From Verrucomicrobiaceae bacterium (GTDB lineage: Bacteria > Verrucomicrobiota > Verrucomicrobiia > Verrucomicrobiales > Akkermansiaceae), in contig JAIXPW010000139.1 in the NCBI GenBank assembly GCA_027485995.1, forward strand, positions 1-64,000: a stretch of DNA of 64,000 nt, read 5' to 3'. Both the position numbers and the translations under genes were made by a program. Shown piece after piece: positions 1 to 64,000 of the stretch (positions are counted from its first letter, which is position 1; each line of letters starts with the position of its first letter). Below the pieces are notes generated by a model, which ran no database searches, was not told the DNA's origin, and was given only the letters and a program-made list of their open reading frames with translations.

Positions 1-393
1 GGCGGTGGCACCGCCCTCATCCGTGCGCAGGCCGCCGTTGGCGTGCTCTCGCTCACCGGTGACGAACTGACCGGTGCCGGCATCGTGGCTCGCGCCATCG
101 AAGCTCCGCTCCGCCAGCTTGCCGCCAACGCCGGCCGCGAAGGCGCGCTGATCGTTGAAAACGTCAAGACCAACAAGGACGGCTTCGGCTACAACGTCGC
201 CACCGACACCTACGAGGACCTCGTGGCCTCCGGTGTCGTCGACCCGACCAAGGTGACCCGTTCCGCCCTGCAGAACGCGGCCTCGATCGCCGGCCTCCTC
301 CTCACCACCGAGTGCCTCATCACTGAGAAGCCCGAGAAGAAGGAAGCTCCCGCCGGTGGCCACGGCCACGACCACGGCATGGGCGACTTCTAA
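1..393 (+). CDS. groL: 60 kDa chaperonin GroEL, C-terminal 130 residues (5' partial)
   Basis: The frame is open from base 1 to the TAA at 391-393, so only the C-terminal part of the equatorial domain is visible. The segments [35 protein letters not shown] and [20 protein letters not shown] are typical of the GroEL C-terminus, which closes the ATP-binding equatorial domain of the protein-folding ring. The last residues ([12 protein letters not shown]) form a His/Gly tail in place of the usual GGM repeats that line the cavity floor; several bacteria carry such His-rich chaperonin tails. The start, and any groES, lie before the window. An intrinsic terminator follows 40 bp downstream, so this is the end of a transcription unit. 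Confidence 0.97.
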
Positions 394-432
394 CTCGTGG
401 CGGCGCTTTCCAAGCGCCAAGCCAACAAATCC

Positions 433-466
433 AAAAGCCGGATGGGGAAACCTGTCCGGCTTTTTC
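433..466 (+). terminator. Rho-independent terminator after groEL
   Basis: A 9-bp stem, AAAAGCCGG (433-441) with CCGGCTTTT (456-464), encloses a 14-nt loop and ends in a T run (461-465). It lies 40 bp past the groEL stop on the same strand. Confidence 0.75.
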
Positions 467-605
467 GTTTCAGGCACACAGCGGCCGAACTGTCGGTCGT
501 CAACGGCCAGCTCCGACTCCGGCTGACGAAGAACTGAAGTTCAGGCTTGGGAGGGGGATCTGACCTCGATTCCCGCATTTTGCGAACAATTTCCTTCCAA
601 TATGA

Positions 606-629
606 AAGTTTCAGTATTTACTGAAACTT
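606..629. promoter_or_regulatory. Perfect 24-bp inverted repeat, probable repressor operator
   Basis: The left arm AAGTTTCAGTA (606-616) is matched exactly by its reverse complement at 619-629, with a TT spacer. It lies 74 bp upstream of the start codon at 703, within the 309-bp gap 394-702, which otherwise holds only the groEL terminator. The 11-2-11 geometry suits a dimeric TetR-, PadR- or Rrf2-type regulator. No regulator gene is adjacent, so which protein binds is unknown. Confidence 0.6.
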
Positions 630-702
630 GTGAGCGCGAGAAGCCATTGGGCGGTCATTGGGTCGCCCGGTTTCACGCCACGATGAACGAAAGGAAACCA
701 CC

Positions 703-1089
703 ATGAATGCCACCGTCACCACCTATGCCATCTATCTGACCCTCGCCCTGCCGCTCACCATCTGGGTGGCGCGTAATCTGTTCCGAAACGGCCGGATCTT
801 CCTCGTCGATTGCTTTCACGGCAACGAGTCGCTGGCGGACAGCGTCAACCAGCTTCTGGTCATGGGATTCTATCTCATCAACTTTGGCTTCGTCGCGCTC
901 TACTTGAAGCTGGTCGATGAGGTTCAGGAGGTCCGGGGAATCTTTGAGGCGTTGAGCGGCAAGCTCGGAGTGGTCCTGTTGGTGCTGGGAGGCATGCACT
1001 TCTTCAACCTCGTGGTGTTCACCAGGATGCGGAAACGCGCCACCTGGTCGCAGGCACCGCCTCCATTGCCGCCCACTGGAGTGATCTGA
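703..1089 (+). CDS. Small integral membrane protein, function unknown
   Basis: A 128-residue protein with three predicted membrane segments (about residues 5-24, 48-68 and 86-107). The loop between the first two carries RNGRIFLVDCFHGNESLADSV. I take the ATG at 703 because GAAAGGAAA lies a few bases upstream; an upstream GTG-type start at 658 would add a tail without hydrophobic character. The DCC-family gene follows after 21 bp, so the two are likely co-transcribed from a promoter controlled by the inverted repeat at 606-629. I do not recognise a functional family. The link to the thiol protein suggests an envelope redox or stress role, which is inference. Confidence 0.8.
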   Translation: MNATVTTYAIYLTLALPLTIWVARNLFRNGRIFLVDCFHGNESLADSVNQLLVMGFYLINFGFVALYLKLVDEVQEVRGIFEALSGKLGVVLLVLGGMHFFNLVVFTRMRKRATWSQAPPPLPPTGVI

Positions 1090-1110
1090 GGTTCCATCCA
1101 TTGGACTCCG

Positions 1111-1545
1111 ATGAAAACGCTCACCGTTTTTCATGATCCCCGTTGTGGCTTGTGCGCGAGCTTCAAGACCTGGCTGGAGGCCGAGCCGACGCGGGTCCGG
1201 GTTGAATTTCTCGGATACGATTCCGCCGAGGCCGCCCAGCGCTTTCCGGGGCTCCTCAGCCTGGGAGCGGACCGCAACGTCGTGGTGCTGGCCGACGATG
1301 GTCGCTGGTGGCAGGGCACGGCTGCCTGGCTGACCTGCCTATGGGCGACCCACCACTACCGTGACTGGTCCTTCCGCCTGGCGGCCCCGGTCCTCCAGCC
1401 CTTCGTGAGGAAGGCCGTGCACCTGCTATCGGAAAACCGGCTGACGCTTTCCCGGCTGATGAACCTCAAGGGCGATGAGTCTCTTGCCGCCGCCATCGGC
1501 TCAATGCCCGACAAGGGCTGCGAGACCGGCGTCTGCGGGCTCTAG
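1111..1545 (+). CDS. DCC-family (DUF393) thiol-disulfide oxidoreductase-like protein
   Basis: A 144-residue protein that opens with a thioredoxin-like strand and HDPRCGLC, the DxxCxxC motif that names the DCC family (Cys12 and Cys15). A further Cys pair sits at the C-terminus (DKGCETGVCGL). Members are small soluble or membrane-associated proteins proposed to carry out thiol-disulfide exchange; substrates are mostly unknown. It lies 21 bp behind the small membrane protein at 703 and probably belongs to the same operon. No signal peptide is visible. Family call is fairly secure; the biological role is not. Confidence 0.85.
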   Translation: MKTLTVFHDPRCGLCASFKTWLEAEPTRVRVEFLGYDSAEAAQRFPGLLSLGADRNVVVLADDGRWWQGTAAWLTCLWATHHYRDWSFRLAAPVLQPFVRKAVHLLSENRLTLSRLMNLKGDESLAAAIGSMPDKGCETGVCGL

Positions 1546-1820
1546 GACCCTCATCCTGAGTCAATTCGCCTCAGGCGGCTGCGGAGTCTCCCGCGATCGC
1601 CTGGGGCATTTCCCAAGGTTGTCCCACTTCGCCAGATCAAGCGAAATCGGCAGAATTCGCCCGTTTGGGAGGGGAAACGTCGTCCAGAGGCAAGGGACGT
1701 CTGTCTTCGCCACGGAGATTGAAAATCATCCGCGATTTTCCACTTTTTGGCATTGCCACGGAATCTGCGGACTGCATTCTGCCCGCGCCCTGCGGTTCAC
1801 TCCGCAGATCATCTGAAAAA
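1546..1820. other. Intergenic leader between the DCC gene and actA
   Basis: No convincing gene. The actA frame is open upstream to 1665, but that extension (1665-1874) encodes no hydrophobic or family-like sequence. A 9-bp inverted repeat, ATCTGCGGA (1763-1771) with TCCGCAGAT (1801-1809), could form a hairpin in the leader; it has no T run, so I do not call a terminator. The palindrome at 1821-1842 follows directly. Confidence 0.5.
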
Positions 1821-1842
1821 GCTTGTGAAAATTTTCACAAGC
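1821..1842. promoter_or_regulatory. Perfect 22-bp palindrome, CRP/FNR-like operator of the ACIII operon
   Basis: The two 11-bp arms (GCTTGTGAAAA and its exact reverse complement) abut with no spacer, 32 bp before the actA ATG. The core reads TGTGA-AAATTT-TCACA, the half-site and 6-bp spacing used by CRP/FNR-family regulators. The position, close to or downstream of a likely promoter, would allow either repression or activation. Which regulator binds is unknown. Confidence 0.65.
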
Positions 1843-1874
1843 GCCTAGTTGACCCCTGCACCAACTGCTCTCTC

Positions 1875-2576
1875 ATGGCAAATTTCTTCCCGCGCTGGAC
1901 GAACCTGCTCCCGCTCAAGATCGCGATCTGCGCGGTCAGCGTTGCCGCAGGGGTTGCTCTGGCAGTCACCTACTACGCGACTCCGAAGGCCCAGAACGTG
2001 GGTTACCAGCCTTCCCAGCCGATTCCCTTTTCACACAAGATCCACGTGGATCAACTCGGCCTGGACTGCCGCTACTGTCACTCGTTCGTGGACGTGGCCG
2101 GTCACTCCAATGTCCCAACCGGCAACACCTGCTGGAACTGCCATCAGCACGTCCAGAAGGACAGTCCGAAGCTCGCCCCGCTTCATCGCGAAATGGACGT
2201 CACCTACCCCGGCTACGATGGCAAGCCGATCCAGTGGGTGCGGGTCCACAAGTCTCCCGACTACGTTTATTTCAATCACTCCGCCCACGTGAACCGCGGG
2301 GTTTCCTGCCAGAGCTGCCACGGTCGTGTGGATCAGATGGAAGTGGTCTACCAGGCCGAGAACCACTCGATGGGCTGGTGCCTCGAGTGCCACCGCGCAC
2401 CGGAAACCAAGCTCCGCCCGCTGGAGGAGGTCTTCAATCTCAAGTATGACGCCCAGGACTATGTCACCAAACATGGAGCCGCCCTGGGAGTGAAGACCAC
2501 CGAGGAACTTGGCCTCAAGCTCAAGGAGCAATGGCAGGTCAAACCAAAGGCCTCCTGCGCCACCTGCCACCATTGA
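1875..2576 (+). CDS. actA: Alternative complex III subunit ActA, pentaheme cytochrome c
   Basis: A 233-residue protein with an N-terminal membrane anchor (residues 11-35) and five CxxCH heme c motifs at residues 65-69, 86-90, 145-149, 169-173 and 228-232, the last two residues from the C-terminus. Extra His residues (SHKIH, FNHSAH, NHSMGW) are placed as in multiheme class III-like cytochromes for bis-His ligation. In ACIII, ActA is the periplasmic heme wire that takes electrons from the ActB iron-sulfur clusters. I chose the ATG at 1875 because the anchor starts there; the upstream extension looks non-coding. It is the first gene of the operon and sits 34 bp before actB. Confidence 0.95.
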   Translation: MANFFPRWTNLLPLKIAICAVSVAAGVALAVTYYATPKAQNVGYQPSQPIPFSHKIHVDQLGLDCRYCHSFVDVAGHSNVPTGNTCWNCHQHVQKDSPKLAPLHREMDVTYPGYDGKPIQWVRVHKSPDYVYFNHSAHVNRGVSCQSCHGRVDQMEVVYQAENHSMGWCLECHRAPETKLRPLEEVFNLKYDAQDYVTKHGAALGVKTTEELGLKLKEQWQVKPKASCATCHH

Positions 2577-2610
2577 TCATTTCCCTTTCACCCGTTTTCC
2601 GGACGCCGAC

Positions 2611-5600
2611 ATGAGCAAGCGAATTTTGCAACACCCCGAAGTGCCAGCAGGAGAAACCACGGTTTCCTGGCGCACCGTGGGTCAACTCGAGGACACCCCG
2701 AGCTTCCGCGCCTGGCTGACCCGCGAATTTCCGCGCGGTGCCGCCGAGATGTCCGGAGACGAGGACATGGAAACCTCGCGTCGCTCCTTCCTGAAACTGA
2801 TGGGAGCGTCCACCGCGCTGGCGGGATTCGGCATGGCGGCCTGCCGCCGCCCGGAGACCTACATCGTTCCCTATGCCAAGGCACCCGAGTGGGTCATTCC
2901 AGGAAAGGCACTCTACTATGCCTCCGCCATGCCACGTTCCGGTGGCGCGACGCCCCTGGTGGTGACGACCTTCGAAGGCCGCCCCACCAAAGTGGCTCCG
3001 AACACCCTTCACCCCGATGGTTCAGGGACCGACGCCTTTGCCCAGGCATCCGTTCTCGACCTCTACTCGCCGTCCCGTTCACGGACCGTTCTCAGGGGTG
3101 GACAAAAGGCCAACCGGGCTGATCTCGATGCCGTGATCGCGACGCTGGCGAAGGACAAGGCCGCCAAGATCGGCTTTGTGTTTGGCGCGGATGATTCGCC
3201 GACCCGCAACCGTCTCTCCAAGGAGCTCGCCTCCAAGTTCTCAGCCGCGAAGTTCTACCAATACGAAGCCCTCACCGGTGAGTCGGCGGCGGCTCTTGGT
3301 GACGGGATTTCCCTGGTGCCGGACTTCGAGAAGGCCGATGTGGTGGTCTCCCTGGATTGCGATTTCGTGGGCGTCGATGCCTCCTTCCCGATCGCCGCGT
3401 TTTCCCAGCGCCGCAAGCCGGAAGGCAACGACTACAAGGGCAAGCCGGACACGAGCCGGATGAACCGACTTTACGCGATCGAAGGAACCTACTCACTGAC
3501 CGGCGGCATGGCGGATCACCGTCTGCGCGTCGCTCCCAGCCAGGTGGCGGCATTCGCTGCCCAGCTCGCCAGCGCTCTGGGTGCCGGTGGCAATGCCGCC
3601 TCGGTTGCCGCAGGGAAGGAATTCAACTGGATCATGGCCTTGGCCGACGACCTCAAGAAGGCCGCTGGCAAGTCGGCCGTTCTGGTTGGACCGCGCCAGC
3701 CTGCCGCTGTGCACCAGCTCGCTCTCGCGATCAACACCACGCTCGGAAATCTTGGAAAATCGGTCCACGCTTATCAGACCGGCAACACGGGTCTGGGCAC
3801 GCTGGCATCCCTCAAGAAGGATCTCGATGGCGGCAGCGTCGATACCGTGATTTTCCTGACGCCCTCAAACCCGGTGTTCGATGCTCCTGCAGATCTCGAG
3901 TTCGCCACTTCACTTTCTAAGGCGAAGCTCTCGATCCACCTCGGTGCACGCACCGACGCCACCGCCCACGCGGCCACCTGGCACATTCCGGCGGCACACT
4001 ACCTCGAGCAGTGGTCGGATGCCCGCAGTTCCAACGGCGTTTACACGGTGGTCCAGCCGATGATCCTCCCACTCTACCCGGACTGCGTGTCCGAGCTGGA
4101 GCTTCTTCTTGCGCTGCTCTCCGAGGATGGGAAACTTCTCAATGGGGAAGGGGACAAAGGCGCGGCCTCTCCTGCCTACGGTGCGGTTCGTAAGACCTTC
4201 GAAGGCATCGCGGACGCCACGGACACCGCCTGGAAGAAGCTGCTGCGCGACGGATTTCTTGCGGGATCCACCTATGCCAAGGCAGCTCCTGCCGCCAAGG
4301 CTGCGACACTTTCCTCGGTTCCGGCTCCGACCGCCCAGTCGCTCGAAGTGGTGTTCGCCACCGATTCCTCGGTCTTCGACGGACGCTGGATCGACAACGG
4401 CTGGCTTCAGGAAGTGCCAGATCCGATCACCAAGCTGGCCTGGGACAACGCCGCGCTCATTTCCCCGAAGACCGCCAAGGAACTCGGACTCTACGAAGAG
4501 ATCATCGAACTTGAGCCCGTCAACCAGACGCTCAGCAAGATTACTGGCGATGAGGTGAAGAACGCACCGGTCCACCCGGACGGTGAAAGCGGCAACCGCC
4601 GCGCTCCGATCATCAAGGTGACTGTCAATGGCAAGACCGCCGAATTGCCCGTTCTCGTGGCCTTCGGTCAGGCCGAGAACGTCATTGTCCTGCCCGTCGG
4701 CTATGGCCAGGGCTACGACAAGGATGACGAGCTTGGGCGCGACACCTCCACCAGCAGCCACGTCGGTCGCGTCGGAGCGAATACCGGCGTCAATGTCTAT
4801 CCGCTTCGCACGTCCTCGACTCCGTATTTCGCCACTGGAGCCAAGGTGGAAAAGACCGACAAGAGATACTCGCTCGCCGTCGGTCAGGAACACGCCGCGA
4901 TGTATGGTCGTGCAATCGCCCGTGAGATTTCCACGATGTCGGGTGACAAGGGTGACTTTGACGCCCAGTTGAAGAACGTGAAGTTCCAGGGCAGCGACGC
5001 CCATGCGCCGCCGAACGTTTCGCTCTACAAGCAGGAGAACAAGCCCGGCGAACCACTCCTCAGCGACACGCTCCATCAGTGGGGCATGAGCATCGACCTT
5101 TCGTCGTGCTCCGGTTGCAACGCCTGCGTCATCGCCTGTCAGGCCGAAAACAACATCCCGATCGTTGGAAAGGAGCAGCTCGCCAAGGGCCGCGAGATGC
5201 ACTGGATCCGCATGGACCGCTACTTCGCGATCGACAAGGACAACGACTTCGACCCCGACAGCCCGGAACTCGTGCCGCAACCGGTCGCCTGTGTGCAGTG
5301 CGAAAGCGCTCCCTGCGAAACCGTTTGCCCCGTCAACGCCACGGTGCACACCGAGGACGGCCTCAACGCGATGGCTTACAACCGCTGCATCGGCACCCGC
5401 TACTGCGCGAACAACTGCCCCTACAAGGCCCGCCGTTTCAACTATTTCGACTACAACAAGCGCAACCCGCTCATCGCCCACAACCTCTACAAGGGTCCGT
5501 TCGGCGAGAAGCAGGTCGGAGAGGCCCCGCATCTCCAGCGCAACCCGAACGTCACTGTCCGCATGCGCGGAGTGATGGAAAAGTGCACCTACTGCGTGCA

Positions 5601-5967
5601 GCGCCTGAAGGATGCCAAGATCCGCCAGAAGCGCGGTCAGAAGCAGGAGGCTCTTGTCGCCGGCAAGGACTCGACCGAGATGACGGTCACCACCTCCACC
5701 CTCCGCATCCCTGCGGACTCGGTGAAGGTCGCCTGCCAGGAAGCCTGCCCGGCCAGCGCCATCAGCTTCGGCAACCTTCTTGATGCCGATTCGAAGCTGC
5801 GTCGCATCCGCAGTGAGAAAAACGAGCCAGTCCTGGATCGCAACTACGATCTCCTCCAATACATCGGCACCCGCCCGCGGACGAGCTACCTCGCCCGCGT
5901 CAAGAATCCCAATCCGAAGATGCCGGATGCTCCATTCATCGGCAAGGCCACGATCCACATGGCTTGA
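2611..5967 (+). CDS. actB: Alternative complex III subunit ActB, molybdopterin-like/iron-sulfur fusion
   Basis: An 1118-residue protein. An extended Tat signal has its twin arginine at residues 57-58 (SRRSFLKLMG) after a roughly 50-residue leader, as usual for ActB. The first two thirds resemble a molybdopterin oxidoreductase that, in this family, carries no molybdenum cofactor. The C-terminal third is a four-cluster ferredoxin-like domain with CSGCNACVIACQAENN, CVQCESAPCETVCPVNA, YCANNCPYKARRFNYFDY and CTYCVQRLKDAK...CQEACPASAI. It passes electrons from quinol, oxidised at ActC, to the ActA hemes on the periplasmic face. The ATG at 2611 starts the conserved leader (WRTVGQLEDTPSFRAWLTREF). 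Confidence 0.95.
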   Translation: MSKRILQHPEVPAGETTVSWRTVGQLEDTPSFRAWLTREFPRGAAEMSGDEDMETSRRSFLKLMGASTALAGFGMAACRRPETYIVPYAKAPEWVIPGKALYYASAMPRSGGATPLVVTTFEGRPTKVAPNTLHPDGSGTDAFAQASVLDLYSPSRSRTVLRGGQKANRADLDAVIATLAKDKAAKIGFVFGADDSPTRNRLSKELASKFSAAKFYQYEALTGESAAALGDGISLVPDFEKADVVVSLDCDFVGVDASFPIAAFSQRRKPEGNDYKGKPDTSRMNRLYAIEGTYSLTGGMADHRLRVAPSQVAAFAAQLASALGAGGNAASVAAGKEFNWIMALADDLKKAAGKSAVLVGPRQPAAVHQLALAINTTLGNLGKSVHAYQTGNTGLGTLASLKKDLDGGSVDTVIFLTPSNPVFDAPADLEFATSLSKAKLSIHLGARTDATAHAATWHIPAAHYLEQWSDARSSNGVYTVVQPMILPLYPDCVSELELLLALLSEDGKLLNGEGDKGAASPAYGAVRKTFEGIADATDTAWKKLLRDGFLAGSTYAKAAPAAKAATLSSVPAPTAQSLEVVFATDSSVFDGRWIDNGWLQEVPDPITKLAWDNAALISPKTAKELGLYEEIIELEPVNQTLSKITGDEVKNAPVHPDGESGNRRAPIIKVTVNGKTAELPVLVAFGQAENVIVLPVGYGQGYDKDDELGRDTSTSSHVGRVGANTGVNVYPLRTSSTPYFATGAKVEKTDKRYSLAVGQEHAAMYGRAIAREISTMSGDKGDFDAQLKNVKFQGSDAHAPPNVSLYKQENKPGEPLLSDTLHQWGMSIDLSSCSGCNACVIACQAENNIPIVGKEQLAKGREMHWIRMDRYFAIDKDNDFDPDSPELVPQPVACVQCESAPCETVCPVNATVHTEDGLNAMAYNRCIGTRYCANNCPYKARRFNYFDYNKRNPLIAHNLYKGPFGEKQVGEAPHLQRNPNVTVRMRGVMEKCTYCVQRLKDAKIRQKRGQKQEALVAGKDSTEMTVTTSTLRIPADSVKVACQEACPASAISFGNLLDADSKLRRIRSEKNEPVLDRNYDLLQYIGTRPRTSYLARVKNPNPKMPDAPFIGKATIHMA

Positions 5968-6118
5968 AGAGACCCAAGACTCCTAGACACAAGATTCAAG
6001 ACAAGATGACGAACCGTTTGACGAATCAGGAAGTGACGACTTCAGGCAGGCCCTGTCCTCTTGAGTCTTCCAGTCTTGCGTCTTGCGTCTCTTTCTAACC
6101 CTTCCTATCCGACGACCC
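5968..6118 (+). repeat. actB-actC spacer with a long imperfect inverted repeat built of ~7-bp units
   Basis: The left arm (about 5966-6005, AAGAC-rich) and the right arm (about 6054-6096, GTCTT-rich) are imperfect reverse complements of some 40 nt, matching at roughly three quarters of positions by eye. Both arms are made of heptamer-like repeats (CAAGACT, TCTTGCG). In RNA they would form a long hairpin between two genes of one operon. This is one of the heptad-repeat spacers described in the findings. Confidence 0.6.
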
Positions 6119-7597
6119 ATGGCCCACGCCACCACCACCGCCCCGGAGACCCACAAGGGACCGAAACTCCCGGTGCTCGAACGTGAGAAGTTGATTCTCA
6201 ACGGACGCTCGTATCACTGGATCACCGACCGGATCTGCGGTGTGCTTGAAAACAAGCAACCGGCGATCTGGTGGCTGCTCTTCATTCCCTCCGCCATCAT
6301 CGCCCTCATCGGCGTGGTCGGCGGCCTGACGATCCTGGTTTCCACCGGCGTCGGCGTCTGGGGTATGACCAACACGGTCTTCTGGGGCTGGGACATCACC
6401 AACTTCGTGTTCTGGATCGGCATCGGCCACGCCGGAACCCTGATCTCGGCCATTCTTTTCCTGACCCGACAAAACTGGCGAACGTCGATCAACCGAGCCG
6501 CCGAAGCCATGACGATCTTTGCGGTGATGTGCGCGGGCATTTTCCCGGCCTTCCACGTGGGTCGCGTCTGGTTCGCCTGGTTCCTCGCCCCGGTACCGAA
6601 CGCCAACGCCGTCTGGCAGAACTTCAAGTCGCCGCTGCTTTGGGACGTCTTCGCGGTTTCGACCTATTTCACGATCTCGTTGATCTTCTGGTATCTCGGC
6701 ATGGTTCCCGACCTTGCCACCATTCGCGACCGCTGCAAGCCCGGCCTCCGCAAGCTCCTTTACGGGATCTTCTCGATCGGCTGGCGCGGTGGCAACCGCC
6801 AGTGGAGCCACTATGAAATGGCCTATCTTCTTCTGGCCGCCCTTTCGACCCCGCTTGTGCTCTCGGTGCACTCCGTCGTGTCCTTCGACTTCGCCACTTC
6901 GGTTGTCCCAGGCTGGCACACCACGATCTTCCCCCCCTACTTCGTTGCAGGTGCCATCTTCGGTGGCTTCGCGATGGTGCTGACCATCATGATACCGGCC
7001 CGTTTCATCTACGGTCTCCAGGACATGATCACCATGAAGCACATCGACAACATGGCGAAGATCATCCTGCTTACGGGCACGATCGTTGGATACGCCTACC
7101 TGATGGAGCTTTTCGTGGCGTTCTACTCCGGCGCCCAGTATGAAGCCGCCGCCTTCAAGTATCGTCTCGTCGGTCCCTATTGGTGGGCCTACCTCGCGAT
7201 GATGTCCTGCAACGTGCTTTCCCCGCAGATCTTCTGGTTCAAGTGGGCGCGCGAGAATCTCTGGGTCGTCATGGGCGTCTGCATGTGCGTGAACATCGGC
7301 ATGTGGTTCGAGCGCTTCGTGATCATCGTCACCACCCTCGCCCGCATGTTCCTTCCGGGTGACTGGGCCTACTACAAGGCCAGTCCGGTGGAAATCATGC
7401 TTTTCGTCGGCACGATCGGAATGTTCCTTGCCCTGTTCCTTCTGTTCCTCCGCTTCCTGCCCTGCATCAACATCGCGGAAGTGAAGTGGACCCTTCCGGA
7501 GTCCGATCCGCACTTCGATGACATCCACGACCATCCGGATCACGGCGTGGTGAAGGAAGCCGCCTACCAGCAGGAACTCGCTCAGGCCAAGCACTGA
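6119..7597 (+). CDS. actC: Alternative complex III subunit ActC, NrfD/PsrC-like quinol-binding membrane subunit
   Basis: A 492-residue integral membrane protein with about ten transmembrane helices, of the NrfD/PsrC family. It contains the expected segments [20 protein letters not shown] and [19 protein letters not shown], the latter lying near the proposed quinone site. In ACIII it binds quinol at the periplasmic side and contacts ActB. The ATG at 6119 is followed by a charged cytoplasmic N-terminus. The C-terminal tail is acidic and His-rich ([10 protein letters not shown]). actD follows after 31 bp that contain CTGAAAA-type repeats. Confidence 0.95.
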
Positions 7598-7628
7598 AAA
7601 CTGAAAACCTGAAACCGAAAATTTTTCC

Positions 7629-8225
7629 GTGAGCACCACCCGCAAACGCGTTTACGGCTACCTGGCCGAGTTCAAGAGCGCCTCCTCCCTCTACAAGGCG
7701 GCGGAGAAGGTTCGCGACGCCGGCTTCAAGAAGTGGGATTGTTATTCCCCCTATCCAATCCACGGCCTCGACGGCGCGATGGGAATGAAGCGTTCGATCC
7801 TTCCGTGGTTCGTCTTCTTCGGTGGCATGACCGGCACCTTCACCGGCTTTTTCCTCGCCTCCGCCACCCAGACCAACGTCTGGAGCTGGGTTCCAGGCCT
7901 GGCCAAGGCGATCGAGACCTACCCGACGATCGTTCAGGCAAAGCCGACCAACATCTTCACCGTGCCGGCCTTCTTCCCGATCATGTTCGAGCTGACCATT
8001 CTCTTTTCCGGCTTCACGGTTCTCTTCGGACTTCTGGCCCTGATGAAGCTGCCGCGCCTCAACCATCCTCTCTTCGCCAGCAACCAGTTCCACCGCGCCA
8101 CCGACGATGGATTCTTCATCGCCGTCGAGGCCCGCGACGCAAAATTCAGCCCGGAGGCCACCCGCAGCTTCCTCGAAGGGATCGGCGGAACGAGCATCGA
8201 ACTCGTCGAGGAAGAGGATTCCTGA
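7629..8225 (+). CDS. actD: Alternative complex III subunit ActD (DUF3341)
   Basis: A 198-residue protein starting at GTG 7629. It begins with a small soluble ferredoxin-like domain (VYGYLAEFKSASSLYKAAEK, then WDCYSPYPIHGLD), followed by two transmembrane helices (about residues 60-82 and 115-140) and a C-terminal cytoplasmic segment ending in a Glu-rich tail. DUF3341 proteins are the ActD subunit of ACIII; ActD binds no cofactor and packs against ActC and ActF on the cytoplasmic side. Spacing to actE (46 bp) and gene order match known act operons. Confidence 0.93.
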   Translation: MSTTRKRVYGYLAEFKSASSLYKAAEKVRDAGFKKWDCYSPYPIHGLDGAMGMKRSILPWFVFFGGMTGTFTGFFLASATQTNVWSWVPGLAKAIETYPTIVQAKPTNIFTVPAFFPIMFELTILFSGFTVLFGLLALMKLPRLNHPLFASNQFHRATDDGFFIAVEARDAKFSPEATRSFLEGIGGTSIELVEEEDS

Positions 8226-8271
8226 GTCAGCCGCTGAACCCTGAACACTTCAAACCGAACCCTTTTCCCTG

Positions 8272-8967
8272 ATGCGCTACTTCTTCCTCGCCTACGCGAT
8301 CATTGCGGTTCTTGTGGTCGGAATCTTCGGATTCCGCGGCCAGAAGTTCACGCAGCCTCCTCTCCGGATCTTTCCGGACATGAAGGAACAGGACAAGCTC
8401 AAGGCCCAGAAGAACGATCCGTTCTTCGCCGATGGGATCGGCTCCCGCAAGCCGGTGACCGAGACCCAGCCACGCGGCTTCAATGAGGAGGGCAAGACCA
8501 CCCTCGGCGGCATTCCGGAAGCCGAATTCGGCGGTGGCACCGGCTACTACTTCACCGGCCACGTCGGCGATTATTTCGGCAACGGCATGCCTGAGGAACT
8601 GGCTCTGACCGCCGAGAACGCACCGGCCCTGTTGCGTCGCGGCGAGGAACGCTATGGAATCTATTGCGCTCCCTGCCATGGCAGGTCGGGCAACGGAGCC
8701 GGCATCACCAGCCTGTATGGGGTTCCAGGCATCGCCAACCTCAATCTTCCAACCTTCAAGGCCGATTCCTATCCGAACGGCCGCCTCTTCGAGACCATTT
8801 CCAAAGGCAAGGGCAACATGAGCGGCTACGCCTACAACATTCCTGTTCGCGATCGCTGGGCGATCATCGCCTATGTCCGCGCACTTCAGGTCGCCAAGGA
8901 AGCCCCGTATGATGCCGTGAAAGCGGCCTTTGATGTGGGAATCAAAAACAAATCCAGCGCGCACTAA
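8272..8967 (+). CDS. actE: Alternative complex III subunit ActE, monoheme cytochrome c
   Basis: A 231-residue protein with an N-terminal hydrophobic anchor (residues 4-22, without a lipobox Cys), a linker, and one heme c motif CAPCH at residues 132-136. GKGNMSGY further on supplies a likely axial Met. ActE is the periplasmic monoheme cytochrome of ACIII that receives electrons from ActA and passes them to a soluble or oxidase-bound acceptor. The anchor replaces the lipidated Cys found in some other ActE proteins. It sits between actD and actF in the standard order. Confidence 0.92.
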   Translation: MRYFFLAYAIIAVLVVGIFGFRGQKFTQPPLRIFPDMKEQDKLKAQKNDPFFADGIGSRKPVTETQPRGFNEEGKTTLGGIPEAEFGGGTGYYFTGHVGDYFGNGMPEELALTAENAPALLRRGEERYGIYCAPCHGRSGNGAGITSLYGVPGIANLNLPTFKADSYPNGRLFETISKGKGNMSGYAYNIPVRDRWAIIAYVRALQVAKEAPYDAVKAAFDVGIKNKSSAH

Positions 8968-8985
8968 CCTCTTTTCCCGACAGAA

Positions 8986-10296
8986 ATGGCTCACCACCAC
9001 GTCACCTCCGCCGACATTCCCGCCAACGGCGAGCACCTCGATCCCTCGAAAGTTTCGAGGGCCAAATCGCTTGCCCTCGGCGTGGCCGGACTCGGCTCCC
9101 TGATCAGCGTCTGGCTCCTGTTCTTTGGACCGGAGAAATACCAAGGCTGGTATTCCTACTCCTGGGTCTTCGCGCTCTTCTTCTTCTTCACCCTGGCGAT
9201 CGGAGGATGCTTCTGGACCCTGCTGCACAACGTCTCGAACTCCAGTTGGGGCACGTCAGTTCGCCGGATTTTCGAGAACCTTGGTTCGGTCTTCCCGTGG
9301 CTTTTCATCTTCGCCATTCCGCTTCTCTTCCCTGGAGTTCAGAAATACCTCTTCGAATGGATGAACATCCATCGCGAGGCCACAGGTGACATCCACAAGT
9401 ACCTTGAGGACCACAATCCGCTGCTGTCGCACAAGTTCTTCTACATGAACATCTTTTGGTGGTATGTCAGGTTCTTTGCATACTTCCTTTGCATGGGGCT
9501 TGTCATCAATCACCTCCGCAAGCTTTCCACAGGGCAGGACACCGATCCGAATCCGGGCACCCAGCGGCTCTTCAAGGCCCGCTCGCGCTCGACGGGAACG
9601 CTCATCATCTTTGCTTGCACCATCACTTTCGCCGGCTTCGACTGGTTGATGGGCCAGGACTACTCATGGTTCTCCACCATGTGGGGCGTCTATCTCTTCG
9701 CGGGTGCTGCCCTGAACTCGATGGCGGTGATTGTCCTGACCGCCGCGTGGTTGAAGAGCCAGGGCTACCTTAAGAATGTCGTCGGTCCCGAGCATTTCCA
9801 CATCATGGGCAAGCTGATGCTGGCCTTCACGATCTTCTGGGCCTACGTTTCCTTCTCCCAGTATTTCCTGATCTGGTATGCGGACATCACCGAGGAGACG
9901 AAGTACTTCCTCATCCGCAACACCGACGGCTGGAACACCGGCATGATCGCCCTGGTCTTCGGTCACTTCGTGATTCCTTTCGTCATCCTCCTCCAGGCCT
10001 GGCTGAAACGGAACCCCAAGACCCTCGCCATCATGGCGGTTTACACCCTGGTGATGCATGTGCTCGACCATTACCTGATCACCATCCCGGAGCGCGGCAT
10101 CTCACTTGGAAACATCAACCCAGCGGTCTTCGGGAAGATCACTCCTGCAATCGATGGTGCCTTCTGGGGCGACATCCTCGCCTTCGTGACCATCGGGGCT
10201 GGTTTCCTGTTCTTCTACCTTCGGGCTCTCGGCCAGCATGCGCTCTACCCGCACCGCGATCCCCGCATCCTCGAATCCGCCAACATTTCCAACTGA
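8986..10296 (+). CDS. actF: Alternative complex III subunit ActF, NrfD-like membrane subunit
   Basis: A 436-residue integral membrane protein with about ten transmembrane helices, the ActC paralogue in ACIII that packs in pseudo-symmetry with it. Recognisable segments are GCFWTLLHNVSNSSWGTSVR, FAGFDWLMGQDYSWFSTMWG and SQYFLIWYADITEET. It lacks its own redox cofactor and probably contributes to a proton path. Nineteen bases separate it from actE. With this gene the ACIII set A-F is complete; the next genes encode cytochromes and oxidase-like subunits. Confidence 0.93.
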   Translation: MAHHHVTSADIPANGEHLDPSKVSRAKSLALGVAGLGSLISVWLLFFGPEKYQGWYSYSWVFALFFFFTLAIGGCFWTLLHNVSNSSWGTSVRRIFENLGSVFPWLFIFAIPLLFPGVQKYLFEWMNIHREATGDIHKYLEDHNPLLSHKFFYMNIFWWYVRFFAYFLCMGLVINHLRKLSTGQDTDPNPGTQRLFKARSRSTGTLIIFACTITFAGFDWLMGQDYSWFSTMWGVYLFAGAALNSMAVIVLTAAWLKSQGYLKNVVGPEHFHIMGKLMLAFTIFWAYVSFSQYFLIWYADITEETKYFLIRNTDGWNTGMIALVFGHFVIPFVILLQAWLKRNPKTLAIMAVYTLVMHVLDHYLITIPERGISLGNINPAVFGKITPAIDGAFWGDILAFVTIGAGFLFFYLRALGQHALYPHRDPRILESANISN

Positions 10297-10332
10297 TCTG
10301 ACCGGCATTCGGAACCTCGACCTTTTCCTCTG

Positions 10333-11112
10333 ATGTCCACCTCCCGCGACAATCCTCTGGCCCGCTTCTCCGCTTTCATCTGGGGAATCGGCAGCTTCCT
10401 CATCTTCACGGTGCTGCTTCTCATTTTCTGGGCGAACCGTGACCAGACCTCGACCCTCGAAGACGCCGCTGCCGCGAAGCGTTACGAGACCAAGACGAAG
10501 GTGGATGCCTCCCAGGACGCTGGCCTCGTTTACAAGGAGATCGAGCCAGGCAAGAAAGTTCAGGTTCCGCCGCATGACGTGTTTGAACTGGTCGGCAAGG
10601 AGCTCGCCTCCACCAAACCGGTGGCGGTCGAGAAGCCCGAGCAGGTGGTGCCTGGTTCCGCGACCGAGAAGAAATTGGCGGCAGCCCCGGCAGCGGATAC
10701 CTCCGCCATTGACAAGGCTCCGGCAGCGGATGTCCCGATCGATCCTGTGGTAATGGAAAAGGGCAAGGCGGCCTACCAGCTCTGCGGTGCCTGCCACAAC
10801 CAACAGGGCGAGGGACTTGTCGGACCTCCTCTCGCGGGCTCCGAATGGGTGACCGGTCCGGTTTCCAACCTGATCCTCATGCAACTTCGTGGCCTTCAGG
10901 GTGCCATCACTGTCAAGGGCAAGGAATACAACGTCCCCGGTGGCATGATGGCCATGGCCTACCAGGACGATGCCACGATTGCCGCCGTCTTGACCTACGT
11001 CCGCAACAGCTTCGGCAACAAGGCGTCCGCTGTGACTCCAGAGCAGGTTGCCGCCCTGCGCGGTGAAGTTGGCAAGCCTCAGGTCAACGCCGCTGAACTC
11101 AAGAAACCCTGA
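10333..11112 (+). CDS. Membrane-anchored monoheme cytochrome c
   Basis: A 259-residue protein: one N-terminal transmembrane helix (about 12-33), an Ala/Pro/Lys-rich flexible linker (about 90-135), and a C-terminal class I cytochrome c domain with CGACH at residues 151-155 and a Met-rich segment (GGMMAMAY) for the sixth ligand. It lies 36 bp after actF and 27 bp before the CcoN-like gene. Its architecture recalls one half of CcoP, so it may move electrons between ActE and the downstream modules. A related anchored cytochrome follows at 13428, so the CcoN/CcoO-like pair is bracketed by two such proteins. Confidence 0.85.
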   Translation: MSTSRDNPLARFSAFIWGIGSFLIFTVLLLIFWANRDQTSTLEDAAAAKRYETKTKVDASQDAGLVYKEIEPGKKVQVPPHDVFELVGKELASTKPVAVEKPEQVVPGSATEKKLAAAPAADTSAIDKAPAADVPIDPVVMEKGKAAYQLCGACHNQQGEGLVGPPLAGSEWVTGPVSNLILMQLRGLQGAITVKGKEYNVPGGMMAMAYQDDATIAAVLTYVRNSFGNKASAVTPEQVAALRGEVGKPQVNAAELKKP

Positions 11113-11139
11113 CGCGTTTCCTCCCGAACTCATTTCACG

Positions 11140-12645
11140 ATGTCCCAAGACACTTCCAACAGCCCGGAAAAGGACGCGATTGTGCGTGCCTCGATTGACC
11201 GCTCGCTGCGCCATCCGGTGATGTTCTTCTTCACCAGCGGTGCTGCCTGGCTCGCGGTTTCCATCGTGCTGGGAATCATTTCCTCGGCCAAGAACCATAG
11301 CCCCGACTTCCTGTCCGGCTGCCCCTGGTTGACCTATGGACGGGTGTTTCCCGCTCACATCAATGCGCTGATCTACGGGTGGGGTGCCCAGGCCGCGTTT
11401 GGAGCCATCATCTGGCTGATGTCCCGCCTTTCCCGCCAGGAATGCCGGGCCGCCGGAACCATCCTCACCTCAGGTCACGTTTGGAACCTTGGTGTTTCGC
11501 TTGGCATTCTGGGCATCCTTTCCGGTCACGGCACCGGCATGCCATGGATGGAGTTCCCCTTCTTCGCCTGGCCGGTCCTGCTGATCAGTTACACGGCCAT
11601 CGTGATCTGGTCGTTGGTGCAGTTCCGCGTGCGGCCCAGCGGCCATACTTATATCTCGCAGTGGTTCCTGGTGGCTTCGGTGATCTGGTTCCCATGGGTC
11701 TATCTCACGGCCAACGTGCTTCTCCATTGCATGACCGGACACCCGGTGATGGCCGCAGGCATCAACGCCTGGTTCAGGTCCGCCATCCTGCTGCTCTTCT
11801 TCCTTCCAGTAGGAATTGGCACCGCCTTCTACCTGGTGCCGAAAGTCACCGGCAAGCCGATCTACAGCTACACGCTCGCTCAAATCGGATTCTGGTCGCT
11901 GGCAATCATCGCGCCATGGGCCGGGATGCAGAAACTCACCGGAGCTCCCATTCCCTACTTCCTTCCCTACCTCGGGGCCGCCGCCACGGTTCTGATCGCC
12001 ATCCCGGCCTTCACCGTGGCCGCCAACCTGATCGCCACGGCCTTGAGTTCCGGTGAAACGGTGTCGCACAGCCCGACCCTCCGGTTCACCCTTGCGGGAC
12101 TGGTCTGCCTCGCCCTTTTCGGCGGAGCGGCGGTCTTCCTGAATCTTCCGAACAGCACGCTCCCGCTGACCCAGTTCAGTCTCTCAGGCTATGGTTTCGA
12201 CATCCTCGGTCTCTATGGCTTTTTCAGCCTGGTGATGTTTGGGGCGATTTACTTCATCGTGCCGCGCATCACCCGTCGCGAGTGGCTTTCCCGCCGCCTG
12301 ATCAAGATGCATTTCTTCCTTTCCGTTTACGGAGTGGTCACCGTGGCACTGGTTGCTCTCTTCGGCGGCCTCCAGCAGGGGATCGGCCAGGAGCAGTTCG
12401 ACCAGGGTTGGGACAACGCGGCCGCCCGCGCGACCCCCTATGCGATCGCAACAACTCTGGCCTGGTGTTTCATCCTGTTCTCCAACGTCTTCTTCTTCAT
12501 GCACCTGACCTTGATGTGGCTTCGTCTCGGTCGCCGGTCCTCCCATCCGACCCTCCTGGTGGACTCACATCACGGCAGTCCGCACGGACCGGAAGGGGAC
12601 ATCGACAACGCGGGTCCCGGAACCGCAGCCGCCTCCGCCCACTGA
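11140..12645 (+). CDS. CcoN-like (cbb3 oxidase subunit I family) protein lacking the catalytic ligands
   Basis: A 501-residue protein with about twelve helices, clearly homologous to CcoN. GRVFPAHINALIYGWG matches the first heme-b helix, YLVPKVTGKPIYSYTLAQIGFW matches the helix VI-VII link, and FGAIYFIVPRI follows the heme helix. His73, a low-spin heme ligand, is kept. The CuB histidines are gone: GHNA becomes RSA (Ser214), and WAGPHH becomes WAGMQK (Gln264, Lys265). The GHVH pair that binds the high-spin and low-spin hemes aligns with Phe353 and Ile355, and no His lies in that helix. It cannot be an ordinary oxygen reductase and may be a structural or quinone-binding module. Homology is secure; function is unknown. 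Confidence 0.85.
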   Translation: MSQDTSNSPEKDAIVRASIDRSLRHPVMFFFTSGAAWLAVSIVLGIISSAKNHSPDFLSGCPWLTYGRVFPAHINALIYGWGAQAAFGAIIWLMSRLSRQECRAAGTILTSGHVWNLGVSLGILGILSGHGTGMPWMEFPFFAWPVLLISYTAIVIWSLVQFRVRPSGHTYISQWFLVASVIWFPWVYLTANVLLHCMTGHPVMAAGINAWFRSAILLLFFLPVGIGTAFYLVPKVTGKPIYSYTLAQIGFWSLAIIAPWAGMQKLTGAPIPYFLPYLGAAATVLIAIPAFTVAANLIATALSSGETVSHSPTLRFTLAGLVCLALFGGAAVFLNLPNSTLPLTQFSLSGYGFDILGLYGFFSLVMFGAIYFIVPRITRREWLSRRLIKMHFFLSVYGVVTVALVALFGGLQQGIGQEQFDQGWDNAAARATPYAIATTLAWCFILFSNVFFFMHLTLMWLRLGRRSSHPTLLVDSHHGSPHGPEGDIDNAGPGTAAASAH

Positions 12646-12690
12646 TTTCCGTTTCGGATTCCACAACCTGAATTTCGAAATTTCCACTCC

Positions 12691-13398
12691 ATGAGCTTCC
12701 GCAATTTCCTTCTGGGCATCTTCGCCAGTTTCTCCCTCGCGTGGGGAATGGTGGTCGTTTACCCGTTCTTCAAGATGCGCGCCCTCAAGCCGATCGTCCT
12801 CACCGAGGCGAGCGACGGCAAGGATGGCCTTTATTTCCCGAAGCGTGCCGGGCGCGTGGCGAACGGGGCCGCAGTCTATGCCGCGAATGGCTGTTACCTC
12901 TGCCACACCCAGGTCATCCGTCCGACCTACGCGGGCAATGACCTGTATCGCGAGGATTGGGCCGGCCTGAAGGACAACGGCGAAGGCCTCGACACCCGTC
13001 GCGAGACGAATGCCTACGATTTCGAAGGTGAGAAATTCGCCCAGATCGGAGTCAGCCGCCTGGGCCCCGATCTTTCCAATCTTGGACGTCGGGTGGAGGC
13101 CATTTATGCCAAGGGCAGCAGCCCAGAAGCCTGGCTCTACAAGCATCTCTACAGCCCGCGTGGTCCGGTGGAACGTCGCAAGTCGGACTGCCCGGACTTC
13201 CGTTTCCTGTTCGAGGAGCGCGAGATCATGGGCAACCCCTCGTCCGATGCGCTGCCGTTCTCCGTGGCTGAGGGCAAGGAGATCGTGCCGAACTCCGATG
13301 CCAAGGCGCTCGTCTCCTACCTGCTGTCCCTGAAGAAGGACGATGCAGTCCCCGCAGCCTTGAATTTCGCGCCTGCTAAAAAGAAGGCCGACGGTTGA
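12691..13398 (+). CDS. CcoO-like monoheme cytochrome c (cbb3 subunit II family)
   Basis: A 235-residue protein with one N-terminal membrane anchor (about 5-28) and the CcoO heme signature GCYLCHTQVIRP (CxxCH at residues 68-72). LGPDLSNLGRR and WLYKHLYSPR are also family-typical. At the place where CcoO has its axial Met (a motif like ESxMPxYPWLF), this protein reads KSDCPDFRFLF, so Cys167 replaces the Met ligand. It lies 45 bp after the degenerate CcoN-like gene and presumably pairs with it. Either the heme is His/Cys-ligated or it uses another ligand; both would give an atypical potential. Confidence 0.85.
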   Translation: MSFRNFLLGIFASFSLAWGMVVVYPFFKMRALKPIVLTEASDGKDGLYFPKRAGRVANGAAVYAANGCYLCHTQVIRPTYAGNDLYREDWAGLKDNGEGLDTRRETNAYDFEGEKFAQIGVSRLGPDLSNLGRRVEAIYAKGSSPEAWLYKHLYSPRGPVERRKSDCPDFRFLFEEREIMGNPSSDALPFSVAEGKEIVPNSDAKALVSYLLSLKKDDAVPAALNFAPAKKKADG

Positions 13399-13427
13399 AA
13401 CTCTCCAACACGCTACTTTAGTCCGAC

Positions 13428-14198
13428 ATGTCCGACCCAATTCAGAAGCCCGATCTTGATGACTCGATCAATGTGACCGAGACACACGGTCGCATCGCCC
13501 GCCAGGCGGCGGCGGCGGCGCGTGAGAATAAGCTTGGAGAAAATGGCACTCAGCCGGTTTCCCTCTGGCTGTTCCTCGCCTTGGCCGTGGTGCTGATCAT
13601 CGCCGGTGGCGTCCTCGGCAGCGGTGGCAGCCTCTTCGCCTACGGAACCAGTTTCCGCGATGGCTATGTCCGCAAGCCGGCGCCGGGTGACGACGACAAA
13701 GGCCCACAGCCCAAGCCAGCTATCATTGCCTATTCCGCCAGGGGATCAAAAATCTACTCCGCCAAGTGCGGTGGTTGCCACGGTCCGGGTGGCCAAGGTG
13801 ACGGAGCCAACTATCCTTCGCTTGCAGGTTCGGCCTGGGTCAAGGGTGAGACCGAGCGCTTTGCGATGATCGTTCTGAACGGTCTGCAAGGCCCGACCAG
13901 CACGGGCAAGGCCTACGGCGCAGCCGGCATGCCGGCCCAGGGTGGCGGAATGAGTCCCGAGGATCTGGCGGGAGTCATGACCTTTCTTCGCAATGGCTTT
14001 GGAAACACGGTGGGCGACATCGTGACCGTGGACATGGCCAAGGCTGCGATGGAGATTTCCGGGAAACGTGCGAAGGCCGGCCAACAGGTCGATGCCGTCG
14101 AACTCGAAGCCGATCATAAGAAAAACCTTCCGGGCGATCCGCTCGATCCGAACACCCTTGTCGATCCGGTCACCCTCGCCCCGGCTGCGGCCAAGTAA
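13428..14198 (+). CDS. Membrane-anchored monoheme cytochrome c (CcoP-like position)
   Basis: A 256-residue protein with a charged N-terminus, one transmembrane helix (about 44-66), then a periplasmic class I cytochrome c domain with CGGCH at residues 114-118 followed by GPGGQGDGANYP, and a Met-containing loop (AAGMPAQGGGMS). The start (MSDPIQKPDLDDSINVTETHG) resembles CcoP proteins, but CcoP has two hemes and this has one. It lies between the CcoO-like gene and coxA, so it may hand electrons to the CuA site of the A-type oxidase. Confidence 0.85.
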   Translation: MSDPIQKPDLDDSINVTETHGRIARQAAAAARENKLGENGTQPVSLWLFLALAVVLIIAGGVLGSGGSLFAYGTSFRDGYVRKPAPGDDDKGPQPKPAIIAYSARGSKIYSAKCGGCHGPGGQGDGANYPSLAGSAWVKGETERFAMIVLNGLQGPTSTGKAYGAAGMPAQGGGMSPEDLAGVMTFLRNGFGNTVGDIVTVDMAKAAMEISGKRAKAGQQVDAVELEADHKKNLPGDPLDPNTLVDPVTLAPAAAK

Positions 14199-14225
14199 GG
14201 AACCACCAAACTTTTGCCACCTCGC

Positions 14226-16127
14226 ATGAGCGCTCACGCCCACACCGATCACGCCCACGACGATCATCATCACGATGATCACCACCACAATCCGGGCTTC
14301 ATCCAGAAGTATATCTTCTCGACCGATCACAAGATGATCGGTCTCCAATATGGCATCACCGCCGGTCTGTTCCTGCTCTTCGGGTTCTACCTGATGATGG
14401 TGATGCGCTGGAGCATCGCCTATCCGCACCAACCGCTGCCGGAGTGGATGAGCTTCGTGTTCACCGACACATGGAAGGCCCGTTGGCTTTCCGATGGCAA
14501 GGTGACTGGCGATACTTACAACATGTTCGGTGCGATGCATGGCACGATCATGGTGTTCCTCGGCATCGTTCCCCTTGGCTTCGGTGCCTTTGGAAACTAC
14601 GTGACTCCGCTTCAGATTGGCGCACCGGACATGGCGTTTCCGAAGCTGAACATGGCCAGCTACTGGCTCTATCTTCTCGGTGGCCTGGTGATGTGCGGAT
14701 CCTTCTTCATGGAGTCCGGTGCGGCCAAGTCCGGATGGACCAACTACTCTCCGCTGGCCGGCTTTGCTGATGGTCAAATCGTCAATCAATGGCTCGCCGG
14801 GCAGACCCAGTGGCTCATCGGTCTCGTGTTGCTGATTTCCTCCTCGCTGCTCGGCTCGGTCAACTTCATCACCACCATCATCAACCTCCGCGCCCGTGGC
14901 ATGACCTGGATGCGGATGCCATTCTTCGTCTGGGCGATGCTGGTGACCGGCTTCCTGCTGCTGCTTGCCTTCCCGCCTCTTGAGTCGGCCGGCATCATGC
15001 AGTTGATGGACCGCACGTTCCACTCCTCCTTCTTTATGCCCTCCGGCCTCTACACCAAGAGCGAGGGCTTGGCCGAGCTTTCCGGTGGTGGCTCGCCGCT
15101 CTTGTTCCAGCACCTTTTCTGGTTTCTCGGCCACCCGGAGGTGTATGTGCTCCTCCTGCCAGCCTTCGCCTGTGTCGCGGAAATCATTCCCTGCTACACC
15201 CGCAAGCCGCTTTGGGGTTACAAGTCGATGGTCTATGGGGTCCTCGTCCTTGGTTTCCTTTCCTTCATCGTCTGGGCTCACCACATGTATCTCACCGGCA
15301 TGGGTGCGAGTGTCTCGACCTGGTTCCAGACGACCACGGTGCTGATTTCGGTTCCATCCGTCATCCTGATCACTGCGATGTTGATTTCCCTCTGGGGCGG
15401 ATCGATCCGCTTCGAACCGGCGATGCTCTGGGCCTGTGCCTTCATCCCGATGTTCGGCATCGGTGGCCTTACCGGACTGCCGCTCGCCTTCAATCTGGCC
15501 GACCTTCACCTCCACGACACCTACTACGTGATCGGCCATTTCCACTACGTGGTGGCTCCGGGCATCCTCTTCGGGCTCTTCGCCGGAGTGTATCACTGGT
15601 ATCCGAAGATCACAGGTCGCTTCCTCAGCCGCACGCTGACCCATTTCCACTTCTGGCCCAGCCTGGTCTGCATGAATGTGATTTTCTTCCCGATGCTCAT
15701 CCAGGGTATGGCCGGTTTCCATCGCCGTTGGTACAATGGTGGCGATGCTTATCTCTCGAAGACGAAGGACAGCGTCAACGTCTTCGGCAACACTGTCGCC
15801 CAGCACATCGACCTGAACATCGTGATGTCGATGGGTGCCTGGACTCTTGCTCTCGCCCAGATTCCGTTCCTCGTGAACATCATCCTGTCCAAGTTCGCAG
15901 GCCGCAAGGTGCAGAGCGACAATCCTTGGAATGCCACGACGCTGGAGTGGGCGACTCCGACGCCTCCAGGACATGGAAACTTCACCTTCGAGCCGGCGAT
16001 CTATCGCGGTCCGTATGAGTACAGCCGTCCTGACCATGACGAGGATTTCCTTCCACAGTGGGTCGAGCCGAAGCGCCCTGAAACGGAGAAGGCGGACCAG
16101 CCTGCGAAAGCTCCTTCCCACCACTGA
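14226..16127 (+). CDS. coxA: A-type cytochrome c oxidase subunit I (CoxA) without the K-channel lysine
   Basis: A 633-residue, twelve-helix subunit. Ligands are intact: His105 (heme a), His303 with Tyr307 in GHPEVY (CuB and the cross-link), His352-His353 (CuB), and His438/His440 in GHFHY (hemes a3 and a). The D-channel is kept (GAPDMAFPKLN and Glu305). In helix VIII, where A-type oxidases read VPTGIK, this reads VPSVIL, so Leu381 replaces the K-channel lysine. The N-terminus is strikingly His/Asp-rich (about half His in the first 22 residues). I prefer ATG 14226 to a TTG four codons upstream. It reduces oxygen with electrons from CoxB. Confidence 0.95.
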   Translation: MSAHAHTDHAHDDHHHDDHHHNPGFIQKYIFSTDHKMIGLQYGITAGLFLLFGFYLMMVMRWSIAYPHQPLPEWMSFVFTDTWKARWLSDGKVTGDTYNMFGAMHGTIMVFLGIVPLGFGAFGNYVTPLQIGAPDMAFPKLNMASYWLYLLGGLVMCGSFFMESGAAKSGWTNYSPLAGFADGQIVNQWLAGQTQWLIGLVLLISSSLLGSVNFITTIINLRARGMTWMRMPFFVWAMLVTGFLLLLAFPPLESAGIMQLMDRTFHSSFFMPSGLYTKSEGLAELSGGGSPLLFQHLFWFLGHPEVYVLLLPAFACVAEIIPCYTRKPLWGYKSMVYGVLVLGFLSFIVWAHHMYLTGMGASVSTWFQTTTVLISVPSVILITAMLISLWGGSIRFEPAMLWACAFIPMFGIGGLTGLPLAFNLADLHLHDTYYVIGHFHYVVAPGILFGLFAGVYHWYPKITGRFLSRTLTHFHFWPSLVCMNVIFFPMLIQGMAGFHRRWYNGGDAYLSKTKDSVNVFGNTVAQHIDLNIVMSMGAWTLALAQIPFLVNIILSKFAGRKVQSDNPWNATTLEWATPTPPGHGNFTFEPAIYRGPYEYSRPDHDEDFLPQWVEPKRPETEKADQPAKAPSHH

Positions 16128-16168
16128 TTCACCGGAACACGGATAACGATTCAACGAACACAGGTTTC

Positions 16169-17794
16169 ATGGAAATTCCCTACGTCGTCACGCCCCGCAA
16201 GGACACCGGCCTCATCAACTCGAAGATCGCCATCTGGCTGTTCCTCGCGTCTGAAGTGATGCTCTTCGGTGGCTTCTTCTCCGCCTATGTCTTCCTCCGT
16301 GTCGATGCGGATTATCCCTGGCCCGAGCGTGCTCTTCCGGTCATCCCCGGTCTGGTCAACACCTTCGTGCTGATCGCCTCGTCGGTTACGGTGGTGTTCG
16401 CATGGGCTTCGCTCAAGCTGCGCAAGTGGAGACATTTCCAGGCCTACATGCTCTTCACCCTGCTCTGTGCCGCCACGTTCATGGTGCTCAAGGGGATCGA
16501 GTACAACGTGAAGTTCCACCACCAGGCTCTCCGCATGGCCGATGGTGCGATCATTGAAGGCCACCTCGGCTATGAACTCAAGGAGGGTGCCGACAAGCAT
16601 CATCCCAAGGAGGAGGACTACAAGACCGACCACAAGGGACACAAGATCGAGGAAAACAGGATTTACGTGGAAGCAACCTCGGTGACCTTCAACACGGTCC
16701 GCTTCCATAAGGATTGGGTCGAGGAGATCATCGCCGAGGCCAAGGAACACAACTCGAAGGTCTCGCTCGCGGCCGACCTCAAAGCGGTAACCAAACCAGG
16801 AGGCAAGGAGGAGACCCTCTTCCCTGCGGGCACTGAGCTGTCAGTCGAGGTGCTCAACAAGATCGCCGACCATCACCTTGAATCCCGTGAGAACAATTCG
16901 AACCTCCGGACAGACGATCTTCGCGCCGCCTGGAAGGCTGCAAAGAAAGAGAATCCCGGCAAGCGGGGCTGGGAGATCGCCGACAAGGTGGCGGTTGATT
17001 CCAGTCATTTCGCGGACCAGTTGATGACCGAAGTGCCCTCAGTGTCCTTCAAGGTTGATCCTCCAGCCAAGTTGGAATTCCTTCCGCGCGATGTGAAGGA
17101 AGGACCGACCCAGAGCCGCTTGCGTGACGAGACCGTGATCGATGGCAAGCTCCTTGAGAGTCCGATGGTGTTCCACTATGTTGACGCGCTCGACTTCCGT
17201 TACCTTGCCCAGAAGGCCATGGAGCCGGGTCGCAACCTCGATCCGATGAAGGAAATCGAGAAGTCCTGGCTCATCAACCACAATGCCGAAATCAAGGCCG
17301 CTTGGGAGTGGCACAAGGGTGAGATCGCCAAGCTCGAAGCCGAGCTGAAGAAGGAATCCCGCGAACCGACCTTCACCGAACGCTATCGCATCGAGTGGAA
17401 GGATTTTGTCGCCAAGGCCGAGGGCAAGACCCGTGAGGATCGTGACAAGGTGGTTCTGGCGAAGGAGCAGATCCTTGGGCCAGACTATGATGCGCGCGAG
17501 GAAATCCACGCCTTCCCCTCGCATGTGGAGATCCCTCGTGAAGAGGTCGCCTTTGCCTCCAAGTTCGCGCCTGCCTGGAATACCTACTACGCCATTTATT
17601 TCACGATGACCGGTCTTCACGGTCTTCACGTCATCGGCGGTGCGCTGGTCCTCGCCTACTACCTTTTCTTCGGAAAGAAGATGTATCTCAGCAATCCCGA
17701 GTGGCTGGCCAACCGCGTCGAAATCGGCGGCTTGTTCTGGCACTTCGTGGACCTTGTCTGGATCTTCCTGTTCCCGCTGCTCTACCTCATGTGA
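16169..17794 (+). CDS. coxC: Cytochrome c oxidase subunit III (CoxC) with a ~340-residue hydrophilic insertion
   Basis: A 541-residue protein; bacterial five-helix CoxC is usually about 200 residues. The family core is complete but split: three helices with WLFLASEVMLFGGFFSAYVF and LKGIEYNVKFHH end near residue 120. The last two helices start at residue 466 (TMTGLHGLHVIGGALVLAYY, then GLFWHFVDLVWIFLFPLLYL). Between them lies a soluble, Lys/Glu-rich, His-containing segment (about 121-460) with helical, possibly coiled-coil stretches. The loop of insertion faces the periplasm in known CoxC. No frameshift is visible, and codon use looks like the flanks. Confidence 0.93.
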   Translation: MEIPYVVTPRKDTGLINSKIAIWLFLASEVMLFGGFFSAYVFLRVDADYPWPERALPVIPGLVNTFVLIASSVTVVFAWASLKLRKWRHFQAYMLFTLLCAATFMVLKGIEYNVKFHHQALRMADGAIIEGHLGYELKEGADKHHPKEEDYKTDHKGHKIEENRIYVEATSVTFNTVRFHKDWVEEIIAEAKEHNSKVSLAADLKAVTKPGGKEETLFPAGTELSVEVLNKIADHHLESRENNSNLRTDDLRAAWKAAKKENPGKRGWEIADKVAVDSSHFADQLMTEVPSVSFKVDPPAKLEFLPRDVKEGPTQSRLRDETVIDGKLLESPMVFHYVDALDFRYLAQKAMEPGRNLDPMKEIEKSWLINHNAEIKAAWEWHKGEIAKLEAELKKESREPTFTERYRIEWKDFVAKAEGKTREDRDKVVLAKEQILGPDYDAREEIHAFPSHVEIPREEVAFASKFAPAWNTYYAIYFTMTGLHGLHVIGGALVLAYYLFFGKKMYLSNPEWLANRVEIGGLFWHFVDLVWIFLFPLLYLM

Positions 17795-17834
17795 GGTCGC
17801 CTCCTTCACTCTTCCAAATCCCTTATTTCAAGCC

Positions 17835-18200
17835 ATGGCTGATTCACCAGAAGCAATCAAGAAGTCCATCCGGACCTATCTCCTCGTCATGGGAGCGCTC
17901 TTTGTGGGCACTGTCGTCACCTACCTGGTCGCCACCTTGCCGGCTCTCGATTTCGGGGGACATGGGTTTGATGCCGCCGACTGCGTCATTGGTCTCCTGA
18001 TCGCGACGGTCAAGGCGACCCTGGTCGCGGCGATCTTCATGCACCTCAATCATGAGAAGAAGTCGATTTACTGGATCTTCTTCGGGAGCTTCATCTTCGT
18101 GGCTGCTCTCGGGGGGCTGCTCGCGCTCGCTTACGTGAGTCCGATCCACGACAAGTTCTTTCCGCAGGGCAAGCCCGCACACTACGGCGACAAGGAGTGA
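17835..18200 (+). CDS. coxD: Cytochrome c oxidase subunit IV-type membrane protein
   Basis: A 121-residue protein with three transmembrane helices and the family segment KATLVAAIFMHLNHEKK typical of prokaryotic subunit IV (CtaF/CoxD-like). Such subunits stabilise the oxidase core and bind no cofactor. I take ATG 17835, 40 bp after coxC, because the frame upstream overlaps the coxC end and encodes no conserved sequence. The C-terminus is short and charged (GKPAHYGDKE). Confidence 0.85.
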   Translation: MADSPEAIKKSIRTYLLVMGALFVGTVVTYLVATLPALDFGGHGFDAADCVIGLLIATVKATLVAAIFMHLNHEKKSIYWIFFGSFIFVAALGGLLALAYVSPIHDKFFPQGKPAHYGDKE

Positions 18201-18245
18201 TTTGTCGGCCTTGAATCCTTCGAACCCGGCACCACGTTCAGCATC

Positions 18246-18446
18246 ATGTCCCTCAGAGGTTTTCACATTGTTTTCGTGACGTTCTGCACCCTGCTGTTCG
18301 GGTTCTTCGCGGCGTGGGGATTCCTCCTTGCTCCAGATCGCGCTCCTTTGGCCTTTCCGATGGGAATCGTCGGAGTGATCGGTCTCGTCGCCATGCCCTT
18401 CTACGGGGTCTATTTCTACCGCAAGGCCAAGAAGCTGGTTCTCTGA
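18246..18446 (+). CDS. Small two-helix membrane protein of the oxidase operon
   Basis: A 66-residue protein with two hydrophobic helices (about 6-28 and 36-57) and a basic C-terminus (YRKAKKLVL). It lies between coxD and coxB with short spacers on both sides, so translation within the operon is likely. I do not recognise the family by sequence. Position and size suggest an accessory oxidase subunit or assembly factor, which is inference. Confidence 0.7.
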   Translation: MSLRGFHIVFVTFCTLLFGFFAAWGFLLAPDRAPLAFPMGIVGVIGLVAMPFYGVYFYRKAKKLVL

Positions 18447-18474
18447 AATTTCGAATCCAAACCTGTCCAATCCC

Positions 18475-18684
18475 ATGCAATCCCTCGCTTGTGTTACCTG
18501 TCAGGTCAATTCGGCCGCTGGTGGCGGTGATGCCGCAGGCTGGTCGATCTTTTTCATGCTGGTCGTCATTCTGGCCGTCCTGAGCGGGGTGGTGTTTGCC
18601 TTTGTCCGCATGGCCCGTCGTGAGGCGGCCAACCTCGATCCTGAACTCCGGGATGACTTCCCGGCTCAACCGGTTTCCCACTGA
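18475..18684 (+). CDS. Small single-helix membrane protein of the oxidase operon
   Basis: A 69-residue protein with one transmembrane helix (about 22-45). The N-terminus holds ACVTCQVN, a CxxC pair, and the C-terminus is charged and reads like a cytoplasmic tail (EAANLDPELRDDFP). The size and single helix recall CcoQ/CcoS-type small oxidase proteins, but no diagnostic motif is present. It sits 33 bp before coxB. The CxxC pair could bind metal or form a disulfide; that is speculation. Confidence 0.65.
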   Translation: MQSLACVTCQVNSAAGGGDAAGWSIFFMLVVILAVLSGVVFAFVRMARREAANLDPELRDDFPAQPVSH

Positions 18685-18717
18685 TTTTCCCCACTTTCAC
18701 ACGCAATTTCTTTCCGC

Positions 18718-19485
18718 ATGAGCCCCTCAAAACTTCTCGGCATCCCAGAAAATTTCTCCGCCCATGGTGGGGATGTGGACCATTTGATCGACGTGGTCCA
18801 CTGGTTCATGTTCGCGCTTTTCATCGGCTGGACCCTCTTCTTCCTGGTCTGCCTTTTCCGCTTCTGGCACCGCCGGAATCCGAAGGCGTCCTACCAAGGA
18901 GTGAAGAATCATTTCTCATCCCATGTCGAGATCGCCGTGGTGATCATCGAGGCGGTTCTGCTTCTCGGATTTGCCTTCCCGCTCTGGGCGGACCGGGTCG
19001 ATAGCTGGAACGAAGTCCAGAAGATGAATCCGCTGCGTGTGCGGGTGGTCGGCTGGCAGTTTGGCTGGACCTACCACTACGCCGGTGCCGACGGAAAGTT
19101 TGGCCGCATCGAGCCCAAACTCATTTCAGGGAGCAACGAACTCGGGATCGATTACGAGGATCCGAACGCACTCGACGACTTCACCAGTCCGATCCTGAAG
19201 CTTCCTCTCAAGCAGCCGGTGGTGCTCAACATCACCACCAAGGATGTGATCCACAATTACTCACTCATCCCGATGCGGATCCAGCAGGATGCGATCCCGG
19301 GCAAGGAAATCCCGATGTGGTTCACTCCGGTCAAGAAGCTTGAGACCTTCGTGGTTTGCGGTCAGCTCTGTGGCGAAGGCCACGGCAACATGGTCGGCAG
19401 CATGGAAGTGGTGGATGAGAAGGAATTCCAGACTTGGTTCAGTGGCCAGAGCGACAGCAACCTCAAGGCGCATCAGAAGAAGTGA
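18718..19485 (+). CDS. coxB: Cytochrome c oxidase subunit II (CoxB), CuA protein
   Basis: A 255-residue protein with two transmembrane helices (about 25-50 and 69-92) and a periplasmic cupredoxin domain. VVGWQFGWTYHYAG is the aromatic entry patch, DVIHNYSL carries the first CuA His, and CGQLCGEGHGNM (Cys214, Cys218, His222, Met225) is the CuA loop. The Glu usually found between the two Cys is Gln216, whose backbone can still ligate copper. No heme c domain is fused. It is the last oxidase gene, an unusual position because coxB normally precedes coxA. Confidence 0.94.
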   Translation: MSPSKLLGIPENFSAHGGDVDHLIDVVHWFMFALFIGWTLFFLVCLFRFWHRRNPKASYQGVKNHFSSHVEIAVVIIEAVLLLGFAFPLWADRVDSWNEVQKMNPLRVRVVGWQFGWTYHYAGADGKFGRIEPKLISGSNELGIDYEDPNALDDFTSPILKLPLKQPVVLNITTKDVIHNYSLIPMRIQQDAIPGKEIPMWFTPVKKLETFVVCGQLCGEGHGNMVGSMEVVDEKEFQTWFSGQSDSNLKAHQKK

Positions 19486-19497
19486 CCCATTCCGCCG

Positions 19498-19812
19498 ATG
19501 GACCTCACAGGAATGGATCGTGAGGATTTCCGGAGGCTGCTGCTGGAGATCGGGAAAGCCCGGATGCCCTTCGGAAAATTTGGACCGAAGGACTATCCAC
19601 CTTCCGGGGTGCCTTTGATGGACCTTCCTCCTGAGTATCTGCTCTGGTTCAGGGAGCGTGGATTCCCCAAGGGGCGGCTCGGAGAGTTGATGGCCATCAT
19701 CTGTGAGATCAAGGAAGTTGGCATGGACGCGGTATTCGAACCGCTCCGGAGGTCCAATGGCGGTCGGCACAAACTCCGGATTTCCAAGAGCAGGCGCTTT
19801 GATTTCGAATAA
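19498..19812 (+). CDS. DUF3820 family protein
   Basis: A 104-residue soluble protein with the DUF3820 pattern: MPFGKFGPKDYPP, then LMDLPPEYLLWFRERGFPKG and GELMAIICEIK. The family is widespread and was once named for a putative quorum-sensing-regulated virulence factor; its biochemical role is unknown. It starts 12 bp after coxB and may ride on the same transcript, but it has no visible tie to respiration. The C-terminus is basic. Confidence 0.8.
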   Translation: MDLTGMDREDFRRLLLEIGKARMPFGKFGPKDYPPSGVPLMDLPPEYLLWFRERGFPKGRLGELMAIICEIKEVGMDAVFEPLRRSNGGRHKLRISKSRRFDFE

Positions 19813-19865
19813 GTCCAAATTTCGTCCAAGACTCTACCGTTTCATGTGTCTATCCTCAAAGACGC

Positions 19866-22800
19866 ATGAAAACCTGGTTCATACTTGCTTTCGGTGGTTG
19901 GATGATCGGCATGACCGCTCTTGGGCAGGACTCCGCCGCGCTCAGGAAGCAACGCGATGCCCTGGTGCAGAAGGGGCTGTGGCGCGAAGGGCTCGAGTTT
20001 TATGAAGGGAAGCTTCTCCCCCTGCAGGATGACGGGGCGACGGATGATCTCGAGAAGGCGGTGAACTGTCTTTCCCAGCTCGGCGAGTGGAAGTCGTTCG
20101 ATGGACTTCTGGATCGTGCTCTCGAAGGCCATCCCGGCGATGCCTCCCTGCGGATCGAGGCAGCGGCGGTTCTTTCCAACGCCCCTCATGGGGGGCGGAT
20201 TCTGGCCGGGGAGTTCGAGCGTCAGCAGGGCTACTACGGTCGCGGGCGCTTTCGCGGCGGCGACGATGGAATGCCCGGGGAAATGGTGGACACCGCGCAT
20301 CGGGATCGCGCGCAGTCCCTGCGCTGGCTCGTCGAAGCCCTCGCTGCTGCCAAGGATGACACGACCAGGTCGCGCGCATGGGATCTGATGGCGGCACTCA
20401 TGCGGGATGCCTCGGAGTTCTGGAAACTCCAGGTGCTGACGCCTTTGGACAAACTTCCCGAATGGTCGAATCAGGGCCCTTCAGGAGGTACGGAAGGCGC
20501 GCCTTGGAGCGGCGATGCACCGGTGTTGTTTTCGATTCCGGCTACCTGGGAGTCGGCCAGAAATGATGGTGAACGCTGGCGTTTCGCCCTGGCGGAAAGT
20601 GCGAGGCTGATGCCCGCGCACGCGCCTCGATCCGAACTTGAGCGAGCGAGGCTTCTGGAAATGCAGTTTGGGGCGGACACGCTGGAGTCCTATGGCTGGT
20701 TCAATGAGGGCGATCCGGAATCAGAAAAGGGCCAGCTCGCGCTCGACACGTTGTCCGACGACGAATGTCTCGCCAAGACCTCCGATGGTGTCCGACGCTT
20801 CAAACTGCCAGCCGACCAGCATTTCATCTCGATCTATCGATCGCTGCTCGCCGACAAGGGAGTTGGTGGAGAAGCCGGAGATGAGCTGGTGCAGGTTTAC
20901 ATCAGCCGACATCAGCTCGATCGCGCGGAGAATGCCTTGCGAGAGGTGATCTCGAAGCACGGCGATGGAGGAGAGGGCAAGCCGCGGGAAAAGCTGCTGG
21001 CGCAGATCACGGGTGCCTGGGGCCGCTTCGAGCCTGCGAAGACAGTGGCTGCTGGCACGCATCCGGTGCTTCCGCTGGTGTTCCGAAATACCAACTCCGT
21101 CAAGCTCACCGCCGCGCCGATCAACATGGAGCGCGTGCTCCGCGATACGAAGACCTATCTTGAAAGCAATCCGAAGGAGCTCGATTGGGAACGGCTCCAG
21201 CCTGGCCAGATCAGCTCGCGATTGATCGAAGCACAACCGGGTGAGTATCTCGGTGAGGTGGCGTCTGCGTGGGAGTCGGCGCTGAAGCCGCTTGAAAAGC
21301 ATCGCGAGACCCATGCCGACATCGAGCTGCCACTCGACAAGGCAGGCGCCTGGTGGGTGACAGCGAAACTGGCGAACGGCAACACGATCCACACGATCGC
21401 CTGGGTGGTGGACAGTGTGCTGGTCCAGCATGGGCTTCCGGAAGCCCTGCAGTGGATGTTGGCAGATGCAGCGTCCGGAGCACCGGTGGCCGAGGCCGAG
21501 TTGGAGTTCTTCGGCTATCGAATGGTGCAACTGCAACAGAAGGGAAAGGAGGGCCAGCGCTTTGAGATCCAGACGAAGACCTTCACACGAAAAACCGATG
21601 GTGAAGGCAAGGTGCTGCTCAAGGCAGGCGATGCCGACTCGCAGATGCAGTGGATGGTGGTCGCACGAAAGGATGGAAGAGCACCTGCTTTCCACGGTTT
21701 CGGAAACTTCGGCTACCAGCCCAACTCCGCCGAGGAAAGGAATCGCAATGTGCCCTACGCGGTGACCGACCGGCCGCTCTACAAGGCTGGAGACAAGCTG
21801 CACGCGAAGTTCTGGCTGCGTGAGGTCGGCTACGGCCAGGTCAACGAAAGCCGCTGGGCGGGCAAGGATTGCCGCGTGATTTTCACCGATGGTCGGGGTC
21901 AGGAATCGATCAAGCTGGAGAACCTGAAGACCGATGCAATGGGCGCGGTGGAAATCGAAACGGTACTGCCAAAGAACGCGGTGCTCGGCTCATGGACGGG
22001 TCGGTTGGAAGTGCCGAACCAGATGACGGCGATGGTGAATTTCCGGGTCGAGGAATACCGGAAGCCCGAATACGAGGTGAGCGTGGAGGCTCCAAAGGAA
22101 CCGGTCCGCCTCGGCGACAAGTTCCCGGTCACGGTGAAGGCGACGTACTTCCACGGTGCTCCTGTTAGAAACGCGACGGTGGCGATCACGGTGAAGCGCG
22201 AGTCGATGACCGAGCGCTGGTTTCCCGCTTGGCGATGGGATTGGCTGTATGGAAAGGGTGCCTGGTGGTGCGGAGTCGAATCGCCCTGGCATCCGGGCTG
22301 GAGCAACTGGGGTTGCATCCCGCCGCATCCGCCGTGGTGGAGGGGAAATCGTTTCACGCCTCCGGAATTGGTGATCGAACGCACGCTGCCAATCAGCGCG
22401 GATGGCACGGTGGTGGTCGAGGTGGATACGGCGCTGGCCAAGCAGATTCATGGAGACATGGATGCGAAGTATGTCATCGAGGCGAAGGTCGTCGATGCCT
22501 CACGGCGCGAGGAACGCGGCAACGGCTCGGTGGTGGCAGCGAGAAAGCCATTTGAAGTCATCGTGAACACGGACCGCGGTTATGCTCGGCCCGGCGACGA
22601 GGTGGAGGCGAAGGTTTCCGCCGCGACCCTCGAGGGCAAGCCCGTGAAGGCGGCGGAGGGCACGCTGCGCTTGCTACGTCTGGTGGCCGGCGAGAATGGC
22701 AGGATCGACGAGAAGGAAGTCTCGATCTGGCCGGTGAAGACCGATGCCGAGGGCGAGATCACGCAACGGTTCCAGGCTCCTATCGCCGGACAATATCGTC

Positions 22801-25800
22801 TCGCGGCGAAGCTTTCGGTGGCGGGTGGTGAAGCGGTCGAAGGCGCGATCATCCTCAATGTTCACGGCACGGAGAAACCTGGCGTGGATTGGCATTTCGG
22901 CGCGATCGAACTGGTGCCGGACAAGCTTTCCTACGGACCGAAGGAGACGGTGCGCCTGCGGGTGAATAGCGATCAGACCAACGCCCACGTCTGGCTCTTT
23001 CTCCGGGCGGAACAAGGCGGCGGTCGCGAGTCGAAGCGCATCGTGTTGGATGGCCGCAGCGGCGAGGTGGAGATCCCCTTGTCGATCGATGACATGCCGA
23101 ACACCTTCATCGAGGCGTTGACGGTTCACGGCGCGGAGGTCCACTCGACCGTTCGACAGGTCCTGCTGCCGCCGGAGAGCCGGGTGCTGGAGGTCACAGT
23201 CGAGCCTGCGAAGGCGAAGGTGAAGCCGCAGGAAAAGTCGTCGCTGGTGGTGACGATCCGCGACGCGGAAGGCAAACCGTTTTCAGGAAGTGCCACGCTG
23301 GCGATCTATGACAAGTCGCTCGAAGCCATCACCGGCGGCTCGAACGTCGCACCGATCCGCGAGAACTTCTGGTCATGGAAGCGGAACTACTGGGGACCTC
23401 GTAATTTGGATTCCGTACCGGATTCTCCTGGAAATCTGGTGAAGCCTGACACGGAGGAGATGGCGGATTTCGGCGGTGGCCTCATGGAGCTCTCGCATGA
23501 AGGTGCCGGCTTTGGAGGAGGGGCTCCCCGCGGGGAGATTCTTCAAAAGTCGATGTCCAGAATGCGGGGCATGGAGGTGGCGGGTGCTGTCGCAGCTCCA
23601 ATGGCTACCATGGCGGAAATGGACGTCGCAGGAGGCGGAGGGCCCGGAGGAGAGTCCGGAGGCCCGGCCATCCTCGTCCGCAAGGACTTCGCCGATCTCC
23701 TGAAATGGTCCGGCGAAGTGAAGACGGACGCCAACGGCCGTGCGGAGATCCCGCTCGAATTTCCCGACAATCTCACGACCTGGAAAGCCCGGGTCTGGGC
23801 GCTGGGGGAGGGGACCCGCGTCGGGGAAGGCAGTGCCGAGATCATCACGTCGAAGCAGCTTCTGGTGCGTCTCGAAGCCCCGCGTTTCCTGGTGGAAAAG
23901 GATGAGGCGGTGTTCAGCGCCGTGGTCCACAACGACTACGAAGTCGCGAAGACGGTGAAGGTTTCCCTCGAACTCGACGGTGGAGTGACCGAGCTGATGT
24001 CAGGCGAAACCAAGTCGGTCGAGATCCCGGCGAAGGGTGAGTCGCGCATCGACTGGCGGGTCAAGGCCACCAAGGAAGGCGAGCTCACGATCCGGATGAA
24101 AGCGGTGGCCGATGACGATGGCGATGCGATGGAGCGCAAGCTGCCGGTCGTCGTGCACGGCATGCTGCGCCAGGAGGCATGGAGTCGTGTGGTCGAGCCC
24201 GAGCAGGACTCCGCGAAGATCGGATTCAATGTGCCCGTCGAGCGTCGTGTTGATGAAACGAGGCTCACAGTCCGTGTTTCCCCGAGTGTCGCCGGTGCGG
24301 TGGTGGATGCGATTCCCTATCTGGCCGACTATCCGCACGGCTGCACCGAGCAGACCTTGAACCGCTTTGTGCCGGCAGTGATCGCGCAGAAGCTGGTGAA
24401 GGACCTCGGCGTGAACCTCGATGAAATCCGGGCGAAGCGGAACAACCTCAATCCCCAGGAACTGGGTGATCCCAAGGGGCGCGCCGAGCGTTGGAAGCAG
24501 TGGCAGGGCAACCCGGTGTTCGATCCCGAGGTGCTGTCGCAGATGGTGAAGACCGGCTTCGACAAGCTGGAGACCATGCAGAATTCCGATGGCGGCTGGG
24601 GCTGGTTCTCCGGATATGGCGAGCAATCCTATCCACACACCACCGCGGTCGTGGTCCACGGACTTCTCACCGCCAAGGCGAGCGGGGCCGAGGTGCCGGA
24701 GCAGATGTTGAAGAAAGGTCTGAACTGGCTGGAATCCTCCGAGAAAAAAGAAGCCGCTGCCCTTCGCCGCTATGCCGACCGGATCGCGGCGGAGAAGGCT
24801 GGCAAAAAGGTGAAGCCCACGAACCTTTACCAAAAGGCCAACGCGGATTCGATGGATGCCTTCGTGCGGATGGTGCTCGGCGAGGCTGGGCGCAATGGTG
24901 ATGCGATGGTGGATTTCCTGGTGAGGGACAACCTTTCCCTGCCGATCTATGCGCGCTGCCTGCTCGGACTGGAGCTCCATCGGACCAAGGAAAACGGCCG
25001 TCGCGACGAGGTGATGGCGACCATCTCCCAGTTCCTCAAGCGCGATGACGAGAACCAGACGAACTACCTCGATCTGAAGAACGGGGCTTACTGGTGGTTC
25101 TGGTATGGCGGCGATGTCGAGGCCCACGCCTGGTATCTGAAACTGCTCTCCGCCGTGAAACCGCAGGCGAAGGAAACGCGCGGCCTGGTGAAGTATCTCG
25201 TCAACAACCGCAAGCACGCGAGTTACTGGAACTCCACCCGCGACACCGCCTATGCCATCGAGGCGATTTCGTCCTATCTCAAGGCAAGCGGCGAGTTGGC
25301 TCCCGAGATGGAGGTCGAGGTGATGTTGGATGGAAAGAGCCTCCGCAAGATTTCGATCAACCGCGACAACCTCTTCGCCTTTGATGGCACGATCGCGGTG
25401 GAGGCCGCCGGGCTGGCGACCGGGAAGCACGAGATCGAGTTGAAGCGTTCGGGCAAGGGAGCGCTCTATGCGAACGCCTATCTTGAGATCTTCTCGCTGG
25501 AGGAGTTTCTGCCGAAGGCCGGGCTCGAAGTGAAGGTGGAGCGTCACGTTTACAAGCTGGTGCCGGAGGACAAGTCCACGGAGGTTCCCGATTCGACCGG
25601 CCTGGTGGTGACGCAAAAGGTCGAAAAGTTCCGCCGCGAACCGCTCAAGGATGGCGACAGCGTGGCGAGTGGCGATCGGATCGAGGTGGAACTCGTGCTG
25701 GAGAGCAAGAACGACTACGAATACCTGCTCTTCTCCGACCACAAGCTGGCGGGCTTCGAGGCGCTGGATGCCCTGAGCGGCTACACTTCCGGAACGATCG

Positions 25801-26003
25801 GCGCCTACATGGAGCCGCGCGACCGCACGGTGGACTTCTTCGTGCGCTCGCTGGCCCGTGGCAGGAGCCAGGTCAGCTACCAGCTCCGGGCCGAGGCGCC
25901 GGGGCTTTACCATGCCTTGCCGACCACGGCGGAGGCGATGTATGCTCCCGAATTGAGGGGCAACTCGGACGAGATCCGGTTGAATATCACTGAAGCTAAA
26001 TGA
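19866..26003 (+). CDS. Alpha-2-macroglobulin family protein with intact thioester motif
   Basis: A 2045-residue secreted protein. A signal peptide (about residues 1-20) precedes macroglobulin-type beta-domains, a bait-like region, and the thioester domain with [13 protein letters not shown] (Cys1493 and Gln1496). An alpha-alpha toroid ([20 protein letters not shown]) and a receptor-binding-like C-terminus follow. Bacterial homologues trap proteases in the periplasm. Two oddities: a Trp-rich stretch with 11 Trp in some 45 residues (about 784-828) and a Gly/Met/Ala-rich stretch before the thioester domain (about 1200-1262). The usual partner pbpC is not next to it. No lipobox is visible. Confidence 0.92.
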
Positions 26004-26106
26004 ATTTCACCTCCGCGAAAATGGGGCCCGGATCAGGTTTCGGGGCGAATTTGCAAGATTGGGCTTGCATCGCCGGACTGATCGGGTATCCAACGCGGCC
26101 CGAATT

Positions 26107-26376
26107 ATGGCCAAGACAAGCTGGATCGCACGCAACGAGAAAAAGGCGAAGACCGTCGCCAAGTACGCAGAACTTCGTTTGAAGTTGAAGCAGGAGAAGG
26201 ACTACATTGGTCTGACGATGCTTCCACGCAACGCAAGCCCCACGCGCCTGGTCAACCGCTGCCAGGCCACTGGCCGTCGCCGCGCTTTCCTGCGCCGCTT
26301 CAAGCTTTCCCGTATCAGCTTCCGCGAGCTGGCCAGCGCCGGGATGATCCCTGGCGTGACCAAGTCCAGCTGGTAA
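26107..26376 (+). CDS. rpsN: 30S ribosomal protein S14
   Basis: An 89-residue basic protein beginning [13 protein letters not shown] and containing [35 protein letters not shown] and GVTKSSW at the end. It lacks the CxxC pairs of the short zinc-binding S14, so it is the zinc-free long form. It lies alone rather than in a ribosomal protein operon. ATG 26107 gives the family's standard start. Confidence 0.97.
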
Positions 26377-26440
26377 GCTGGCACGGTCCGCGCTATCTTG
26401 CTGATCCGGGTCGGAAACCGCCCGCTCCCGGATCCTTCCA

Positions 26441-26701
26441 ATGCCAATCTACGAATACGTTTCCGAAGCCCCGGACGATCCCGAGCACTCGTGCCGCATC
26501 TGCGCGCGCGGTTTTGAGCTCAGGCGCCCGGTGGACCGGGCACCCTTGGAGAAGTGCCCGCTGTGCAAGAATCCGGTGAAGAAGGTCATCTCCCGGATCA
26601 ACACACCGAAGATCACCAAGCCGCTCTCGGTGACTGACGCCAAATCCGCAGGATTCACCGTGCTCCAGCGCCGGGATCAAGGCGTTTACGAGAAACTCTG
26701 A
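26441..26701 (+). CDS. FmdB-type zinc-ribbon protein
   Basis: An 86-residue protein starting MPIYEYVSE, the family hallmark, with two Cys pairs (CRIC at about 18-21 and CPLC at about 40-43) that form a zinc ribbon. FmdB-like proteins are often placed near regulatory or ribosomal genes; their function is unsettled. This copy carries extra residues (APDDPEHS) before the first Cys pair. Five bases separate it from the CNNM gene, so the two are probably co-translated. Confidence 0.88.
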   Translation: MPIYEYVSEAPDDPEHSCRICARGFELRRPVDRAPLEKCPLCKNPVKKVISRINTPKITKPLSVTDAKSAGFTVLQRRDQGVYEKL

Positions 26702-26706
26702 TCCTG

Positions 26707-28164
26707 ATGATGTCTCTCTCCTCGCTCACAGTTCTGCTCGCCGAGACCGGTGCCCATGAGACCCTCACGGAGTACCCCACCTTCGGGATGACGGTGGTCT
26801 ATCTCGTCGGCATCGCTTTCTTCCTCCTTCTGAACGCCTTTTTCGTCGCCTCCGAGTTCGCGATCGTGAAGGTCCGGCCCAGCCAGTTGGAAGCCTTCGC
26901 CAAGGAAAAGCCAGCCCGCACGGAGAAGGCACTCCGCGTGGTCAGTCACCTCGATGGCTACCTTTCCGCCAACCAGCTCGGGATCACGATTGCCTCGCTG
27001 GCTCTCGGTTTCCTGGGCGAGCCCTTCGTCAACGCCTTCGTGTCGCCGACGCTCTACAAGCTCGGTCTGCCCAAGGACATCATCGTGATGGGCCTGCCTT
27101 TCCGACCGATTGCGACCATTTCCTTCGTCCTCGCGATCGGTTCCTTCACCTTCCTCCACGTCGTGCTCGGCGAGCTGCTGCCGAAGTCGATCGCGATCCG
27201 CAAGGCGGCCGCCACCACGATGCTGTTGGCAGCTCCTCTGCACGTGTTTTACAAGACCTTCAAGTGGGGCATCGCCTTCCTGAACGGCACCGCGAACTGG
27301 CTGCTGAAGAACATTTTCCGCATCGATCCCGTCAGCGAAAACGAGCACGTCCACTCCGCCGACGAACTGGCCCTGCTGGTCGCCGAAAGCGAGCGCGCCC
27401 AGGAAGTGACGGAAACCGAGCGCGAGATCCTGATCAACGCCCTTGAGCTGAACGAACTCTGGGTCCGCGACGTGATGACGCCGCGTGCCCGCGTGGTGGT
27501 GCTCGATGCCGACCAGCCCTTCGAGAAGGCCCTTGAGATCGCCCAACGCAGCAAGCACACCCGTTTCCCGCTGGTGAAGGGCCACTTCGACCACGCAATC
27601 GGCCTGATCCACATCAAGGACCTTCTCAAACTCATCGGCGAGCCCGACCCCGATCTGATGCGCATCAAGCGTGAGCTCAAGATGGTGCCGGACACGATGC
27701 CGCTCGATACGCTGCTCAAGTTCTTCCTCCGCGAGCACGCGCACCTCGCGATGGCGGTTGATGAGTTCGGCGCGCCGAACGGTCTCGTCTTCCTCGACAA
27801 TGTGATCGAGGAACTCGTTGGCGACATCCAAGATGAGTTCGACAACGAGCGTTCGTCCTTCACGAAAATCAACGACGGCGAGTTCGTGATCGAGGGCACG
27901 ATGACCCTCAACGATCTCGCCGGACATGTGGAGGAGCTTTACCTCGACAGCGGTGAAGTCACCACCATCGGCGGTTACATCACCCAGCAGCTCGGACGTT
28001 TCCCGCTGGTCGGGGAATCCATCGAGATCCTCGGCTATGAGGCCAAGGTCACCAGCACGGATGGACGTCGGGTCGGTCAGATTCATTTCCGCAAACTGCC
28101 GACTCCCGAGGAGGAAGCCGCTGCCTTGTTGGAAGAAGAAGCCGCCGAGAAGGAATCCGCTTGA
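26707..28164 (+). CDS. CNNM/HlyC-CorC family membrane protein (DUF21-CBS-CorC)
   Basis: A 485-residue protein. A DUF21 (CNNM) transmembrane domain occupies about residues 20-200, with NAFFVASEFAIVKVRPSQLE and SANQLGITIASLALGFLGEP. A CBS pair (about 220-345) follows, including VRDVMTPRARVVVLDADQPF and HLAMAVDEFGAPNGLVFLDN, then a CorC/HlyC domain (about 375-465) with a Glu-rich tail. Relatives mediate magnesium or cobalt efflux or sensing; the hemolysin name is historical. ATG is doubled at 26707/26710. It is convergent with the methyltransferase, 7 bp apart. Confidence 0.92.
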   Translation: MMSLSSLTVLLAETGAHETLTEYPTFGMTVVYLVGIAFFLLLNAFFVASEFAIVKVRPSQLEAFAKEKPARTEKALRVVSHLDGYLSANQLGITIASLALGFLGEPFVNAFVSPTLYKLGLPKDIIVMGLPFRPIATISFVLAIGSFTFLHVVLGELLPKSIAIRKAAATTMLLAAPLHVFYKTFKWGIAFLNGTANWLLKNIFRIDPVSENEHVHSADELALLVAESERAQEVTETEREILINALELNELWVRDVMTPRARVVVLDADQPFEKALEIAQRSKHTRFPLVKGHFDHAIGLIHIKDLLKLIGEPDPDLMRIKRELKMVPDTMPLDTLLKFFLREHAHLAMAVDEFGAPNGLVFLDNVIEELVGDIQDEFDNERSSFTKINDGEFVIEGTMTLNDLAGHVEELYLDSGEVTTIGGYITQQLGRFPLVGESIEILGYEAKVTSTDGRRVGQIHFRKLPTPEEEAAALLEEEAAEKESA

Positions 28165-28171
28165 GGATCGC

Positions 28172-28984
28172 TTAGGCGAGCGCGGCGTGGATCGTGACTA
28201 TCTGATGCTCCTTGTCCGGAGTCGAGGCACGCACGGCCTCGTCCGGATCGAACTCTCCATAAGCCCGACCGATTTCAAATCCGGCGGACTCGATCAGTTG
28301 GAATAACTCGCGGTTGCCGAACCAGCGCAGGGTCTGCTGGCAAAGATGCTCACGGATGAGTTGTCGTGCGGGGTCGAGCAGAAGGTAGCGGTGCTCGCGA
28401 TGCAGGAGTTTCGCAGGACGGTCGAGCCGGTAGCGGGTCTCCATCGCGGCGATCCGGCCATCGGGGAGACGCGTCTCGTAGTCGGGATGCCACTCGTTCG
28501 CCGGGATCTCTCCGGCGAGTTCGGCCTCGGGGCGGAAGACGCTGAGGTAAAGTCCGCCGCCGGGTTCAAGGATCCTGGCGATCGAGGCCAGCATCCGGCC
28601 TGGATCGTCGACCAGTTGAAGGGTGAAGGCCGGCACCGTGGCAGCGGCGTAGGATTTGTCGGGAGAAAAGCCTTCGATCGTTCCGTGATGCAGCGTGGGT
28701 TTGGCCCCGGCGGCCTTCTGCGTGCAAAGCAGCAGCATGTCGGCCGACGGCTCGATGCCCTCGATGTCAAAGCCTGCCTCCAGAAGAGGCAGCAGCAGGC
28801 GGCCGGATCCACAGCCGATCTCGATCGAGGTGCCCGGAAAGCACTCGAGGAACGAGGTCAGCAGGGGCAATTCCGCCGGCGGACCCTCCGCCTCCCAGAA
28901 CGGGTCGTGAAAATCGGCTTCGAGTGAGGAGTAGTCGGACAAGGCGGGGAGTCGAATGGGTGCTTGATCCGCGATCAAGCCCAA
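28172..28984 (-). CDS. Class I SAM-dependent methyltransferase
   Basis: A 270-residue protein with the Rossmann SAM-binding motif SIEIGCGSGRLLLPLLEAGF, an acidic loop after strand 2 (IEGIEPSADML), and a later GGGLYLSVFRPEAE strand. It resembles small-molecule or protein methyltransferases of the Methyltransf_25 type; the substrate cannot be named. Only TTG codons (28984 or 28978) are available as starts near the N-terminus. The first codons overlap the palindrome at 28962-28980, so its expression may be tied to the divergent VapBC-type operon. Confidence 0.8.
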   Translation of the reverse strand: MGLIADQAPIRLPALSDYSSLEADFHDPFWEAEGPPAELPLLTSFLECFPGTSIEIGCGSGRLLLPLLEAGFDIEGIEPSADMLLLCTQKAAGAKPTLHHGTIEGFSPDKSYAAATVPAFTLQLVDDPGRMLASIARILEPGGGLYLSVFRPEAELAGEIPANEWHPDYETRLPDGRIAAMETRYRLDRPAKLLHREHRYLLLDPARQLIREHLCQQTLRWFGNRELFQLIESAGFEIGRAYGEFDPDEAVRASTPDKEHQIVTIHAALA

Positions 28985-29031
28985 CTTGTCCCGGAAGATG
29001 GCTTGAAATACTGTGGGACTGTGAGACTGTG
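28962..29031. promoter_or_regulatory. Probable operator region of the VapBC-type pair
   Basis: A perfect inverted repeat, GCTTGATC (28962-28969) and GATCAAGC (28973-28980), lies 58 bp before the antitoxin ATG. ACTGTG occurs three times at 8-bp spacing (29010, 29018, 29026) directly upstream of that ATG. Either element could bind an antitoxin-toxin complex for autoregulation. The triple repeat could instead belong to the short intergenic repeat family of this genome. Confidence 0.4.
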
Positions 29032-29037
29032 GCTCGC

Positions 29038-29301
29038 ATGAAGAACATCACGATCGCCGTGGATGACGAACTTTATCGCAAGGCCCGGATCAAGGCGGCG
29101 GAAAGCTCGACTTCGGTCTCGGCCCTGTTCAAGGCCTTCCTCATTCGCCTCACGGCAAACGAAGGGGCCGAGACCGAGTTTCAGCGGCTTGAGCGAGAGG
29201 AGGAGGAACTTCGGGCGGAGCTTCGGGCCCGGCGTCTGAGTCTTGATCCCAAGCACAATCTCAGCCGCGACGAACTTCACGACCGCCATGCGCTTCGTTG
29301 A
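29038..29301 (+). CDS. vapB: VapB-like antitoxin (ribbon-helix-helix type)
   Basis: An 87-residue protein. The N-terminus (MKNITIAVDDELYRKARIKA) has the ribbon-helix-helix pattern of DNA-binding antitoxins, followed by SVSALFKAFLIRL and a charged helical tail that would wrap the toxin. It overlaps the PIN toxin by 14 bp, the standard layout for translational coupling. It probably represses its own promoter through the repeats just upstream. The antitoxin call rests on the N-terminal pattern together with the toxin partner. Confidence 0.85.
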   Translation: MKNITIAVDDELYRKARIKAAESSTSVSALFKAFLIRLTANEGAETEFQRLEREEEELRAELRARRLSLDPKHNLSRDELHDRHALR

Positions 29302-29698
29302 CACCAACATTCTGCTCTACTCGCTGGATCTGGAGGCACCCGTGCCATCGAAGTCCACGATCGCCGCTCAAATCCTGAGAAGCACCGATCTGGCGCTGTC
29401 CGTCCAGGTGCTTCAGGAGTTCTACGTGCAGGCCACCCATCCGCGTCGTCCGGATGCACTGCCTCATGACATGGCGGTCAAGTTGATCGGGAAATGGATG
29501 CGATTCCGGATTCAGGAGAACACCGTTGCCGTGCTCCATTCAGCGCTCGCGATCAAGGAGCGGTATCAAACCTCGTATTGGGATGCGACCATTCTCGCAG
29601 CGGCGAGGGCAGTGGGCTGCAGGCAGCTGCTGAGTGAAGATCTGAACCACGGCCAGGACTACGGCGGTGTGATCGTCGTGAATCCTTTTCTAGGATGA
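29288..29698 (+). CDS. vapC: VapC-like PIN-domain toxin
   Basis: A 136-residue PIN-domain ribonuclease. Acidic metal-binding residues appear in order: Asp in MRFVDTNILLYS, Glu in VQVLQEFYVQ, Asp in TSYWDATILAAA, and Asp in LLSEDLNHGQD. Such toxins cleave tRNA or rRNA when freed from the antitoxin. I chose ATG 29288, which begins directly at the first catalytic strand and overlaps the antitoxin by 14 bp. All active-site residues are present, so the toxin looks functional. Confidence 0.88.
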   Translation: MRFVDTNILLYSLDLEAPVPSKSTIAAQILRSTDLALSVQVLQEFYVQATHPRRPDALPHDMAVKLIGKWMRFRIQENTVAVLHSALAIKERYQTSYWDATILAAARAVGCRQLLSEDLNHGQDYGGVIVVNPFLG

Positions 29699-29734
29699 GT
29701 CCGGTCGGCATTCATCCAGAGGATGGTTCCGCTG

Positions 29735-30124
29735 TCAGGCCTCCTGTAGGGCGATGCGTGCCAGATAGCCGGAACGTGATTCACCGTTTTTGCTCGCGGC
29801 GGCGTCGATCCGACGCAGCACGCGTTCTGGAAGCGAAATGTTCAAGCGCCGGGATTTGCCCGAAAGAGAGGCGAGATCGACGGAAACCATCGCCCAGATC
29901 ATGTGTCGGTAGTCAGGATTGGTTGAATGGATATCGGCACCTGCTGGAGTGGGGATCTTCTCTCCTGCATCAAGCAGTCCCTCGATATGAAAGGCCGCAG
30001 CCTCGGCGGCGTTGCGGATGGCCTCATCGAGCGTATCCCCCGCGCTGAAGCACCCCGGCAGATCGGGGAACTGCACTCCGTAGGCCTTGCCCTTTTCGTG
30101 ATCGATGGCGATGGCGTAGTTCAT
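29735..30124 (-). CDS. hicB: HicB-family antitoxin with C-terminal RHH domain
   Basis: A 129-residue protein. The N-terminal HicB fold (GKAYGVQFPDLPGCFSAGDT, then DEAIRNAAEAAAFHIEGLL) mimics the toxin's RNA substrate. The C-terminus carries a ribbon-helix-helix DNA-binding segment (RRLNISLPERVLRRIDAAAS). The ATG at 30124 overlaps the stop of hicA in an ATGA arrangement, the normal hicAB order. The cognate toxin gene is broken, so this antitoxin appears orphaned while its own frame is intact. Confidence 0.9.
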   Translation of the reverse strand: MNYAIAIDHEKGKAYGVQFPDLPGCFSAGDTLDEAIRNAAEAAAFHIEGLLDAGEKIPTPAGADIHSTNPDYRHMIWAMVSVDLASLSGKSRRLNISLPERVLRRIDAAASKNGESRSGYLARIALQEA

Positions 30125-30309
30125 GGTTGGTCGATTCCGGCTGATTTGAGAATGGCGCGTGCGGTCCCCAGAGGCAGGTCCTTCTTTGGATGAGGAACCG
30201 TGACAACGCCGCGTCTGGTCGGGTGATTGAATTGATGATGGCTGCCTTTTGTGCGGGTTTCCAGTCAGCCAGCTTTTTTTAAAAGCCTGATGATCTCGCG
30301 GCTGCTCAT
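30121..30309 (-). pseudogene. hicA: hicA toxin interrupted by one in-frame TGA
   Basis: Read on the minus strand from ATG 30309, the frame gives MSSREIIRLLKKAG, then TGA at codon 15 (30267-30265). It then continues in the same frame with LETRTKGSHHQFNHPTRRG and VVTVPHPKKDLPLG to the TGA overlapping hicB. This is the full 62-residue HicA fold, including the KGSHHQF motif with the catalytic His. HicA proteins normally have Trp after KKAG, so a TGG-to-TGA change explains the break. All other conserved residues persist, which suggests a recent event or a sequencing error. Confidence 0.85.
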
Positions 30310-30311
30310 CG

Positions 30312-30327
30312 TGTGTAACGATACACA
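30312..30327. promoter_or_regulatory. Inverted repeat just upstream of hicA
   Basis: TGTGTA (30312-30317) and TACACA (30322-30327) flank ACGA, ending 2 bp before the hicA start codon on the minus strand. The position suits autoregulation by the DNA-binding domain of HicB. Its survival fits continued use by the intact antitoxin. Confidence 0.5.
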
Positions 30328-30352
30328 AGCTCAAGATTTCGCCAAGATCAAT

Positions 30353-32044
30353 TCACGCCCCCACCTTCTGGCTGGCGAAGAAGACCTCCATGCGGTGCTG
30401 CATGTCCTCGTAGAAGCGCCTCTTGATGGATTCGAGCGCGGCAAGCTTTTCCGGCGAGGCGTTGACGTTCGCCTCCTGCTCCAGGCGCATCTTTTCGGCA
30501 AAGGCGCGTTCCATTTCGATCAGCGAGTCGAGGAACTCCTGGGCGGCGCGGGAGTGCTCAATTCCATCGACGAGGGCATGTTCCAGCCGCTTGTTGCGCG
30601 TGACCGCGATGAGGTTTCCGGCGGCGAGCTGGGTCATGTAGCGGCGGTGGCTCTGCTTGAAGGCCTGATGCTCGGCATCGAAGGTGACCTCGTCGCGATC
30701 GACCAGCGAATCGTAAGGGCCGGGCTTGGTGAAAAATTTCACGATCAGTGGAATGGTGTCCACCAGCATGAACAGCAGGGTGAGGACGATGTAGGTCGAG
30801 AAGGCGAACTTTCCGCCCTCGGCTCCGGCAAGAAAAAGCGAGTGCAGGGCGAGCGTCTGCGTGAGGATGTCGCGCCGCTGTTCGGCGCGCAGGGCAGTGA
30901 GGCGGACGTCCTCCTCCTTGGCCACGCTGGCGAGTTCGTCCTGCACGCGGGTCAGTTCCTTGAGGCGCGTGTCGATCTGCTGCTTGATGGTTTCCCGCAG
31001 CGCATTCTGTTGGGTGACGAACTGCCCGGCCTGATCTTCCTCCACTTTGCGCTTCAGTCCGGCCACACGATCGGCCTCGGCCTTGTTGGCGGCTTCGATT
31101 TCCTTGAGATGGCCTTCGAAGCTCGAGATCGCGGCCGCTTCGGCCTGACGGCTCTGGGTCTGGAGACTCGATTTCTCGGCGGAAAGGTGTTCGAGCAGGC
31201 CGCCCATACGGGTCGATTCCGCGCGGCGCGGTTCGAGCTGGTCGGAGCGGATCGACCTCGCACGTGGACCCTCGCCGACGAGGCCGGAGCGCTGGCCGTT
31301 GAGCTCGCGTTCAAACTCCGCCTGCCAGAAACCGAGTTCGGTCTGGAGCTTGGTGTATTGCGGCGTGAGCTCGGCACTTTGGGTTTCAATGACCGTGAGC
31401 CTCTCGCGGAACGGTGCGGTGGCCTCGTCGATGGCCTTCTTCAACTCCGCCTGCTGCTCGGCGGTCAAACCGGGGATCGCGGCGGATGCATCGGCATTTT
31501 CCTGAAGGATGAACTTCGCCTGGAAGGTGTCGTTCCACTTCAACCGCTGCTCGGCGATGCCGGCCTCCAGACCGGCGATCTGCGTCTGGACCTTGGTCTT
31601 TTCCTTCTCGAATCCCGCCCGCACGGTCTCAACCTCGGCGGCACGATCCTTCTCGATCACCGAGCTCACCGTGTCGCGGAAAAGCAGCAGCACCAGCGGG
31701 TGCGCGATCGTCAGGCCCATCAGCACGGCCACACAGAGGCGCAGGGAAAATTGCGAGAGCTTCCGCGTCCACGACAGGTAGGGCCGGTATCCAGCGAGCA
31801 GGGCGCGGTCGATGGTGAGAATGATGAGGCTCCAGACCAGCGCCACCGGATAGATCACGCGGGCGTTGTCGGTCAGCGTCGAAAGGGCGTAGGCGCAGGC
31901 AATGAAGGCGAACGCGCAGGGCACTAGGACGGTCGCACCGAAGGCCACGTATTTCCGCTGCTCCCAGTTCGGGCATTGCTCGAGGGTTTCAGTGCCCGCG
32001 CCGGAGAGCCAGAAAAAGAGGCGTTTGAAGGGATTGGCGTGCAT
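30353..32044 (-). CDS. DUF4407 domain membrane protein with long coiled coil
   Basis: A 563-residue protein. Four hydrophobic helices lie at about 30-55, 63-80, 95-120 and 410-435. Between the third and fourth sits a long charged, coiled-coil-forming region (about 130-400), and a helical tail follows. The opening (FFWLSGAGTETLEQCPNWEQRKYVAFG) and ILTIDRALL match DUF4407, whose function is unknown. It is monocistronic, with its own gap on each side. The layout suggests a coiled-coil domain held at the membrane at both ends. Confidence 0.85.
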   Translation of the reverse strand: MHANPFKRLFFWLSGAGTETLEQCPNWEQRKYVAFGATVLVPCAFAFIACAYALSTLTDNARVIYPVALVWSLIILTIDRALLAGYRPYLSWTRKLSQFSLRLCVAVLMGLTIAHPLVLLLFRDTVSSVIEKDRAAEVETVRAGFEKEKTKVQTQIAGLEAGIAEQRLKWNDTFQAKFILQENADASAAIPGLTAEQQAELKKAIDEATAPFRERLTVIETQSAELTPQYTKLQTELGFWQAEFERELNGQRSGLVGEGPRARSIRSDQLEPRRAESTRMGGLLEHLSAEKSSLQTQSRQAEAAAISSFEGHLKEIEAANKAEADRVAGLKRKVEEDQAGQFVTQQNALRETIKQQIDTRLKELTRVQDELASVAKEEDVRLTALRAEQRRDILTQTLALHSLFLAGAEGGKFAFSTYIVLTLLFMLVDTIPLIVKFFTKPGPYDSLVDRDEVTFDAEHQAFKQSHRRYMTQLAAGNLIAVTRNKRLEHALVDGIEHSRAAQEFLDSLIEMERAFAEKMRLEQEANVNASPEKLAALESIKRRFYEDMQHRMEVFFASQKVGA

Positions 32045-32358
32045 GGAAATTCGAAGGTTCAGGGGAAATCAGAACCACTACCGGAGAATGCGATGGATCA
32101 TTTCATCGCGCATTCTTCTTCACCACGGATTTCACCGACGATCACGGAAAAGATCGAAACGGGGTGACGCAGTTTGACGGATTGCAGGTCCCTTTTCCCA
32201 AAACGAGCTGTCGCGTTTCATTCGAAGTCTTCATCCGTGAAAATCCGAGTCATCCGTGGTCGAGAACTCTTCTTTCGTCATTCGGATTTCGGATTTCGGA
32301 ATTCGTCATTCACGGGTCATTCCTTGCCCAATCCCGGCCTGCCCGTTAGCCATGGGCG
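32045..32358. repeat. Intergenic region with heptad-like TTCGGAT repeats
   Basis: This 314-bp divergent spacer between the DUF4407 gene and dgt must hold both promoters; none is clear by eye. At 32281-32308 four units in exact 7-bp register read TTCGGAT, TTCGGAT, TTCGGAA, TTCGTCA. CATCCGTG and CACGGATTT-type words recur upstream. No gene is supported here. Confidence 0.6.
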
Positions 32359-33651
32359 ATGCACAACGGTTTTTACAACGCGTGGGACCTCGAACGCCGC
32401 TCCGGCCTCTCGGATTCGGCCGATTACCGCACGCCGTTCCAGATCGATCGTGACCGCGTGCTGCACACCCCCACCTTCCGCCGCCTGCAGAACAAGACCC
32501 AGGTCTTCTGGAGCGGCGAATACGATTTCTACCGCACCCGCCTGACCCACTCGCTGGAGGTCGCGCAGATCGGGAAAGCGATCTGCCGCTGGCTGGAAAC
32601 GCGACCCGATGGCCCGCTGTCGCGCGAGTTCCATGTCGATCCGGATCTGGTTGAAGCGGTCTGTCTTTCCCACGACCTCGGCCACCCGCCCTTCGGACAT
32701 GCTGGCGAGCGTTCGTTGAATTTCCTAATGAAGGATCACGGTGGCTTCGAGGGCAATGCCCAAACCCTGCGACTCCTCACCGAGCGCATCTTTTCGGCGA
32801 AGCGCACCGGCATGGACCCGACCCGCGCCTTTCTCGATGGCGTGCTCAAGTACAAATCCCTCTGGACCGAGCGCAAGGCCGCCGACGGAAAGGCACCGGA
32901 GCACCACTTCCTCTACGACGACCAGCACGCGCATCTCGACTGGGCGATGGGCGGAAATGATTTCCCGATCGAGCTCACGCCCGGCGAGGTGCGAGACACC
33001 TTCAAGTCGATCGAATGCCAGATCATGGACTGGGCAGACGACACCGCCTACTCGCTCAACGACTTGTCCGACAGCGTCCGGGCGGGCTTCCTCACCATCG
33101 AGAAAATCGAGGCCTGGGCCGAGAAATCCGGAGCCGCCACCGGTGAGGGGACACCGCTCGGTGATCTGCTGAAGGCGATCCGTCGCAAGCGCGTCGATCC
33201 CTTCGTCGGCAAACGCATCGGCTCCTACATTCAGGCCACGCGACTGGAGTCCGACGTCAATTTCCTCAGCGCCATGACCCACCGCTACCGCTACCGGCTC
33301 GTCATCGATCCAGTGGTCAAGGCCGAGTCCAAGCTCTTCAAGAAGCTCGCCTTCGAGGTCGTCTTCCTTTCCCCGCAGCTCAAGCAACTCGAGCACAAGG
33401 GCAGCCGCATGCTCCGCCAGCTTTGGGACGTGTTGGAGAAACGCTACGTCCGTGGGGAAACCATCGACGGCCAGGACTTCCAGCTCCTCGCCGCCGACAC
33501 TGCGGCGGAGATCGAAGCCGCGCCCGATGAACTCGGTCGCGCCCGCATCGTCTGCGACTTTCTCGCCGGCATGACCGACGGATATGCCGCGCGGACCTAC
33601 AAGCGATTGTTTGTTCCAGACTTTGGATCGATTGGGGATCTGATTGGGTAG
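32359..33651 (+). CDS. dgt: Deoxyguanosinetriphosphate triphosphohydrolase-like protein
   Basis: A 430-residue HD-domain hydrolase. The N-terminus (SDSADYRTPFQIDRDRVLHT) and the signature RRLQNKTQVFWSGEYDFYRT are typical. Metal-binding motifs are RLTHSLEVAQIG (His) and CLSHDLGHPPFGHAGE (His-Asp), with a later Asp in IMDWADDTAYSLNDL. The enzyme hydrolyses dNTPs to nucleosides and triphosphate and helps control dNTP pools. It starts at ATG 32359; an overlapping ATG at 32352 is out of frame. It stands alone between two long spacers. Confidence 0.93.
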   Translation: MHNGFYNAWDLERRSGLSDSADYRTPFQIDRDRVLHTPTFRRLQNKTQVFWSGEYDFYRTRLTHSLEVAQIGKAICRWLETRPDGPLSREFHVDPDLVEAVCLSHDLGHPPFGHAGERSLNFLMKDHGGFEGNAQTLRLLTERIFSAKRTGMDPTRAFLDGVLKYKSLWTERKAADGKAPEHHFLYDDQHAHLDWAMGGNDFPIELTPGEVRDTFKSIECQIMDWADDTAYSLNDLSDSVRAGFLTIEKIEAWAEKSGAATGEGTPLGDLLKAIRRKRVDPFVGKRIGSYIQATRLESDVNFLSAMTHRYRYRLVIDPVVKAESKLFKKLAFEVVFLSPQLKQLEHKGSRMLRQLWDVLEKRYVRGETIDGQDFQLLAADTAAEIEAAPDELGRARIVCDFLAGMTDGYAARTYKRLFVPDFGSIGDLIG

Positions 33652-34358
33652 GGGATAAATGACGAATGACGAAGTGTGGTGCTGGTTGAGCTCGCCATCG
33701 ATCGAGGATTCCAATCTTGGCCAAATTCCATGACTCAGTTGAAATCCTGATCAAGAGGTGGCTTGAATTCTCTTGTGCTGGCTACCCTTAGCCTCCTACT
33801 CACCATCCGGTCTGCGAGTGACTCTCGAACCGGACCGGTTGTCCAAGCAAGCTGTTAGCTGGGAGGCATTCTAACAGATCCGAAGCCTGACGCAGGCAGT
33901 CGATGGACCGATCCGGTGCGGGCAAGTCACATGAAGAGCCTCCGAAGGGGCTCGGATCCAACCATCCCGGTTCAGCGCCCTTTGAACGACCGGCAGAGAG
34001 GGGGGAAAGCTGTGCCCTGGCCTCTTGAAGGCATGTTTGAAAGAAGCTGGTCAGTCGGAGATTCAGAAGCGCAACTCCAGATGATCGGCACGAAGGCGGA
34101 TGGAGCGCATGGAATTGAGTTGTTTTCAATCGGCATCTCCTCTTTGCTGTCGCCCATCTGGAGTTGGTCTTCTGGATTTGGAGGTGCAACTTCAAATTTC
34201 AGACTGGCTCCGGGGGCAAGCGGTCCGGCCTTGGGCAGGGCAGGCTCCGAGGCCTGGGTCCGGCGAGAATGCGTTTTACGCAAATTTGCAATCCATTTAA
34301 ATTTGAACTATCCATTTGTTGGATATCTGGTAGGTGAAACCTCATAGTTTCACTTACC
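33652..34358. other. 707-bp non-coding stretch upstream of the FIST/kinase operon
   Basis: Open frames here on both strands have no recognisable motif and a composition unlike the flanks, so I call no gene. It holds an inverted repeat, CTGTTAG (33854-33860) with CTAACAG (33873-33879). An AT-rich stretch (34275-34330) follows that is probably the promoter, with ATCCA-TTTGT-TGGAT at 34310-34324. A GTGAAAC/GTTTCAC inverted repeat (34334-34353) ends 5 bp before the next start codon. Confidence 0.5.
34334..34353. promoter_or_regulatory. Inverted repeat at the start of the FIST-sensor operon
   Basis: GTGAAAC (34334-34340) and GTTTCAC (34347-34353) are exact reverse complements with a CTCATA spacer, ending 5 bp before the ATG at 34359. 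Binding of a regulator, or folding in the mRNA, would block ribosome access. The half-site resembles the arms of the palindrome before actA, but the spacing differs. Confidence 0.45.
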
Positions 34359-35495
34359 ATGAACGTCACCCAACAGATCCTCAAGACTCCATCGGCGGAA
34401 ATCGCTCCATTTCCGGATCACGGTCAAGAGCGACTGCTGCTCGTCTTTGCGCCCCGCGAATGGATCGAGCAGCCGGGATTTCTGGATCGGGTGAGTTCGT
34501 CGTGCCCTGAAGGAACTCGCATCGCCGGTTGCTCGACATCCGGAGAGATCTCTGCGCGTGGAGCTCACGACGAGGCGGCCACCCTGACCCTGCTGTCTTT
34601 TGAGAAGACCCAGGTGGAGCTCGTGGTGCAGCCGAGTCCGGACATGGAGTCCTCCCGCGTGACGGGAAGCGAGCTCGCTGCGCGGCTTTGCAGCCTGGTG
34701 GCGGATCCTGCATTCGTCCTGGTGTTTTCCGATGGGCTGAACGTCAACGGCAGTGAGCTGGTGGCGGGAATGTCGCAGGGGCTGAGTTCCAAGTGTCTGT
34801 TTTCCGGCGGCCTGGCCGGAGATGGGACCCACTTCGGATCGACCGTGGTGATTGCCGACGGTGAATTCCACCATCATGCGGTCGTGGGGATCGTGTTCGG
34901 GGGGGCGAGCCTGAAAGTGGCCAGTTCATCAGTGGCCGGGTGGTGCCCGTTCGGGACCTTCCGCGCGGTCACCCTATCACGAGCCAATCAGTTGGATGAG
35001 ATCGATGATTCTCCCGCGTTGCAGGTTTACTCCTCGTATCTTGGCTCCGATGCGGAGCAGCTGCCTTCCTCCGGACTTCTCTACCCCCTGGAGGTCCATC
35101 CTCCCGATGGCTCGCCGCCGGTGATCCGGACCCTGCTGGCGGTGGACCGGGAGGCGGGCAGCCTGACCTTTGCCGGCGATATTCCCCAAGGAAGCACCGC
35201 CCGCTTGATGAACGCCAGCTACGACCAGCTCGTGAATGGCGCCGGTCTGGCGGCGGAAAAAGCGGTGGCCTCCCTTGCGAATCCCGCGCTGGCGATTCTG
35301 GTCAGTTGTGTGGGCAGGAAGCTGGCCCTCGCGAGCTACACCGATCTGGAGGTGGATGCGGTGAAGGATCGCCTGCCCAAGGACACCATCCTCTGTGGCT
35401 TTCACTCGTATGGGGAAATCGGCGTCGATGAGACCGACCGCGGGATCGAGCTGCACAATCAGACGATGACCGTCACCTTGATCACCGAAGTCTGA
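34359..35495 (+). CDS. FIST-domain sensor protein (NosP-like)
   Basis: A 378-residue soluble protein with an N-terminal FIST domain (GTRIAGCSTSGEISARGAHD, FVLVFSDGLNVNGSELV, SSKCLFSGGLAGDG) and a C-terminal FIST_C domain (LPKDTILCGFHSYGEIGVDE). FIST proteins are small-ligand sensors. The characterised NosP group binds heme and nitric oxide and regulates a co-encoded histidine kinase. The kinase here begins 3 bp after this stop codon, which is that arrangement. Several His residues are present; which, if any, ligates heme cannot be decided from sequence alone. Confidence 0.88.
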   Translation: MNVTQQILKTPSAEIAPFPDHGQERLLLVFAPREWIEQPGFLDRVSSSCPEGTRIAGCSTSGEISARGAHDEAATLTLLSFEKTQVELVVQPSPDMESSRVTGSELAARLCSLVADPAFVLVFSDGLNVNGSELVAGMSQGLSSKCLFSGGLAGDGTHFGSTVVIADGEFHHHAVVGIVFGGASLKVASSSVAGWCPFGTFRAVTLSRANQLDEIDDSPALQVYSSYLGSDAEQLPSSGLLYPLEVHPPDGSPPVIRTLLAVDREAGSLTFAGDIPQGSTARLMNASYDQLVNGAGLAAEKAVASLANPALAILVSCVGRKLALASYTDLEVDAVKDRLPKDTILCGFHSYGEIGVDETDRGIELHNQTMTVTLITEV

Positions 35496-35498
35496 CCG

Positions 35499-37508
35499 AT
35501 GTCCTCGCCGTTTCATCGACTGCTTCAGTTCCAGGCGCGGAAATACCTTTCCCAGGAAGGAGCGAATCTATCTCCGGTCGAGCAGCTGCGGCATTCCACT
35601 CCGGAGCAGATCGAGGAGTTCATCGAGAACATCAGCCGGAGCTACGTCACGGCGGAGCAGCAGAATGAGCGGCAGGCCAGAGCCCTGCGGATCAGCACCG
35701 ATGAGGCCAATCTGCTCATGGCGCGCCTGCAGGAGATGAACCGGGACATGGAGCGGACCCTGGAGTTCATCCGCAGCCAGTTGGCGGAGCTGGCGAAGCA
35801 GTTTCCCCAGGCGCTTTCGATCGCGAATGAGGAGTCCTCCGAAGGCAATGCCCTGATCCGCCAGTTCCGCCAGCTGGTTGATGCCTGGCAGTCCCATGTC
35901 TTCGAGATCGGTAAGGCAAGGCAACTCGCGGAAGAACTCCGGGTCGAGGCGGACCGGGCCAATCAGGCGAAGTCCGATTTCCTCGCCGCGATGAGCCACG
36001 AGATCCGCACTCCGCTCAATGGCGTGATCGGCATGTCGGGCCTGCTCCTGGGAATGAACCTCAGTGCCGATCAACGCGAGCACGCCGAGACCATCCAGAC
36101 CTGCGGCGAGACCCTTCTTTCCCTGATCAACGACATCCTGGACTACTCGAAGATCGAGGCCGGCAGTCTTGAGCTTGAGGAGACTCCGTTCCCCCTGCGC
36201 GATGCGGTCGAGGACTCGCTTGACCTCTTCAAACACGAAGTCTCCAAGAAGGAACTGGAGCTTCTCTTCTATCTCGACCCGGGCGTTCCTCCGGCTTTCA
36301 CAGGCGATGTCACGCGGTTCCGCCAGGTGCTGGTCAACCTCGTTGCAAACGCGGTCAAGTTCACGTCTGCCGGGGAAATTGTGATCTCCATCACCCCAAA
36401 TCCGGATCCCGATCGCTTGGGCCGTTGGCTGGTTCAGGTCAGGGACACCGGCATCGGCATTCCGGCCGACCGCATCGAGCGACTCTTCCAGGTTTTCACC
36501 CAAGCGGACATCTCCACCTCCCGGCATTATGGCGGCACGGGGCTCGGCCTTGCCATCAGCCGCAAGCTGGTGACGGCGATGGGCGGAGAAATCTGGATCG
36601 AAAGCAAGGTCGGCGAGGGCTCCACCTTCCACTTCACCTTCGAGATGCCGCCGACCGATGCCCCAATTCCGCCGCGTCTCGTGAGTGGCGTTCCGGACAG
36701 GCTCCGTGGAGCCTCGGTTGTGGTGGTCGATGACAAGCAGATCAATCTCAAGATCCTTGAGAACAGCATGCTGCTCTGGAGTGCACAGCCGGTGCTGTTT
36801 TCCGAGCCGTTGAAAGCCGTCGAGTGGATGAAGGCAAATCCCGCGCCCGACCTCATCATCACCGATCAGGACATGCCGGACCTCAACGGCAGCCAATTGA
36901 TCAGCCAGGCGGAGCAGATCCACGGCAGGCGCATTCCCGCCCTGATCCTGACCTCCGTCTCATGGCCTGCCCGACCACCGGCGGGAACCCTCGTTGCGAC
37001 CAAGCCGATTCGCGAAAGGGAGCTTGCTCGCGCCATTTCCGGACTGCTGGACGGCCAGGTCACCACGTATCGCAACGCCCCGAGTCCCGATTCATCACCG
37101 CGATTCACCCATTTTCCGGCGAAGATCCTGGTGGTCGAGGACAACGCGGTGAACCAGCGGCTGGTCCGGCTGATGTTGGGCCAGTTCGGGCTGGAGGCCA
37201 TCTACTGCGCGAATGGTCTGGAGGCGGTCCAGGAATACCAGGCCTCGGCTCCGGACATCATTTTCATGGACGTCCGCATGCCGGTCATGGACGGCTACGA
37301 GGCCACCCGCAGGATCCGGGCGCTGTCCGGCACGATGAAGGTCCCGCAGATCATCGGTCTTTCCGCCAACGCCTTGTCCGATGAGAAGGCGACGGGGCTG
37401 GAATCCGGCATGAATGACTATCTGACCAAACCGATCCTGCGGCTGGACCTGTTTTCCGCCCTGTTGAAGGCCTGTCAGATCGCCTGCGGTGAGTCTGCGG
37501 TTGTTTGA
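35499..37508 (+). CDS. Soluble hybrid histidine kinase with two receiver domains
   Basis: A 669-residue protein without membrane helices. An N-terminal helical region (1-155) replaces a PAS or input domain, so the sensor is probably the adjacent FIST protein. The HisKA domain has SHEIRTPLNG with phospho-acceptor His167. The ATPase domain shows NLVANAVKFTS, DTGIGIP and GGTGLGLAISRKL (about 270-385). The first receiver (about 405-515) is divergent but keeps Asp456 in ITDQDMPDLNG. The second (about 541-660) is canonical, with Asp591 in FMDVRMPVMDGYEATR. No DNA-binding output is present, so phosphate must pass to another protein. Confidence 0.93.
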   Translation: MSSPFHRLLQFQARKYLSQEGANLSPVEQLRHSTPEQIEEFIENISRSYVTAEQQNERQARALRISTDEANLLMARLQEMNRDMERTLEFIRSQLAELAKQFPQALSIANEESSEGNALIRQFRQLVDAWQSHVFEIGKARQLAEELRVEADRANQAKSDFLAAMSHEIRTPLNGVIGMSGLLLGMNLSADQREHAETIQTCGETLLSLINDILDYSKIEAGSLELEETPFPLRDAVEDSLDLFKHEVSKKELELLFYLDPGVPPAFTGDVTRFRQVLVNLVANAVKFTSAGEIVISITPNPDPDRLGRWLVQVRDTGIGIPADRIERLFQVFTQADISTSRHYGGTGLGLAISRKLVTAMGGEIWIESKVGEGSTFHFTFEMPPTDAPIPPRLVSGVPDRLRGASVVVVDDKQINLKILENSMLLWSAQPVLFSEPLKAVEWMKANPAPDLIITDQDMPDLNGSQLISQAEQIHGRRIPALILTSVSWPARPPAGTLVATKPIRERELARAISGLLDGQVTTYRNAPSPDSSPRFTHFPAKILVVEDNAVNQRLVRLMLGQFGLEAIYCANGLEAVQEYQASAPDIIFMDVRMPVMDGYEATRRIRALSGTMKVPQIIGLSANALSDEKATGLESGMNDYLTKPILRLDLFSALLKACQIACGESAVV

Positions 37509-37511
37509 TCA

Positions 37512-38339
37512 TTATGGTTTTTCCGAAACCCGGACCCAGTCGATCTCCATCCGCTGAGGATAGACCTGTGGATCGGGGTCCTTTCCCCAACTGCCTCCGA
37601 CGGCCACATTCAGAAGCAGGTAAAACGGCTTCCGGAAGGGATTGTCCGCTCCGGTGCCGGCGTGGTCGATCGTGTAGGTGAAATAGGGCTTGGCATCGAA
37701 TGTCACGACGATGGTCTTTTCATCCCACTCGATGCCATAGGTATGGAAGTCGGAGTGGAGCGTATCGGAGAGCGTTTTTCCGCCCTCGGAGGCGTGATCC
37801 TTCGTGGTGGCCGGCTTGGCGAAGTGCAGGGTGCCGTGGACGACCTTTGGCTTGTGGGAAACGAATTCCATGATGTCGATCTCACCGCAGGCCGGCCACG
37901 GAGACTTGCCGCGCGAATCGCCCAGCATCCAGATCGCCGGCCAGATGCCCTTGCCTCCCGGGATCTTGGCGCGGACTTCGATCTTGCCGTAGCGGAAGGA
38001 TTTCAGGCCCTGCGTGATCAATGAAGTCGACGTGTATTCGGCCTCTTTGCGCGACTTCGCCCAGTCGGTCGCGCCTTCCTTGAAGGCCGGATTCGGAAAT
38101 GCCTCGTGGCGCGCTTCGATGACGAGGTGGCCGTTCTCCACGCGGGCATTCTCCCGTCGATCGGTGGTGTAGAATTGCAGCTCCTGGTTGCGGACGAAGC
38201 CTTTCTCATAGGTCCACTTCGTCGGGTCGGGAGCGCCCGGGCGATCAAACTCGTCCGACCAGACCAACTTCCAATCGGCGGCTTGAGAGGATGAGAGGAC
38301 GACGGTGAGCAACACGAGGGGTTTCAGGATTCGAAGCAT
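37512..38339 (-). CDS. Glycoside hydrolase family 16 (laminarinase/beta-glucanase type)
   Basis: A 275-residue secreted enzyme: signal peptide (about 1-20, ending SSQAA), then the GH16 jelly roll. The catalytic motif is GEIDIMEF (ExDxxE), preceded by GIWPAIWMLG and followed by FHTYGIEWDEKTI and PFYLLLNVAVGG. Enzymes of this type cleave beta-1,3 or mixed-linked glucans such as laminarin; exact specificity is not readable here. It is convergent with the kinase, with only 3 bp between the two stop codons. Confidence 0.93.
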   Translation of the reverse strand: MLRILKPLVLLTVVLSSSQAADWKLVWSDEFDRPGAPDPTKWTYEKGFVRNQELQFYTTDRRENARVENGHLVIEARHEAFPNPAFKEGATDWAKSRKEAEYTSTSLITQGLKSFRYGKIEVRAKIPGGKGIWPAIWMLGDSRGKSPWPACGEIDIMEFVSHKPKVVHGTLHFAKPATTKDHASEGGKTLSDTLHSDFHTYGIEWDEKTIVVTFDAKPYFTYTIDHAGTGADNPFRKPFYLLLNVAVGGSWGKDPDPQVYPQRMEIDWVRVSEKP

Positions 38340-38391
38340 GGCCCGGTTTCTACCGATCCAGGCCGCGATTCCTTCCAGTCGTGGTGGCCAT

Positions 38392-39585
38392 TCACACGCC
38401 CGTGACCGAGGCCTTGCCCCGGCGCATCATCTCGCCGAGCCACTCGCGTGCGGCCTTGAAGCCACGGCTCAGGGCGTGGTCGCGGACGCCGTTCAGTTCC
38501 AGGGCTTCGACGATGTGGTCCTCACAGCCCCGGTAGCGGGGCAGGAACAGCAGGACTTTTTTTGAGTCGCTCTGGCCCTCCTCCCGAAGCAGCAGCGAGG
38601 GGGAAAGCAGGCCCTTCTCGACATGGCGTGCACCGTCGGGAATCGGAACCGAGCGCTCATCGAGCACCAGACCGCGGCGATAGCGGAAGACCGTGCTGCC
38701 ATCCGCCAGTTTCACCAATCGACCACCGGTCCGCGAGGGAATGCCGGACAATTTTCCGAAGGTGAAGACATGCGGGCTCTCGGGAGTGGCATGTTTCCGA
38801 CCGCGCCAGGGCAACAGCACATCGAAGGCGTAGCGCGAGCCGAAGATCATCAGTCTCATCGCGGCAGGGGCCAGCCACAGTGCGGCAAGGATGATCAATC
38901 CACAGAGCGCGGCGGCCAGCCATGGGGCGACCAGATAGATCAGGCCGAGCCCGATCAAAGTGCCCGTGCGCATCAGTTTCAACAACGCGTCCACGCTTGA
39001 GAATGGGGAGAGAATGATCAGGACATTGATCGCATGGCTACACAGCCAGACCGCGAGGAAGGCCACGATCCCGACCGGGACCAGCAGCCACCAGGCGCTG
39101 ACGTCAATGGACCCGAGGCCGTTCAGCATGGCGGTTGGGACCTGCACTTTTTCGTGAGGAGCCATTTCCCGGATCACGAGTGGAACGAAGGCCGCGCTGG
39201 CCACGAGGGCGCTGGCCTTGCTTTCGAGCAGCTCCACCATGTCGAAGGGCTTCTTCAGGATTCCCGGCAGGGTCACGCCGAGTGAGTCCTTCAGGAAGCA
39301 TAGAGACAGCAGGACGGCACCCGTGCCCCAGGCCCATGGCTGGCAGTACCAGGGCAGCAGTGGCCTGTGGTCCGTGGGGGCTTTCCAATACTTGTAGGCA
39401 CCAACGGCGGAAACCCCGAGCAGAGGAGAAATGGCGACCCCGGTGATCTCCGTGATGCCCTGGCTCAAGGCGACGCCTGGGACCAGCTCGGGCTTCTCCG
39501 ACGGCTCGCCGACGGCGCGTGCAGTCAGGGTCAGCATGAACGCGCAGAGCAGCGTCATGATCGCAGCAAGTCGGAATCTCCACAT
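38392..39585 (-). CDS. Integral membrane protein, DUF4126-like N-terminus
   Basis: A 397-residue protein with a signal-like N-terminus and about six further hydrophobic helices up to residue 265. A soluble C-terminal domain (about 270-397) includes DGSTVFRYRRGLVLDE and FLPRYRGCEDHIVEALEL. The first half, with GITEITGVAISPLLGVSAVG, resembles the DUF4126 membrane family; the C-terminal part I do not recognise. It sits between GH16 and the GH53-PHP gene on the same strand, but the gaps (52 and 73 bp) do not prove an operon. Role unknown. Confidence 0.7.
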   Translation of the reverse strand: MWRFRLAAIMTLLCAFMLTLTARAVGEPSEKPELVPGVALSQGITEITGVAISPLLGVSAVGAYKYWKAPTDHRPLLPWYCQPWAWGTGAVLLSLCFLKDSLGVTLPGILKKPFDMVELLESKASALVASAAFVPLVIREMAPHEKVQVPTAMLNGLGSIDVSAWWLLVPVGIVAFLAVWLCSHAINVLIILSPFSSVDALLKLMRTGTLIGLGLIYLVAPWLAAALCGLIILAALWLAPAAMRLMIFGSRYAFDVLLPWRGRKHATPESPHVFTFGKLSGIPSRTGGRLVKLADGSTVFRYRRGLVLDERSVPIPDGARHVEKGLLSPSLLLREEGQSDSKKVLLFLPRYRGCEDHIVEALELNGVRDHALSRGFKAAREWLGEMMRRGKASVTGV

Positions 39586-39658
39586 GTCTCTTTGCTAACA
39601 TCGTCGGGGCGCTCTCGCAAGCGACTGTGGTCGGCGGAGCCTTTCCCTCGATCCGGCT

Positions 39659-41935
39659 CTACTCATTTCCCGCTTCCCACCAAACCGGAGCCGTCCAGAC
39701 CCGATCGTCGCCCGACTTGGAAGACTGGGTGATGCGCAGGAAGAGGAAGGTTCCGGTCAGGGAAAAATCCACCATCCCGAGCGACACCGAGGCACCCGTT
39801 GGAGTGTTGCCCTTGAAGCGATGACTCGCTGCCACGCCTGCCAGAGGGCCGCCGATCCTGCCACGGATCACCTCGACCGTGTAGTCGGCATCCGGTTCAT
39901 CCTCATCGTGGATGCGGAGCTCCAGGGCCTGCGGTCCGGGAGATTGCTGCGAGCGGATCACCTCTCCCATCAGCCGACCTCCGATGCGGGCGATGACCTT
40001 CAGGTTCCGATCCTCGGTCGCATAGGTGTGTCGTGCGCGCAGCGCGGCCAGCAGGGCTGGCTTGGTCAGTTGCTCGGACAGGATCGCGGCGCGGACCTCG
40101 GTGGCAGTGCCCCAGTTTTCCTGGTGGTTGTCCTGATTTCCGGTCGGCGCGAGATGAAAGCCGAGTTGAAGAAAACGCACGTAGTAGTTCTCCATCACCT
40201 GCGGGGCACGGCGATCGGTGGAGCCTGCGGGAGGCTCGCCATTGAGCACCTCGATGAGGCTGCTGGCAGCGCCCATGCGCTTGACCCACTCGCCTTCACT
40301 GCCGAAGTCATCGCGACCAAAGTCCCGCCACCGCAGGGCTGGAAATGGCGGGAACGGTGAACCGAGCGCCGGATGATTGAGCTGCATGATTGGCGGATTT
40401 CCGGAGGAATCGCGGTTCGCATCCAGCCATGGCAGCAGCTCATCGAACTCCCCATTCTTCAAAGTGATCACCTCCGGCAAATCGAGCAGGTTGACATGAT
40501 TGCCCTTCGACATGGAGGAATACTCCTGGCCCGCGATGGCGATGAATTTTCCCGGCACCGTGAACCTGTCGGCGGTCGGTCGCATGGCGGAGGCAGGCGG
40601 TCCCTTGTAGAGGGCGGTCTTTGTTTCGGAAGATGAGACATTTCCTCCGAGCAGATGATTGTGCTCGGTCACGGCGAGGAAATCGAGTTTCGCCACATCC
40701 CGGGCGTGTGAAAAGGCCTGCTCGGGGGTTCCTTTTCCGTCGCTGTAGGAGGTGTGGCTGTGGAGGTTTCCGAAGAAGACCTGCATCGACTCCACGGAAG
40801 GGGGATTCACCACCACCGTGGCGGGCTGCACGGGACTGACATCAGAGCCATTTCCAGAAAGCGAAGCCAACGCGGGGCGTGCCTTTCCCTGCGGATCAAA
40901 CAAGGCAAAGGCCGACCAGATCTCCGAGCCCGCCCATTCCGGACTCCAGTAATAGATCGCCGCGAGGTGGTCGGAGTCGCGTGTCAGCTTCACAAGATCC
41001 GCCAGCCAGCGCTGCTGACCGGACTCGTCCTGCGGGTAACCGGGAACCGACTTGTTCCAGTCCGCAAACTGTCCGCCGAACCAGGCCTCGACCGGGTAGC
41101 CGGTCTCACAGATCACCACCGGCCGCTTCAATGCCTCGTGAATCGCTCCGACCTGCCCCCGCAGATAGGCCAGCGAGCGATGACCGATGGCCGTCGCTGC
41201 CGTGGGAAAATAGCTGAGCCCGGCGAAGTCCACCGCCACGCCCTGCGCGATCATCAACTTCCAGAACTCGACGCAAAACTCCGCGTTCTCCCACTGCGTC
41301 AGGTGCAGCACGAATCGCGCCTCCGGAGCCACCTTCCGGACCCCGCGCTGGGCCGCCGAGAGAATGCCTGCCATCTTCGGCCAGATCGCCGTGCGCATGT
41401 AGTCGAGGCTCACCCGCTTCGGCCATTCCTCTTCAAAGACCCCGCAAATTCCGAAGTCGATCTCATTGCCGATCTCGTAGGCATCGACCATGATTCCTGC
41501 GTCCGCAAACCGCCGGGCGACCCTTTCCGTGTAGGCCTCGACCTCCCTCAACAAGGCCTCCGTCTCCAGGTCCTTCCAGACCGCCGGACGTGGCTGTTTC
41601 ACAAAGTCCGCCCATTGGTCACTCAGGAAAATCGTCAGCAGCGGCTTCATGCCCGCCGCCTGGGCTCGTCTCGCTGTTTCGAGCGCCTCGTTCAATCCAT
41701 TGACTCCCTCATCTCCCACCCACAGCCGCACCCTGAAGCGATCGCACCCGGCCTTGGCCATCGTTTCAAAAACGTCCGCCTTCTTTCCCTCCACGTTCCA
41801 GGTCCTGCCGGCCCGCTCCATTTCGAGGGCATAGTTCATGTCCACTCCGACCCCGGTATTCCTGCCTGCCTCTTCTCCTGACAGGGACATCATGGCTGAA
41901 AGCGCGAGCCCGGCCGCGAGCAACGATTGTTTCAT
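39659..41935 (-). CDS. Secreted fusion of a GH53-like galactanase and a PHP/CehA-type metallohydrolase
   Basis: A 758-residue protein with a signal peptide (about 1-20). Residues 25-355 resemble GH53 endo-beta-1,4-galactanases: FRVRLWVGDEG, the acid/base Glu158 in YEIGNEID, and the nucleophile Glu277 in VVICETGYPVEAWF. Residues 385-640 form a PHP domain (NLHSHTSYSDGKGTPEQA, DFLAVTEHNH, MQLNHPALGSP, HLAPTGNQDNHQENWG) with metal-binding His/Asp sets like CehA/McbA enzymes. A C-terminal beta domain ends the protein. The two catalytic parts share one uninterrupted frame, and both active sites look intact. Confidence 0.85.
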   Translation of the reverse strand: MKQSLLAAGLALSAMMSLSGEEAGRNTGVGVDMNYALEMERAGRTWNVEGKKADVFETMAKAGCDRFRVRLWVGDEGVNGLNEALETARRAQAAGMKPLLTIFLSDQWADFVKQPRPAVWKDLETEALLREVEAYTERVARRFADAGIMVDAYEIGNEIDFGICGVFEEEWPKRVSLDYMRTAIWPKMAGILSAAQRGVRKVAPEARFVLHLTQWENAEFCVEFWKLMIAQGVAVDFAGLSYFPTAATAIGHRSLAYLRGQVGAIHEALKRPVVICETGYPVEAWFGGQFADWNKSVPGYPQDESGQQRWLADLVKLTRDSDHLAAIYYWSPEWAGSEIWSAFALFDPQGKARPALASLSGNGSDVSPVQPATVVVNPPSVESMQVFFGNLHSHTSYSDGKGTPEQAFSHARDVAKLDFLAVTEHNHLLGGNVSSSETKTALYKGPPASAMRPTADRFTVPGKFIAIAGQEYSSMSKGNHVNLLDLPEVITLKNGEFDELLPWLDANRDSSGNPPIMQLNHPALGSPFPPFPALRWRDFGRDDFGSEGEWVKRMGAASSLIEVLNGEPPAGSTDRRAPQVMENYYVRFLQLGFHLAPTGNQDNHQENWGTATEVRAAILSEQLTKPALLAALRARHTYATEDRNLKVIARIGGRLMGEVIRSQQSPGPQALELRIHDEDEPDADYTVEVIRGRIGGPLAGVAASHRFKGNTPTGASVSLGMVDFSLTGTFLFLRITQSSKSGDDRVWTAPVWWEAGNE

Positions 41936-42017
41936 GAGCCTCGTGGGGTTGATGTCATGGCTTCATCGGCAAGCAAGCCGCATTCCATCTCCCGCGCCTT
42001 TGCCCGGCCAATGGGTC

Positions 42018-43904
42018 TCACTCCTTCTCGAACAACTCGATCTTCAGCTTGTCAAGCGTTTCCTGATCGAGGACAAAGGGATTCTCGTCGGAAGTAAGGC
42101 GACCATAGTAGAAACGGTTGTTCGCTCCCTCGGCGGCAGGCGCGATGACCAGCTCCTTGCTGCCGATGCCGAGTTCATTTCCTTCGTCGTCGGTCAGCAG
42201 GGATCGGACGATGAAGCTGATCGTCGGGTCCAGCAGGGCCTGGTCGGCCGCGGCGTAATCGGCAGGCAGCCAGCGGTTCACGGATAGGTTGGAAAGCACC
42301 TCCAGCAGGTAGTTGGCGTGGGTCTCATCGAGATCGGAGCTGACATCCTTGCCTTCGCGGGTGGCCTTCCACTTCAAATCAAAGGCGTCGAACTCCAGCG
42401 TCACGGGCGGACTCAGATCGCGGCGCACGACAATCGACCTCAGGTCGGTGCTGTTGAGCGACCAGAGCCTGGAGTCCTTCCACTGATAGGGCTGGGTGGC
42501 GATGCGGGTGATGATTTCAGAATCGACCTTCATCACGCTGGTGGTGCCGCGACGGTTGACATAGACCGCGCCCTGTTTGTCGGTGCCAAAGGCGAGTTCG
42601 ATGGCCTGGTTGTCGATCGCGAGGAAGCGGAGTGACAGGAAGGGCTTGTCGAGGCCCCACGGCGTGAAGTCGGTGGCGGCATCGGTGACGAAGGCCTTGA
42701 TTTTCGCATCAGTGACGGCCTTGAGGAGTTCGAAGAGCCGCCGTTCGTTCGCGGCTGGCGGGTTCTCGCCTTCGCCGATGGCCCATTTTCCGGGAAGCTT
42801 GGTGATGAGCAGCGGTGCCTTTCCAGCGGGCTGGATGAGGATGCCTTTCAGCGAGGCAACATTGAGGTTGGTGAGGGAGGAGTCGCGGAGATCGTTGACC
42901 GTGAGGGGAAGTGACGAGAGCGAGACAAGGTCGGCATTGGCCTTCGAGGGCAGCTCGAAGACTGCGTTGGGTCGATCACTCACGGTGGCCAGGCGCGAGT
43001 TGGCGTCGGCGGATTGGGCCGGGTGAATGTCGAGGACCGTTTCCGTCGAGGAGCCGAAGAGGCGGATGGCGATCTGTTCGGAGCCTGCGGTGTTGGCGGT
43101 GGTGGGCAGGGTGACGTCGGCGCGGTCGCTGACCTTGAGGGCGCGCAGGGTGAGGAGGCCTTCGAGCAGGCGCTTCATCGCGATGGTGTCGGTGGGCAGG
43201 TCGAGGGGCTTGACGATGCGCCAGGGGCGGTCGGGCAACTCCCTGCCCAGGGTCAGTTCGCCGCTGGCGTTCTTGATCCGGATCTGCTGGAGGAAAGTCG
43301 GTCTGAACAGGAATGGCTGGTGATCGCGAAGGTAGCGGAATCCATCCTTGAACAGTGCATGGATGTCGCCATTGCAGGCATAGACGTAGTTCTTCCGGCT
43401 CTTGTCCAAGGGGCGGATGAAAACGGTGTCCACTTCCTCACCGGTGATCGGATCGGTGTTTTTCCAGGCGGTCTTGCGACCGAGGACATACTTGCACAGC
43501 GTGCGGCTTTCCTGATTTTCGAAAAGCACACCGACCAGGCCGTCGCGGAAGTCCGCCTGTTTGCTGTCGATCTTGTCCTTTGGGATGACTTCAGCCACCC
43601 GTGTGCCCAGGGTGAAGTCGACGATGGCCTCCGCGAATCGCGGATCCATCCGGTCCTTCCAAGGGTATTCCGCCTGCCAGACCCCTTTCTCATCACGCAC
43701 GAATGCCCCACGGGCACCGTTGGCCGCCAGGGAGATCCGGTGCACATCGCGACCCTGGAAATTTGGGTAAAGCAATTCGCCCTGCACGGTGGGTGGTGCT
43801 CCGAACAAAACGTCCAGACTCCCCTGGGTCAGCCTCCAGCCGACCAGCCCGCAAAGGATGAAGGCGATCAGCGCGAGAAGGAAGGTGAAGGCGGGTGAAC
43901 GCAT
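42018..43904 (-). CDS. DUF4340 domain protein
   Basis: A 628-residue protein with one N-terminal transmembrane helix (about 5-25) and a long extracytoplasmic part made of repeated DUF4340 units, with KDRMDPRFAEAIVDFTLGTR and later FLSLRFLAIDNQAIELAFGT. DUF4340 proteins travel with GldG/GldF-type ABC systems. I prefer ATG 43904, 4 bp after the stop of the GldG-like gene, over an upstream TTG that overlaps it. It is the last gene of a three-gene operon. No catalytic motif is apparent. Confidence 0.85.
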   Translation of the reverse strand: MRSPAFTFLLALIAFILCGLVGWRLTQGSLDVLFGAPPTVQGELLYPNFQGRDVHRISLAANGARGAFVRDEKGVWQAEYPWKDRMDPRFAEAIVDFTLGTRVAEVIPKDKIDSKQADFRDGLVGVLFENQESRTLCKYVLGRKTAWKNTDPITGEEVDTVFIRPLDKSRKNYVYACNGDIHALFKDGFRYLRDHQPFLFRPTFLQQIRIKNASGELTLGRELPDRPWRIVKPLDLPTDTIAMKRLLEGLLTLRALKVSDRADVTLPTTANTAGSEQIAIRLFGSSTETVLDIHPAQSADANSRLATVSDRPNAVFELPSKANADLVSLSSLPLTVNDLRDSSLTNLNVASLKGILIQPAGKAPLLITKLPGKWAIGEGENPPAANERRLFELLKAVTDAKIKAFVTDAATDFTPWGLDKPFLSLRFLAIDNQAIELAFGTDKQGAVYVNRRGTTSVMKVDSEIITRIATQPYQWKDSRLWSLNSTDLRSIVVRRDLSPPVTLEFDAFDLKWKATREGKDVSSDLDETHANYLLEVLSNLSVNRWLPADYAAADQALLDPTISFIVRSLLTDDEGNELGIGSKELVIAPAAEGANNRFYYGRLTSDENPFVLDQETLDKLKIELFEKE

Positions 43905-43908
43905 CGGA

Positions 43909-45516
43909 TCAGGCGCGGCGCGAGGACCAGACGAAGCCGGCAATCAGCAGGATGAAGGCTGGCAGGAAGAACAGGTTGACTCGATTGATGAAGGAGACCT
44001 GTGAATTCAGCAGCGGGAGCTTGAAGGTCCTGAGCGAGCGGGAGCCGATCCCGGCCAGCGATTCACGCCCGACCATCCAGTTCATCGAGGAGGCAAGGAA
44101 GTCGATCTGCTCCTCGTGCAAGCGATCCGGATCAAGGAAATCCGTGTTGGCCATGATCATCATCCGCGAGCTGTCGGCAGCGAAGCGGTCATCGTTTTCC
44201 GTGCCCCGCGTCACCCCGGCCGCGAGGATTAGAGGTCCGGATTTGTCCTCCCTTTCGTCGAAGCTGTTCCTGCCGAGTGCATACTTGGTCTCACCCCAGA
44301 ATTCGGGATCCGCCTGGAGCAGAGGCAGCGGCAGGATGGCCTTCGAACCGAGGTCGTCACGCGTGTCGATTTCCAACGAGGAACTCTGGCCTTCGAGGGT
44401 GGTCGATTGCCCGGCGAGGTCGCGCGTGAAGTCGATCCCCAGGGCGAAGGTGGCCTGGACCGAGGAAACCGTCTGACCGCCTTTCATCGTGATGACGTGA
44501 TCGCGACGTGGGGTGACTCCGTTGGCCCGCAGGAAACCGCGGATTCTTGGTGGCGTGTCGCCAGGAGAAAGCAGGAACAGGAAGGCAGAGCGCGGCCGCT
44601 GCCAGTAGCGCTCCATCACCGCCATCTCCTCGGCGGAAAAGTCATACTTCGGAGCCACCACCGCCACCGCCGCTGCATCGGCAGGGATCTCGTCCTTGCC
44701 GGAAAGGGTGATCGGTTCCAGCAGGATGTTCTGGAGCGCCAGCGTGCCGACGAGCGTTTTCCAGGGCGAGCGCTCCTGCTGGGCGTCGATGCGGCTCTTG
44801 TCGGCCAGGAAATAGACCTTTCTCGGCACTCCCTCGATGGCGGCCACGGTTCCCGCCGTCAGCACATCCTCCCCCTGGAAACCACTGGGGCGGCGCTGGC
44901 CACGACCGGTGTCCGTCGGCTTGTCACCTGCCTGCTTGTCCTGGCGTGGCTTCGTCTGGTCCACGGTGTAGGTGATCATCGCCTCGGAGGTGACGATCCG
45001 GACGTGGTTGGCCGTGGCGTTGGCATCCGTTGCGGCGGCGGCGATCTCCTCCTTCGTCCGTGCATCGATGACGATGAGGTCCTTTCTGGAAAGCTGACGG
45101 TTGCCGGGATCGAAGATCTTGTAGGTGGTCGCGAGTTCTTCGGCGTCGTCGGGATTGCGCACCGGATCGATGACCCGGAGCTGGATCTTGCCTCCCGAAA
45201 CGCGTGCGTATTCGTCCGCCAGCACGCGGATTCTCTCGTAGAAATCGGCGCTCTTTCGATACGCGATGATCCAGCGGATCGGGTCCTTGCGGTTCTTGAC
45301 GGCATCGCCCTGGAGATAGCGCATCGTGGCCGGGGAAAGGGTGTAGTCCTCCGTGCCGGTCAGATCCCTCCGCGTGTAGTACTGCGAGGACAGGTAGTTC
45401 GCGGCAAGAACGATCAGGATGAAGAGAACGATCTGGATGACCGAAAGCGAACCGACCCGCCAGCGGTTGAGGGCGCGCGCGGGTTTTCTCGGCGGGTCTG
45501 GAAGAGGCTCGGACAT
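43909..45516 (-). CDS. GldG-like ABC transport auxiliary protein
   Basis: A 535-residue protein with an N-terminal transmembrane helix (about 22-45) and a large periplasmic region containing the GldG/ABC_transp_aux pattern: RRDLTGTEDYTLSPATMRYL, FLADKSRIDAQ and AVVAPKYDFSAEEMAVMERY. A final helix (about 505-527) follows. In gliding Bacteroidota GldF and GldG form the membrane part of an ABC complex; in non-gliding Verrucomicrobiota the role is open. Fifteen bases separate it from the permease gene upstream. Confidence 0.85.
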   Translation of the reverse strand: MSEPLPDPPRKPARALNRWRVGSLSVIQIVLFILIVLAANYLSSQYYTRRDLTGTEDYTLSPATMRYLQGDAVKNRKDPIRWIIAYRKSADFYERIRVLADEYARVSGGKIQLRVIDPVRNPDDAEELATTYKIFDPGNRQLSRKDLIVIDARTKEEIAAAATDANATANHVRIVTSEAMITYTVDQTKPRQDKQAGDKPTDTGRGQRRPSGFQGEDVLTAGTVAAIEGVPRKVYFLADKSRIDAQQERSPWKTLVGTLALQNILLEPITLSGKDEIPADAAAVAVVAPKYDFSAEEMAVMERYWQRPRSAFLFLLSPGDTPPRIRGFLRANGVTPRRDHVITMKGGQTVSSVQATFALGIDFTRDLAGQSTTLEGQSSSLEIDTRDDLGSKAILPLPLLQADPEFWGETKYALGRNSFDEREDKSGPLILAAGVTRGTENDDRFAADSSRMMIMANTDFLDPDRLHEEQIDFLASSMNWMVGRESLAGIGSRSLRTFKLPLLNSQVSFINRVNLFFLPAFILLIAGFVWSSRRA

Positions 45517-45531
45517 GGGTCGAGTAGGGAA

Positions 45532-46284
45532 TCAGCGGCGCCAGCGGCGGTAGTCCACCACCTGGTAGGTCAGGAACAGCAGCAAGGAGGTGAGCGAGAG
45601 ATAGAACACGATCGGACGCGTGTCGAACAGGCCGCTGGCGAAGTAGTGAAGGTGCCCTTGGCTGGAGATGTACTCGAAGAGCGGAGCCCCGAGAAAGCCC
45701 TCGCCCCAGATCCGCGTGACGAAGCCGAGGAAGTACTGGATCACCAGAATGCCGATCGTGAAGATGCCCGCCACGATCTGACTGGAGGTCAGCGACGAGG
45801 CCAGGCATCCGACGGCTGTGAAGGCCGCGCCCATCAGCAGGATGATCGTGTAGGCCCCGGCCATTCCACCCGCCGTCCAGGCGGGCGGCAGGTCCGCCAC
45901 CCAGCCGAACATCTTCAACTGGATCAGGCTCGGGATCCACAGGGTGGTGTAGAACAGATACGCGGCACCGAATTTCGAAAGCACCACCTGCCAGGTCTTC
46001 ACCGGCGCGGTCAGCAGCGTCTCCAGCGTGCCGGCCCTTTCCTCCTCGGAGAACAGACGCATCGTGATCAGCGGGAAAATGAACAGGAAGTAGAACCAGA
46101 ACAGTGGAGTGTGGAACATCACATACACCAGGCTGTCCTTCACCGCGGTGTCGCGGAAGCCCTTCATCGCCGAGGAAAGCGAGACCCCCTGCATGATGGT
46201 GACGAAGGCCAGCACGACCCAGCCGAACGGGTTCAGGAAGAACCCCTTCAACTCCTTTTGCAAAAGAATCCGGAATACGCGCAT
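45532..46284 (-). CDS. ABC-2 type permease, GldF-like
   Basis: A 250-residue membrane protein with six helices. It opens with MRVFRILLQKELKGFFLNPFG, the amphipathic entry of ABC-2 permeases, and contains FPLITMRLFSEEERAGTLETLLTAPV, the conserved EE...GT.E.L..PV motif. It pairs with the GldG-like and DUF4340 genes that follow. No ATP-binding subunit is adjacent. The nearest is at 58303-59328 on the same strand, already paired with another permease. Confidence 0.9.
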   Translation of the reverse strand: MRVFRILLQKELKGFFLNPFGWVVLAFVTIMQGVSLSSAMKGFRDTAVKDSLVYVMFHTPLFWFYFLFIFPLITMRLFSEEERAGTLETLLTAPVKTWQVVLSKFGAAYLFYTTLWIPSLIQLKMFGWVADLPPAWTAGGMAGAYTIILLMGAAFTAVGCLASSLTSSQIVAGIFTIGILVIQYFLGFVTRIWGEGFLGAPLFEYISSQGHLHYFASGLFDTRPIVFYLSLTSLLLFLTYQVVDYRRWRR

Positions 46285-46395
46285 TGGGTCAAATCGGTCG
46301 ATCCTCCCGGAGGCCCCGGGCGGACGCCTTTCCTAGGGCAAGCAAGCCCTCTGGCAAATGGAAAAGCGTGTCGACCGTCTTGGAGTGGATGAAGT

Positions 46396-46471
46396 GGTCA
46401 GGGGTCAGGGGTCAGGGGTCAGGGGTCAGGAAGACCTCTTCGTTTAGTCATTAGGATTTAGGCATTAGTCA
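46396..46471. repeat. Two heptanucleotide repeat tracts, GGGGTCA and TTAGTCA types
   Basis: GGGGTCA occurs four times in perfect 7-bp register (46401-46428), with a partial copy before it. After 15 bp comes a second tract, also in exact 7-bp register: TTAGTCA, TTAGGAT, TTAGGCA, TTAGTCA (46444-46471). They fill the spacer between the GldF-like permease and pdxH. Similar heptanucleotide tracts are known as STRR elements in filamentous cyanobacteria. Confidence 0.85.
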
Positions 46472-46480
46472 TTTCTTCCT

Positions 46481-47116
46481 TCACGGCGACAGCCGGTTGA
46501 TTTCCCAGCCCTCGCCCGCCCGGGAGTAAAGAAAGCGGTCGTGCAGCCGCGCCGGACCGCCTTGCCAGAACTCCACCGTCTCCGGCACCACCCGGAACCC
46601 TCCCCAGAACGACGGCAGCGGGATCTCGCCGTGGGCGAACTTCTCTTTGATCTCGGAAAGCTTCTGCATCAGGAATTTCCGCGACGTGATGACCTCACTT
46701 TGGTTCGACACCCAGGCCCCGATCTGCGACTCGCGCGGTCGGGAAACGAAGTACTTCAGGGACTCCGCCGAGCTGATCTTTTCCGCCCGGCCCTGCACGA
46801 TCACCTGACGCTCCAGCGTGATCCAGGGAAACAGCAGGCACACGTTCGGGTTCGCGGCCATTTGCGCGGCCTTGCGACTGCTGTAATTGGTGAAGAACAC
46901 AAAGCCCTCGCCGTCGAAAATCTTCAGCAGCACCGTCCGCTGGAACGGCATCCCGCGCTCATCCACGGTCGCCAGCGTCATCGCGTTGGGCTCGTAAATC
47001 CCCAGCTCGGTTGCCTGCTGGAACCACTTTTCGAACTGCACCACCGGATCCGCATCCAGCTCCGTCCTGCTCAAGCCACGATCCGAATACTCCTTTCGAA
47101 ACTCCGTCAAATCCAT
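46481..47116 (-). CDS. pdxH: Pyridoxamine 5'-phosphate oxidase
   Basis: A 211-residue FMN enzyme that oxidises pyridoxine or pyridoxamine 5'-phosphate to pyridoxal 5'-phosphate in the last step of vitamin B6 synthesis and salvage. Family segments are PNAMTLATVDERGMP, GFVFFTNYSSRKAAQM, LERQVIVQGRAEKIS, SRPRESQIGAW and the C-terminal ARLHDRFLYSR with WEINRLSP. I start at ATG 47116 (MDLTEFRKEY), the usual family start. A TTG nine codons upstream would take in part of the AAGTTCC repeat tract. Confidence 0.95.
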   Translation of the reverse strand: MDLTEFRKEYSDRGLSRTELDADPVVQFEKWFQQATELGIYEPNAMTLATVDERGMPFQRTVLLKIFDGEGFVFFTNYSSRKAAQMAANPNVCLLFPWITLERQVIVQGRAEKISSAESLKYFVSRPRESQIGAWVSNQSEVITSRKFLMQKLSEIKEKFAHGEIPLPSFWGGFRVVPETVEFWQGGPARLHDRFLYSRAGEGWEINRLSP

Positions 47117-47134
47117 GCCCGAGGAAAGGCGCGG

Positions 47135-47162
47135 AAGTTCCAAGTTCCAAGTTCCAAGTTCC
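47135..47162. repeat. AAGTTCC heptanucleotide tract
   Basis: Four perfect tandem copies of AAGTTCC lie in the 66-bp spacer between the unknown membrane protein gene and pdxH, both on the minus strand. In translation such tracts give the repeating KFQVPSS-type peptides seen in over-extended gene calls. Confidence 0.9.
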
Positions 47163-47182
47163 TACCGACTCGCGATGTCGCG

Positions 47183-49228
47183 CTACTTCCCGATCTTCAT
47201 CCGCTCCAGCAGCTCCAGATCCTCGCGGTTCATTTCGGCCACGATCTGCTTTTCCAGGGCGTTCGGGAAATCCGGGCTCTGCAGCAAGGTGTCGCGTGCC
47301 ACCCAATAACGCTCGACCTGATAGTAGATCGGCGCGCAGGCGGCGAAGACCACGCTGGCCAGAAGCCACGATGTCGCGGTTACCCGGGAAACCAGAAGCT
47401 GCCCGAAGATCGACTTCACCGGCATGAACAACCCGCGCGTCAGCGACACGACGAACCACAGCGCCGGCACTGCACCAGCCACCAGCATCGACTCGTCCGG
47501 CAAGGACGGATTCTCAATCCAATATTGCATCAAGGGCATCGTCGCGGCGGTGAGCAGCAGACAGATCCAGGTGAAGACCGAACGGCCGATCCCGAGATCG
47601 ATTCCCCGCAGTCTACGTTTCACACGCCAACGGACGGCGATGGTCGTCGCCATCAGCACCATGAAGGCCAGCAGTCCCCACTGTGGCGCGATCAGTTTTT
47701 CAATTCCTTGCTGGAGGCTAAGTTCCAGCCCTCCCCGAGGCGATTGACGCACCACCTGATTCCAGAGAAGCGGCAGTCCGACCCCCAGCAGGAGGACCAA
47801 AAGATAGTCCACCGGGAGCAGGGCTTTCTTCAATGAATGAGTTACCAATCGCGGAAGCCGGCCATGCCGGAATCGATAGAGAAACATGATCCAGGCAAGA
47901 GCAGTCAGCAGCGCGACCCCCATCAGCGAGGCAGCACGTCCCCACAGGGCATGCTCGGCAAGGCGTCCGGGGGTGAGGGTCTCGTTGGATGGCAGGCGAT
48001 CATCCGGAATCAGATCTGAATAGTAGGCGACTTCGCGATGCAGGGAAGAGGCCCGCTCCAGCACCCGCAAGCTGGCGGCGGATCTGGCAGACGTCTTCCG
48101 TTTCGAACTGCTCGGCGGGTTTTGATCCAGCCACTCGCTGAGTTTTCCAAGATGGCTGCCCTCGGGCTCGATCTTGAACTTGCTCGCCATGTTGGAGAGA
48201 AACCGGATGACGGTTGGAATCGGCGATGAAGTATGAAGTTCTCGACTCGAGGTGGGGGCGTCCAGAATGACTTTGCGCTGGATTTCCCGATAGTCGTCCA
48301 CGCCCAGCTTGAATCGTTCCGGATCCACTGATTTTCCGGCTGTTTCCAGCCCGGCAATCGGAACGACGCTTTCCGCATCCAAGTCGGAATAATATCTCCA
48401 GGAGCGAGACTGGTTCAACATGATGAATATCGCACTATTGAAGAAGTCATCCCGTGGAGGAAGGAGTCGGTTCCTCTGCTCCCTGAGTTCCGTTTTGTAG
48501 CTGCGGTATTTGTCGGCTTGAGCAGCCTGGTGAATCCATTGATTCGCCTCCTCCAATTTGCTGGCGTTGCGGATGTAGAACTTGATGAGGTTGCTACCCC
48601 CGAACCTGACATCCACGGATCCGGAGCCTGCCTCCAGGCCTTTGAGATGGGAGAAATAGCCGTTTCCTGGATCGATCCTCGCAACAGTGGAATCGAAATC
48701 GCGGGGCAGCTTCTTGTTGGTCCGGAGGCAGTGCTCGGCATATTCCGCATAGAACTCAGGCCGATCCGGAAACCGATCGACGATCGCCTTCAGCCGCTGC
48801 TCCTCGGTGAGGGCATCCTCATCACCCAGCAAGATCATCTTCTCATCCGCGCTGAGACGAGAGGTCTGAAAGACATCCGGCTTGATCAGGGGAATGCTGG
48901 ATCTACGGGATCCACCGTAAATGCGGGAATAGTGGGTTTCCTGAACGTAGATCATTTTTACTACCTGCCACAGACTGGGAGCGGCGAGCACAAGCACTAC
49001 TGCGAAACCCAGCAGCGGCAGCAGCCAGCGCTTCCATTTGAACGACTTGCTCTCCATCCGTCGGGTGGCATCGGCCAAAGCGCCTGCATCGACCACCATC
49101 GCCCGCAAGACATTCTTCGCCGCGTGCTGGAGCTCGACATTCTTCACTAGCGGTGCCGCGACCGCTTCCAGAAACCGCTCGGGCGGCCCTTCATCCCGGG
49201 AGGGCGGAGTCGGTTCCTCGAAGATCAT
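47183..49228 (-). CDS. Large membrane protein of unknown function
   Basis: A 681-residue protein: a short cytoplasmic N-terminus (about 1-65) with MIFEEPTPPSRDEGPPERFL, one helix (about 69-90), a soluble region of some 330 residues, then a C-terminal membrane part with about six helices (from residue 430). The soluble region is rich in helical, charged sequence and shows DRFPDRPEFYAEYAEHCLRT, loosely like a TPR unit. I recognise no family. It follows the nucleotidyltransferase-like gene by 7 bp on the same strand, so coupling is possible. Confidence 0.7.
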   Translation of the reverse strand: MIFEEPTPPSRDEGPPERFLEAVAAPLVKNVELQHAAKNVLRAMVVDAGALADATRRMESKSFKWKRWLLPLLGFAVVLVLAAPSLWQVVKMIYVQETHYSRIYGGSRRSSIPLIKPDVFQTSRLSADEKMILLGDEDALTEEQRLKAIVDRFPDRPEFYAEYAEHCLRTNKKLPRDFDSTVARIDPGNGYFSHLKGLEAGSGSVDVRFGGSNLIKFYIRNASKLEEANQWIHQAAQADKYRSYKTELREQRNRLLPPRDDFFNSAIFIMLNQSRSWRYYSDLDAESVVPIAGLETAGKSVDPERFKLGVDDYREIQRKVILDAPTSSRELHTSSPIPTVIRFLSNMASKFKIEPEGSHLGKLSEWLDQNPPSSSKRKTSARSAASLRVLERASSLHREVAYYSDLIPDDRLPSNETLTPGRLAEHALWGRAASLMGVALLTALAWIMFLYRFRHGRLPRLVTHSLKKALLPVDYLLVLLLGVGLPLLWNQVVRQSPRGGLELSLQQGIEKLIAPQWGLLAFMVLMATTIAVRWRVKRRLRGIDLGIGRSVFTWICLLLTAATMPLMQYWIENPSLPDESMLVAGAVPALWFVVSLTRGLFMPVKSIFGQLLVSRVTATSWLLASVVFAACAPIYYQVERYWVARDTLLQSPDFPNALEKQIVAEMNREDLELLERMKIGK

Positions 49229-49235
49229 GCCTCAT

Positions 49236-49712
49236 CTAGCGGAAATCGCTCTCTCCGGGCAACTCCGCATTGCAAGACCCTTGCTTCACCGGCCACTCCC
49301 CCCGGTCCTCGAGCAGGCGTCGCAAGAACAGGCCGTCGATGGCATCCTTTTCTCGATGGGTCTGCTTGGTTCTCCAGAGCAGCGCAGGGGAGGCGTAGGG
49401 GATTGGTTCTCCCTCGATCTCGATGATCGTGATCTGATGCCTGGCTTCATGATAACTGACGCCACAGGCCTTTGCCATCAGGCCCACCGTGATTTCATCA
49501 AATACCCGGATCACCACATAATCGGAAACCTCTCCAGCCTTCAGCTCCTTGGCCCCTCCGTCCGGCAGAAGGGCCAAGACCTCAAGCACCTTGCGTTCGT
49601 TCTCGAGGCTGGTCTCGATCAACAGGTCAATGTCCTCCGTGGCACGAATGAAACCGTGCACGTTGATGGCCATGCCGCCCATCACGATGTTGCCTGATTG
49701 AGCTGATGGCAA
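49236..49712 (-). CDS. Nucleotidyltransferase-fold protein (AbiEii/DUF6036-like)
   Basis: A 158-residue protein with the minimal nucleotidyltransferase signature MGGMAINVHGFIRATEDIDLLIE: the GG-A-x-x-x-HG helix followed by the DxD pair that binds metal. Similar proteins serve as toxins of AbiE/MNT-type systems or as uncharacterised partners of short proteins. The only start codon is TTG 49712, giving an unusually short lead before the GG motif. The frame stays open upstream to 49757 and overlaps the end of the preceding gene, so the true start is uncertain. Confidence 0.7.
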   Translation of the reverse strand: MPSAQSGNIVMGGMAINVHGFIRATEDIDLLIETSLENERKVLEVLALLPDGGAKELKAGEVSDYVVIRVFDEITVGLMAKACGVSYHEARHQITIIEIEGEPIPYASPALLWRTKQTHREKDAIDGLFLRRLLEDRGEWPVKQGSCNAELPGESDFR

Positions 49713-49728
49713 ATGCCGACCAGATCGC

Positions 49729-49953
49729 TCAAATACGGCGCGCGGGTGAGTGGCGCATCATCAGGTGGCTCTTCCATGATTCAAATTCCTCTTCAGTCTT
49801 GAAGCGATGCACTCCTTTTGGAAACGGCAGGCCTTTCCAACTCCGGTTGACCATCTCCTGAAGTTGGTCGAAGCGAGCGTAACTCGAAACAGGCGGACGA
49901 TGCCTACCAATCACCTTGGCACGCGGGTCATCCGACTCGATCACTTCGTTCAT
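49729..49953 (-). CDS. Short partner protein of the nucleotidyltransferase-like gene
   Basis: A 74-residue protein starting at ATG 49953. It contains a Pro/Arg-rich centre (RHRPPVSSYARFDQLQEMV) and the segment FPKGVHRFKTEEEFESWKSH, a pattern I associate with small proteins encoded just before AbiEii-like nucleotidyltransferases. It ends 16 bp before the TTG start of that gene. An antitoxin role is plausible by position but not shown by any DNA-binding motif. Confidence 0.65.
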   Translation of the reverse strand: MNEVIESDDPRAKVIGRHRPPVSSYARFDQLQEMVNRSWKGLPFPKGVHRFKTEEEFESWKSHLMMRHSPARRI

Positions 49954-49996
49954 GCTGTGAGCTTGCAACAAACCTCAACGCCCTGCGAGAGGCATT

Positions 49997-51259
49997 TCAC
50001 TTCGCTGCCTGATGATCCAGCGACTGGATGCGTTCCTTGATCGCGAGGCCGAAGCGGTCGCCATACACCACGCTGTTCCAGAGGTAGGCCTCGTTGCCGG
50101 TCAGACGGGCGAGACGCTGCCATTCCTTTTCATTGCGAGGGCGAAGGACTTCCGATCGCCCCACCAGCACGCGCACGAGTTGGTTCGGAGCAGGGGAAAC
50201 CTCCAGCGGCAGGAGTTGATCGGTCTTTTCACGAGGCAAGACCCAGAACACCCGCAGGCCACGGGATTCAAAATAACTGTGCCACCAGGTCTGGACCATC
50301 GCATGCGCTTCGGCCTCGGTCAGGCCACAGCCGGCGAGTCCGGATTGCACGGACTTGTAAACAGACTCGGGGAATCCTTTCGGTTCGGTCTTGAACGAAC
50401 TTTCCGGCAGATCGAGCGAACCTTCAGCGGCCAGTGCATCGCGACGCTCACTCCAGCGGAGGCTTCCATCCTCCAGACGTTCGAAGGCGATGAGATAGGG
50501 GATGGCGCCACCGGTTTGGTTGCGGAGATGAAGAACCTCGTTGGAGTCCACCGTGGTCTTCAGTCCGGGATTGAAGTGACCGAGTCCGCGATAGAAAAGA
50601 TAGCCTTCAGTCTGGCCGCTGGCGGTGCGCACGACATTGGCCTCCGGCACGCGGGCACGGACCCAGCCAAGCGTGTCGCCAGGCTTGAAGAGAAGCTGCC
50701 TCGCGCTGTCGGCAGGAGAAAGGACATCCACGTTCCATTCGATCGAGCCGTGATAGGGCTGATTGAAATCAAGCAGCCAGGCCTTCAAGGGCGTCGGGTT
50801 CTTCTCTGGATCCGCAGGCGGTGCGGGCTCTGGAGGGGTGTCGCCCTTGGTGCGCTCCGGATACCACTGGCTGATGGTGCCGCCCTCGAAGCCGATGTTC
50901 ACCTTCGCTCGAAAAGCCACCGGGGAATGAAAGTAGAGCACCGGAGTTTCCATCTTCACTGTCACGCCCGCGAGCGGTCGATTTGCCAGACCCTTCTGCC
51001 CTGGCTCCGCGTATCCTGAAGTCCCATGCAGTTTCGCGATCCGCGCGAAGTTTTTCATGTTCGGATGCGTGCTGTTTTCAAATCCGTCGTGGGACTCGAC
51101 GAATCCAGGAAGCTGCTCCTCTTCACGCTCAAGTCCGGACAGCAGCACCCCGTCCGATCCGGAGACCGTGGTGAAGGTGCCCCATTCGTGGAGTTGATAG
51201 ACCGGAGCGGCGTGCGTGATCGCAGCGGAGCAGAGCAGCAGGAATGAGGTCGCGTTCAT
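49997..51259 (-). CDS. Secreted protein of unknown function with HEWGTFT motif
   Basis: A 420-residue protein with a signal peptide (about 1-18, ending THAAP). The mature N-terminus reads VYQLHEWGTFTTVSGSDG, a strongly conserved-looking motif I associate with uncharacterised planctomycete and verrucomicrobial secreted proteins. Later landmarks are ETPVLYFHSP, GFEGGTISQWYPERT and FYRGLGHFNPG. No catalytic motif of a known enzyme class is clear. It lies between the nucleotidyltransferase pair and the VWA operon on the same strand. Confidence 0.75.
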   Translation of the reverse strand: MNATSFLLLCSAAITHAAPVYQLHEWGTFTTVSGSDGVLLSGLEREEEQLPGFVESHDGFENSTHPNMKNFARIAKLHGTSGYAEPGQKGLANRPLAGVTVKMETPVLYFHSPVAFRAKVNIGFEGGTISQWYPERTKGDTPPEPAPPADPEKNPTPLKAWLLDFNQPYHGSIEWNVDVLSPADSARQLLFKPGDTLGWVRARVPEANVVRTASGQTEGYLFYRGLGHFNPGLKTTVDSNEVLHLRNQTGGAIPYLIAFERLEDGSLRWSERRDALAAEGSLDLPESSFKTEPKGFPESVYKSVQSGLAGCGLTEAEAHAMVQTWWHSYFESRGLRVFWVLPREKTDQLLPLEVSPAPNQLVRVLVGRSEVLRPRNEKEWQRLARLTGNEAYLWNSVVYGDRFGLAIKERIQSLDHQAAK

Positions 51260-51334
51260 GGCTGTTAGGCAGAATCCTCCGACATCATCGAGATCACAAG
51301 AAGTCGCAGCTCGTTTACGCCGAATTTACATAGC

Positions 51335-54061
51335 TCACCGCTTGTCCTTTGCTCGCTGATAGCGCGAACGTCGCTCTTCGGGTTCGCTCGGCGTCGGCTC
51401 TGTTGTCGATGGCTCTGGCGCATCCTCCTGCGTCATGACGGGAGCGGCTTCAGTAACCTGCTTGTTCGACTTCGGCACCTTGGCACGCGGAGCGGCCTCG
51501 CGTTTCCATGAGGCGGGCAGGGCTGGCAGTGGAAGCTTCCATCCGGTGCGTGTGAAAAGGGCCTCGGCCAGCACCAGCACCACCAACGCGATCGCAAGCG
51601 GCAACCGCAGCGAGGCCTCGTGCACGAAAGGCGGACGCAGCCAGGCGTCCTTGAGGTTCGTCAGTTCACGGCCGTTGGTCTGATTGGAAACACTGCGCAG
51701 CTCGGCGATCCGCTCGGGCTCGAAGGCCCACTCGACCGACGAGCCCACACTCAGCGGACCAAAGGGCAAACTCACCTCGCCCACCTGGATCGCCCCGCGC
51801 ACCACCGAGCCTTCCTGCAAGTCCCGTGTGATGCTGAAATGCCCGGGCGAGATCCGCTTCCATGGCACCTCGTAAGGCTGGCCACCGCCATCTTCGAGAA
51901 GCTTGATGCGCGGTGGCTTGGCGGCGAGTTTCTCCGACCAAAGCGCGGGATCATAGAGCAGATCGACACTCAATCGCGTGCCTTCCAGTCGACGGCGGAT
52001 GCCGATGCCGGGAGGCGTTTCCTGCCCCATCAGCCAACGAGTGGTGGTTTGAAGGAAGTCGCCATATCCCGGCCACGCGCGTGCCTTTTCGGAATTCTCG
52101 CCGCTTAGCGGAAAGGAAATCGCCGCCGTGCGTCCGAGACCACGACGCGCCTGAGCGACGAGTGGGGCGAGGTATTCATCGGTCGTGACGAGCGACACCG
52201 TGGTCTCCTCGCGGGCATAGGAAAGATTGTAGCCATCCGCCTCCGGCAGCCAGGCGAGTGGCTTCGGAGAAACCTCCGCCCAACGGCCGGTGGGCTTCGC
52301 GCCGACCGGATCCTTGATGAAGGCGGAGCGGGCGATCGTCACCGTTTCCTGGGCGAAGATCTTCGGGATGTCGGCCGGACGATCGGAGAAGAACATTCGG
52401 CCGTTGCCGAGCCGAGCGATGTCCTCCAGCAGCTTTGCATCCTGGTCCGCCTTTGTGCCGAGGCCGATGACGGAAACCGTGCAGCCCTGATCGGTCATCT
52501 CCTTCAGCAGCTTCTTGTAGTCGCCGGGTTCCTCCGAGTCCGCCGCGTCGGAGAAGAGGATCATGTGGCGCGTCCCGATGTTCGCCTTCTTCAACTGATC
52601 CCAGCCGGCCTTGAGGCCTTCGTAGATGAAAATGCCTCCGCCTTGGGAAGTGATCTTGCGGGTGCGCGCGCTCAGCTCACCCTTGCGGTTGCCGATGGGG
52701 GTGAGGGGGATGACCGGTTCGGGGGCGCTGTCCACCGCCAGAACGGCCACCTGGTCCATCGGGCCCAACAGATTGATCGCATCCACTGCTCCGGCATCGG
52801 CCAGGTCCATCTTGGTCAGGGCCTTGCCACCAGCCGCTCCAGGCACGCCGACTGCCATCGAACCCGAGCGGTCCATCACAATCGCCAGCGCCACTGAAAG
52901 CTTGCGGTGCTCGGATTTCAGCTCCATCGAAACCGGCAGCAGGGGATCGATGGCCGACTGGAAATAGCCGCCGGAGCCGAACGAACGATCGCCCCCGGTC
53001 ATCAGAAAGCCGCCGCCCTGCTCGCGGACGTAGAAGTCGAGCGACTTCATGAAATCGTTGGGCACCTCGTGGGCTGGAACGTTGTTGAAGATCACGGCCC
53101 GGGCTCCGACCAGTTGGCCGGGCCTCAGCAACGCGGGATCGTCGATCGTCTGCACGGTGAAGTCCTGCGTCTCTAGTACTTTGGCCACCGGATCATCCTT
53201 GAAGCGGGTGGCCAGCAGCACGCGCGGGCCGCCAGCGATCTCGATCCAGCGGTTCGAGCGGTTGTTGCCGGGATGGGCGTCCTTCTCTGGCAGGATCTCC
53301 GCCTCATACTCGAAGGCTCCGGTGCGCGGGATGCGGTCGGTGAACTCGGCCTTTCCGACGCCATTGACGAGCGTGACCGTACTCTCGGTAAGCTTCTGGC
53401 CATTGCGGCGCAGGACCAGCGGCAACTGCCTGTCCTTCGAGCCGCGCACGATGACGGAAAGCAGGAAGGGCTCGCCCGCCTGCACACGTTCTGGAAAATC
53501 AAGCCGGGCCACGCGGAAGTCGTCCTCGGTCTCCTCGCGGATCAACCGGAAATCGAGCGGAATGCCGCGGTTTTGGAGCTGCGCGGCCGCTTCTGTTAGA
53601 GGCTCGGTGGAAAAGCCATCGGTGAACATCAGCACGCGGCTCGGGCGTTTCTCATCGGCCAGCGCGACGATGTTCTGAAGCGCCAGATTGCTGCGGGTCA
53701 GTTTCCTCGATCCGGTGAACGTGGACCCGTCCGCACCCATCTCGGCGATCTCTCCGGCGTAGTTGATGAAGTGAAGCCGGTCTTCGCGACCCGGCTTGTA
53801 ATCCTCCAAAAGCTTCTTCCACTCCTGTAGCCCTTTATCCACCAGATCCTCGGTGGACTCGGAACGATCCAGCAGCACCCAGAGATCCAACGCGTTCTGC
53901 TGGCGGCGCAGTCGCGGATCGGCCAGCACAACTGTGACGATGACGATGATCACGGCCCGCAATGGCGAATGCAGCCGCAGCCCGCGCCAGAACCAGCCGA
54001 TCAGGGCCAGCACCGGAATCAGCAGGAACCACTCAGGAGCCTGGAAGGTGGGGAGGGGCAT
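51335..54061 (-). CDS. Large membrane protein with two VWA domains
   Basis: A 908-residue protein. It starts with hydrophobic helices (FQAPEWFLLIPVLALIGWFW), then a first VWA-like domain with DRSEST and, after a beta-rich part, a second VWA domain with the complete MIDAS MDRSGSM. A C-terminal transmembrane helix (LALIALVVLVLAEALF-type segment) and a basic Pro/Ala-rich tail end it. I start at ATG 54061; the 62 codons open upstream encode only repeat-derived sequence. It is the last gene of the MoxR-DUF58-VWA operon, whose products are thought to act as chaperone-like complexes at the membrane. Confidence 0.88.
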   Translation of the reverse strand: MPLPTFQAPEWFLLIPVLALIGWFWRGLRLHSPLRAVIIVIVTVVLADPRLRRQQNALDLWVLLDRSESTEDLVDKGLQEWKKLLEDYKPGREDRLHFINYAGEIAEMGADGSTFTGSRKLTRSNLALQNIVALADEKRPSRVLMFTDGFSTEPLTEAAAQLQNRGIPLDFRLIREETEDDFRVARLDFPERVQAGEPFLLSVIVRGSKDRQLPLVLRRNGQKLTESTVTLVNGVGKAEFTDRIPRTGAFEYEAEILPEKDAHPGNNRSNRWIEIAGGPRVLLATRFKDDPVAKVLETQDFTVQTIDDPALLRPGQLVGARAVIFNNVPAHEVPNDFMKSLDFYVREQGGGFLMTGGDRSFGSGGYFQSAIDPLLPVSMELKSEHRKLSVALAIVMDRSGSMAVGVPGAAGGKALTKMDLADAGAVDAINLLGPMDQVAVLAVDSAPEPVIPLTPIGNRKGELSARTRKITSQGGGIFIYEGLKAGWDQLKKANIGTRHMILFSDAADSEEPGDYKKLLKEMTDQGCTVSVIGLGTKADQDAKLLEDIARLGNGRMFFSDRPADIPKIFAQETVTIARSAFIKDPVGAKPTGRWAEVSPKPLAWLPEADGYNLSYAREETTVSLVTTDEYLAPLVAQARRGLGRTAAISFPLSGENSEKARAWPGYGDFLQTTTRWLMGQETPPGIGIRRRLEGTRLSVDLLYDPALWSEKLAAKPPRIKLLEDGGGQPYEVPWKRISPGHFSITRDLQEGSVVRGAIQVGEVSLPFGPLSVGSSVEWAFEPERIAELRSVSNQTNGRELTNLKDAWLRPPFVHEASLRLPLAIALVVLVLAEALFTRTGWKLPLPALPASWKREAAPRAKVPKSNKQVTEAAPVMTQEDAPEPSTTEPTPSEPEERRSRYQRAKDKR

Positions 54062-54096
54062 GAAGAGGTGAGTGGTGAATCGTAAATGGTGAATCG

Positions 54097-55971
54097 TTAA
54101 GAGACCGAGCTCTTCGTTTCGAATTTCGGATTTCGGATTCCGAATTTCTCCTCTTTGGAACTTGGAACTTGGCCTTTGGAACTTGCGGCCGTGTATCTCC
54201 AGGAAACCAGCAACACCGCCACCAGAGCCAGCACGGCGAGGCGCCACCAGGGGTCTTCCGTGGTGTGTCGCTCGACGGCATTGCCCGCACCTTGATCGAG
54301 GTCGTCGGCGCTGCCGCAGGCGTTGAAGTCGGCTTCGCGGGTGTCGCCGAAATGGACCGAGGAGGTCAGCAGGGTTTCGTCGCCTTGCTTGATCGTGAGG
54401 AAACCGGGATCGAGCGGAGCTGTTAGAGGGTTGGCCAGCGGTAGTTCGATTTTTGTGTCGGTGAGCGTCTTGCCGCCGATGTCGGAGCTGATGGCTTCCA
54501 GCGGGCTGGCAGGCTTTTCAGTCGTGCCACTGCGGGTGGCCAGGCGGATCGGCTCGTTGGTCTCAAGGTTGTCGGCGGCCGGAGCGACCTTGGCTTCGCG
54601 GATCGATTCGGCGAAGCGGTGCAGCATGACGATGAAGCCGGGCTGCGAGGCGGCGTTGGAGCGCTTGAGGTCGAAGTTGAAACAAAGCTGTCGGGCCGCT
54701 GGCGTGGTGGCGGTGGCCGGGACATCGCGGATGAAGATGAGTGGCCGTTGTTCCTGCCAGAGGATGACCTTGTCGCGCTGGCTGCGTTCCAGCGAGATCG
54801 TCTCGCGCACCAGCAGCGACTGCCAGTTCAGTCCGTCGATGAGGGGATCCTTGTCTGCCACGATGCCACCCTTGAGGTAGGCTCCGCCCTGGGTGTCGTC
54901 GTGCACGAAGACGACGGCATTTCCCTGCGGCAGGGCGGGGTCGAGCGGATCGTAGCTGATCAGCGCGAGATCGGAGGAAGCGGCATCGTTGACTGGTTGG
55001 ATCGACTCGATCGAACGCAGCAGCTTTTTTGTTAGATCGGCGAAGGCCTCGGAGGTCGCGGCGTAAAGCACGAGCGGCTTGGCGGCTGGTCTGACGAGCG
55101 GCAGCACATCATCGGTCGTGAAGCGGTCGGCGGAAAGCACCACGCGGGCCTTGTCGGTGCCTGTCGGAAAGGCGGCCTGCAGCGAGGCGAGTCCGCCGGG
55201 TTCGAGGGTGATGGATTTTTCCCCGCTGCGACCACTGGGGCTTTCAAGATGCCAGAAACGAGTGGCCGGCTCGGTGCCGTAATTTCTAACAAGAGCACGC
55301 CAGATGAGCGACTCGCCCTCGAGGCTGAAGGAGACTCCGGTGAAGCCTACGTTCCCGATCGCCTCGCCGATCGCCAACTGGCGGGCATCGAAGGGGAGGG
55401 TTTCGTTCGGGGTGTCGGTCACGTAAACGACGATGCCTTCACGGGAAACAAGCGACCGAGCGAGCCGGATCGCCTGGGCAGGGTCGACGAGCCCGTCGCG
55501 CGGGGTCCAGGTCTTGAGCGACTCGACGAGCTTCTCCACCGAGTCTCCCGCGAAGAGCCGGGGCCGGCCGGGTGTGCTTTCGAAAACCGTCAGCTCCAGC
55601 GCGGCGGCGGGGCCTTTGAGTGGAGGGAGTTTCTGCGCGAGGATGCCGAGCATGCGTTCCTTGACGACGGCCATGGAAGCCGAGGAATCGAGCACGACGG
55701 CGACGCGCTGCGTGCTACGAGGTTTCTGGTAGCGAGGCTCGGCCAGGATCCAGGCGAGGATGAGGATGGCGAGCAACTGCATCCACAGCGGCACGGAATT
55801 CATCAGGCGATCGAAGCGTCGGCCGCTGGCGGATTCGCGCAGGGTCTTCTCTAACAGGAAGAGCGTGGAGACCGGCAGGACGATGGATTTCCGCTGGAGG
55901 AAATGGATCGCGATCACCACCGGGAGACCGATGAATGCCCAGAGGCCGTAGGGATTGGCGAGGGTGATCAC
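54097..55971 (-). CDS. BatA-type protein with VWA domain
   Basis: A 624-residue protein starting at GTG 55971, 3 bp after the DUF58 stop. It has the BatA N-terminus (YGLWAFIGLPVVIAIHFLQR), a second helix (about 63-80), a VWA domain with DSSASM, a long beta-rich part, and a last helix (about 580-597). The final 26 residues (from SSKGQVPSSKEEKFG on) are encoded by heptad-type repeats at 54097-54185, so the reading frame ends inside repeat DNA. The tail is probably a recent replacement of the original stop region. Confidence 0.88.
   Translation of the reverse strand: MITLANPYGLWAFIGLPVVIAIHFLQRKSIVLPVSTLFLLEKTLRESASGRRFDRLMNSVPLWMQLLAILILAWILAEPRYQKPRSTQRVAVVLDSSASMAVVKERMLGILAQKLPPLKGPAAALELTVFESTPGRPRLFAGDSVEKLVESLKTWTPRDGLVDPAQAIRLARSLVSREGIVVYVTDTPNETLPFDARQLAIGEAIGNVGFTGVSFSLEGESLIWRALVRNYGTEPATRFWHLESPSGRSGEKSITLEPGGLASLQAAFPTGTDKARVVLSADRFTTDDVLPLVRPAAKPLVLYAATSEAFADLTKKLLRSIESIQPVNDAASSDLALISYDPLDPALPQGNAVVFVHDDTQGGAYLKGGIVADKDPLIDGLNWQSLLVRETISLERSQRDKVILWQEQRPLIFIRDVPATATTPAARQLCFNFDLKRSNAASQPGFIVMLHRFAESIREAKVAPAADNLETNEPIRLATRSGTTEKPASPLEAISSDIGGKTLTDTKIELPLANPLTAPLDPGFLTIKQGDETLLTSSVHFGDTREADFNACGSADDLDQGAGNAVERHTTEDPWWRLAVLALVAVLLVSWRYTAASSKGQVPSSKEEKFGIRNPKFETKSSVS
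54124..54185. repeat. Heptad-type repeats inside the 3' end of the BatA-type gene
   Basis: ATTTCGG and GATTTCG-type units (54124-54148) are followed by TTGGAAC-type units in 7-bp steps (54155-54185). They overlap the last codons of the BatA-type gene rather than lying only in a spacer. Confidence 0.75.
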
Positions 55972-55974
55972 GGG

Positions 55975-56856
55975 TCAGTGCGAGGGTTCCAGCGCGCCGG
56001 CGGTGACGGCTCCGTTGAAGAGGGCGTTGGCGAGGTCTGCCTCGGCCGGGATGCGGGCGAAGGCGGCTTGGTGACGCTGCGCGGATTGTTTCCAGAGGGT
56101 GAAGTGGCGGGCGTAGGCGGTCAGGTAGCGTTCGAGGACGTTCGGTTCGATGCGGTGTTGATGGCGCGACTGGCGCTCGGCATCGACGAACTCGTAGTTG
56201 CCGGTCCACGCGGGCCTGGCTTCGCTTTCGAGGAAGGGTGAGAAGATCAGGATGCTGCCGTGGCGCTGGCCGAGGTGGCGGAGGATCGGTTCTGGGTCGC
56301 CGGGAAACAGCAGGTCGGAAACCAGCACGCGCACGGCATTCGCCCGCAGCTGGATGCGGGAAAGGTCGGGTGCGGCAGCCACGTCGGTGGTCGGCAGGCT
56401 GCGGGCGGTTTCCAGCCAACGATGGCCCTGGAGGGTGTCGGGATCGATGCGCAGCGAGGCATCACCCCGAACGACGTGCACGCTCACGCTGGCCCCGGAG
56501 CCGCGGACGCTTTCGATGATGAAGTAGAACAGCTCGGCCGAGCGGGCGGCCTTCGCAGGATCGAAGAACATCGACTCCGAGGCATCGAAGACCAGATCGA
56601 CGACCGGCCGGACTTCCTCACGGAACAGCTTCATCGTGTAGTGGCCGGTGCGGGCGTAGGCCTGCCAGTTGAGATGCCGTGGATCGTCGCCGGGCACATA
56701 ACTGCGGTGGTCCTGGAAATCGAGCGACGAGCCGGTGCCGCTGCCGTTGAAATCCCCCGCTTGACCGCGCCAGACCTTGGAGCGGAGTGGCAGGCGCAAT
56801 CGTCCGGCGGCGGCGAGGGCGCGGGTGTGGCAGCGTTGGAGGTCGTCGCGTGTCAT
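55975..56856 (-). CDS. DUF58 domain protein
   Basis: A 293-residue soluble protein. DFQDHRSYVPGDDPRHLNWQ is the DUF58 signature (D.R.Y.PGDD.R.I.W), followed by FREEVRPVVDLVFDASESMF, a VWA-like strand with DASES. DUF58 proteins work with MoxR ATPases and VWA proteins. Its ATG (56856) overlaps the stop of the upstream permease in an ATGA, and the BatA-type gene starts 3 bp after it. Translational coupling across all three is therefore likely. Confidence 0.92.
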   Translation of the reverse strand: MTRDDLQRCHTRALAAAGRLRLPLRSKVWRGQAGDFNGSGTGSSLDFQDHRSYVPGDDPRHLNWQAYARTGHYTMKLFREEVRPVVDLVFDASESMFFDPAKAARSAELFYFIIESVRGSGASVSVHVVRGDASLRIDPDTLQGHRWLETARSLPTTDVAAAPDLSRIQLRANAVRVLVSDLLFPGDPEPILRHLGQRHGSILIFSPFLESEARPAWTGNYEFVDAERQSRHQHRIEPNVLERYLTAYARHFTLWKQSAQRHQAAFARIPAEADLANALFNGAVTAGALEPSH

Positions 56857-58298
56857 TCGGAAGGCGTTTCCTGTTCAAGGCTGCGGATGCGGCGGAAGGC
56901 GGGAATGGATTTGAGCAGGAGAACCAGAAGGTAGATGCCGTTGGCGATGGTGCCTGAAAGGAGCAGATGTTTCCACTCGAAGTTCACCCAATCATATCTG
57001 TCGATGAGATCTGACATCGGCAACAAGGTCACAGGGTCCCAGGCAAGGCCCCAGAGGACGAGCGAGGAACCGAGTTCCTTCCCGAGTGAGGCCCCCACAA
57101 GGCCGACGATGACGAATGCGATCCACAGCAGAATGAAGGCGGCGGCCCGGTCCTTGAACTTCGGACCCGTTAGAACGATCAACATGCCCGGAAGCAGCAG
57201 GCTGCCGAGCAGGGCCAGTAGGTAAACTTGCGACCTCATCAGGTGGGAGCCTGAAGCCCCAGGAAGCATGGCCAATCCCGCAAAACCGATCAGTCCGAGG
57301 ACGAGGCTGAACACCACGCCCGAAGGCCATCCCGGATAGAGCAGTCCACCCGCGATGCGTCCGATCAGGCCCTTGCGAACGAATGGGCGATAGACCGTGG
57401 ACACCGGATTCTCCTCTTCCGACAAGGCAATGCCGATGGCTGGCGCGGCAATGATGAACCAGAGGAAGGGAACGGCATCAACCGGAGCGTTCATGGCCCG
57501 AAGCATCAATGGCCACAGCAGCATCAGGCCCAAGGCGATGAGACGCCGCGGGGTCGAATGGTTTTCGGCCGTGGGGGCGATCTGCGATGCGCCCAGCGAA
57601 AGCATCGACCAGCCGATGTAAGCCACCGCCACCAGAAATCCAAGCAGGGCGAACGAACGGGTCGCATCGGACAGCGAGCAGAATTCAATCAACTCATCGA
57701 GTCCTCTTCCAAAGCCGAGTCTCAAGATCACCATCGCCAGCGCCGGAGTGCCCAGCACCGGCAGCAGGCCACGGATCAGGATCGAGCGACAGCCGGAAAG
57801 TCCGACGGTGACGGCCGTCAATCCGGCGGACAGCATGAAGATCATCAGCACCAGCAGCAGCTCGGCGAACAGATCCATGCCGCCGAGGTAGTAGCGCAGG
57901 ATGAGATAGGGGAAAATCGTGACGGCCATCAGTGCGGTCTGGCTGACCACGGACACCCACTTACCGAGAACAATCCGCAGGGCTCCAAGTCGGGTGAGCA
58001 CCATCAGGTCGATCGTGTTGTTGCGGATCTCGCCGGAAAGCGCACCAACCCCGCGCAGCGGCTGGATCACAAGAGCGGCCATCGAGAAGAAGACGAACAC
58101 CACCTCGGAAACAAAGGTCCCCGCCCGCGGGGTGGAGCCGATCGCGCCAGCGCCGAGAAGGAAGAACGAGAGCAGCACCTGAAGGACCAGGAAGACGACG
58201 ACGAAGGTCTTGCCGCGAAGTCCCTGGCGCAGCTCCTTCACCAGCATCGGTGAAAAGCGGTCCGGGAAGTCGTCGATTCGTTCGGAAGGCGTGGACAT
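56853..58298 (-). CDS. ABC-2 type transporter permease
   Basis: A 481-residue membrane protein with about twelve helices. After MSTPSERIDDFPDRFSPMLV it shows the permease entry KELRQGLRGKTFVVVFLVLQ and GEIRNNTIDLMVLTRLGALRI, which matches the ABC-2 coupling helix region (E.R..T.D.L..T). I start at ATG 58298, 4 bp after the ATPase stop; the upstream open frame overlaps the ATPase gene. With that ATPase it forms a complete exporter-like pair. The substrate is unknown. Confidence 0.88.
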   Translation of the reverse strand: MSTPSERIDDFPDRFSPMLVKELRQGLRGKTFVVVFLVLQVLLSFFLLGAGAIGSTPRAGTFVSEVVFVFFSMAALVIQPLRGVGALSGEIRNNTIDLMVLTRLGALRIVLGKWVSVVSQTALMAVTIFPYLILRYYLGGMDLFAELLLVLMIFMLSAGLTAVTVGLSGCRSILIRGLLPVLGTPALAMVILRLGFGRGLDELIEFCSLSDATRSFALLGFLVAVAYIGWSMLSLGASQIAPTAENHSTPRRLIALGLMLLWPLMLRAMNAPVDAVPFLWFIIAAPAIGIALSEEENPVSTVYRPFVRKGLIGRIAGGLLYPGWPSGVVFSLVLGLIGFAGLAMLPGASGSHLMRSQVYLLALLGSLLLPGMLIVLTGPKFKDRAAAFILLWIAFVIVGLVGASLGKELGSSLVLWGLAWDPVTLLPMSDLIDRYDWVNFEWKHLLLSGTIANGIYLLVLLLKSIPAFRRIRSLEQETPSE

Positions 58299-58302
58299 CG
58301 TC

Positions 58303-59328
58303 TCAGGATTCCGGGCTGGCGGTGGACACTTCGACCGGTGCTGGCTGGGAGGCAGGCGTCGGCGGCGGCAGCACGACGTTTTTCTCACCCCTCTCGATGC
58401 GGCCGAGGATGTCGATGAAGGCATCCTCCAGATTGCGCTCCTCGCGGTGGAACTCCACGACCTTGAGTCCGTCCTTGATCATCCGTGCGAGAACGTCGGC
58501 CGACTTCGCCGGATCATCGACCTCGATGCGGATGCGTCCGCCGTGTTTGCGTGCTTCGAGGAACTCGACATGCGGTTGCAGCACGCACCAGTCCGCCACG
58601 TGCTGGGCCTCGTTTGCCACCTGCACGTCGTAGAGCACGCCACCGAGGGCATCGGCGCTGCGGCGGAGGTCCTCGGCGCCGCCGTGATGGACGATGCGAC
58701 CGGCGTTGATGAAGAGCAGCGAGTCGCACATTTCCCCGAGCTCGGAGAGGATGTGTGAGGAAATGAAGATCGTCTTCCCTTCCTGGGCGAGGACGCGGAT
58801 GAGGTGCTTCAGTTCGACGCGAGCCTTCGGATCCAGACCGGCGGCCGGCTCGTCCATGATCAGCACCTGCGGGTCGTGCAGCAGAGAGCGACCGAGGCCG
58901 AGGCGCTGGGTCATGCCTTTCGAGAGCTTGTTGGAAAAGCGTTCGGCGAGTGGCACCAGGTCGGTGAACTCCATCACTTCCTGCACCCGCTGACGTCGCT
59001 CCTTGCCCTTGTAGCCGAGGGCGCGGGCATAGAAGTCGAGATACTCCAGCACCGTCATGTGGTCGTAGTTGCCGAAATGGTCCGGCATCCAGCCGATCAT
59101 CCTGCGGACCTCCGCCGGATGATTGACGACGTTGATACCGCAGACCTCGGCGACGCCCATTGTTGGATAATCGAGGGTCGCGAGGATCCGCATCGTGGTC
59201 GTCTTGCCGGCACCATTGGCCCCGACGAAGCCGCAGACCGAGCCGTGGGGCACTTCGAACGAAACGCCATTCACGGCCTGAAGCTGGCCGAAGTAGCGGT
59301 AGAGGTTATGTACCTTAAGGGCGCTCAT
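58303..59328 (-). CDS. ABC transporter ATP-binding protein
   Basis: A 341-residue ATPase with all motifs: Walker A GANGAGKTTT, Q-loop region MIGWMPDHFGNYDHMTV, signature LSKGMTQRLGLGRSLL, Walker B VLIMDEPAAGLDP and the H-loop ISSHIL. The C-terminal extension (about 215-341) resembles those of CcmA/NatA-type exporters (NLEDAFIDI) and ends in a Pro-rich tail. The start is ATG 59328; the 15 codons open upstream come from repeat DNA. It pairs with the permease at 56853 and could in principle also serve the ATPase-less GldF/GldG set 12 kb away. Confidence 0.93.
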   Translation of the reverse strand: MSALKVHNLYRYFGQLQAVNGVSFEVPHGSVCGFVGANGAGKTTTMRILATLDYPTMGVAEVCGINVVNHPAEVRRMIGWMPDHFGNYDHMTVLEYLDFYARALGYKGKERRQRVQEVMEFTDLVPLAERFSNKLSKGMTQRLGLGRSLLHDPQVLIMDEPAAGLDPKARVELKHLIRVLAQEGKTIFISSHILSELGEMCDSLLFINAGRIVHHGGAEDLRRSADALGGVLYDVQVANEAQHVADWCVLQPHVEFLEARKHGGRIRIEVDDPAKSADVLARMIKDGLKVVEFHREERNLEDAFIDILGRIERGEKNVVLPPPTPASQPAPVEVSTASPES

Positions 59329-59343
59329 GGTTGGTGGGCGTTG

Positions 59344-59371
59344 AAGTTCCAAGGGCCAAGGGCCAAGTTCC
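59344..59371. repeat. AAGTTCC/AAGGGCC heptanucleotide tract
   Basis: Four units in exact 7-bp register read AAGTTCC, AAGGGCC, AAGGGCC, AAGTTCC. They lie in the spacer between the four-helix-bundle gene and the ABC ATPase gene. Confidence 0.85.
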
Positions 59372-59389
59372 AATCTATGAGAGAGACGA

Positions 59390-59770
59390 TCATCGGTTGG
59401 TCTCCTTTTTGCGGATGGAGGCGGTGAAAATGCGGACTAGTTCGTCGGTTTCGGCGAGAAGACTTTTCAAAACAGCTTCAGCCTCCGAACGGACCTCGTT
59501 GGTGTCGGAGAGAAGGTTCAGCCAAAGTGCGGATTCCTTGGCTTCCTTTCGGCAGATCCGGAGTCGGTAGATGAAATCCTCATCACTGATTGCTTCGCGT
59601 GCTTCCAAGTAATTCGCTGCGACGGAACCGGACGATTTAAGCAATTGCCTCACATCCTCCCAACTGACGCGGTGCCACGCATGATCCCTCAGGAACAAGC
59701 GGGTCCTCAGCGCAAATTCGTAAGTACGATCTTCAAGATCAAAAGGCGGCTTCGATTCCGGAGTTTTCAT
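59390..59770 (-). CDS. Four-helix-bundle protein (23S rRNA intervening-sequence family)
   Basis: A 126-residue all-helical protein starting at ATG 59770. It has the family landmarks DLEDRTYEFALRTRLFLRD, SVAANYLEAREAISDEDFIYRL and RICRKEAKESALWLNLL. These proteins are named from rRNA intervening sequences but are mostly found free-standing; they form pentamers, and their function is unknown. It is flanked on both sides by heptad repeats (59344-59371 and 59784-59810) inside an otherwise tight operon, which suggests insertion as a unit. Confidence 0.88.
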   Translation of the reverse strand: MKTPESKPPFDLEDRTYEFALRTRLFLRDHAWHRVSWEDVRQLLKSSGSVAANYLEAREAISDEDFIYRLRICRKEAKESALWLNLLSDTNEVRSEAEAVLKSLLAETDELVRIFTASIRKKETNR

Positions 59771-59783
59771 CTGAATGTTGAAA

Positions 59784-59810
59784 CTTGATGCTTGGAACTT
59801 GGAACTTTCA
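59784..59810. repeat. TTGGAAC heptanucleotide tract
   Basis: CTTGATG, CTTGGAA, CTTGGAA and CTTTC follow in 7-bp steps, directly upstream of the four-helix-bundle gene and overlapping the last codon of the preceding gene on the minus strand. Confidence 0.75.
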
Positions 59811-61547
59811 CGGCTGCACGACAGGGCCGGTGAGGATGGTCCTTGTTTCCTTCCATTTGATGCCCTTGAAGGTGTCGATCCCCGGGGCGGCGGTGGTGAT
59901 GGCGATGAAGCAATCGGGGCGCTTCTGCACATTGTTGAGGATTTTCCGGTTGCGCTCTCCGAACCGGGCTTTCTCGCCTGACAGGATTTTCTCGGCGTCG
60001 GCCTCGCTGATCTGGGTGGGCTGGAATCGGGTGCCGGCGACGATGTTGTCCGCCTTCCACCACTGCTTGGCGTTGTCCCTGTAGCAAAGGGTCTCGATCG
60101 GGAAATCGAAGGTGGAAAGCAACTGCGGCCTGCCACCGGGAGCGGCACGTTCGATGCGGCCCCGGGTCGGGATGACGGCATCGAGGACATGGCCTTGCTC
60201 GGAGCGGCTCTGGAACCAGTCGCCGGAAGTCTTCAGTTTTCCGTCGATGAATTCGGAGGAGTAGCCGGTGCCGCTGCCGCCGTTCCGGAGGGTCAGGCGG
60301 GCCCAACGGTTGTCGTCGGCAATGGGCACGGGCGAGAGTGTGGCGGCCTCGTTGAGCGTGAATCCGGCCCCTGTTAGAACGCCGGTGCGGCTGAACTGCT
60401 CCTGATGCAGGTAGGCGGCGTTCTCACCGTTGTCGGGCCGCACCTCCATGAGGATGAGCCGGACGCCGCGGCCGCCGAAGCCGTCCATCAGGAGGATCAG
60501 TCCGACGAGCAGCAGGCTGGTGGCCAGTGAGATCAGCGGGGTGGTGATGAAGAGCCGATGGCGGCGGCCGGATTTCGCGAAGACGAAGAGGTTCACGGGT
60601 CCGACAATCGCTCCGAAGGCAATGAGGATCAGGATGAAGACGACGTAGTTGAAGCCCTGGATGCCGAACGAAGACTGGAGCGGCCATCTGCTGCTGTAGT
60701 CCTCCGTGATGGACTTGTGGAGGATTGGGGTGCGGCGAGTGATGGTGGCGTCGACCGTTTGTGCGGCATTGAGCTTGAGACCGGGGGCGATCGGTTTCAC
60801 CACGACTTCCCCGAAGCTCGGATCGGTGGGAAGGTTCAGCCCGGAAGGGCTTCCCGACTCGGAATAGATCAGCAACTGTCCGCCGAGACGCACCCAGGAA
60901 AGCACCGCACTGCGGGCACCGGCGGAGGCGGCGGTCCATTCGGAATCGGTCAGGATCAGGCTGTCGTAGCCGGCGTAGGCCCGCCAGTCCTCGGGCATCA
61001 TACGGGCATCGAATTTCGCGGCGAATGGGTTGAGGCTGCCCCGGTAGGAGGAGAATTGCTTGGCCACCTCGGCATCGAGCGTGGACCCGTTGGGCGTGAA
61101 GAGTTTTTCCCCGAGCAGGACGGCAGGTTGCTCCGTGGCATACTCGCCGGACAGACTCCCCATGCCGGAGCCCATGCTGCCGCCGAGAGTGAGTTTGACC
61201 TGGGCTCCGCCCGAACGGCTGTTCTCGATGAGCGTGTTGAGCGGCACAAGGATGTCATGCTGGCTGGACTTCTCGGCAGGGGCGTCGAAGGAGAACGAGG
61301 AATTCGTCCTGCTGCCATCGGAGCCGTAGTCGTTGGTGGACTCGAAGCTCAGATCGACGGACCGGGCGATGGACATCCGGTTGGCGATGGAAACGCGGAC
61401 CGGAAGGAAGCCAGAGGGGGCGGGCTTGGTGAAGAGGGCGGTGACCTCGACGTAGGAGTCGGTTTTGGCGTCGGTCTGCACCCGCAGCAGTTCCTGCTGG
61501 GCAGCAGCGGCGGTGGCGAGGGCGAGCAGGAGAATGAGGCAGCGCAT
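59808..61547 (-). CDS. Secreted/membrane protein of the MoxR-VWA operon
   Basis: A 579-residue protein with a signal peptide (about 1-16, ending AAAAQ), an extracytoplasmic beta-rich domain (about 20-295), two transmembrane helices (about 298-320 and 333-358: NYVVFILILIAFGAIVGPVN and FITTPLISLATSLLLVGLIL), and a further soluble domain. A Gly/Ser/Met-rich stretch (GGSMGSGMGSLSG) lies in the first domain. I recognise no family, but such proteins are regular members of these operons. It starts 29 bp after the MoxR stop. Confidence 0.8.
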   Translation of the reverse strand: MRCLILLLALATAAAAQQELLRVQTDAKTDSYVEVTALFTKPAPSGFLPVRVSIANRMSIARSVDLSFESTNDYGSDGSRTNSSFSFDAPAEKSSQHDILVPLNTLIENSRSGGAQVKLTLGGSMGSGMGSLSGEYATEQPAVLLGEKLFTPNGSTLDAEVAKQFSSYRGSLNPFAAKFDARMMPEDWRAYAGYDSLILTDSEWTAASAGARSAVLSWVRLGGQLLIYSESGSPSGLNLPTDPSFGEVVVKPIAPGLKLNAAQTVDATITRRTPILHKSITEDYSSRWPLQSSFGIQGFNYVVFILILIAFGAIVGPVNLFVFAKSGRRHRLFITTPLISLATSLLLVGLILLMDGFGGRGVRLILMEVRPDNGENAAYLHQEQFSRTGVLTGAGFTLNEAATLSPVPIADDNRWARLTLRNGGSGTGYSSEFIDGKLKTSGDWFQSRSEQGHVLDAVIPTRGRIERAAPGGRPQLLSTFDFPIETLCYRDNAKQWWKADNIVAGTRFQPTQISEADAEKILSGEKARFGERNRKILNNVQKRPDCFIAITTAAPGIDTFKGIKWKETRTILTGPVVQP

Positions 61548-61576
61548 GGCGGATGAGGGTTGGGCGCGGACAGGCT

Positions 61577-62584
<1,008 letters not shown>

Positions 62585-62917
62585 GGAGTTTGGTTCGGGA
62601 GCTTCCGCAAGCTAACAAACCGTCTGCTTCTGGAAATGAAGAACGCATGAAAAATACAGGCAATCCCCCGGGGCGTCGGCGCGTTGGAAATGATGTCACG
62701 AACCTCAAGGAGTTCCGAATCGCGTCTGACTCATTCGTCAGTCAGTCCGAAGATCGTCGGGACCGGTTCTGCTTTCGTGGTTTATCATTTTCCCTTCGAG
62801 GTCCATTCGTGAACTGCCTCCCGCCGCTGCTCCCGCGTCATGATGTGACTTGATGGCCGTGAGCTTGTTTCAGGAATGCCCGCGCCGCCAGACGACCCGC
62901 GGATCTGAGGGAGAGCC
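62585..62917. other. Spacer upstream of the MoxR operon
   Basis: About 330 bp without a supported gene. It must contain the promoter of the minus-strand MoxR operon; TGTTAGC lies 27 bp before its ATG. Short open frames here show no motif. The adjoining part, 62918-63090, is annotated separately. Confidence 0.5.
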
Positions 62918-63080
62918 CCCAAAAAAAGTGGCCGTAGGAGGTCCCCACCTCCTACGGCCGAGATTATCAACCCATTCGCTGCCGAGGCAACTTAGGGGCT
63001 GACAACTGCTGTTCACCCTAACATGAAAACGCGCACGGATGCGGTCTTCGTAGAGGAGTAGACCCTCATCTCAGAAGGAC
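62918..63080 (-). ncRNA. Candidate structured small RNA ending at an intrinsic terminator
   Basis: On the minus strand several stems follow in order. GGTCT pairs with AGACC, CGCA-TCCG-TGCG forms a tetraloop hairpin, TTAGGG pairs with CCCTAA, and GTTGC-CTCG-GCAGC forms another tetraloop hairpin. A strong terminator hairpin with a T run closes the set. CTGAGAT near the 5' end can pair with ATCTCGG just before the terminator, which would enclose everything. No protein gene on this strand uses this terminator. No known RNA family is recognised. Confidence 0.3.
62921..62959 (-). terminator. Strong intrinsic terminator, minus strand
   Basis: GGCCGTAGGAGGT (62930-62942) and its exact reverse complement (62947-62959) form a 13-bp stem with a 4-nt loop. 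On the minus strand it is followed by seven T (plus-strand A run 62921-62927). On the plus strand no T run follows, so it acts leftwards only. Confidence 0.8.
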
Positions 63081-63167
63081 GTTCAAAAATTCCCTAAAGT
63101 TTCTCATTTTTCCTTCCAGGTCGCTTGGGATTGCGCGGCGAGCCCTTCTGACGCAAGTAACGGCTGC

Positions 63168-64000
63168 ATGACCGGCCACGAAATCAAAGAGACGCTGCTC
63201 CACGCCGGAGTGGTTCCAAGTCGTCAGTTGGGCCAGAACTTCCTCGTCGATCCCAACTGCGCGCGCTGGATCGTCTCGAATCTGGAACTCACGCCCGAGG
63301 ACGCCGTTGTCGAGGTCGGCCCCGGCACCGGGGCGCTGACGGAGCACCTCGTCGGGCAGGTCAGGAAGCTGATCCTGATCGAGTTTGACGCCAAGCTCGC
63401 GGCGATGCTGAAAGCCCGCTACCTCCACCATCCCAGCGTGGAGGTCCATCACGAGGATGCGGTGAAATTTGATGTCAGGACGCTCTTCAAGCATCGGCCG
63501 CTGAAATTTCTTGGCAACCTCCCCTACTCCTGCGGCGGCGCGATTTTGAAAAACCTGCTGACCCGCCCCCATCCGTTCGAGCGGGCGGTGATCATGCTTC
63601 AGAAAGAGGTCATTGAACGCCTCTGCGCGGTGCCGAGGACCAAGAGCTACGGCACGCTGACCCTCCGGATCCAGAGCGGATGGGAGGTGAAATCACTCCG
63701 CACGGTCCCACCTGAGGCCTTTTTTCCGCGTCCGCAGATCGATTCCAGCGTCGCGGTGCTGCGTCCCAGAACGAAGGACGTGCTGCCTTTTGATGACCGC
63801 TTGTTCGATGAACTGCTGCGGCGGGGCTTCGCCCAGAGGCGCAAGCAGATGAGGAAACAGATGCCTGGATCTCACGACTGGGAAAAAATCGCGGAGGAGA
63901 TCGGAGTCCCGGTGGCGGCTCGGGCCGAGGAATTGAGCCTCGACCAATGGATTGCCCTGGCTCGTGCCTACGACCCCCACCCGCTCAAGAACATTCCCCA
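63168..64000 (+). CDS. rsmA: 16S rRNA dimethyladenosine transferase RsmA/KsgA (3' partial)
   Basis: The first 277 codons are visible and the frame runs off the window. From ATG 63168 it reads MTGHEIKETLLHAG, then the family motifs SRQLGQNFLVDP, VVEVGPGTGALTEHL (SAM site), HHEDAVKFD, FLGNLPYSCGGAIL (the NLPY catalytic motif) and FFPRPQIDSSVAVLRP. The enzyme dimethylates two adjacent adenines near the 3' end of 16S rRNA during small-subunit assembly. The length and late motif LRRGFAQRRKQMRKQM indicate that only a few residues are missing. Confidence 0.96.
   Translation, partial: MTGHEIKETLLHAGVVPSRQLGQNFLVDPNCARWIVSNLELTPEDAVVEVGPGTGALTEHLVGQVRKLILIEFDAKLAAMLKARYLHHPSVEVHHEDAVKFDVRTLFKHRPLKFLGNLPYSCGGAILKNLLTRPHPFERAVIMLQKEVIERLCAVPRTKSYGTLTLRIQSGWEVKSLRTVPPEAFFPRPQIDSSVAVLRPRTKDVLPFDDRLFDELLRRGFAQRRKQMRKQMPGSHDWEKIAEEIGVPVAARAEELSLDQWIALARAYDPHPLKNIP

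Follow-up and report, generated by a model that had tools for sequence, protein, structure and literature searches.

Between the genes for an ACIII and those for an A-type oxidase, the genome of a Verrucomicrobiaceae bacterium (GCA_027485995.1, contig JAIXPW010000139.1) encodes a protein related to CcoN that has lost most of the residues expected to hold the hemes and the copper of an oxygen reductase. What is a protein of this kind, and why would it be maintained next to ACIII? We addressed this question starting from the first 64,000 nucleotides of the contig (hereafter, the window) and extending the comparison to other genomes of the phylum.

Gene Organization of the Locus

The genes around the CcoN-like ORF lie on one strand and are tightly spaced, beginning with a complete ACIII cluster (ActABCDEF, in this order). 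Their assignments, with the evidence in brackets, are listed here.

1875–2576, + strand: ActA, multiheme cytochrome c of ACIII (several CxxCH; synteny; tblastn across loci)
2611–5967, + strand: ActB, Mo-oxidoreductase-like/FeS subunit of ACIII (sequence, synteny)
6119–7597, + strand: ActC, NrfD-like membrane subunit of ACIII (NCBIfam and ActC genome searches, synteny)
7629–8225, + strand: ActD (synteny)
8272–8967, + strand: ActE, monoheme cytochrome c (Pfam Cytochrome_CBB3, synteny)
8986–10296, + strand: ActF, ACIII membrane subunit (synteny; no Pfam match)
10333–11112, + strand: extra monoheme cytochrome c (Pfam Cytochrom_C)
11140–12645, + strand: ligand-less CcoN-like protein, 501 aa (phmmer, Pfam, alignments with 3mk7, AlphaFold2, structure search)
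12691–13398, + strand: CcoO homologue (FixO) with one heme c motif, CYLCH (Pfam FixO, 37.7 bits against a cut-off of 29.6; NCBIfam ccoO, E = 1e-9)
13428–14198, + strand: CcoP-like monoheme cytochrome c (Pfam Cytochrom_C, 53.9 bits; NCBIfam ccoP, E = 3e-8)
14226–16127, + strand: CoxA, A-type oxidase subunit I (Pfam COX1, 434 bits; ligand motifs GHPEVY, HHMY and GHFHYV present in the sequence)
16169–17794, + strand: CoxC with a large internal insert (Pfam)
17835–18200, + strand: CoxD, subunit IV (Pfam)
18718–19485, + strand: CoxB, with CuA motif CGQLCGEGHGNM (Pfam and sequence)

This gene order places the CcoN-like gene between ACIII and the A-type oxidase, as an initial annotation of the sequence had proposed. 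That annotation had not mentioned the genes immediately downstream: with a FixO-family CcoO homologue and a CcoP-like cytochrome directly following, the CcoN-like protein is accompanied by its customary partner. The same genome also has a second, canonical CcoN, encoded by a single open frame on another contig together with CcoO.

Two features of the locus vary among relatives. The window's CoxC is 541 aa long, its COX3 match being split by a soluble-looking insert of about 300 aa; it also appears long in three order-level relatives (L092–L094) and has a normal length in the methanotroph forms. A gene similar to the extra cytochrome c between ActF and the CcoN-like gene occurs in loci L113 and L119 and is absent from most of the class-level loci read.

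Fold and Ligand Sites of the CcoN-like Protein

The 501-codon frame contains zero internal stops. Its product matched the CcoN chains of 9g6b (phmmer, E = 1e-25) and 3mk7 (E = 2.5e-25), and its Pfam COX1 score was 142 bits against a cut-off of 34.8. The NCBIfam ccoN model (TIGR00780) was also hit with E = 4e-31, yet at 108 bits the curated threshold of 583 was not reached. Judged by its sequence, the protein is a distant CcoN, with a homology far beyond chance.

The AlphaFold2 model (77 sequences in the alignment) had a pLDDT of 91.1 and a pTM of 0.92. The closest solved structures were all CcoN (Foldseek, E = 5e-20), and a VIA superposition on 3mk7 gave Z = 44.9 and 2.1 Å over 445 residues, so that the predicted structure shows the CcoN fold with 12 transmembrane helices. 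A methanotroph member of the family (L122) is likewise predicted to fold as CcoN (pLDDT 86.8; structure search, E = 6e-14). Structure prediction and superposition on a cbb3 CcoN, the check recommended in the initial annotation, thus returned the expected fold; by alignment, its ligand sites are empty of histidine except for His73.

Residue equivalences were taken from alignments with 3mk7, whose numbering is used for reference residues; the functions given here are those that we take these residues to have in 3mk7. Only one low-spin heme b ligand, His60, is kept, as His73. The other low-spin ligand, His347, corresponds to Ile355, and the heme b3 ligand His345 to Phe353. Among the CuB ligands, His207 is replaced by Ser214 and the His257/His258 pair by Gln264/Lys265. 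The cross-linked active-site Tyr251 has become Ala258, and the K-channel residues Ser240 and Tyr317 have become Ala247 and Leu324. Measured against a C-type oxidase, the protein lacks all three CuB histidines, two of the three heme b3 and heme b histidines, and the tyrosine. Every replacement named in the initial annotation, as well as the sole survival of His73, was correct; the loss of the catalytic tyrosine, Ser240 and Tyr317 adds to that picture.

We rejected misalignment as the source of the missing histidines, because two MAFFT alignments with 3mk7, made with different sets of rows, agreed with phmmer and the helices were well anchored. An assembly error or single-strain accident was rejected on the evidence of 82 relatives and of independent genomes.

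Retention in Class Verrucomicrobiae

Scanning public genomes for relatives yielded 80 loci, all from Verrucomicrobiota according to their titles. Within the window's group, His73 was invariant (82/82) and the other sites were replaced, mostly by S-Q-K-F-I. A few relatives in this group carry a histidine at one CuB position (HQAHAYV and others); no complete ligand site was found among those aligned. The initial annotation had staked its case on the recurrence of the ligand-less form in related genomes, and there such forms turned out to be abundant; the survey of ACIII clusters that it had advised recovered many of them in Verrucomicrobiota.

We then considered 388 genomes of the phylum, in which the CcoN-like protein was sought along with a matching search for ActC. 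Outside the Akkermansia-like genus, the protein was present in 91 of the 93 class Verrucomicrobiae genomes with ActC (a count obtained from two lists). One exception is G370, where it was not found and ActC is close to a contig end. In the other, G008, from the methanotroph family, the cluster retains ActA–F, CoxC, CoxD and CoxB but has lost CcoN, CcoO, the cytochrome and CoxA, implying that ACIII does not strictly need the module. A single 123-aa ORF lies between ActF and CoxC in this genome (L185, 11129–14076).

The order ActF, CcoN-like protein, CcoO, cytochrome c was found in the loci read, and together with the co-retention just described it suggests that the CcoN-like protein is associated with ACIII. 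In locus L187, which belongs to a different class of the phylum, CoxB-CoxA-CoxC come after ACIII and CcoN is absent. CoxA comes next after the module in the window as well as in its order-level relatives and in methanotrophs; it is not adjacent to many other ligand-less copies, and in several genomes read conservation extends no further than the cytochrome c.

A Graded Series and Recurrent Loss

When seven positions (six histidines and the tyrosine) were scored in 92 genomes of the class, a graded series emerged. All seven residues were present in 28 forms; two forms kept both low-spin heme b histidines with the binuclear site lost; 22 kept only the equivalent of His60; and the remaining 40 had neither the complete heme b pair nor the His60 equivalent. 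The two forms with the heme b pair (L095, 8688–10172, and L135, 1270–2754) have lost the CuB and heme b3 ligands and, from their sequences, possibly represent an oxidase fold holding one b heme only.

The intact forms, too, are encoded between ActF and CcoO. G001 has no COX1-family protein other than its intact form, which there is presumably the working oxidase. Conversely, every ligand-less genome tested encoded at least one other COX1-family protein (heme-copper oxidase).

A tree of the CcoN-like proteins, from which the ligand columns had been left out, requires at least three changes of label (intact or ligand-less), all of them forced by well-supported branches. In the ActC tree the label changes eight times, at least five of them forced by well-supported branches. 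The number of changes may be understated by the CcoN tree, in which rapidly evolving ligand-less rows are liable to group together, and a few rows of the ActC tree are very long; since both trees contain long rows, we limit the claim to at least three changes of state, although five or more losses are likely. The clearest recent loss is that of L105, which in both trees falls within a set of intact relatives. A single loss is not supported by either tree. Nor is a loss tied to an adjacent CoxA, since CoxA adjoins the intact gene of L097 and is lacking at many ligand-less loci.

The Methanotroph Form

The genomes of one family of the class carry pmoA-type genes (5/5), a gene content that points to Methylacidiphilaceae. 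At the seven positions these genomes' CcoN-like proteins carry SESSHFV or ADAAHQT, so that of the six histidines only the third CuB one is kept, and a profile search of these genomes found no other CcoN above the family cut-off. The gene beside ACIII in verrucomicrobial methanotrophs has been described as a cbb3-type oxidase (PMC6688271, PMC8498564), as has its counterpart in Opitutaceae (PMC8498564), and the methanotroph enzyme has been linked to high oxygen affinity (PMC6688271). We matched the published oxidase to our family by its position beside ACIII rather than by locus tag; it was presented as working, whereas the forms that we read are without nearly all ligands. Such sequences would not allow an oxygen reductase of a known kind, in which case the A-type and other oxidases of these genomes must do the work.

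In one of these loci (L123), NosZ, NosD and NosL are inserted between ActF and the CcoN-like gene (10982–17546); Methylacidiphilum caldifontis IT6 is reported to have the same insertion (PMC11102522).

A Fused Form in Akkermansia-like Genomes

A genus of the window's own family, with genomes of 2.2–3.5 Mb, is presumably Akkermansia. No COX1-family protein was found in 7/7 of its genomes, and a cytochrome bd has been predicted as the terminal oxidase of the ancestor of Akkermansia (PMC10540074). At one locus (L186, 8935–15050), ActC, ActD, ActE and ActF occur without ActA or ActB beside them, a reduced ACIII in a genome without any heme-copper oxidase.

ActF is followed at this locus by one protein of 836 aa, having an N-terminal membrane part, C-terminal CcoO and cytochrome c parts, and two heme c motifs. 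A long homologue was found in six further genomes of the genus. The N-terminal part matched the profile of the CcoN-like family with 94.8% probability and E = 1e-8 (59.6% when a single sequence was used), and its landmark GRLMFAF..LVYGWA aligns with GRVFPAHINALIYGWG, the histidine being absent. The CcoN-CcoO-cytochrome c module is thus kept, even fused, where no heme-copper oxidase remains. Considering also the several other genomes in which conservation stops at the cytochrome c, the A-type oxidase, which the initial annotation had made part of the context, is indeed a neighbor in the window and not an essential one.

The Cytochrome Partners

An ORF with a c-heme motif lies within 400 bases downstream of the CcoN-like gene at 143/145 ligand-less and 27/28 intact loci, and the heme c motifs of CcoO and of the cytochrome are retained. 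The CcoO motif has the form CxYCH at 28/28 intact loci versus 6 of the 141 readable ligand-less ones, a contrast that, because the rows are related, is a hint of co-change and not a statistic. On this reading of the motifs, CcoO would still carry its heme, even though ligands are now missing for the b hemes to which its electrons would pass.

A Proposed Role and Its Alternatives

What has been kept is the CcoN body together with two c-type cytochromes, and we therefore propose that the body anchors these cytochromes to ACIII, where they would serve as an outlet for electrons. In this scheme, the catalytic subunit of a C-type (cbb3-like) oxygen reductase would have joined the ACIII cluster in the ancestor of class Verrucomicrobiae, and its catalysis would have become dispensable wherever another oxidase took over. 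The window's lineage and several others would then have independently lost CuB, heme b3, the cross-linked tyrosine, the proton channel and, usually, the low-spin heme b too, keeping the 12-helix body as a cofactor-free membrane platform for CcoO and the CcoP-like cytochrome. Quinol electrons might leave ACIII via the c hemes of these two proteins to a separate acceptor. In the window's genome the natural candidate would be the adjoining A-type oxidase, entered through the CuA of CoxB; where CoxA is missing beside ligand-less copies, as in many cases, the acceptor must differ or be encoded elsewhere. We assign a probability of about 0.68 to this account as a whole, in which a former C-type catalytic subunit now acts as a non-catalytic scaffold for the cytochromes of ACIII. 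Some findings count against it: CoxA is missing beside many ligand-less copies, G008 has ActA–F without the module, and the invariance of His73 in the window's group could mean that something is still held.

That invariance (82/82) is also an argument for a different redox role, in which a single b heme, bound by His73 and a non-canonical ligand, or else a quinone, would provide the ACIII assembly with a site for electrons or quinol. The two forms that keep exactly the heme b pair show that a stage with ligands for heme b only exists. However, 40 of the 64 ligand-less forms have also lost the His73 equivalent with no change in gene context, so a single heme or quinone cannot be the general explanation, and no conserved histidine or methionine was seen in place of Ile355 among the aligned relatives; we regard this role as unlikely. 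A proton conduit for ACIII or the A-type oxidase appears quite improbable. Oxidase folds do contain proton channels, and the equivalents of Tyr223/Tyr224 are mostly kept, but the window protein, like most ligand-less forms, has other residues in place of Ser240, Tyr251 and Tyr317 of the C-type K-channel, and the conserved positions show no obvious acidic path. Of the roles that the initial annotation had offered for an oxidase fold repurposed to serve ACIII (docking, quinone binding, proton path), docking or scaffolding fits best; repurposing in an ACIII context is borne out, and, given these losses, the known C-type K-channel is unlikely to provide a proton path.

The protein might instead be an assembly or stability factor for the neighboring A-type oxidase and no part of ACIII, as the position of CoxA in the window, its order-level relatives and the methanotrophs could suggest. 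Very little speaks for this once the many ligand-less loci without an adjacent CoxA, and the module in Akkermansia-like genomes without any heme-copper oxidase, are considered. The reading with the least credit is that of a decaying oxidase pseudogene carried along in the operon. It is true that 50 positions invariant in intact forms, including the ligands, the tyrosine and the channel, have been freed in the ligand-less ones, and that the ligand-less branches are longer. Against this, the dN/dS of the gene was 0.03–0.13 in those close pairs that gave a value (among close relatives, similar to that of ActF and about twice that of CoxA), and we rejected a pseudogene on this evidence of selection. 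The frame is open, and 43 positions, mostly Gly, Pro, Trp and other structural residues, are conserved across both intact and ligand-less forms. Retention in 91/93 genomes after several independent losses, the confident fold, and fusion to CcoO and cytochrome c rather than discard in the Akkermansia-like genomes also speak against decay. The initial annotation's opinion that this is not simple decay therefore holds, on grounds of purifying selection, class-wide retention and a confidently predicted CcoN fold.

Relationship to Known Systems

Compared with the CcoN of the cbb3 oxidase (3mk7), the window protein has the same fold, length, 12 helices, place before ccoO and a ccoP-like gene, and His60 equivalent; unlike that protein, it is devoid of the residues for CuB, heme b3, the tyrosine, the second heme b and the K-channel, and its gene sits inside an ACIII cluster. 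CydB of cytochrome bd, NuoD/Nqo4 of complex I and ActB1 of ACIII are parts with a cofactor-bearing ancestry or likeness that have been kept as structural elements without the cofactor. Their folds are different and none is a heme-copper oxidase. Moreover, to our knowledge, those losses are old, whereas in the CcoN-like proteins loss recurs and intermediates survive.

We know of no ACIII structure that contains the module of CcoN-like protein, CcoO and cytochrome c, nor of any CcoN-like or CcoO subunit in the ACIII-caa3 supercomplex of Flavobacterium johnsoniae. That supercomplex (Sun et al. 2018, as cited in a passage of PMC8498564) is a parallel to the arrangement in the window, in that ACIII passes electrons to an A-type oxidase encoded beside it; for the window, the likeness is one of genes.

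Among open-licence papers we found no description of a ligand-less CcoN, of an ACIII-cbb3 complex in these organisms, or of a pseudo-oxidase. The initial annotation's remark that the protein was undescribed applies to the lack of ligands, but not to the gene beside ACIII, already described as a cbb3 oxidase (PMC6688271, PMC8498564).

It seems probable that, in class Verrucomicrobiae, the catalytic subunit of a heme-copper oxidase has repeatedly been made into a permanent, cofactor-free subunit of ACIII, up to the fused Akkermansia-like form, and that the 'cbb3 oxidase' of the methanotrophs is therefore not an oxidase. This would correct an annotation in which an oxidase and its oxygen affinity were inferred from a protein without the residues to hold the active-site metals. 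It also suggests that ACIII gained a module composed of the CcoN-like protein, CcoO and a cytochrome c. Finally, the natural series from intact through heme-b-only and ligand-less to fused forms has intermediates alive today, so that the conversion of a catalytic respiratory subunit into a structural one is open to direct testing.
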